Shown one piece after another: positions 1 to 33,424 of a stretch of 33,424 nt of DNA (positions within the stretch are counted from its first letter, which is position 1; every line of letters starts with the position of its first letter). This stretch comes from an uncultured Clostridia bacterium (GTDB lineage Bacteria > Bacillota > Clostridia > Oscillospirales > Acutalibacteraceae): the NCBI GenBank assembly GCA_947644325.1, contig CANRZD010000010.1:1-33424 (forward strand). Reading direction: 5' to 3'. The position numbers and the translations under genes were made by a program. Under the pieces are notes generated by a model. It had not been told where the DNA came from. It did not search any database and saw only the letters and a program-made list of their open reading frames with translations.

Positions 1-235
1 CGCTAAAAAAAGCTGAAGCCTCAGAAAACTCCATTTCTGAGGCTTCACTACCTACATCCGTCAATATCGCCCGCAGCTCTGGGTAGGGCATGGAGTAGCG
101 CTGGCTGAGATAGCGCAGGGAGGCGCCGATCTCGCCGTGGGGCCCGCCATACTGACTGATAATAATCTTCGCCAGCTTCGGGTTGGGGTTCTGGATGTGC
201 ACGGGGTACTGCAGCCTTTTTTCATACACAAACAT
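1..235 (-). CDS. cotJC: Spore coat protein CotJC, N-terminal part only (runs off or is interrupted at the window start)
   Basis: Manual translation from ATG at 235: MFVYEKRLQYPVHIQNPNPKLAKIIISQYGGPHGEIGASLRYLSQRYSMPYPELRAILTDVGSE..., typical CotJC N-terminus; directly downstream of cotJB. Similarity ends near position 50. Confidence 0.8.
   Translation of the reverse strand, partial: MFVYEKRLQYPVHIQNPNPKLAKIIISQYGGPHGEIGASLRYLSQRYSMPYPELRAILTDVGSEASEMEFSEASAFFS
5..46 (-). terminator. Rho-independent terminator-like hairpin
   Basis: Perfect 13-bp inverted repeat gaagcctcagaaa (15-27) / tttctgaggcttc (34-46), 6-nt loop, followed on the minus strand by GC then seven T. Confidence 0.8.
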
Positions 236-487
236 TTAATTTGCCTCCTTTTCCCAGGGCCACGGGTCGCTGATCCAGGCCCAGCGGCTGGTGTTTGCGC
301 TCGTCTCCCCAATGGGCCCGAACTTATCCTCGAACTCCTTAGTGAGGGCCGACAGCTCCCGTTTATACTCCTCCAGCTTCCGGGCGGCGTCGCAGTTGTT
401 GGGGTGGGTATCCAGGAACAGGTGCAGCTCCCAGCAGGCAAATTTCACCGCGCCGATACGCCGGCGCAAGGCTTGCTCCTCATTCAT
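236..487 (-). CDS. cotJB: Spore coat protein CotJB
   Basis: 83 aa with CotJB-like LHLFLDTHPNN and WISDPWPWE motifs; between cotJA and cotJC. Confidence 0.9.
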   Translation of the reverse strand: MNEEQALRRRIGAVKFACWELHLFLDTHPNNCDAARKLEEYKRELSALTKEFEDKFGPIGETSANTSRWAWISDPWPWEKEAN

Positions 488-705
488 CTGGGCTCCCTCC
501 TTCCCCCCAGAAAGGGCTTATCCAGCACCGGGAACAGCGTCCCGGCGTCCAGGGCGCGCTCGGCGGTGTGCAGGTCCTTCTGCCACTGCTGGTAGGGCAC
601 GTAGGCCATGGCGGGCACGGGGTCCTCGGGCAGGGGCGTCAGGTCGTTATACAGGCCGCAGCTCTGGCCCGTCTTTTCGTCTGCCAAAATGACCGCTCCT
701 CTCAT
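484..705 (-). CDS. cotJA: Spore coat associated protein CotJA
   Basis: In-frame C-terminal part of ORF 484..1047: PVPAMAYVPYQQWQ...GTLFPVLDKPFLG. The true start may be TTG at 687, preceded by GAGAGGAG. Confidence 0.85.
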   Translation of the reverse strand: MRGAVILADEKTGQSCGLYNDLTPLPEDPVPAMAYVPYQQWQKDLHTAERALDAGTLFPVLDKPFLGGRREPR

Positions 706-780
706 AAAAAATCGTTTTCCTAATCTTGTATACGGCCAGGGACCGTCTATCTTGTCCCTTGTTAACAGAGTATGCGCCCC

Positions 781-809
781 TTGCATTTTTGTCCCTGCTA
801 TGCTATACT
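781..809 (+). promoter_or_regulatory. Sigma-A-type promoter for nfnA
   Basis: TTGCAT (781-786), 17-bp spacer, TATACT (804-809). Confidence 0.65.
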
Positions 810-838
810 TTTTTTCATAAAGAGAGGAGTGGAATGAA

Positions 839-1687
839 GTGAACCTCATACGAAAGAAGCGGGCCTTGAACCCCACCGTCACCCTCATGGAGATCGACGC
901 GCCGCTGATAGCAAAGAAGGCCCAGCCCGGCCAGTTCATCATCCTGCGGGTAGACGAGGAGGGCGAGCGCATCCCCCTGACTATCGCGGACTTTGACCGG
1001 GAGCAGGGCACGGTGACCATCATTTTCCAAATCGTGGGCGCCACCACCGAGAAGCTGAACCATAAGCAAGAAGGCGATTATCTACAAGACTTCGTTGGCC
1101 CCCTGGGCCAGCCCACCCACACCGAAGGCCTGAAAAAAGTGGCCGTGGTGGGCGGCGGCGTGGGCTGCGCCATCGCGTACCCTGTGGCCAAGAAGCTCCA
1201 TGAGCAGGGGTGCGAAGTCCACTCCATCGTGGGCTTCCGCAATGAAGATTTAATAATCCTAAAAGAAGAATTCCAGTCAGTCAGCGAAAAATATGTGCTC
1301 ATGACTGACGACGGTTCCGCCGGGGAAAAGGGCCTTGTGACCGACGCTCTCCGGCAGTTCATAGACAGCGGCGAGCAGTACGACAAGGTCATCGCCGTCG
1401 GCCCGCTGATCATGATGAAGTTCGTGGCCGCGCTCACCAAAGAGTTCGGCATTCCCACGGTTGTCAGCATGAATCCCATCATGATCGACGGCACGGGCAT
1501 GTGCGGGGGCTGCCGCCTGACCGTGGGCGGGCAGACCAAATTCGCCTGCGTAGACGGCCCGGATTTCGACGGCCACCAGGTGGATTTCGACGAGGCCATG
1601 GCCCGCGCCGCCATGTACAAGGACTTCGAGCGCCGCGCTTTTGACGCGGCCTGCAATCTGTTCAAGGGGGTCGATAGCCATGCCTAA
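839..1687 (+). CDS. nfnA: Sulfide/dihydroorotate dehydrogenase-like FAD/NAD-binding protein (NfnA-type ferredoxin-NADP+ reductase subunit alpha)
   Basis: 282 aa, GTG start; GGGVGCAIAYP nucleotide-binding region and Cys-rich CGGCRLTVGG...C; overlaps the following NfnB-type gene. Confidence 0.85.
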   Translation: MNLIRKKRALNPTVTLMEIDAPLIAKKAQPGQFIILRVDEEGERIPLTIADFDREQGTVTIIFQIVGATTEKLNHKQEGDYLQDFVGPLGQPTHTEGLKKVAVVGGGVGCAIAYPVAKKLHEQGCEVHSIVGFRNEDLIILKEEFQSVSEKYVLMTDDGSAGEKGLVTDALRQFIDSGEQYDKVIAVGPLIMMKFVAALTKEFGIPTVVSMNPIMIDGTGMCGGCRLTVGGQTKFACVDGPDFDGHQVDFDEAMARAAMYKDFERRAFDAACNLFKGVDSHA

Positions 1688-3077
1688 CATGTCACTGAAA
1701 AAGAACGAAATGCCCTCCCAAGAGCCCCACATCCGCAACAAAAACTTCGATGAAGTGGCCCTGGGCTATACCGAGGAACAGGCGCTGGATGAAGCTAAGC
1801 GCTGCTTAAATTGCAAAAACAAGCCCTGCGTCTCCGGCTGCCCCGTACAGGTGCGCATCCCGGAATTCATCGAAAAAACCGCCGCCGGGGACTTCGAGGG
1901 GGCCTACCAGATCATCGCCCAGTCAAGCTCATTGCCCGCCGTATGCGGCCGCGTCTGCCCCCAAGAGAGCCAGTGCGAAAAGCTCTGCGTCCGGGGCATC
2001 AAGGGCGAGCCCGTGGCAATCGGCCGCTTAGAGCGCTTCGTCTCCGACTGGCACAACGAAAAAATGCAGGATTCTAAAGAGAAACCTGCATCAAACGGCC
2101 ACAAAGTAGCCGTGGTGGGCTCGGGCCCGGCGGGCCTCACCTGCGCCGGGGATCTGGCCCGGCTGGGGTACGAAGTCACCGTGTTCGAGGCCCTGCACAC
2201 CCCCGGCGGCGTGCTGGTCTACGGCATCCCGGAGTTTAGGCTGCCCAAAGCCATCGTGCAGAAGGAGATCGACGGCCTGAAGGCCATGGGCGTGAAGATC
2301 GAGACCAACATGGTCATCGGCCGGGTGCTTTCCATCGACGAGCTGCTGGGCGGGCAGGGCTTCGAAGCCGTGTTCATCGGCAGCGGCGCGGGGCTTCCCC
2401 GGTTCATGAACATCCCCGGCGAGAACCTCAAGGGCGTGTACTCTGCAAACGAATTTCTGACCCGGGTGAACCTGATGAAATCCTATCGTGAAAATAACGA
2501 TACTCCCATACAGCGAGCAAAAAAAGTTGCAGTAGTAGGCGGAGGTAACGTAGCTATGGACGCGGCCCGGTGCGCCAAAAGATTGGGCGCGGAGGAGGTC
2601 ACCGTAGTCTACAGGCGCTCAGAAAAAGAGCTGCCAGCCCGGGCCGAAGAGGTGGAGCACGCCAAAGAGGAGGGTATCATCTTTAAGCTGCTCAACAACC
2701 CCACGCGCATTTTAGGCGACGAAAACGGGAACGTGAAAGCCATGGAGTGCCTGGAAATGACCCTGGGCGAGCCCGACGCCTCCGGCCGCCGCCGCCCAGT
2801 GGAGAAGCCCGGCAGCGAGTTCACATTGGACGTAGACTGTGTGATTATGGCGATTGGCACCAGCCCAAACCCCCTGATAAAGTCCACCACAGAGGGCCTG
2901 GAAACCCAGCGCTGGGGCGGCATCATCGTGGAGGAGGAGACGGGCCTTACGAGCCGCGAGAATGTCTACGCCGGCGGCGACGCGGTCACCGGCGCGGCTA
3001 CGGTGATCCTCGCCATGGGCGCGGGGAAGACCGCCGCCAAGGCTATTCACGAGGCTCTATCACGAACCGCCGGATAG
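1680..3077 (+). CDS. nfnB: NADPH-dependent glutamate synthase-like protein (NfnB/GltA type)
   Basis: CLNCKNKPCVSGCPV and CGRVCPQESQCEKLCV Fe-S motifs, two GxGxxG sites (VVGSGPAGL, VVGGGNVAMDAAR). Start chosen at ATG 1680 (ORF track gives 1641). Confidence 0.9.
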   Translation: MPNMSLKKNEMPSQEPHIRNKNFDEVALGYTEEQALDEAKRCLNCKNKPCVSGCPVQVRIPEFIEKTAAGDFEGAYQIIAQSSSLPAVCGRVCPQESQCEKLCVRGIKGEPVAIGRLERFVSDWHNEKMQDSKEKPASNGHKVAVVGSGPAGLTCAGDLARLGYEVTVFEALHTPGGVLVYGIPEFRLPKAIVQKEIDGLKAMGVKIETNMVIGRVLSIDELLGGQGFEAVFIGSGAGLPRFMNIPGENLKGVYSANEFLTRVNLMKSYRENNDTPIQRAKKVAVVGGGNVAMDAARCAKRLGAEEVTVVYRRSEKELPARAEEVEHAKEEGIIFKLLNNPTRILGDENGNVKAMECLEMTLGEPDASGRRRPVEKPGSEFTLDVDCVIMAIGTSPNPLIKSTTEGLETQRWGGIIVEEETGLTSRENVYAGGDAVTGAATVILAMGAGKTAAKAIHEALSRTAG

Positions 3078-3882
3078 CCTCGGCCAGACCGTCCTTATCG
3101 TGGGGGGCGCGGGTCACGTAGCCCGCCGCCTCCTTTGCCTCCCGGGACCCATCCCCCATGGCCGCGGAGAACCCGGCGGCCTGCAGCATGGTCACGTCGT
3201 TGCCGTTGTCCCCCAGGGCCAGCACGTTCTCGCGCCCCAGCCCCAGCATATGGGCCACGGCCAGCACGGCGCTGCCCTTGTCGGCGTCCCCGGCGTTTAT
3301 CTCCAGGTTGTCCGGGATGGACGACGTGACCCGCAGCCCTCCCAGCTCCCTGAGCCTGCGCCAAATCTCGTCCCGGGCCTCCGGCGTGAGAAACGGCAGG
3401 TTGATCTTCTCGGGCTCCAGCCCCGTGTCCAACAGCGCCCCAAAGCTTTCCGCCAGCTGATAGCGCTTCCCGTCCACAAAATGCCACTTGCTTTGCGGGA
3501 AGCCGAAGTACCCCCGGGCCTTCTCCGGGTAGCCTTTTTGGGTGATGGCGCTGCCGTTTTCGTAATATTCTATGTAAAAATCGTACTCATCCAGTATCTC
3601 CTGCACCTGCCGAGCCTTCTCATTGGAGATGCACCTTTTATAGACCGCCTGGCCGCTCTGCAGGTCGTAGACGGCCGCGCCGTTGGCGGTCACCGCGTAG
3701 CGCACCCCGGGCAAGGCGATGACGGCCTCCGGCAGAAAATCCCGCATGCGGCCCGAGGCCGGAAGCAAATGTACGCCCCTCTCCCCCGCCCAGCGCAAGG
3801 CCTCCTCGTTGCCCGGCGTCAGGTGCTTGTGCTCTACGATGGCCGTGCCGTCCAGGTCAAAGGCGATCAGCTTGATGTCCAT
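3043..3882 (-). CDS. Cof-type HAD-IIB family hydrolase
   Basis: FDLDGTAI motif I, PASGR, LALGDNGNDVTML motif. Confidence 0.9.
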   Translation of the reverse strand: MDIKLIAFDLDGTAIVEHKHLTPGNEEALRWAGERGVHLLPASGRMRDFLPEAVIALPGVRYAVTANGAAVYDLQSGQAVYKRCISNEKARQVQEILDEYDFYIEYYENGSAITQKGYPEKARGYFGFPQSKWHFVDGKRYQLAESFGALLDTGLEPEKINLPFLTPEARDEIWRRLRELGGLRVTSSIPDNLEINAGDADKGSAVLAVAHMLGLGRENVLALGDNGNDVTMLQAAGFSAAMGDGSREAKEAAGYVTRAPHDKDGLAEAIRRFVIEPRE

Positions 3883-3918
3883 ATCCGCACTCTCCTCAGA
3901 TTATTTCTTCCCACCCCC

Positions 3919-3947
3919 TTGCAAAACCCCGGGGTATGGTGTATAAT
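3919..3947 (+). promoter_or_regulatory. Sigma-A-type promoter for a candidate antisense RNA
   Basis: TTGCAA (3919-3924), 17-bp spacer, TATAAT (3942-3947). No downstream + strand ORF recognised; reads toward the 3' end of the 31-aa minus-strand ORF. Confidence 0.7.
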
Positions 3948-3953
3948 ATTTAC

Positions 3954-4052
3954 AGTAAGGCGCTGCCGTGTGGCGGTTAGCCCGTCTGACTAATTTGGGT
4001 TTTTAATCCACACTAGCCGTTTGGGTGTTGGCCAAGCGGCTAGTACGCTTTT
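3954..4052 (+). ncRNA. Candidate type I antitoxin (antisense) RNA; ends approximate
   Basis: Downstream of the 3919-3947 promoter. Ends near a strong hairpin ctagccgtttgg-gtgttgg-ccaagcggctag (4013-4043) followed by tacgctttt; overlaps the 3' end of the 31-aa ORF. Confidence 0.5.
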
Positions 4053-4135
4053 GGGGATATGTAGGCCAGCCATAAGGCTGCAAGTGCCAAACACACCGCG
4101 AAACGCAGGACCTTCGCCCAGCGCCCGTTTCCCAT
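4040..4135 (-). CDS. 31-aa hydrophobic peptide, candidate type I toxin (absent from the ORF track)
   Basis: Manual translation MGNGRWAKVLRFAVCLALAALWLAYISPKAY, preceded by GGGAGGTGAAGCTT-ATG; consensus promoter upstream at 4249-4278. Confidence 0.65.
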   Translation of the reverse strand: MGNGRWAKVLRFAVCLALAALWLAYISPKAY

Positions 4136-4248
4136 AAGCTTCACCTCCCTTCGAATGTTCTCAGGGAAAATGAACCACCCCCTTTCGTAGAGGGGATGGG
4201 CTAACCGCCTTTTACGCGACAGCGCCGCCCCCTTTTGGGGGCCTTTTT

Positions 4249-4278
4249 ATTATATCGCATGCTGCCGCTTTTTGTCAA
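4249..4278 (-). promoter_or_regulatory. Sigma-A-type promoter for the 31-aa ORF
   Basis: Minus strand TTGACA (4278-4273), 18-bp spacer, TATAAT (4254-4249). Confidence 0.75.
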
Positions 4279-4285
4279 CAAAGAG

Positions 4286-4324
4286 AAAAACAGCCCTCCC
4301 CCTCCCCGGGGCAAGGCTGTTTTT
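4286..4324 (-). terminator. Terminator after the DUF1540 gene (symmetrical, possibly bidirectional)
   Basis: aaaaacagcc ... ggctgttttt inverted repeat just after the DUF1540 stop on the minus strand. Confidence 0.75.
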
Positions 4325-4330
4325 CCCGTT

Positions 4331-4657
4331 TTACTTGCAGGTAAAGGTGCAGCACTCTGTGCCGCTCTTAGAGCACACGTCGTCGCAGCAGCAGCCCACG
4401 CACACCCGCTCGGCATCGCACTTGCAGTCCGAGTTATAGGCGCAGTTCTGGGCGTAGCAGGTGATGGAGGAATCCACGCTGGCGCTGCCCCCCACAGAGG
4501 CCGTGCCCGAGGACCTGCCCCGCTCCCGGTAAGAACTGCAGCAGGTCTGGTCGCACACCTTGGCCCCGGGGCCGTCCACCTGGATGCCGGGCAGGCTGCA
4601 GAGGCCGCCGTCGTAGTGCTGGCAGGAAGATACCTGACATTCCAATCTGTTTTTCAT
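4331..4657 (-). CDS. DUF1540 domain-containing cysteine-rich protein
   Basis: MKNRLECQVSSCQHYDGGLCSLPGIQV...CDQTCCSSY plus a second Cys-rich repeat (ITCYAQNCAYNSDCKCDAERVCVG); AGGTG RBS before ATG 4657. Confidence 0.8.
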   Translation of the reverse strand: MKNRLECQVSSCQHYDGGLCSLPGIQVDGPGAKVCDQTCCSSYRERGRSSGTASVGGSASVDSSITCYAQNCAYNSDCKCDAERVCVGCCCDDVCSKSGTECCTFTCK

Positions 4658-4730
4658 AGGGCACCTCATTTTCACAAGATTCATGGGGCTAATTGAAAGC
4701 CTCACACGCCCTATTCTGCCCTTTAGCCGC

Positions 4731-5987
4731 TTATTGATACAAAGGATATTTCTGGCAGATGCCGTTTACCATAGCCCGGAGCTTTTCTTTATTGTTTTCA
4801 AAATCATCTTCCATCGAGAGGGCGATGCAGGCGGCAATCTCGTCCATGTCGGCCTCCTTCAGGCCCCGGGTGGTGACGGCCGGGGTGCCCAGCCGCACGC
4901 CGCTGGTGACAAAGGGGCTGCGCTTCTCCCCGGGCACGGTGTTCTTGTTGGCGGTGATGTACACCTCGTCCAGCCGCCGCTCCAGCTCCTTGCCGGTGAG
5001 CTCGCTGTCGGAAAGGTCAACGAGCATCAGGTGGTTGTCCGTGCCGCCGCTCACAAGCTTCACGCCCCGCTTTAAGAGCCCGTCGGCCAGAGCACTGGCG
5101 TTCTTCACCACCTGCTGGCCGTATTCTTTGAAGGAAGGCTGCAGCGCCTCCCCCAGGCACACGGCCTTGGCGGCGATGATGTGCATCAAAGGCCCGCCCT
5201 GGGTGCCCGGGAAGATGGCCTTGTCGATGGCCTTGGCGTACTGCTCTTTGCAGAGGATGAGCCCGCCCCGGGGCCCTCTCAGGGTCTTGTGGGTGGTGGT
5301 GGTGACTACGTCGGCGTAGGGCACCGGGTTCTGGTGCGCCCCGGCGGCCACGAGGCCCGCTATGTGCGCCATGTCCACCATGAGCAGCGCCCCGCAGGCG
5401 TCGCAGATCTCCCGGAATTTAGCAAAGTCAATGGCCCTGGGGTACGCGCTGGCCCCGGCCACGATGAGCTTGGGGCTAACTTCCAAAGCCTGCGCCATGA
5501 GCTTTTCATAGTCGATGCGCCCGGTCTCCGGGTCCACCCCGTAGGGCACGAAGTTATAAAGGGCCCCGGACATGTTTACAGGCGACCCGTGGGTCAGGTG
5601 CCCGCCTTCTGCCAGGTTCATGCCCAGCACCGTGTCGCCGGGCTGCAGCAGGGCAAAGTACACTGCCAGGTTCGCCTGGGCCCCGGAGTGGGGCTGCACG
5701 TTGGCGTGCTCGGCCCCAAAGAGCTTGCAGGCCCTATCCCTTGCGATGTTCTCGGCGATATCCACGCACTGGCACCCGCCGTAGTAGCGCTTTGCGGGGT
5801 ACCCTTCCGCGTACTTGTTCGTCAGTACCGAGCCCATGGCCGCCATCACCGCCGGGGACACGATGTTTTCCGAGGCGATGAGCTCCAGGTTCCGCCGCTG
5901 GCGGGAAAGCTCCTCCTTCATGGCCTCCCCTACCTCCGGGTCCGCCTGAGAGACAAAGCCGATACTGTCCATCAGATTTTCAAACAT
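4731..5987 (-). CDS. glyA: Serine hydroxymethyltransferase
   Basis: Full-length Gly[44 protein letters not shown]. Start chosen at ATG 5987 with AAAGGAG upstream. Confidence 0.97.
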
Positions 5988-6001
5988 AGCTAAAACTCCT
6001 T

Positions 6002-6652
6002 TCACAAATTACCTGGGTTTTGCAAAAACCAAATGCCCGCGTACAAGGCTAAGTGCACCGGGTACAGGATGTACAATAGATACTTGGGGGCCCGCCGGCC
6101 CCGCTGGCCGTTATAAAAGAACAGGGGCACCGCCGCCAGCACCGCCCAAACCTGAAAGAGGCTATGGTGCTGGGCGCAGTAAAGCAGCGTCAGCGCCACA
6201 AGGCACAGAAGCCCCAGGGGCCGCTTCTCCCTAAAAACATAGAAGCACACACACAAGAGCACCCCGTAGGCCCCATAGCTGAGGCCCCCTATCTGGGCAA
6301 AAACCACCAGCCCCGCCGCCCCAAAGAGCCACGGCCCGCCCTTTTTCACGCACCACAGGACAAGTAAGCTCACAAACAGGGCAAACAGGATGTTTTTCAT
6401 CCCGAAACCCAGCTGCCGGTAGATCATCAGCTGGTAGGGCGCCTCTGACACCACCGCGAAGAAAAGAAGCCGCCCCAGGTATTTTTTTAGGTCCCGGGTG
6501 TGCACAAAGCCCTCGCTCAAGAGAAAGGCGAAGATGGGGAACGACAGCCGCCCCACCGCCCGCAGCACGGGTGCCCCGGGGAAGAAGCAGTATCCCAGGT
6601 GGTCAATGAGCATGGTGAAAAAGGCCAGCGCCTGCAGGCCCGCCGTTGTCAT
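6002..6652 (-). CDS. TraX family integral membrane protein
   Basis: [26 protein letters not shown]...[39 protein letters not shown], typical of TraX-like proteins. Confidence 0.8.
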
Positions 6653-6698
6653 GGTGAAAAGCCCCCCTTTCCCAAAATACCCCATACAGGGTAAAAAT

Positions 6699-6727
6699 AT
6701 TATGGCACATGGGCGCTCTCTTGTCAA
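6699..6727 (-). promoter_or_regulatory. Promoter for traX-like/glyA, overlapping the divergent nth promoter
   Basis: Minus strand TTGACA (6727-6722), 17-bp spacer, CATAAT (6704-6699). Confidence 0.6.
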
Positions 6728-6783
6728 CGCCCGTTTTTTGTTGTAAAATAGGGGAAAGTAAAAAAGAATCGAGGTTTTCCCCC

Positions 6784-7416
6784 ATGGATAAGAAAGAACG
6801 GGCCCTTCTCTGCGTAGAGGCCTTAAAGAAAGAGTACCCCGGGGCCGTGTGCTCCCTTACCTACACAGACCCCCTGCAGCTGCTCATCGCCACCCGGCTC
6901 TCGGCCCAGTGTACAGACGCCCGGGTAAACCAGGTGACCCCCGCCCTCTTTGCCCGCTTCCCCACTTTAGAAGCCTTCTGTGAGGGTACGGAGGAGGAGA
7001 TAAGCGGGCTTATCCGCTCCTGCGGCTTCTATAAGATCAAGTCAAAGGACATCTTAGCCGCCTGCCGCATGATACGGGACGACTTTGGCGGCAAAGTGCC
7101 CGACACCATAGAGGACCTCATAAAGCTTCCCGGCGTGGGCCGCAAGACCGCCAATCTCATCATCGGCGACATCTACCACAAGCCCGCCGTGGTGACGGAC
7201 ACCCACTTTATCCGCATCACCGGCCGCCTGGGGCTGACGGAAAACAAGGACCCCAAAAAGGTGGAGGACGACCTGCGGGCCCTTCTGCCCCCGGAGGAGT
7301 CAAACGACTTCTGCCACCGCACGGTGCTCCACGGCCGGGCCGTGTGCACCGCCCGCAAGGCCCATTGCGAAAGCTGCTGCATGGCCCCCTTCTGCTTGAC
7401 AAACGGCGTAAAGTAG
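6784..7416 (+). CDS. nth: Endonuclease III
   Basis: HhH motif LPGVGRKTANLI, VVTDTHFIRITGRLGL, C-terminal 4Fe-4S cysteines CTARKAHCESCCMAPFC. Confidence 0.93.
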   Translation: MDKKERALLCVEALKKEYPGAVCSLTYTDPLQLLIATRLSAQCTDARVNQVTPALFARFPTLEAFCEGTEEEISGLIRSCGFYKIKSKDILAACRMIRDDFGGKVPDTIEDLIKLPGVGRKTANLIIGDIYHKPAVVTDTHFIRITGRLGLTENKDPKKVEDDLRALLPPEESNDFCHRTVLHGRAVCTARKAHCESCCMAPFCLTNGVK

Positions 7417-7477
7417 TGCATAATAATTGTGTCGAAAACGGGGCTTTTGCCCCCAATTTTGGGAGGTTTGCATTGTT

Positions 7478-8644
7478 ATGAAGTATGATTTCGAGACCCT
7501 TATCGACCGCTCAAACCACGGCTCCGGCAAGTGGTCGGCCATGCGGGAAAAGAACCCCGAGGTAAAGGAAGGCGTGGTGCCCTTCTCTGTGGCGGACATG
7601 GAGTTTAAGAACGCCCCGGAGATCGCCGAGGGCTTAAAGAAGTACATGGACACCCACATCCTGGGCTACACCGGCCCCACCCAGGAATACCTTGATACCG
7701 TGTGCCAGTGGATGAAGGACCAGCACGGCTGGGAGATAAAGCCAGAGGAGATCGTGTGCACCTGCGGCGTGGTGGCGGCGCTCTTTGTGGCGGTGCGGGC
7801 CTTCTGCCAGCCCGGGGACGGCGTCATCGTCATGCCCCCTGTGTACTACCCCTTCTACATGGCGGCGGAAAACGGCGGCTGCGAGATCACCCGCTGCCCG
7901 CTGATCTATAAGGACCATACATATTCTATGGACTTCGACCTTTTAGAGAAGCTTGCAAAAGACCCCAAAAACAAGATGCTCATCTTCTGCAGCCCCCACA
8001 ACCCCGTGGGCCGTGTGTGGACAAAAGAAGAACTCCGGCGCGTAGGGGAAATCTGCATCGAAAACGACGTGCGCATCATCAGCGACGAGATACACTTTGA
8101 CCTTATCATGCCCGGCCACAAGCACACGGTCTTTTCAAACGCCGGGGACTTCGGCGACAAGGTCATCGTCTGCACCGCCCCCAGCAAGACCTTTAACCTG
8201 GCTGCCATGCAGACCTCCAATATCATCATCCCCAATGAGCAGGACCGGGAGGCCTTTAAGAAAGAGCTGGGCCACGGGGGCCCCGGCGCCCTGGGCCTGG
8301 AGGCCTGCCGCATCGCCTACACCCAGTGCAAGCCCTGGATGGCTGAGGTGCTGGAAACCATCTGCGGCAACTACCGCTTCGCCGTGGATTTCTTAAAAGA
8401 GCGCCTGCCGGAGATCGTCCCCATAGAGCTGGAGGGTACGTATCTGCTGTGGCTTGACTGCACGGCCTTCGGCAAGACCGCCAAAGAGCTGGAGGACATC
8501 ATGGTGCAGAAGGGCCAGCTCTTCTTCGACGAGGGCTATATGTTCGGGCCCGAGGGCGAGGGCTTCGAGCGGGTGAACTTGGCCGTGCCCCAGTGGGTCT
8601 TGAAAGAGGGATTGGAGCGCATGGAAAAGGCCCTCCGTTCTTAA
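7478..8644 (+). CDS. MalY/PatB family PLP-dependent aminotransferase / cystathionine beta-lyase
   Basis: FSVADMEFKNAPEI, FCSPHNPVGRVWTKEEL, SDEIHFDLIMPGHKH, APSKTFNLAAMQTSN. Confidence 0.92.
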   Translation: MKYDFETLIDRSNHGSGKWSAMREKNPEVKEGVVPFSVADMEFKNAPEIAEGLKKYMDTHILGYTGPTQEYLDTVCQWMKDQHGWEIKPEEIVCTCGVVAALFVAVRAFCQPGDGVIVMPPVYYPFYMAAENGGCEITRCPLIYKDHTYSMDFDLLEKLAKDPKNKMLIFCSPHNPVGRVWTKEELRRVGEICIENDVRIISDEIHFDLIMPGHKHTVFSNAGDFGDKVIVCTAPSKTFNLAAMQTSNIIIPNEQDREAFKKELGHGGPGALGLEACRIAYTQCKPWMAEVLETICGNYRFAVDFLKERLPEIVPIELEGTYLLWLDCTAFGKTAKELEDIMVQKGQLFFDEGYMFGPEGEGFERVNLAVPQWVLKEGLERMEKALRS

Positions 8645-8657
8645 AAAAACAACAGCA

Positions 8658-8687
8658 AGGGGCCGGGAGACCGGCCCTTTTCTTTTT
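8658..8687 (+). terminator. Terminator between convergent aminotransferase and RNase H genes
   Basis: aaggggccgg-gaga-ccggcccttttcttttt hairpin and T tract. Confidence 0.8.
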
Positions 8688-8690
8688 GGC

Positions 8691-9293
8691 TTACTCCGCG
8701 AGCCCCAGGGCCTTCTTGGCTAAATAGTCGGCCCGGTCGTTATATTTGTCGCCAGAGTGGCCCTTCACCTTCACAAAGCGCAGGGAGAGCTTCTCCCCCG
8801 CCCGCCTGCAGGCCTGGGCGTAGGCCATGGTGCCGGGCTTATTGGCCTTCCACTGGCCCTGGGCCCACTTGGCCACGCCCTCGTAGTCGTGGTGGATTTC
8901 CAAAGCCGGGATGCCCTCTTTCAGGCAGTAGTCGATGACCGTCAGGGCCCCCATGATCTCCCCGGCCACGTTGTGCATAGCCGAGAGCTCTTTGTCGTCA
9001 AACTTCCGGGAGAACTCGATCTCCTCCCCCCGGTAGAACAGCACCGCCCCGCAGGAAAACGCCCCCCCGTAGAAGCTGCCGTCCACATAAGCTATGGCGG
9101 TGTCCTCCGGGGGCGTGTCCTCCCCGGCGGGCGCGCCGCCTGTGAGAAAGGCCTCCGCCTCTGGCAAGTCGGCAAAGCCCTTGTACGCCACCCCCGGCAC
9201 CCCGATGACCTGCCGCCTGCACTGGTCCCAGGAGGTGTAGATCTTGTCCCCCTCCCGGCCGCCCACCACGGCGTAGTACTTCTTTTTCGACAT
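8691..9293 (-). CDS. Ribonuclease H with N-terminal viroplasmin (hybrid-binding) domain
   Basis: N-term KKYYAVVGGREGDKIYTSWDQCRRQVIGVPGVAYKGF; RNase H core AYVDGSF, ELSAMHNVAGEIMGA, VKGHSGDKYNDRADYLAKKAL. Confidence 0.92.
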   Translation of the reverse strand: MSKKKYYAVVGGREGDKIYTSWDQCRRQVIGVPGVAYKGFADLPEAEAFLTGGAPAGEDTPPEDTAIAYVDGSFYGGAFSCGAVLFYRGEEIEFSRKFDDKELSAMHNVAGEIMGALTVIDYCLKEGIPALEIHHDYEGVAKWAQGQWKANKPGTMAYAQACRRAGEKLSLRFVKVKGHSGDKYNDRADYLAKKALGLAE

Positions 9294-9331
9294 TTTTCCC
9301 CTTCTTTCCTTCTTTTTTCACAAAGTTTTTG

Positions 9332-9361
9332 TTGACCCCAGGGGGATATCTCCTGTACAAT
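9332..9361 (+). promoter_or_regulatory. Promoter for the lipoprotein gene
   Basis: TTGACC (9332-9337), 18-bp spacer, TACAAT (9356-9361). Confidence 0.55.
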
Positions 9362-9403
9362 AAGAATAGATTGATTTAGACCCCAGGGAAGGAGGCCCGG
9401 CCC

Positions 9404-10393
9404 ATGAGACGCAAACGCACGGCCCTGTGGCCGGCGCTCATCCTGTGCCTGCTGCTCACCGGCTGCGGGGTCTTTCCCGACCCCCTCTCCCTGCTGCCCT
9501 GGGGGGAACCCCAGGAGGAACCCCCGGAGCCCCAGCTGCTTTTGGGCCCGGGCCTGGAGGAAGAAGGCCTGCCCGGGGCCGAGTGGAGCGTCTTCGCCAT
9601 GATGCGCCGCCCCGGCGGGGAAGCGCCCCAGGAGGACGGGGCCTTTACGGCCTATGTGCCCAGCCGCACGCCCATTTTCGACGCCCCCTACGGGGAAACG
9701 CGCCCCGGGGAGACTGTGGCCGGGGGCACCTTCCTGCGGGTAGAGCCGGGGGAGGGCCTCCTGTGGTTCGCCTACGGCGGCGGCTGGCTCTACGGGGAGG
9801 ACCTGTACCCCGTCATAAACGGGGCCCCCGGGGACCGGAGCATAAGCGAGACTCTCATTGAGGAGCGCTTTCTGCGGCTGGAGAGGAAGCTGCCCGAGGG
9901 CTCTTACTGGAACCACTACGGCAGAGAGCTGCCCCAGGGGGTGGAGTCCCCCTTCTCTGTGACCCAAACCCCCTGTGAGCACATGCGGTTTGACCAGCTG
10001 TACTGCAACCAGTATAACGGCCGCACCCTGGCGTATTTCCCGGAATTCCCCCGGCTGTGCCAGTGCCTGGGGTACGCAAGTCTTCTCAGCGACCAGCTTT
10101 TCGGGGAGGACGCGCCCCTGTATCTTCTGCCCGAAGACGCCCCCCTGCGCCCCGGCGACCACCTGCGGCTGAGAGAGTACGAGCACTCCGTAGTGGTGCG
10201 GGAGGTGACGGAGGAGGGCCTGCGCCTGGCCGAAGTGAACGCCGGGTACGAAGACTGCCTTATTTCCTGGCAGCGCGCCTTCACCTGGCAGGAGTGGCGG
10301 GACCTCTACGGCTGGGACGTGGAGGCAGCCCTGACCCGCTACCCCCTTCTCCCCACGGAAAACGGCTGGGCCCCCTTAGACCCGCAGCCGTAG
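9404..10393 (+). CDS. Lipoprotein with SH3-like segment and CHAP/papain-fold-like C-terminal domain
   Basis: Signal peptide and lipobox LLTGC; mid SH3-like region; C-terminal CQCLGYASLL ... YEHSVVVREVTEEGLRLAEVNAGY, Cys-His-Asn spacing like CHAP amidases. Confidence 0.6.
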   Translation: MRRKRTALWPALILCLLLTGCGVFPDPLSLLPWGEPQEEPPEPQLLLGPGLEEEGLPGAEWSVFAMMRRPGGEAPQEDGAFTAYVPSRTPIFDAPYGETRPGETVAGGTFLRVEPGEGLLWFAYGGGWLYGEDLYPVINGAPGDRSISETLIEERFLRLERKLPEGSYWNHYGRELPQGVESPFSVTQTPCEHMRFDQLYCNQYNGRTLAYFPEFPRLCQCLGYASLLSDQLFGEDAPLYLLPEDAPLRPGDHLRLREYEHSVVVREVTEEGLRLAEVNAGYEDCLISWQRAFTWQEWRDLYGWDVEAALTRYPLLPTENGWAPLDPQP

Positions 10394-11698
10394 CCCCTTG
10401 GGGTAGCGGTTTTTGAGCCGCCCCCCCGCCGCCTTGCCAAAGCCCGTAACGACCCCGTTCACACACACGGCCGTGTAGCCCCGGCCCTCCCAGGCAATCT
10501 CCTCCCCCCGCAGAAAGCCCAGCAGCTCCGGGCTCTCCGGGGGGAAATCTGCGGCCCCCAGGCACGCCCCCTTTTCCCGGGCCATAAAGGCCCCGTGGGC
10601 GGGCTCCAGGCGTTTGCCCTTTCGCTCGGCCAGCTGGGCCCCGGCCCGCAGCACGTGCAGGCCCGTAAAGTCCGGCAGGCCCTCCGGCAGCAGCAGCACC
10701 TTGTCCCCGAAGATGCCAACAGGGCCCATCTCCCCGGTGAAAAGCTCCGCAAAAAGGCTCTCCGCCTCCCGCCGGGCCGGGCCCCCGGCCGCCCCCGCAA
10801 AGGGGGCTTTTTCGCGCTTTTCTTCCCCTTTTCGCCGGAAACGGGCCACAAAATGCCCCTCTCCCCCGTCCATGGGGAAGATGCGCCGGGCGGGGCTCCC
10901 GTCTAAGGCCGGGCGGCCGAAGGGGACGGGGATGGGCTCGAAGGAAAACTCCGGGTGGGCCCGCAGGAAGCTTTCGCACACGCCCTCGTTCTCCTCATAA
11001 GAGAAGGTGCAGGTGGAGTACACCAGCACCCCGCCCCCCTTCACCGCCTGGGCCGCGCAGTCGAGAATGAGCCCCTGGCGCTGGGCGCAGGCCGCCACAT
11101 GCTCCGCTGACCACTCCCCTATGGCCCCCGGGTCCCGGCGGAACATCCCCTCCCCCGAGCAGGGGGCGTCCACCAGCACCCGGTCGAACCACCCCTCAAA
11201 GGCCCCGCACAGCCGCCCGGGGCTCTCGCAGGAGACCACCGCGTTCTGGGCCCCCAGGCGCTCGAGATTAGAGAGCAAAGCCCCCGTGCGGCCCCGCACC
11301 ACCTCGTTTGCCCACAAGAGCCCCCGGCCCTGTAAAAGCCCCGCGATCTGCGTGGCCTTGCCCCCCGGGGCCGCGCACAGGTCTAAAATCCGCTCCCCGG
11401 GCAGCGGCCCCAGGGCCGTCACCGCCGAAGCGGCCGAGGGCTCCTGGGAATAGAACATCCCCGCGTGGTGGGCGGGCAGGGCCCCCACCTTCTCCCCGCC
11501 CCCGTAAAAGCACAGGGGCGAAAAGGGCGTTTCCGTCAAAGGGAAGGGAAGGCTCTCACGCAGAGTATCCTCCGTGCATTTCAAGGGGTTCAGCCGCACC
11601 CCGCGAAAGGGCGGCTCCGTAAACCCTTCTGAAAAGGCCCCCCACTGTGCCCCCAGCATTTCCTTCATCCTCGCGCAAAATCTCTCCGGCAGCTCCAT
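10376..11698 (-). CDS. NOL1/NOP2/Sun (RsmB/RsmF) family rRNA cytosine-C5 methyltransferase
   Basis: LDLCAAPGGKATQIA, VDAPCSGEGMFRRDPGA, VYSTCTFSYEENEGV. Confidence 0.93.
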   Translation of the reverse strand: MELPERFCARMKEMLGAQWGAFSEGFTEPPFRGVRLNPLKCTEDTLRESLPFPLTETPFSPLCFYGGGEKVGALPAHHAGMFYSQEPSAASAVTALGPLPGERILDLCAAPGGKATQIAGLLQGRGLLWANEVVRGRTGALLSNLERLGAQNAVVSCESPGRLCGAFEGWFDRVLVDAPCSGEGMFRRDPGAIGEWSAEHVAACAQRQGLILDCAAQAVKGGGVLVYSTCTFSYEENEGVCESFLRAHPEFSFEPIPVPFGRPALDGSPARRIFPMDGGEGHFVARFRRKGEEKREKAPFAGAAGGPARREAESLFAELFTGEMGPVGIFGDKVLLLPEGLPDFTGLHVLRAGAQLAERKGKRLEPAHGAFMAREKGACLGAADFPPESPELLGFLRGEEIAWEGRGYTAVCVNGVVTGFGKAAGGRLKNRYPKGLRLRV

Positions 11699-11737
11699 AG
11701 GGGCCTCCTTTTTTCTAAAAAATTCCAGCGGGCATGT

Positions 11738-11766
11738 GCATATTGCCCGGCTTCCTGCCCACAATA
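11738..11766 (+). promoter_or_regulatory. Candidate forespore sigma (F/G-like) promoter for the N/Q-rich gene
   Basis: GCATA (11738-11742), 17-bp spacer, CACAATA (11760-11766); one mismatch from a GHATR-N17-CATNHTA type consensus. Confidence 0.35.
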
Positions 11767-11823
11767 AGCAATGGAAAAACGCCGCGTCTCAGGCGTTTTA
11801 TCAAAAGAAAGAGGGTAAAAAGC

Positions 11824-11976
11824 ATGAGCAACCAGAACCAGAACAATCAGAACAACAGCCAGAACAAGAGCCAGAATAAGCAGAACCAGAATAGCCAGAA
11901 CAACAAAAACCAGCAGAATCAGCAGAGCAAGAACCAGCAGGGCCAGAACAAGTACAGCCAGAACGACTACGAGTAA
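11824..11976 (+). CDS. 50-aa Asn/Gln-rich low-complexity protein, possibly spore-associated
   Basis: MSNQNQNNQNNSQNKSQNKQNQNSQNNKNQQNQQSKNQQGQNKYSQNDYE; AGAGGG RBS; terminator immediately downstream. Confidence 0.75.
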   Translation: MSNQNQNNQNNSQNKSQNKQNQNSQNNKNQQNQQSKNQQGQNKYSQNDYE

Positions 11977-11994
11977 AGGCCCCGGCCGGAAAGG

Positions 11995-12026
11995 CCCGAT
12001 AAGCGTTTCGCTTATCGGGTTTTTTC
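11995..12026 (+). terminator. Terminator of the N/Q-rich gene, overlapping the yitT-like 3' end
   Basis: cccgataagcg-ttt-cgcttatcggg followed by ttttttc. Confidence 0.88.
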
Positions 12027-12932
12027 GTCTTTTACTTTCTGTATCAGCTCTTTTAAGGGCTTGTCATCGCTGTGCATGGAGCGGAAGCCCTCTCCCGTCA
12101 CCTGCCCCGCGTCGCCTACGATGACGAAGGCGTCCTTGTCCACCTCTTTGATGATGCTCTGCACCTGGAACACCTCGAACCGCCTGACTACGCACAGCAG
12201 GGTCCTGCCCGCCTCCCCGGTGTAGCCGCCCTGGGAGTTGAGGTACGTGACGCCCCGGTCCAGCTCCTTCATGATGCGCCCGCCCATTTCCTCAGCCTTT
12301 GCGGTCATGATGAGGAACATCTTCCCGGTGCCCGCGTCGGTGCCGTAGAGGATGGAATCGATAAGGCTCGTTGAAACGAAGATGACGATGCAGGCGTACA
12401 TGGCGTTTTCCACGCTGCCGTACACAAAGGCCGAGGTGAGCACCACCAGGCCGTCCACGGCCATCATCAGCTTCCCCATAGAGAACTGCGGCATATGCCT
12501 GCCCAGAAGCCGCGCCACCATGTCCGTGCCCCCTGTGGTGGCGCCCCGTATGAAGGTAAGGGACAGCCCCACGCCCTCGCACACCCCGGCGAAGACCGCC
12601 ACCAAAATGGGGTCGCCCCGGTAGGCGGGGAGGAACCGGGCGAACAGGTCGATCATCACCGAAGAAAGCACGATGGCCGCCATGGTCTTCACCACCAGCT
12701 TGTAGCCGATCTCCACCATGGCCCAGATGACGATGGGCACGTTTATCAGCAGCACCACCAGGCCTATGGGCGTGCCGAACACGTACTGCAGCATGGTGGC
12801 GATGCCCGTGACGCCCCCGGCGGCGATGTTGTTGGGGGCGGTGAACACGTTGACGCACACGGCGTAGGCCATGGCCCCCAACGTCATAAATAGAAAATCC
12901 AAAATAAAATCTTTCACAATACCCTTTCTCAC
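12012..12932 (-). CDS. YitT family membrane protein (DUF161/DUF2179)
   Basis: MTLGAMAYAVCVNVFTAPNNIAAGGVTGIATMLQYVFGTPIGLVVLLINVPI; C-terminal DUF2179-like part (VVRRFEVFQVQSIIKEVDKDAFVIVGDAGQVTGEGF). Confidence 0.92.
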   Translation of the reverse strand: MRKGIVKDFILDFLFMTLGAMAYAVCVNVFTAPNNIAAGGVTGIATMLQYVFGTPIGLVVLLINVPIVIWAMVEIGYKLVVKTMAAIVLSSVMIDLFARFLPAYRGDPILVAVFAGVCEGVGLSLTFIRGATTGGTDMVARLLGRHMPQFSMGKLMMAVDGLVVLTSAFVYGSVENAMYACIVIFVSTSLIDSILYGTDAGTGKMFLIMTAKAEEMGGRIMKELDRGVTYLNSQGGYTGEAGRTLLCVVRRFEVFQVQSIIKEVDKDAFVIVGDAGQVTGEGFRSMHSDDKPLKELIQKVKDEKTR

Positions 12933-12959
12933 AACGTCCCTCCTATGCCAGTTCGCGGT

Positions 12960-13003
12960 CCAGGGGCGTTTGGCCCCTGGCGGGGTTTGGGGCAGCGCCC
13001 CAA
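12960..13003. repeat. Double-hairpin GC-rich palindromic intergenic element (REP-like)
   Basis: ccaggggc-gtttg-gcccctgg (12960-12980) followed by ttggggc-agc-gccccaa (12987-13003), between mrnC and the yitT-like gene. Confidence 0.5.
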
Positions 13004-13007
13004 GGTC

Positions 13008-13439
13008 TTACTGCGGCAGGTTCGACAGGGCGAAGGACTCGTCCTCCTGCCGTTTGGCGGATTCCATGGCCAGGGCGAAAAGCTGCCCCAGCCGGGTGCC
13101 CTGGTCCTCTAAAAACAGGTAGCCGAAAAGGGCCTCCAGGGCGGTGGCGGCGTGGTAGTCCCCCACAGAGGCGCTTTTGGGGATGTGCCCCACGTGGGCA
13201 TTGCGGCCCCGCATGGCCACCTCCTTCTCCGTTTCAGATAGGAAGGGCCAGATGAACACCAGGGCCTTTGCCTGGGTCTGGCAGCGCACCAGCTCTATCT
13301 TCCGGCGGTTTAAGGAGCGCACCGGGCAGTTGCCCTCACTCACCAGGTAGTTTCGCACCAAAAGCTCGTACACCGCGTCCCCCATGAAGGCCAGGGTCAG
13401 GGGGCTGTAGCTTTTGGCCGGTATGGCGTTTTTTTCCAT
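13008..13439 (-). CDS. mrnC: Mini-ribonuclease 3
   Basis: LTLAFMGDAVYELLVRNYLV, RGRNAH, ATALEALFGYLFL; directly downstream of obgE. Confidence 0.92.
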   Translation of the reverse strand: MEKNAIPAKSYSPLTLAFMGDAVYELLVRNYLVSEGNCPVRSLNRRKIELVRCQTQAKALVFIWPFLSETEKEVAMRGRNAHVGHIPKSASVGDYHAATALEALFGYLFLEDQGTRLGQLFALAMESAKRQEDESFALSNLPQ

Positions 13440-13451
13440 GGGTCCCACCAC

Positions 13452-14789
<1,338 letters not shown>

Positions 14790-14801
14790 TTATTCCCGCT
14801 C

Positions 14802-15080
14802 TTACTCGGCGTACACGCTGACCTTCTTGCGGTCGGCGCCCATGCGCTCGAAGCGCACCCGGCCGTCCACCTTGGCGAACAGGGTGTCGTCCGAGCCCCG
14901 GCCCACGTTCTCACCGGGATGGATCTTGGTGCCGCGCTGCTTCACGAGGATGTTCCCCGCCAGCACGAACTGCCCGTCGGCGCGCTTTACGCCCAGGCGC
15001 TTGGATTCGGAATCGCGGCCGTTCTTGGTGGAGCCCATGCCCTTTTTGTGGGCAAAGAGCTGGATGTCTATTCTCAGCAT
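14802..15080 (-). CDS. rpmA: 50S ribosomal protein L27
   Basis: [37 protein letters not shown]... with the Firmicutes-type N-terminal extension. Confidence 0.98.
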
Positions 15081-15083
15081 ACT

Positions 15084-15413
15084 CTAGCCTTCCCTTCTTT
15101 GAAAAGTTACTTTTACCGCCTGCGGGTACTGCTCCGCAAGCCCCGATAAATGGGCCCTGAGCCCGGCAAAGAGCGCCCGGCACATGGGCTCGTCCCGCCC
15201 GTATATGAGCAGGCACATCTCCCCCTCCCCCGCTTCCAGGGTCCGGGGCGTGACACGCAGGACATCCGTAATGGTGTTTGCCACCAGATACGCAGCGCTT
15301 GACACCGCCGCGCAGACGATATCCTGCCCCGCCTCCCCGCAGCCCGCGTGCCCCGAGATGTGAAACCCCAGGACCGCCCCGCCGGGAGCCGTCAAAAAGC
15401 AAGCGGCGACCAC
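15084..15413 (-). CDS. prp: Ribosomal-processing cysteine protease Prp
   Basis: GFHISGHAGCGEAGQDIVCAAVSSAAYLVANTI, Prp His/Cys catalytic signature; between rplU and rpmA. Confidence 0.93.
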   Translation of the reverse strand: MVAACFLTAPGGAVLGFHISGHAGCGEAGQDIVCAAVSSAAYLVANTITDVLRVTPRTLEAGEGEMCLLIYGRDEPMCRALFAGLRAHLSGLAEQYPQAVKVTFQRREG

Positions 15414-15719
15414 TTAGCCGATCTCTTCGATCTGCACCTTGGTGTAGGGCTGGCGGTGGCCCAGCTTGCGCTTGGAATTCTTCTTGGGCTTATAGGTGAA
15501 CACGGTGATCTTCTTGGCCTTGCCGGACTTTATGACCTTAGCCGTGACGGTGACGCCCTCTACATAAGGGGCCCCCACCTTGGTCTCGCCCTCGCCGAAC
15601 AGGGCCTGTACGGGGAAGGTAACGGTGTCGCCGTCTGCGGCCTCGAGCTTCTCAATGTAAAGCTCGTCGCCCTTTTGCACCTTGTACTGCTTCCCGCCGG
15701 TCTCCATAACTGCAAACAT
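15414..15719 (-). CDS. rplU: 50S ribosomal protein L21
   Basis: [35 protein letters not shown] ... [14 protein letters not shown]. Confidence 0.98.
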
Positions 15720-15794
15720 CCTTTTTCCTGCCTTTACTGTAGTCTCGCTATTGTCAGGCGGGCGCGTGCCTCTTAAATGCCCGCAATAAGCGGC
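15720..15794 (-). promoter_or_regulatory. Structured rplU 5' leader (candidate L21 leader)
   Basis: 75-nt leader between promoter and ATG; long stem CGCTTATTGCGGGC...GCCCGC-CTGA-CAATAGCG (15746-15792 on the + strand). Confidence 0.5.
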
Positions 15795-15800
15795 TTATAC

Positions 15801-15829
15801 ACTATACCATATGTTGGGGCCAAAGTCAA
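15801..15829 (-). promoter_or_regulatory. Sigma-A promoter for the rplU operon
   Basis: Minus strand TTGACT (15829-15824), 17-bp spacer, TATAGT (15806-15801). Confidence 0.7.
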
Positions 15830-15836
15830 GGGGGAA

Positions 15837-16037
15837 CTACTTCTTTTCTTTCTTCTTTGCCGCCTCCCAGGTCAAAAGCACCTTCACGTCCTCGTCCCCC
15901 TCTATGGCGTGAATGACCTCCGCCCGCCGAAGGAGCGACAAAGCGAGGCTCAGCGCCAAATTGATGCATGTCACGACGGCCAGGAAGATCTTCCCTTTGG
16001 TGGAGGGCCTGCGCCTTGCGCCGTTTTTCTTTTTCAT
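15837..16037 (-). CDS. Small membrane protein of unknown function (66 aa)
   Basis: MKKKNGARRRPSTKGKIFLAVVTCINLALSLALSLL..., overlaps the pyrI stop by 4 nt in an apparent operon. Confidence 0.55.
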   Translation of the reverse strand: MKKKNGARRRPSTKGKIFLAVVTCINLALSLALSLLRRAEVIHAIEGDEDVKVLLTWEAAKKKEKK

Positions 16038-16453
16038 TTTTTATACTCCTGTTCGCAGTACCGGCAGCGGTAGCGGTGGGCCTTTTCGTCGCAGAGGTAG
16101 AACACCTGGTCCACGTTCTCCACACTGGTGATGCACCGGGGGTTTTTGCATTTTACGATGTTCACAAGCTTCTTTGGCAGATGGGGCCGTTTCTTTTCCG
16201 CGAGCTTCCCGTCCCGTATAATGCACACGGTGGCGTGGTCGTCGATAAAGCCCAGCACGTCCAGGTCGATATCCGTTACGCCCTCTATCTTGATGATGTC
16301 CTTTTTGCCGTACTTCTCGCTCCTGGCGTTCTTGATGATGGCCACGCAGGTGTCCAACGCCTGCAGCTCTAAGAGGTCATACACCCGCATGCCCCGGCCG
16401 GCGGTGATGTGGTCGATGACGATGCCGTTTTCTATACTGTCTATGTTCAGCAC
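16034..16453 (-). CDS. pyrI: Aspartate carbamoyltransferase regulatory subunit
   Basis: MLNIDSIENGIVIDHITAGRGMRVYDLL; C-terminal zinc motif CKNPRCIT...YRCRYCEQ. Confidence 0.95.
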   Translation of the reverse strand: MLNIDSIENGIVIDHITAGRGMRVYDLLELQALDTCVAIIKNARSEKYGKKDIIKIEGVTDIDLDVLGFIDDHATVCIIRDGKLAEKKRPHLPKKLVNIVKCKNPRCITSVENVDQVFYLCDEKAHRYRCRYCEQEYKK

Positions 16454-16456
16454 AAA

Positions 16457-17398
16457 TTATGCCCCCTCTCCACTGAGAATGCCCTTTTCCAGGCCCAAAA
16501 GCGTGAGGATCAGCGCCATGCGCACAAAGACGCCGCCCCTTGCCTGCTCAAAGTACACGGCCCTGGGGTCCCCGTCCACCTCCGGGGCAATCTCATTGAC
16601 CCGGGGCAGGGGGTGCAAAATCGAAAGGTCTTTTTTGGCGGCCCGCAGCTTGTCCTTTGTGAGGATGTAGGAGTCTTTCAAGCGCACATAGTCTTCCTCG
16701 TTAAAGAAGCGCTCCCGCTGCACACGGGTCATGTAGAGGATGTCAAGCTCCGGCATCACGTCCTCCATGGCCCGCACTTCCTCCCACTGGTGGCCAGAGG
16801 GCATCACCACTTCCTTTAAGATGTAGCTTGGCACCCGCAGCTCCTCTGGGGAGATGAAATAAAAGCGCACGTTTTCATACCGCACCAAGGATTTTATAAG
16901 GGAGTGCACTGTGCGGCCGAATTTCAGGTCTCCGCACAGGCCGATGGTCACGCCGTCTACCTTCCCCCTTCTGCGGCGGATGGTAAAGAGGTCTGTGAGC
17001 GTCTGGGTGGGGTGCTGGTGGCCGCCGTCCCCGGCGTTTATCACCGGGATGCGGCTGTACTGGGAGGCTACAAAAGGCGCGCCCTCTTTGAAGTGCCGCA
17101 TGGCCGCGATGTCCGCGTAGCCCGACACCATGCGGATGGTATCGGCCACGCTCTCACCCTTTGTGGCGGAGCTGCTGCCCGCGTCGGAAAACCCCAGCAC
17201 CTGGCCCCCCAGGCGCAGCATGGCCGACTCGAAGCTCAGGCGGGTGCGGGTGCTGGGCTCGAAAAACAGGGTGCCCAGTATCTTCCCGTCGCACCGGTGG
17301 GCGTACTTCTGGGGGGATTCCAGTATCTTCTCCCCCAGCCCCAAAAGGCGGTCCGTTTCCTGCCTGGTAAAGTCCAGAGGGTCGATCAAATGCCGCAT
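16457..17398 (-). CDS. pyrB: Aspartate carbamoyltransferase catalytic subunit
   Basis: [45 protein letters not shown]. Confidence 0.97.
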
Positions 17399-17434
17399 CT
17401 TTCCACCATTCCTTTCCTGTTTTCTCTGCCGTCT

Positions 17435-17463
17435 ATTATAGCGGAAGGCCGGGGCTAAGTCAA
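17435..17463 (-). promoter_or_regulatory. Sigma-A promoter for pyrBI, embedded in an inverted repeat
   Basis: Minus strand TTGACT (17463-17458), 17-bp spacer, TATAAT (17440-17435). Confidence 0.7.
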
Positions 17464-17479
17464 GAAAAAAGCCCCGGCC

Positions 17480-17665
17480 CTATTTTGTTCGGACAGCTAC
17501 GGACAGCATCAGCAGGACCAGCAGGATCATGACGCTCCCCACCACGATCTCCCCCAGCATCGCCCCCTTGGACACCCCCGGCGCCTGGGCCTTCACAAGG
17601 AGCAAAAGCACAATGGCCGCCAGCACCGCCAGCAGCAGAATGACAACAGGCCACATACGGGCCAC
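17480..17665 (-). CDS. Small membrane protein (61 aa), divergent from an XRE regulator
   Basis: MARMWPVVILLLAVLAAIVLLLLVKAQAPGVSKGAMLGEIVVGSVMILLVLLMLSVAVRTK, two hydrophobic segments; promoter TTGACA-17-TATCCT at 17722-17694. Confidence 0.6.
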   Translation of the reverse strand: MARMWPVVILLLAVLAAIVLLLLVKAQAPGVSKGAMLGEIVVGSVMILLVLLMLSVAVRTK

Positions 17666-17799
17666 CCCTCCCTTCCCCCCTTAGGATTCTTCCAGGATAT
17701 CACACTTTTAGAGTGTTGTCAACCGAATCTTACACGGGTAAAGCCTATTTGAATAACAACCACAAGTTGTTACCATAATGCAGAAGGGGGGAAGGAATC

Positions 17800-18132
17800 A
17801 TGGTCAAAAACCTACGGGCCCTGCGCCTGCAGAAGGGCGTCAGCCAGCAGGCCGTGGCCTGCCACCTGGGCATCACCCAGCAGTCCGTTTACCGCTATGA
17901 AAAAGACAAGTTCGAGCCCGATATCGCCACCCTCATGGCCCTGGCCGACTACTTCGGCACCACGGTGGATTTCCTCATCGGCCACACCCCGCCGGAAGAG
18001 GGCGAGCCCTTCGGGGGGCTGGAGCCGGATAAAAGCGAGCTGGCCCTTCTGCGGGACATGCGGATGCTCACAGCGGAGGAAAAGCGGAGCATACAGCTGG
18101 TCATAGAGAATTATTTGCGGGGCCGCCGTTGA
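17800..18132 (+). CDS. XRE family HTH transcriptional regulator
   Basis: LRALRLQKGVSQQAVACHLGITQQSVYRYEKDKFEPDIATLMALADYFGTTVDFLIG. Confidence 0.93.
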   Translation: MVKNLRALRLQKGVSQQAVACHLGITQQSVYRYEKDKFEPDIATLMALADYFGTTVDFLIGHTPPEEGEPFGGLEPDKSELALLRDMRMLTAEEKRSIQLVIENYLRGRR

Positions 18133-18180
18133 TATGCGCCCCCGGGTATGCTATACTAATAGGGAAAGGGAGGGATACCC

Positions 18181-18750
18181 ATGACGCCAATGCCCCAGGA
18201 AAAGAAATACACCTACGCAGACCTGCTGGAGTGGCCGGAGGACGCCCGCTATGAGCTCATAGACGGGGAGCCCCGCCTGCTCTCGGCGCCCTCGCGGGTG
18301 CACCAGGAGATCTCCATCGCCATAGCCTCACAGCTGTACCTTTTTCTGAAAGACAAGAAATGCAGGGCCTACTCGGCCCCCTTTGACGTGCGGCTGTTCC
18401 AGCAGGAGGAGGACGCGCCCTATGATGTGGACACGGTGGTGCAGCCGGACATCGCCGTCATATGCGACCCGGAGAAGCTCAATGACCTGGGCTGCCGGGG
18501 CGCACCGGACCTTATCGTTGAGATCCTCTCCCCCGCCACCCGGCGGTACGACCGGCTCATAAAGTTCAATCTTTACCAGCGGGCCGGGGTGCGGGAATAC
18601 TGGATCGTGGACCCGGAGGCCCGGGTGGTGTCGGTGCACACCCTGGAGGAGGGCCAGTACGGCTCCCCGGCCATTTACCGGGACTGCGACCAGGCCCCCC
18701 TGACGGTGCTGGAGGGCTGCGTCATAGACCTGCCGGCGGTGTTCGCCTGA
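18181..18750 (+). CDS. Uma2 family endonuclease (DUF820)
   Basis: YTYADLLEWPEDARYELIDGEPRLLSAPSRVHQEI, VVQPDIAVIC, GAPDLIVEILSPATRRYDRLIKFNLYQRAGVREYWIVDP. Confidence 0.92.
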   Translation: MTPMPQEKKYTYADLLEWPEDARYELIDGEPRLLSAPSRVHQEISIAIASQLYLFLKDKKCRAYSAPFDVRLFQQEEDAPYDVDTVVQPDIAVICDPEKLNDLGCRGAPDLIVEILSPATRRYDRLIKFNLYQRAGVREYWIVDPEARVVSVHTLEEGQYGSPAIYRDCDQAPLTVLEGCVIDLPAVFA

Positions 18751-18769
18751 CAGCGGCATAATGGAAGAA

Positions 18770-18797
18770 AGCGGGGGCCTTTGCCTCCGCTTTTTTG
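18770..18797 (+). terminator. Terminator between the Uma2 gene and cimA (convergent)
   Basis: aagcgggggc-cttt-gcctccgctttttt. Confidence 0.75.
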
Positions 18798-18800
18798 CGT

Positions 18801-20393
18801 TTACGGTGTCTTGTCCCCGGGGGGCATCTCCCCGGCCTTTAAGAGCAGGTACTCTATAGAGTCCTCCAGGGCCTTCCAGCTGGCGGCCACCACGTCGCCG
18901 GAGACGCCCACGGTGGTGAAGCTCTCCCCCGTGCCCGCCGAGGAGGTGAGCAGCACCCGCACCCCGGCGGCCGTGGCGCTCTTGCTGTCCAGCACCCGCA
19001 CCTTGTAGTCGGTGAGCTTCACCTGGGCCAGCACGGGGTAGAAGACCTCCAGGGCCTTTCTCAGGGCCCGGTCCAGGGCGTTCACGGGGCCGTTGCCCTC
19101 GGCGGCCATCAGCTGGATGCCCTGCCCCACCCGCACCTTCACCGTGGCGCTGGCCCCGGTGCGGTTCTGGCCGTAGTCGGTGTAGATGTGGTAGTGCAGC
19201 AGCTCGAAAAAGGGCGAAAAGGGCAGCAGCCGCTTTCGCACCAAAAGCTCGAAGGAAGCGTCCGCCCCCTCGAACTGGTAGCCCTCCTTCTCCAGCTCCT
19301 TCAGGTCTGTGAGCACCCCACGGGCCGAGGCCGCGTCCAGTTTCAGCTGGGGGAAGGCTTTGCGTATCTTTTCCAGCACCACCGCCCGGCCGCTGATCTC
19401 CGAAGCCGGGAAGCGCCGGGTGTTGCCCACAAGATAGGGGTCGATGTGCTCAAAGGACAAGGGCGTCTTCAAGACCCCGTCCGCGTGCATGCCCGCTTTA
19501 TGGGAGAAGGCGTCCTCCCCCACGTAGGGCAGGCCCTTTGGCAGGTCCCAGTTGGCGATGGCCGCAAGCTCCCGGGCGCTGTGGGCGAGCCGCCCGATCT
19601 TTTCCTGGGGGATGCAGGGGAGGCCCAGCTTGCACTGCAGGTCCCCGATGACCGCCGAAAGGTTGGCGTTGCCGCAGCGCTCCCCGAAGCCTAGGAGCGT
19701 ACCCTGTATGTGCCCGGCCCCGTGCCGGGCGGCGGTGACGCTGTTGGCTACGGCCATGCCGCAGTCCTCGTGAAAGTGCACGCCGATGGGCAGGTGGAAC
19801 CGGGCCGAGACCTCCTCCACGATCTTTGCCGCCTCCTCCGGGAAGGCCCCGCCCTTTGTGTCGCACAGGCAGAGGATGTCGGCCCCGCCCCGGGCCGCCG
19901 CTTTAAGGGCCCCCAGGGCAAAGGCCGGGTCGTCCTTGTAGCCGTCGAAGAAGTGCTCGGCATCGAAAATCACCTCTCGGCCGTGGTCCTTTATATACCG
20001 GCAGCTCTCCTCTATCATGGCGAAATTTTCCTCCGGCGTGGTCTCCAGCACCCAGTCCACGTGGAATTTCCAGGCCTTCCCGAAAAGGGTGCAGCAGGCC
20101 GTGCCCGCCCCCAGAAGGGCCCGCAGGTTCCCGTCCTCCTGTGGGCGCACCCCCTTCCGGCGGGTGCTGCCAAAGGCCGTCAGGGTGCTGTGGGCAAGGG
20201 GCAGGGCCCCGGCCCTCTTAAAGAACTCCTCGTCCTTGGGGTTCGAGCCGGGGTTTCCCGCCTCGATATAATCGATCCCCAGATGATCCAGCACCCGCAC
20301 CGCCATGAGCTTGTCCTCAACAGAAAAGGCGATGCCGCTGCCCTGGGCCCCGTCCCGCAGGGTGGAATCCAGCAGGGTGATACCCTTCTCCAT
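18801..20393 (-). CDS. cimA: Citramalate synthase
   Basis: MEKGITLLDSTLRDGAQGSGIAFSVEDKLMAVRVLDHLGIDYIEAGNPGSNPKDEEFF; GVHFHEDCGMAVANS; HKAGMHADGVLK; C-terminal LeuA dimer-like domain. Confidence 0.92.
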   Translation of the reverse strand: MEKGITLLDSTLRDGAQGSGIAFSVEDKLMAVRVLDHLGIDYIEAGNPGSNPKDEEFFKRAGALPLAHSTLTAFGSTRRKGVRPQEDGNLRALLGAGTACCTLFGKAWKFHVDWVLETTPEENFAMIEESCRYIKDHGREVIFDAEHFFDGYKDDPAFALGALKAAARGGADILCLCDTKGGAFPEEAAKIVEEVSARFHLPIGVHFHEDCGMAVANSVTAARHGAGHIQGTLLGFGERCGNANLSAVIGDLQCKLGLPCIPQEKIGRLAHSARELAAIANWDLPKGLPYVGEDAFSHKAGMHADGVLKTPLSFEHIDPYLVGNTRRFPASEISGRAVVLEKIRKAFPQLKLDAASARGVLTDLKELEKEGYQFEGADASFELLVRKRLLPFSPFFELLHYHIYTDYGQNRTGASATVKVRVGQGIQLMAAEGNGPVNALDRALRKALEVFYPVLAQVKLTDYKVRVLDSKSATAAGVRVLLTSSAGTGESFTTVGVSGDVVAASWKALEDSIEYLLLKAGEMPPGDKTP

Positions 20394-20546
20394 GGCTTTT
20401 CCCTCCCTTTCTCCTCCTGTACTCTTGATTATAGCAAAAGAGGCCCCCGCCGTCAAACTTTCCCGCTGTTTTCCCCCAGGGCCTTGCAACCGCGTTTTTT
20501 TCTGGTATAATAGAGGTACCACAGGAATCACGGGGGGAATGCGCAG

Positions 20547-20777
20547 ATGCTGTTCAAAAAGAAGAAGAAACGGGCCCTTTTCGGGGCCGACATCCCCCCG
20601 GACTGCGCCTACTGCCAGCATAACAGCGGCGCCCCCGGCCAAGTGCTGTGCGCCGTGCGGGCCTCTATGACGGACGGAAAGTGCCGCCAGTACCGCTATG
20701 ACCCCCTATTGCGGGAGCCCCGGCCCCGCCCCGCCCTGCATAACGACGGCTACACCGAGGAAGACTTCAAGCTGTAA
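20547..20777 (+). CDS. Conserved-looking small Cys-containing protein of unknown function (76 aa)
   Basis: CAYCQHNSGAPGQVLCAVRASMTDGKCRQYRYDPLLREPRPRP...YTEEDFKL; promoter TTGCAA-16-TATAAT at 20484-20511. Confidence 0.7.
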   Translation: MLFKKKKKRALFGADIPPDCAYCQHNSGAPGQVLCAVRASMTDGKCRQYRYDPLLREPRPRPALHNDGYTEEDFKL

Positions 20778-21420
20778 GCCGGGCTTTAAGGGCCTTTGTG
20801 GGGATGCCCTGTGCCGTGAACATCACCTCGTGCTCAGTGAGGATGTTCTGGGGGTCGCTTTCGGCGTGCAGGTCCTTTGTGTCAAAGAACACCGTGAAGC
20901 CCGCCTCTGCGAAATACCGGCGGGTGGCAAGGTACAGGTCGTCGTTGTCGGTCTTGAACCAGATCTCGCCCCCTGGGGCCAGCAGGCCCTTGTAAGACAA
21001 GAGCTGCCGGGTGTGGGTCAGGCGGCGCTTGTGGTGGCGGGCGGCGGGCCAGGGATTGCAGAAGTTGATGTAGATGCGCTGGGCCTTTTCCCCTTCTGAA
21101 AAGAGCTCCGGCAGCCGCTCGATGTTATAGGCGCACAGGGCCACGTTCCCGGGCTCCTCGTCTCCATAGAGCCCCTGTATGTTGCGCCTGCCCACCCCCA
21201 GTATGTCAAGGCTTATGTCGATGCCTAAGAAATTTACCTCCCGCTGCCGGTGGGCCGCTTCCGCCAGGAAGACGCATTTGCCGCAGCCCAGGTCCAGGTG
21301 CAGGGGCTGCTTCTTTAGAAAGACCTCCTCCCAGGCGCCCTTCTGGGCCTTGGGGTCAGAGAGAAAATAGGGGCAGGCGGCAAGCTCTGGCCGGGCCCAG
21401 TCTTTTTTTCGGATACGCAT
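20767..21420 (-). CDS. trmB: tRNA (guanine-N7-)-methyltransferase
   Basis: LHLDLGCGKCVFLAEAA, NFLGIDIS, INFCNPWPAARHHKRRLTHTRQLLSYKGLLAPGGEIWFKTDN. Start at ATG 21420 (ORF track extends to 21675). Confidence 0.95.
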   Translation of the reverse strand: MRIRKKDWARPELAACPYFLSDPKAQKGAWEEVFLKKQPLHLDLGCGKCVFLAEAAHRQREVNFLGIDISLDILGVGRRNIQGLYGDEEPGNVALCAYNIERLPELFSEGEKAQRIYINFCNPWPAARHHKRRLTHTRQLLSYKGLLAPGGEIWFKTDNDDLYLATRRYFAEAGFTVFFDTKDLHAESDPQNILTEHEVMFTAQGIPTKALKARLTA

Positions 21421-21508
21421 GGGAAAACCCTCCTTAAAACAGCCTTTATTATAGCCCAAAGCATTTTGGAAATCAAGCCGGAAATCAAGAGCGTGAAAGG
21501 AACGGAAC

Positions 21509-22363
21509 ATGGAAAGAAAAGCGATCGTGCTGGAAGGCGGCTCTCTGCGGTGTATGTTTTCCGCCGGGGCCGTAGACCTGATGATGGAAGAGGGCATCAC
21601 CTTCGACGGGCTCTTCGGCGTCTCCGCCGGGGCCCTTACGGGGGTGAACTTCGTGGCCGGGCAGATAGGCCGCACCGCCCGGGTGAACCTTGATTACGTA
21701 AACGACAAGCGCTACCTGGGCTTTCGAAACCTGCTGCTGCACAAGAGCCTCTTTAATTTCGACTTCCTCTTTGGGGAGATCAGCGACACCCTCATCCCCT
21801 TGGACCGGGAGGCCTTTATAAACTCCCCCTGCCGCTTCACCGCCGTCTCTACAAACTGCCTGACAGGGGAGCCGGTCTTCAGCGAAAAGAGCGAATGCAC
21901 AGACATCTACGCCGCCATACGGGCCAGCGCCAGCCTGCCCATGATGGCACCCATGGTCATGGTGGAGGGCGCGCCCTGTCTCGACGGGGGCGTGTCCCTG
22001 TCCATCCCCTACCGGCGGGCCCTGGAGGAGGGCTATGACAAAATCGTAGTCATCACCACCCGGGAGCACGGCTACCGCAAGCCCCCGGTGTCCCGGCCCG
22101 TGGCCCGCATGTACGCCCGGGTGTACCGCCATTACCCGGCCCTGGTGCGGGCCCTGCTCAACACCCCCCGGCGCTACGGGGCCGAGCTGGACGAGCTCGA
22201 CCGGCTGGAGGCCCAGGGCCGCCTCTTTGTGCTGCGGCCGCCCAGGCCCGTCACTGTCTCCCGGGCGGAAAAGGACGTGGAGAAGCTAAGGGCCCTGTAC
22301 CAGGAGGGCCTTGAAACCTGCCGGGAGAGCCTTTCCTCCCTTCGGGCTTATCTGGGCAGTTGA
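21509..22363 (+). CDS. Patatin-like phospholipase family protein
   Basis: VLEGGSLRCMFSAGAVDLMMEEGITFDGLFGVSAGALTG (GxSxG), LDGGVSLSIPYRRA (DGG). Confidence 0.92.
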   Translation: MERKAIVLEGGSLRCMFSAGAVDLMMEEGITFDGLFGVSAGALTGVNFVAGQIGRTARVNLDYVNDKRYLGFRNLLLHKSLFNFDFLFGEISDTLIPLDREAFINSPCRFTAVSTNCLTGEPVFSEKSECTDIYAAIRASASLPMMAPMVMVEGAPCLDGGVSLSIPYRRALEEGYDKIVVITTREHGYRKPPVSRPVARMYARVYRHYPALVRALLNTPRRYGAELDELDRLEAQGRLFVLRPPRPVTVSRAEKDVEKLRALYQEGLETCRESLSSLRAYLGS

Positions 22364-22429
22364 CCCCGGGGACAAGATATGCTATAATAGTTAGAAAATA
22401 TTTTAATAAAGGATGTGGTCTTCCCTTTT

Positions 22430-23683
22430 ATGGACAGTCACAGTACAACGATGATTCTGGTTCTCATTGGGCTTATCGTGCTTTCCGGCTACTTTTCCGC
22501 TACCGAGACGGCCTTTTCGTCCCTGAACCGCATACGCCTGAAGAACATGGCCGCGGGCGGCAACAAGCGGGCCCAGACGGTCTTCGACCTGTCGGAAAAT
22601 TACGACGAGCTGCTCTCCACCATCCTGGTGGGCAACAACATCGTGAACATCGCCTCGGCCTCCATTGCCACCACCCTGTTCGTCAGGGCCCTGGGGGAAG
22701 ATATCGGCCCCACGGTCTCTACTGTAGTCATGACGGTGGTGGTGCTCATCTTCGGCGAAGTGAGCCCCAAGAGCCTGGCAAAGGAGAACGCCGAGAGCTT
22801 CGCCATGTTCTCCGCCCCCTTCCTGCGGGTGCTGACGGTGGTGCTGCGGCCGGTAAACTTCCTCTTTTCCCAGCTGAAAAAGGGCCTGAGCCGCCTTTTC
22901 CGCACAAAGTCCGCCTATTCCATGACGGACAGCGAGCTTCTCACCATTGTGGAGGAAGCTGAGCAAGGCGGCGGCATCGACGAGGCCGAGGGCGCCATGC
23001 TGCGCAACGTCATCGAGTTCGACGACATAGAGGCCATCGACATTATGACCCCCCGGGTAGACGTGGAGGCTGTGCCCATAGACGCCAAGAAGGACGACGT
23101 GGCCCAGCTTTTCCGCTCTACGGGCTTCTCCCGGCTTCCGGTGTACCGGGAGACCATTGACAGCATCGTGGGCGTCATACACGAGAAGGATTTCTACGGC
23201 TTTGTGTGGGACACCGAGGAGGAGATCGACCACATCGTGAAGCCCGCCGAGTTCATCCCCCCCTCCATGAAGGTGTCGGCTGTTTTGAAGCTTCTGCAGC
23301 AGAGCAAGTCCCACATGGCCGTCATTGTAGACGAGTTCGGCGGCACCGAGGGCATCATCACCCTGGAGGACGTGCTGGAGGAGCTGGTGGGCGAGATCTG
23401 GGACGAGCACGATCAGGTGGTGCAGGAGGGCATACAGAAGCTGAAGGAGGGGGAGTACCGGGTGTTCTGCTCGGCTGATTTGGACGACCTCTTTGAGTTT
23501 TTCCACCTGGAGTGCGAGACGGACGCCTCCACCATCAACGGCTGGATACTGGAGAACCTGGACCGCATCCCCTCTGTAGGCGACGCTTTCAGCTTCCAGG
23601 GCCTTACCTTCACCGTGGCCCGGGTGGACAGCAACCGCACCCAGGAGGTGCTGGTGCGCTGCCCTATTGATTCCGCTACATAA
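22430..23683 (+). CDS. Hemolysin family protein (CNNM/DUF21, CBS pair, CorC_HlyC domain)
   Basis: SGYFSATETAFSSLNRIRLKNMA; FGEVSPKSLAKENAE; MTPRVDVEAV; MAVIVDEFGGTEGIITLEDVLEELVGEIWDEHD. Upstream GTG at 22415 is an alternative start. Confidence 0.93.
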   Translation: MDSHSTTMILVLIGLIVLSGYFSATETAFSSLNRIRLKNMAAGGNKRAQTVFDLSENYDELLSTILVGNNIVNIASASIATTLFVRALGEDIGPTVSTVVMTVVVLIFGEVSPKSLAKENAESFAMFSAPFLRVLTVVLRPVNFLFSQLKKGLSRLFRTKSAYSMTDSELLTIVEEAEQGGGIDEAEGAMLRNVIEFDDIEAIDIMTPRVDVEAVPIDAKKDDVAQLFRSTGFSRLPVYRETIDSIVGVIHEKDFYGFVWDTEEEIDHIVKPAEFIPPSMKVSAVLKLLQQSKSHMAVIVDEFGGTEGIITLEDVLEELVGEIWDEHDQVVQEGIQKLKEGEYRVFCSADLDDLFEFFHLECETDASTINGWILENLDRIPSVGDAFSFQGLTFTVARVDSNRTQEVLVRCPIDSAT

Positions 23684-25516
23684 TCACGCCTCCCCAGTAA
23701 ACAGGGAGAGGAAGGCCGGGCCGTACTTTTTGGCCTTTACCTCCCCCACCCCAGAGACAAGGCGGAACTCCTCCATGGTCTGGGGGCGCTTTATGGCCAT
23801 GTCAGAAAGGGTGGCGTTTGAAAAGACAATATAGGCGGGCACGTTTTCCTTCGTGGCAAGCTTTGCCCGCAGGGCCCGCAGTTTCTCATAGAGCTCTGCC
23901 GTTTCCTCGTCCCCCTGCGCCTGCGCGGCGCAGGCTGGGGCGAGTTTTTCTTGCTGCTGGGGCTTAAGGCGGGTAAAGAGCACCTTTTCTCCCCCTGTGA
24001 GCACCCCCCGGGCCCGCTCCCCCAGGCGCAGCACCGGGTACTCCCCGGCCCCCTGCTCCAGGTAGCCTGTAAGGGTCAGAAAGTCCACATAGGCCGAAAG
24101 GGCCGCCCGGGGCACGTCCGCCATGATGCCGTAGGTGGAGAGGGTATCGAGGCCCCAGTCCTTTATCTTCTGGCGCTTGCTGCCCCGCAGCATGTCGATG
24201 ATAAGGGCGCTGCCCATGCTGTTCTTGTATTTGCGCTCTACCCGCGCCACCCCAGACAATATCTTCTGGGCCTCCAGGGTGATGTCCCACTGTTCGGTCT
24301 CCCCTTGGCAGCTGCCGCAGTTGCCGCAGGCGGCGGGGGCCTTCTGGCCGAAGTACCCCAGCAGGAAGGCCCGCAGGCACCCGAAGGTCCCGCAGTATTC
24401 GGTCATCTGGCGCAGGCGCTCCAGGTCCCGGGCCCGCACCTGGCGGCGCTCCGCTTCGGTGAGGGATTCGTTCTCCTGGGCGTTATCAATAAGGAACCGG
24501 GCCGTGCGCACGTCCCTTTGGGAAAAGAGCAGGGCGCAGTGGGCGGGCTGGCCGTCGCGCCCTGCCCGGCCCGCCTCCTGGTAGTAGCTTTCCAGGTTCT
24601 TTGGCATGTTGTAGTGCACCACAAAGCTCACGTTCGACTTGTCGATCCCCATGCCGAAGGCGTTGGTGGCGGCCATGACCCGGGCCCGGTCGTACTCGAA
24701 GTCCTCCTGGTTTTTCTGCCTTTCTTCGTCCGTGAGCCCCGCGTGGTAGCGGGTGGCAGCCACACCCTTTTGCCGCAATAGGGCGCAGACCTCCTCCACG
24801 CCTTTGCGGGTGGCGCAGTAGACGATGCCGCTCTGCCCCGGGCGCTTGCCGATAAAATCCAGGAGCCAGGCGTCCTTGTCCTTCACCCGCACCACCTCGA
24901 AAAACAGGTTGGGCCGGTCGAAGCCGGTTGTAAGCCGCAGGGGGTCCTGAAGCCCCAAGAGCTTTTCGATGTCGTCCTTTACTTCCCCGGTGGCCGTGGC
25001 CGTAAAGGCCCCCACCGCCGGGCGCTGGGGCAGGGCCTGTATAAACTCCGGTATCTCCAGGTAGCTGGGCCTGAAATCCTGCCCCCACTGGGAGACGCAG
25101 TGGGCTTCGTCCACCGCCAGCAGCGAGAGCCCCGCGTCTTTTACGAGCCCCAGAAACTCCGGGTCCGACAGGCGCTCGGGCGCAACGTACAAAAGCTTCA
25201 CGGCCCCCACCCGGGCCCGCTCCAGGGCCTGCTGCCGCTCTGGGAAGCTCTGGGAGGAATGGATGCAGGCGGCGGGCACGCCGCTGTGGGTCAGGGCTGC
25301 CACCTGGTCCTTCATCAGGGAGATAAGGGGCGACACCACCACCGTGAGGCCGGAAAGCAGCATGGCCGGCAGCTGGTAGCACACCGATTTCCCCGCCCCC
25401 GTGGGCATGACCCCCAGCACGTCCCGGCCGGAGAGCAGGGCGTCTATAAGCGCCTCCTGCCCCTCCCGGAAGCCCTGGTGGCCGAAAAGGACCTTTAAGA
25501 GCGTGAGCTTGTCCAT
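23684..25516 (-). CDS. recQ: ATP-dependent DNA helicase RecQ
   Basis: GVMPTGAGKSVCYQLPA, VDEAHCVSQWGQDFRPSY, AGRAGRDG, C-terminal HRDC-like segment. Confidence 0.95.
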   Translation of the reverse strand: MDKLTLLKVLFGHQGFREGQEALIDALLSGRDVLGVMPTGAGKSVCYQLPAMLLSGLTVVVSPLISLMKDQVAALTHSGVPAACIHSSQSFPERQQALERARVGAVKLLYVAPERLSDPEFLGLVKDAGLSLLAVDEAHCVSQWGQDFRPSYLEIPEFIQALPQRPAVGAFTATATGEVKDDIEKLLGLQDPLRLTTGFDRPNLFFEVVRVKDKDAWLLDFIGKRPGQSGIVYCATRKGVEEVCALLRQKGVAATRYHAGLTDEERQKNQEDFEYDRARVMAATNAFGMGIDKSNVSFVVHYNMPKNLESYYQEAGRAGRDGQPAHCALLFSQRDVRTARFLIDNAQENESLTEAERRQVRARDLERLRQMTEYCGTFGCLRAFLLGYFGQKAPAACGNCGSCQGETEQWDITLEAQKILSGVARVERKYKNSMGSALIIDMLRGSKRQKIKDWGLDTLSTYGIMADVPRAALSAYVDFLTLTGYLEQGAGEYPVLRLGERARGVLTGGEKVLFTRLKPQQQEKLAPACAAQAQGDEETAELYEKLRALRAKLATKENVPAYIVFSNATLSDMAIKRPQTMEEFRLVSGVGEVKAKKYGPAFLSLFTGEA

Positions 25517-27732
25517 TACAGCGCCTCCTCTTCCCGGGCGAGAAAGCGCCCCAGGCCCGTGTAGCGGCGGGTCTTGCGGTCGTTTTCTATCATGGCGGCG
25601 ATGGTGGCCCTGCGCCCCACTAAGATGAGCAGCTGCTTTGCCCGGGTGACCCCGGTGTAGAGCAGGTTCCGGTAGCGCAGCTGGCCCGGCGGGTCCAAAA
25701 CCGGGATGACGACGGCGGTGAACTCATTGCCCTGGCTCTTGTGCACGGTGACGGCGTAGGCGGGCTCCAGCTCGTTTGCGGCGTGCTCGAAGTCATAGAG
25801 CACTTCCTTATCGTCGATCTGCACCCGTATGGCCGCCCCGGGCCGGTCGATTTCCGTAATGACCCCCATGTCCCCGTTGAAGACCCCTTCCCCGGAGGTG
25901 CCGTCCTCCCGCACCCAGGGCAGGTTGTAGTCGTTTTTCACCTGCATGACCTTGTCCCCCAGGCGGTAGAGCTGGCCGTTTATCTTCGCCTCCGTCTTGC
26001 CCTTCTGGGGGGGGTTCACGGCCTCCCGCAGAAGTTTATTGAGCTCCACGGTGCCCAGCTCCCCCTTGCGGCCCGGGCACAGCACCTGTATGTCAGAAAG
26101 GCTCGAAAAGCCGTAGCTTTTGGGCAAACGCTGGGCGCACAGGGACACAATGAGCTTCTGGGCCTCGCCCCCGTCCTCCCGGGGCATGAAGAAGAAGTCG
26201 CTGTCCCGGCGGGAGAGCTCCGGCAGCTCACCCTTTACGATGCGGTGGGCGTTCGTGACAATGAGGCTTTCCATGGACTGGCGGAATATTTCTTTCAGCT
26301 GCACCGTGGGGAAAAGCTCTGACGCGATCAGGTCCCCCAGCACGTTCCCCGCCCCCACAGAGGGCAGCTGGTCGCTGTCCCCCACTAAGATGAGCCGGCA
26401 GGAAAGGGGCAGGGCTCGCAGCAGGCTCTCGAACACATAGGCGTCCACCATAGAGAGCTCGTCCACCACCAGGCAGTCGCAGTCCAAGGGGTTTCGCTCG
26501 TTGCGGGTGAAGACCGGGTTGTCCTGCTCGTCCCAGTCCACCTGCAGCATGCGGTGGATGGTCTTGGCCTCCTCCCCGGTAAGCTCGCTCATGCGCTTGG
26601 CCGCCCGGCCCGTGGGGGCCGCCAGCAGCACCTTTTCCCCGGAAATTTTCAAGATGTGGATGATGGCGTTGAGCGTAGTGGTCTTGCCCGTGCCGGGGCC
26701 CCCGGTGAGGATGAGCACGCCCTTCTCCATGGCGGCCCGTATGGCCTCCTTCTGCTTCTCGGCGTAGCGTATGCCCCGGCTGCGCTCGATAGTGGCGATC
26801 TGCAGGGCCGCGCCCTTTAAGGCCTTGGGCGGCATGCGCAGCATGGCCTTCATGCGGGCGGCGATATAGGACTCTGAGAGATGCTGCTTATCGAGAAAGA
26901 TAAAGTCCTTCCCGTCAAAGTTCTCGCACCGGGTGGCGAGGCTCTCGCACAGGGTGTACACGGCGTCCTGGGCCAGGTCCACCTCCACCCCCAGCATGTG
27001 GGCGGCGGCGGGGCACAGCTTGTCCCAGGGCAGGCAGGTGTGGCCGTTTAAGAGATTGTGCCGCAGCACGAACAGCACCCCCGCCTGCACCCGCCCCAGG
27101 TCGTCCCGGGGCTTCTCCATGCTTTCCGCGATGCTGTCCGCAATGTCAAAGCTGATGCCGACGCCCTCCTCGCACAGCCGGTAGGGGTCCTCCTGTATGC
27201 AGGAAAGGGAATCGGGCCCATAGGCCTTCCACACCAGCACGGCCTCCTCGGGCCGCACGCCGTAGGCCGAAAGGTACGCCATAAGCTCCCGTATGCCGAA
27301 GACCCGCCGAAGCTCCTCCCCCATGGCCCGGGCCTTCTCTTCGGTGATGCCCTTTACCTGGGTCAGCCGCTCCGGCTCCTGCTCGATGACCTCCAACGCC
27401 TTCTCCCCGAAGACCTCTACGATGCGCCGGGCCGTGGCGGGCCCTATGCCCTTCACCGCCCCGGAGGAAAGGTACTTGAGCATGGCGGCCGCCGTGGCCG
27501 GGCGCGCCCGCTCAAAGGCCGTGGCCTTAAACTGCTCCCCGAAGGAGGGGTGGGTGTCCCAGGCGCCGTAGACCTGCAGCTCCTCCCCCTCGCTGACAAA
27601 GGGGAAGGCCCCCACCACCGTGACCCTCTCCTCCCCCGCGGCCATCTCCAGCACGGTGTACTGGTTCTTGTCGTTGTGGTAGACCACGTGCTCTACCGTG
27701 CCCGTAAGCTCCAAAAGCCCGTTTTCCGCCAA
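25516..27732 (-). CDS. recD2: RecD-like ATP-dependent DNA helicase (RecD2/YrrC)
   Basis: LTGGPGTGKTTTLNAII, VVDELSMVDAYVFESLL, VGDSDQLPSVGAGNVL, AYAVTVHKSQGNEF; long N-terminal region. Confidence 0.95.
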   Translation of the reverse strand: MAENGLLELTGTVEHVVYHNDKNQYTVLEMAAGEERVTVVGAFPFVSEGEELQVYGAWDTHPSFGEQFKATAFERARPATAAAMLKYLSSGAVKGIGPATARRIVEVFGEKALEVIEQEPERLTQVKGITEEKARAMGEELRRVFGIRELMAYLSAYGVRPEEAVLVWKAYGPDSLSCIQEDPYRLCEEGVGISFDIADSIAESMEKPRDDLGRVQAGVLFVLRHNLLNGHTCLPWDKLCPAAAHMLGVEVDLAQDAVYTLCESLATRCENFDGKDFIFLDKQHLSESYIAARMKAMLRMPPKALKGAALQIATIERSRGIRYAEKQKEAIRAAMEKGVLILTGGPGTGKTTTLNAIIHILKISGEKVLLAAPTGRAAKRMSELTGEEAKTIHRMLQVDWDEQDNPVFTRNERNPLDCDCLVVDELSMVDAYVFESLLRALPLSCRLILVGDSDQLPSVGAGNVLGDLIASELFPTVQLKEIFRQSMESLIVTNAHRIVKGELPELSRRDSDFFFMPREDGGEAQKLIVSLCAQRLPKSYGFSSLSDIQVLCPGRKGELGTVELNKLLREAVNPPQKGKTEAKINGQLYRLGDKVMQVKNDYNLPWVREDGTSGEGVFNGDMGVITEIDRPGAAIRVQIDDKEVLYDFEHAANELEPAYAVTVHKSQGNEFTAVVIPVLDPPGQLRYRNLLYTGVTRAKQLLILVGRRATIAAMIENDRKTRRYTGLGRFLAREEEAL

Positions 27733-27733
27733 A

Positions 27734-28084
27734 TTACCGTCCCTCCTGCCCGTTTTCGTCCTTTATACTATCATACACCAATTCTTCCCTTTTGCAAACC
27801 CTCATTTCCGGGTACCGCAGCCGCAGGAACCGGCAGATGGAAAGAAGCTCCGGGGTTTCCTCCGGCAGCACGCAAATAAGGCCGCAGCCCCCGCCCATCC
27901 ACCGGGCCCGCTCGGCGGCGGCCCGCACCAGGGCCTCGCAGTCCTCCGCGCCCTGAGGGAAGACGAGAAGGGCCAGTCTTCCCCCTTCTATGGGCTTTGT
28001 GGCCCAGAAGACCACAAGGCGGCAGAGCTCCGCCGCCCCTAAGATCATCAGCACGGCCCCGGCCGCGCACAGAAGTATATTCAT
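27734..28084 (-). CDS. Hypothetical protein with N-terminal hydrophobic segment, upstream of recD2
   Basis: MNILLCAAGAVLMILGAAELCRLVVFWATKPIEGGRLALLVFPQGAEDCEALVRAAAERARWMGGGCGLICVLPEETPE...; abuts the recD2 start. Confidence 0.6.
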   Translation of the reverse strand: MNILLCAAGAVLMILGAAELCRLVVFWATKPIEGGRLALLVFPQGAEDCEALVRAAAERARWMGGGCGLICVLPEETPELLSICRFLRLRYPEMRVCKREELVYDSIKDENGQEGR

Positions 28085-28133
28085 ACCGCACCCCCTTAAC
28101 GCCATCCTATGCGAAGGCGGGGCCCTGCGTGCA

Positions 28134-28168
28134 TGAAAAGGGAGCGCCCTTTTCAGTAAGACGCTCCC
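28134..28168 (-). terminator. Terminator downstream of metK
   Basis: Minus strand GGGAGCG...CGCTCCC followed by TTTTCA. Confidence 0.7.
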
Positions 28169-28186
28169 TAAGAAAGTCCGCGTTTC

Positions 28187-29362
28187 TTATTTCACAGCCT
28201 CCAGCAAGGCGTCGATGCGGTCGGTCTTCTCCCAGGCCACGCCCAGGTCCTCCCGGCCCATGTGGCCGTAGGCGGCCAGCTGCCGGTAGATGGGGCGGCG
28301 CAGGTCCAGCTCCTTGATGATGGCCGTGGGCCGCAGGTCAAAGACCTTGCGCACGGCGTCGCTCAGCGCCTCGTCAGAGACAGTGCCGGTGCCGAAGGTG
28401 TCCACCATAATGGACACGGGCCGGGCCACCCCGATGGCGTAGGCAAGCTCTACCTCGCACTTTTTCGCAAGGCCCGCGGCCACGATGTTCTTTGCCACCC
28501 ACCGGGCGGCGTAGGCGGCGGAGCGGTCCACCTTGGTGGGGTCCTTGCCGGAGAAGGCCCCGCCCCCGTGGCGGCCGTAGCCGCCGTAGGTGTCCACGAT
28601 GATCTTGCGCCCGGTAAGGCCGCTGTCCCCTACGGGCCCGCCGATGACGAAGCGCCCGGTGGGGTTGATGTAGATGCGGGTCTGCTGGTCAACGAGGCCG
28701 GCGGGCACGATGGGCTTGATGACATACTTTACCATGTCCTTCTTCAGCTTCTCCAGCTTCACGCCCTCGTCGTGCTGGGTGGAGATGACGATGGCCTCGA
28801 TGCGCTTCACTTCGTCCCCGTCGTACTCCACGGTGACCTGGGTCTTGCCGTCGGGCCGCAGGTACTTGAGGGTGCCGTCCTTGCGCACAGTGGCCAGCTG
28901 CTTAGCCAGCTTGTGGGACAGGGAGATGGCCAAAGGCATGTACTCCGGGGTCTCGTCGCAGGCGAAGCCGAACATCATGCCCTGGTCCCCGGCGCCGATG
29001 AGGCTGTTCTCGTCGGTCTCGCCGTTTTTGGCTTCTAAAGATTCGTTGACGCCCATGGCGATGTCCGGGGACTGGGCGTCGATAGAGGTCATAACGCCGC
29101 AGGTGTTGCCGTCAAAGCCGCAGGCCGGGTCGTCATAGCCGATGCCCTTGACCACCTCCCGCACCACGGCGGGGATGTCCACATAGCAGGTGGTGGCGAT
29201 CTCCCCCATCACGTGGATGATGCCGGTGGTGGCCGTGGTCTCGCAGGCCACGTGGGCCCCCGGGTCCTTCTCCAGAATGGCGTCCAAAACCGCGTCGGAA
29301 ATCTGGTCGCACACCTTGTCGGGGTGGCCCTCGGTGACAGATTCGGAAGTAAACAGCTTCAT
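28187..29362 (-). CDS. metK: S-adenosylmethionine synthetase
   Basis: [88 protein letters not shown]. Confidence 0.98.
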
Positions 29363-29413
29363 AAAATTTTGCCCCTTTCAGAAAATTTTTCAAGCCTTTG
29401 GACCCCGAATCAA

Positions 29414-29445
29414 GAAAAGGGCTCCTCGAAAAACGAGGGCCCTTC
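29414..29445 (-). terminator. SAM-I riboswitch expression-platform terminator
   Basis: Minus strand AAGGGCCCTCG-TTTTT-CGAGGAGCCCTTTTCTT, between aptamer and metK. Confidence 0.8.
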
Positions 29446-29451
29446 TACCGC

Positions 29452-29549
29452 CTCATCTTTCGGTTTACACCGCAGGAATTGGCACCTTGCAGCTTGCGCC
29501 ACAGGTTGCCGGGCATCACAGGGCCTGTCCCTCCGCCTCTCTTGATAAG
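29452..29549 (-). promoter_or_regulatory. SAM-I riboswitch (S-box leader) upstream of metK
   Basis: Minus strand CTTATCAAGAGAGGCGGAGGGACAGGCCCTGTGATGCCCGGCAACCTG...AAGGTGCCAATTCCTGC...GAAAGATGAG, canonical S-box conserved elements. Confidence 0.96.
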
Positions 29550-29569
29550 GATCTATTCAGCTTTTCTTT

Positions 29570-29598
29570 ATTATAGCACCGGCCCTTCCCCTTGTCAA
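29570..29598 (-). promoter_or_regulatory. Sigma-A promoter for the SAM riboswitch/metK transcript
   Basis: Minus strand TTGACA (29598-29593), 17-bp spacer, TATAAT (29575-29570). Confidence 0.8.
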
Positions 29599-29601
29599 CT
29601 G

Positions 29602-30375
29602 TCACAGGGCAGAAAAATGGCGCATCGTGACGGCCGAAAGCTCTGCAAACACCCGGGGGCTTCCCGCCACCACAACCGAGGGGCGGCTGTAGTCAAGGGG
29701 GCTCAACTGGGCCCCGGCCTCTCTCAGTATCACAGAGGCGGCGCAGAAGTCCCAGGGGGACAGGACGGACTCGAAGAACCCGTCGCACCGGCCCGCTGCC
29801 ACATAGCACAGGTCCAGTGCCGCCGAGCCCGAGCGGCGCATGTCCCCGCAAAGCAGGAAAACTTCCTTCACGGCGGCAAAGGTGGCCTCGGCCCGCTCCC
29901 GGTAATAGGGGGAGGTGCCGAAGGCGATGAGGGCGTTTTCCATGGGGGCCTGCCCCGCTTCTATGGGTTCGCCGTTACAGAAGGCGCCCCCGCCCTTTAC
30001 GGCGGTGAAGAGCTCATGGGCCCACACGTCGTACACCAGGCCCATGACCCCCTCCCCGTCCTTTACGAGCCCCACGGAGACCGCGCAGGGCCGGTAGCCC
30101 CGCATGAAGTTGGTGGTGCCGTCTATGGGGTCGATGACCCAGTTGTAGCCGGGGAGAAGCTCATTCTGCTCCTTCTCCTCGGCGAAGAAATGGGCCCCGG
30201 GCAGCAAGGGCCCCAGCCGCTCCAGCAGGAATTTCTGGGAGGCAAGGTCCGCCTCTGTGACGAAATTGGCGTGGCCCTCTTTGGAGTAGACCCGGGGGTG
30301 GGAAAGGCCCCTGATCATGGCCCCGTCCTCCCGCACGATCTTTTCCGCTTTCGTTAATATTTTACTGAGCTCCAT
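29602..30375 (-). CDS. Inositol monophosphatase family protein
   Basis: FVTEADLASQKFL, FFAEEKEQNE, NWVIDPIDGTTNFMRGY, WDFCAASVILREAGAQLS. Confidence 0.92.
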   Translation of the reverse strand: MELSKILTKAEKIVREDGAMIRGLSHPRVYSKEGHANFVTEADLASQKFLLERLGPLLPGAHFFAEEKEQNELLPGYNWVIDPIDGTTNFMRGYRPCAVSVGLVKDGEGVMGLVYDVWAHELFTAVKGGGAFCNGEPIEAGQAPMENALIAFGTSPYYRERAEATFAAVKEVFLLCGDMRRSGSAALDLCYVAAGRCDGFFESVLSPWDFCAASVILREAGAQLSPLDYSRPSVVVAGSPRVFAELSAVTMRHFSAL

Positions 30376-31690
30376 GATGCTTCTCCTTCCAGGCTTTTAT
30401 TTTCTCCAGCCGCTCCTTCACCCGGCCCTCCACCCCCTGGGTGGTGGGGGTGTAGTATTCCCGGCCCAAGAGGGAATCGGGCAGGCACTGCATGTCCGTC
30501 AGCTTCTCCTCTGTGTCGTGGGCGTACTGGTAGCCCTCCCCGTAGTGCAGGTCCTTCATGAGCCGGGTGGGGGCGTTGCGTATGACTAAAGGCACGGGCT
30601 CGGCCAGCATCTTCATGGCGTCCTTTTTGGCCGACTCGTAGGCCCTATACAGGGCGTTTGATTTGGGCGCCACCGACAGGTACACCACGGCCTGGGTCAG
30701 GTTCACGGTGCACTCTGACATGCCGATGAAGTGGCTGGCCTGATAGGCGGCCACGCACAGCTCCAGGGCCCGGGGGTCCGCCAGGCCCACGTCTTCGCTG
30801 GCAAAGCGGATGAGCCGCCGGGCCACATACAGGGGGTCCTCCCCGGCCTCCAGCATCCGGGCGAGCCAGTAGACGGCGGCGTCCGGGTCGCTGTTGCGCA
30901 TGGACTTGTGCAGGGCGGAGATGAGGTTATAGTGCTCCTCGCCGTTCTTGTCGTAGAGCAGGGAGCGCCGGTTCACGCACTGTTCCAGTATTTCCTCCGT
31001 GACCGTGACCCTGCCCCCCTCCCGGCGGCCGTTTAGGACCACCATCTCCAGGGTGCCCAGGGCGGTGCGGGCGTCACCGTTTGCGAAGGTGGCGATGGCC
31101 CCCAGCATCTCCTCCGCAATGTCCACCTGCTGGCCCCCAAAGCCCCGGGGGTCTGTGAGGGCCCGCTTCAAGAGGCCCACCAGCTCCTCCACCGAAAGGG
31201 CCTGCAGCACGAACACCCGGCACCGGGACAAAAGGGCGGCGTTTACCTCGAAAGAGGGGTTCTCAGTGGTGGCGCCGATGAGCACGATGCTGCCCCGCTC
31301 CACAAAGGGCAGGAAGGCGTCCTGCTGGGCCTTGTTGAAGCGGTGGATCTCGTCCACAAAGACGATGGTCTTTTCCCCGAAGCGGCGATTGTCCTCCGCC
31401 TGCTGCATCACCCCCCGTATCTCCTTGATGCCGCTGGTGACGGCGGAAAAGTCGATGAAGGTGGCCCGGGTGTGGTTGGCGATGACGTGGGCCAGGGTGG
31501 TCTTGCCCACCCCCGGCGGCCCCCAGAAGATCATGGAGGAGACCATGTCCTGCTGGATGATGCGGCGCAGCACCATCCCCTCCCCCAAAAGATGCTGCTG
31601 GCCCACCACCTCGTCGATGGTCCGGGGCCGCAGCCGGGCGGGAAGGGGCTGGGAAGCGCCGCTCCCCCCAAAGCTGAGTTGCTGGTCCAT
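30362..31690 (-). CDS. rarA: Replication-associated recombination protein RarA (MgsA family AAA ATPase)
   Basis: LPARLRPRTIDEVVGQQHLLGEG, FWGPPGVGKTTLAHVIA, VDEIHRFNKAQQDAFLP, GATTENPSFEVNAALLSRCRVF. Start at ATG 31690 (upstream extension overlaps glpP). Confidence 0.95.
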   Translation of the reverse strand: MDQQLSFGGSGASQPLPARLRPRTIDEVVGQQHLLGEGMVLRRIIQQDMVSSMIFWGPPGVGKTTLAHVIANHTRATFIDFSAVTSGIKEIRGVMQQAEDNRRFGEKTIVFVDEIHRFNKAQQDAFLPFVERGSIVLIGATTENPSFEVNAALLSRCRVFVLQALSVEELVGLLKRALTDPRGFGGQQVDIAEEMLGAIATFANGDARTALGTLEMVVLNGRREGGRVTVTEEILEQCVNRRSLLYDKNGEEHYNLISALHKSMRNSDPDAAVYWLARMLEAGEDPLYVARRLIRFASEDVGLADPRALELCVAAYQASHFIGMSECTVNLTQAVVYLSVAPKSNALYRAYESAKKDAMKMLAEPVPLVIRNAPTRLMKDLHYGEGYQYAHDTEEKLTDMQCLPDSLLGREYYTPTTQGVEGRVKERLEKIKAWKEKHHGAQ

Positions 31691-31707
31691 CGGGCGTGTC
31701 CCTCCCT

Positions 31708-32271
31708 TTACAGGCTCCAGACCGCCCGGTTGGTGGAGGACACCGCAGTGGCCCCGTTCTGGAGGGCCAGGAGGATGTCCTCCTTGTCGGTGATAAGGCC
31801 CCCGGCGATGACAGGCAGGCGGCAGCTGGCGGTGATCTTGCGGATGATCTTGGGCATGGTGGCGGGGAGTATCTCGATCATGTCCGCCACGTCGGTCTCG
31901 GCGTACTTCTGGAAGTTGGCAAGGGCCAGGGAATCCAGCAGGAAGAACCGCTGGACGGCCAGCAGCCCCTGCTCCTTGGCGGCCTTGACAATGGCGGGCT
32001 TGGTGCTGATGACCCCGTCCGCCCGGGTGTTCTGCCGCAGGAACATGACCGCCACGTCCTTGCTGGAAAGGCCGTCGACAAGGTCGATGTGGACCATGGC
32101 CAGCTTGTCGGCGGTTTTGATCCGGTCCACCAGTCCCCCCACGCTGCACACGTTGCCGTAAAGCAGGAAGATGACCCGGCATTCGGTGAGGAGGGCCGCC
32201 TCCAGGCCGCTGTCATCCTTCACGGCGGCGATGATGGGGTTTTCCGCCAGGATGGCTCCAAGGTCTTGCAT
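31708..32271 (-). CDS. glpP: Glycerol-3-phosphate responsive antiterminator
   Basis: NPIIAAVKDDSGLEAALLTECRVIFLLYGNVCSVGGLVDRIKTADKLAMVHIDLVDGLSSKDVAVMFL; PVIAGGLITDKEDILLALQNGATAVSSTNRAVW. Confidence 0.93.
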   Translation of the reverse strand: MQDLGAILAENPIIAAVKDDSGLEAALLTECRVIFLLYGNVCSVGGLVDRIKTADKLAMVHIDLVDGLSSKDVAVMFLRQNTRADGVISTKPAIVKAAKEQGLLAVQRFFLLDSLALANFQKYAETDVADMIEILPATMPKIIRKITASCRLPVIAGGLITDKEDILLALQNGATAVSSTNRAVWSL

Positions 32272-32284
32272 ATCCGGTCGCTCC

Positions 32285-33142
32285 TTATCTGTGATTTGCG
32301 CCCTTTACCAGGGCCAGGCAGCAGACGGCGGCGTACCCCGCCATGGCGATGGCCGAGGTCTCCGCCCCGAAGCTGCCGCCGGTGAGGAGGAGGGGGCCGT
32401 CGGGGATGATGAGAGAGAACACGGGGGAGCCGTAGGTCTCCCCGGCGGGGGTGATGTGCAGGAGGCTGGTGGCCATCACCAGGTTCCAGAGGGTGTGCAT
32501 CAGGACGCTGTTGCTCACCGAGCCGCTCCGGTCCGCCACCAGGGAGAACATGATCCCCACCAGGGAGCCGCCAAGCACCAGCAGCAGCACCTCCCCGGGG
32601 CCGGCGCTGCCCAGCTGGAACAGGTGGGCGGAGGCGAACAGCACCGAGGGCAGCAGGATGGCGGCCCGCTTTCCCCACCGCCAGTCCACCAGCTTCATCA
32701 GGAAGCCACGGAACAGCAGTTCCTCGGTGACGCCGGCCTTGAGGGCGAAGGCCAGGGAGACAGCCAGCGTCCCCAGCACCTCCCCCGGCCCGCCACGGGT
32801 GACCGAGACCTCCCCCAGGGGCAGAAAGGCGGCCGCCACAAGGACCGGGAGCAGCACCGAAGCCGCCACCGCCCAGCCCCGGAGGGAAAAGGTGACGCCG
32901 AACTCCGCCATCCCCAGCCGCAGCCCCCTGGCGGCATAGAGCCGGAACAGCGCCCAGGTGAGGGCCAGCGCCCCCAGGGCCCGGGGCAGCTGGTACAGCC
33001 AGGGGGCAGGGGGCCGGGCCACCGCGAAGAGCAGGTCGAGGGCCAAGGAGGAGAGCAGGTCCCCCGCCAGGAAAAGCAGCAGGCAGACCAGGATATGCCG
33101 GGCGGTGGCCGCCGTGGAAAAGGCCGGTTTTTGCTGGGACAT
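32285..33142 (-). CDS. CPBP family intramembrane metalloprotease
   Basis: Multi-TM protein with AGVTEELLFRGFLMKLVDWRWGKRAAILLPSVLFASAHLFQLG (EExxxR and H motifs). Confidence 0.9.
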   Translation of the reverse strand: MSQQKPAFSTAATARHILVCLLLFLAGDLLSSLALDLLFAVARPPAPWLYQLPRALGALALTWALFRLYAARGLRLGMAEFGVTFSLRGWAVAASVLLPVLVAAAFLPLGEVSVTRGGPGEVLGTLAVSLAFALKAGVTEELLFRGFLMKLVDWRWGKRAAILLPSVLFASAHLFQLGSAGPGEVLLLVLGGSLVGIMFSLVADRSGSVSNSVLMHTLWNLVMATSLLHITPAGETYGSPVFSLIIPDGPLLLTGGSFGAETSAIAMAGYAAVCCLALVKGANHR

Positions 33143-33198
33143 TTCAAAGACCCCCTTTTTATTCAATGTTATCATAGCACGGAACAGGTGGAAAATCA

Positions 33199-33424
33199 AC
33201 CGGGCTGGCGCCCTCCGGGCAAGCGCCCGGGGGCGCGCCCTGCACGGCCTTTGGCCTTACCTTGTAGTAAATTTTTAGCCAGTGCCTGGAGTCTTGGGCT
33301 GATTTGGGGAAGATCGACCGGGCTGGCGCCCGGGGGCGCGCCCTACACGGCCTTCGGCCTTACCTTGTTGTAAATTTTTAGCCAGTGCCTGGAGTCTTGG
33401 GCTGATTTGGGGAAGATCGACCGG
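33199..33424. repeat. Tandem direct repeat, ~103-118 bp units, continuing off the window end
   Basis: Copy 1 33199-33316 (15-bp insertion tccgggcaagcgccc), copy 2 33317-33419, copy 3 starts at 33420 (accgg). Three substitutions noted between copies 1 and 2 besides the insertion. Confidence 0.95.

Follow-up and report, generated by a model that had tools for sequence, protein, structure and literature searches.

A multi-copy family of probable type I-like toxin-antitoxin modules in Oscillospirales and their phages

Background

The hok mRNA is inactive through folding of its 5' end onto its 3' end. The hallmarks described for type I toxin mRNAs are (i) a long-distance helix between the 5' and 3' ends, (ii) an upstream anti-Shine-Dalgarno (anti-SD) sequence, (iii) a primary transcript that cannot be translated, and (iv) occurrence in multi-copy families (PMC6733600). 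In the Bacillus subtilis systems, the antisense RNA overlaps the 3' end of the toxin mRNA (PMC6562991). Type I systems easily escape detection, both the peptide and the RNA being smaller than gene finders can handle. In the literature searched, we found none described for Oscillospirales, a major order of gut bacteria; older type I surveys may mention one.

Here, we analyze a locus in a 33,424-nucleotide stretch of DNA (the window) from an uncultured member of the Acutalibacteraceae. Judged from its sequence and its relatives, the locus very likely represents a new type I-like toxin-antitoxin family that occurs in multiple copies in Oscillospirales and their phages. A type I pair had been proposed by an earlier sequence-only reading of the window, and this type I-like organization is now supported by a conserved coding peptide, two convergent promoters, strand-specific covarying folds, and multi-copy, tandem, and prophage occurrence. 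The predicted features of the locus are as follows.

4249..4278, minus strand: promoter of the putative toxin mRNA, TTGACA-18-TATAAT, matching the consensus at 12/12 positions; predicted start at ~4242; present in nearly all copies
4214..4229, minus strand: long-range helix H1, 5' arm, pairing with 3956-3971 (fold and pair counts)
4198..4209, minus strand: long-range helix H2, 5' arm, GGCGGTTAGCCC, pairing with 3972-3983 (covariation and wobble in 45 copies)
4177..4197, minus strand: hairpin H3, CCCC...GGGGGT, a masked SD-like G-run (90% of cells paired)
4144..4168, minus strand: hairpin H4, in which the anti-SD UUCCCU pairs with AGGGAGG and masks the SD (78% of cells paired)
4040..4135, minus strand: peptide ORF, MGNGRWAKVLRFAVCLALAALWLAYISPKAY, 31 aa, hydrophobic, stop codon TAG (profile E values of 1e-14 to 1e-16; dN/dS of 0.31)
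3972..3983, minus strand: long-range helix H2, 3' arm (pair counts and wobble)
3956..3971, minus strand: long-range helix H1, 3' arm (pair counts)
3919..3947, plus strand: candidate antisense promoter, TTGCAA-17-TATAAT; predicted start at ~3954; a counterpart in nearly all copies
4013..4043, plus strand: stop-codon hairpin H5, assigned to the antisense RNA and one of its two candidate 3' ends (stop-codon covariation and wobble)
4047..4054, plus strand: GCTTTTGG, corresponding to the peptide codons CCA AAA GC, a candidate U-tract behind H5 (frozen synonymous sites)
4227..4250, plus strand: hairpin H0, a predicted intrinsic terminator GCCCCC-TTTT-GGGGGC with the tail CTTTTTAT (terminator scan)

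Comparison with described type I systems

The design of the putative toxin mRNA, with its 5'-3' helix and SD hairpin, appears closer to aapA/IsoA and hok than to txpA/bsrG. With aapA/IsoA of Helicobacter and relatives (PMC6733600), the locus shares multiple copies, a small peptide, and, by prediction, a self-inhibited mRNA and a cis antisense RNA, and the 5'-3' helix and the anti-SD just upstream of the SD are matched by H1/H2 and H4. It differs from aapA/IsoA in several respects: (i) the peptide is unrelated and has no family match, (ii) the host belongs to Oscillospirales and not to the epsilonproteobacteria, (iii) the antisense promoter is situated beyond the 3' end and points inward, with the helix arms just inside both promoters, and (iv) the stop codon forms part of an antisense hairpin that covaries. 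A 5'-3' folded, inactive mRNA (here predicted) and repeated and mobile occurrence are common to the locus and hok/Sok, whereas no peptide similarity and no overlapping mok-like frame were seen, and the host here is Gram-positive.

The sequence-only reading had likened the locus to txpA/ratA and bsrG/SR4; the layout fits, whereas the peptide, having no Pfam match, stands outside those families. Features in common with txpA/RatA, bsrG/SR4, and bsrE/SR5 of B. subtilis (PMC6562991) are a convergent 3'-overlapping antisense RNA (here predicted), prophage locations, a toxin mRNA of ~250-300 nt, and a membrane peptide of 30-59 aa. Unlike these systems, the locus has a strong 5'-3' inverted repeat and a peptide without detectable homology to theirs, and its second candidate terminator would make the antisense RNA full-length. 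The Fst/RNAII system (par; PMC8167048) likewise has convergent promoters, related repeats at the 5' ends of both RNAs, and a single-span peptide of ~30 aa; however, the repeats of par are direct (DRa/DRb), whereas the sequence common to both RNAs here is inverted and closes each RNA on itself. The peptide here lacks a charged tail and a Pfam match, and no bidirectional terminator is apparent at the locus.

The best reading of these comparisons is that the family would combine a self-inhibited mRNA of the AapA/hok kind with a convergent antisense RNA of the txpA/bsrG kind. We found no description elsewhere of the peptide family or of inverted-repeat ends combined with inward promoters and a stop codon in an antisense hairpin.

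Peptide family

The 31-aa frame is present as the sequence-only reading claimed, with GGGAGGTG as its SD. Conservation of frame and SD at homologous loci, which that reading had set as a check, was found; in 45 non-redundant copies, the peptide is conserved (dN/dS of ~0.3). Of 240 pairwise comparisons, 99% give a dN/dS below 1 (median 0.31), all indels among the copies preserve the frame, and the SD and start codon are kept. From this selection, we infer that the peptide is translated.

Members of the family are 26-32 aa long and follow the consensus MG, a short linker, KxLRFAVC, ~9 hydrophobic residues, and YIAPKA[CY]. Each of the 33 peptides compared has one strongly hydrophobic segment, an N-terminal positive charge, and a single C-terminal Lys or Arg, the C-terminal net charge being +1 in 33/33; the maximal 15-residue hydropathy averages 3.0. 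A small hydrophobic peptide under coding selection, one of the marks of a type I system, is thus found here by dN/dS, indels, and hydropathy. The family peptide is very probably a self-toxin, although its resemblance to no known toxin counts against the type I explanation. The earlier reading could name no family for it. Searches of Pfam, NCBIfam, and PDB were indeed negative and PHROGs returned only chance-level matches; by these comparisons, the family belongs to no known family in the libraries searched.

Convergent promoters

Both proposed promoters were recovered, the convergent one with a 10/12 match to the consensus, as was the long leader of ~107 nt, counted from the predicted start near 4242. 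They are the only promoter-like sites within positions 3000-5000 (0.4 expected in shuffles), and a promoter score of 11 is attained by ~0.1% of shuffled sequences. Across 36-40 copies, the toxin promoter usually matches at 11-12 of 12 positions, and the antisense promoter reads TTGACA-16/17-TATAAT, mostly with a 12/12 match, and lies 82-107 nt beyond the stop codon, a nearly constant distance. The information content of the hexamers reaches 2 bits per base (~2 in the antisense -10 box), against 0.4-0.5 bits in the spacers. Conserved hexamers with divergent spacers suggest that the promoter sites are held by selection and do not reflect recent copying.

The antisense -35 box of the window copy, TTGCAA, is degenerate compared with the family norm TTGACA, and the same box occurs in one other copy (L031). 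That the antisense promoter of the window is weaker than the family norm counts against the type I explanation.

In the third copy of this genome, on contig C8 (L003, G000:C8:29890-30085), the peptide is intact, the antisense promoter perfect, and the H0 terminator strong; a toxin promoter was not recognizable there. This copy is possibly silenced or a trans-acting source of antisense RNA. With no toxin promoter recognizable in it, some copies of the family may be decaying or silenced, a further point against the type I explanation.

Predicted folding of the putative toxin mRNA

The inverted repeats 4229-4198 and 3956-3983, an element absent from the sequence-only reading, let the ends of the transcript pair. 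Folding energies of the ~290-nt unit are far below those of shuffled sequences on either strand (z of -6.7 and -8.0) because its two ends are inverted repeats. Over 36 copies, the named five-helix structure is 87.8% paired, compared with 35-52% for slid versions; 22 pairs have changes on both sides, and the covariation score was reached by 0/500 shuffles.

A G-U pair on one strand corresponds to an A-C mismatch on the other, so the direction of wobble identifies the RNA strand. In the 45 copies, the G-U cells of H2 number 46 on the toxin strand and 9 on the antisense strand, whereas in H5 the direction is reversed, with 45 G-U cells on the antisense strand and 4 on the toxin strand; a single pair holds 28 of the 45. 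A lean to the toxin strand is also seen in H1 (79/38), H3 (24/4), and H4 (36/15). All these figures are counts of cells and not of independent events. Relatedness of the copies can hardly account for opposite signs in the same locus, and by this test the locus would be the source of two RNA molecules, each with its own selected fold. The ~45 natural variants separate the mRNA structure from the antisense structure by wobble direction, and make it testable in these bacteria how coevolution proceeds, around a shared stop codon, between a toxin mRNA that closes on itself and its antisense RNA.

A full-length mRNA that is non-translatable through a masked SD and a long-range helix, as in type I systems, is predicted at the sequence level from the fold and its covariation. 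A further helix between the start codon and the last codons (AUGGG with CCCCA) pairs well, and its wobble (39 versus 43) favors neither strand.

The 5' leader varies among copies. Many copies in alignments A3 and A6 have both G-run hairpins, H3 and H4, and the rest only one, an apparent duplication or loss of a masked SD; in some copies without H4, the G-run of H3 serves as the SD. In L006, L010, and L054, an extra hairpin, GAGTTGGAGATCCCAACTC, is found in the 5' arm between H1 and H2, and the long-range helix is unbroken.

Candidate antisense RNA

The hairpin at 4013-4043 had been proposed to overlap the stop codon and to end the antisense RNA. It does contain the stop codon (partner CTA); however, as a terminator it fails the criterion of the terminator scan. 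The stop codon and its partner in the hairpin covary, as TAG/CTA in 29 copies, TGA/TCA in 13, and TAA/TTA in 1. A canonical plus-strand terminator (GCCCCCTTTTGGGGGCCTTTTTATTA) is found at H0, directly behind the toxin promoter, with its U-tract overlapping the toxin -10 box. In the predicted toxin mRNA, H0 would be the 5'-terminal hairpin. It is present in 29/36 copies beside a stretch that is A-rich on the toxin strand and U-rich on the antisense strand, and hand counts of its wobble gave similar numbers for the two strands, with no strand preference. With H5 and H0 as the two candidate 3' ends, the antisense RNA would be ~100 nt or ~295 nt long, an ambiguity that counts against the type I explanation.

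Synonymous sites are frozen where the end of the peptide and the antisense element overlap. The Lys codon is AAA in 44/44 copies (26% in window genes) and the Pro codon is CCA in 37/39 (4.6% in window genes); near the start, 39 of the 43 glycine codons at Gly2 are GGA (4.5% in window genes). On the antisense strand, the frozen last codons give GCUUUUGG immediately after H5, in support of H5 as the antisense end. The same bases may, however, also mask the start codon in the toxin mRNA.

The plus-strand transcript was also considered as a known structured RNA and rejected, since Rfam gave nothing above chance at the gathering threshold or at E values up to 10; with the Rfam BsrG model, the locus reaches 11 bits, far from the gathering score of 55.

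Distribution and genomic context

The genome of the window has three copies, the other two being on contigs C66 (79% identity) and C8. Within the genus (the Acutalibacter/Neglectibacter group), DNA search gave matches in 15/29 genomes, and the peptide profile matched in 17/29, with 47 among the matches listed and up to 9 in one genome, a few of the weakest profile matches falling within long ORFs. Alignments A2 and A5 were used for the collection scan, A1 being too diverse. The architecture of the window locus is shared by ~40 distinct intact copies; named carriers are Acutalibacter and Neglectibacter isolates and gut metagenome-assembled genomes. The same architecture also recurs in several other Oscillospirales families. 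Among 300 family genomes, few outside the genus are carriers. Outside Oscillospirales, 391 class and 300 phylum genomes yielded nothing credible: the matches considered as possible relatives all lie inside long ORFs and were judged spurious.

The window copy is flanked by HAD hydrolase and DUF1540 genes. Chromosomal copies elsewhere adjoin unrelated genes, and no conserved neighbor gene was seen; positions shared by several species are beside gapA or a nucleotidyltransferase gene and beside a tRNA-synthetase-like gene. One locus beside gapA (L010, G009:C32:224251-224998) has three tandem copies, with peptides of the types MGKVWKY.. and MGKERWIK.. and a promoter pair for each.

Proposed mechanism and alternative explanations

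The module is most likely a type I toxin-antitoxin system. From the arrangement described above, we infer transcription, duplex formation, RNase action, and toxicity in the following scheme. The toxin mRNA would start near 4242 and encode a small membrane peptide; H1 and H2 would zip the ends of the full-length mRNA, and H3 and H4 would mask the ribosome site, keeping translation off until slow 3' trimming or a disturbed fold opens the mRNA. The promoter at 3919-3947 would produce an antisense RNA that reaches at least across the 3' arm, the stop hairpin, and the last codons and may extend over the entire mRNA; its pairing with the mRNA would lead to destruction of the mRNA, presumably by RNase III. 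Should the antisense supply fail, the peptide would be made and insert in the membrane.

Very small single-span peptides can be regulators, as is generally known, and the peptide could instead be a non-toxic small membrane protein, a membrane-complex regulator or a product with a phage moron function, under tight control by a cis antisense RNA. The extreme conservation of the C-terminal PKAC/Y could then mean a specific partner. However, addiction or toxin modules typically show what is seen here, namely many matches in one genome (as many as nine to the profile), arrangement in tandem, presence in prophages, and neighbors that are not conserved, and silencing at both the mRNA and the SD is among the type I hallmarks (PMC6733600). 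We consider such a non-toxic role improbable.

A MITE-like mobile hairpin element, with H1/H2 as terminal inverted repeats and the ORF as a passenger, would account for the multiple intergenic copies with inverted repeats in chromosomes and prophages. Such an element is very hard to reconcile with (i) promoters that lie outside the repeats and are conserved in their hexamers only, not in the spacers, (ii) coding constraint on the ORF, (iii) strand-asymmetric wobble, unexpected for repeats acting at the DNA level, and (iv) several copies at the same neighbor genes across species, as in vertical inheritance. Least credible is a leader peptide or attenuator of the downstream gene, with which the module is co-oriented in the window and in phage loci, since the downstream genes vary between copies (HAD hydrolase, baseplate J, nucleotidyltransferase, and others) and the convergent promoter and 3' helix close the unit.

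Copies in phage genomes

Prophage copies were found in two viral-contig scans; known phage and plasmid records gave no tblastn match. In phages, the module sits between gp25 and baseplate J genes, ahead of an amidase region of the lysis type, or amid genes for tail hub, wedge, neck, and Dit proteins. Those in phage tail, baseplate, and lysis regions include L103 and L104 (Neglectibacter sp. X58) and L124-L127 (IMG/VR). At all phage loci inspected, by eye and without statistics, the peptide gene is co-oriented with the structural genes.

Returning to the type I reading, a tentative and not very likely extension of it is a phage-borne toxin moron with the direction of transcription as its switch. 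After induction or superinfection, late transcription of tail, baseplate, and lysis genes might cross the inward-facing antisense promoter, raising the peptide RNA and starving the antisense RNA, so that the toxin would be freed at lysis or upon attack by another phage. The natural variants also make it testable why the module recurs in phage tail operons.

Elsewhere in the window, a SAM riboswitch (RF00162, 84.9 bits) is located at 29450-29551 on the minus strand.
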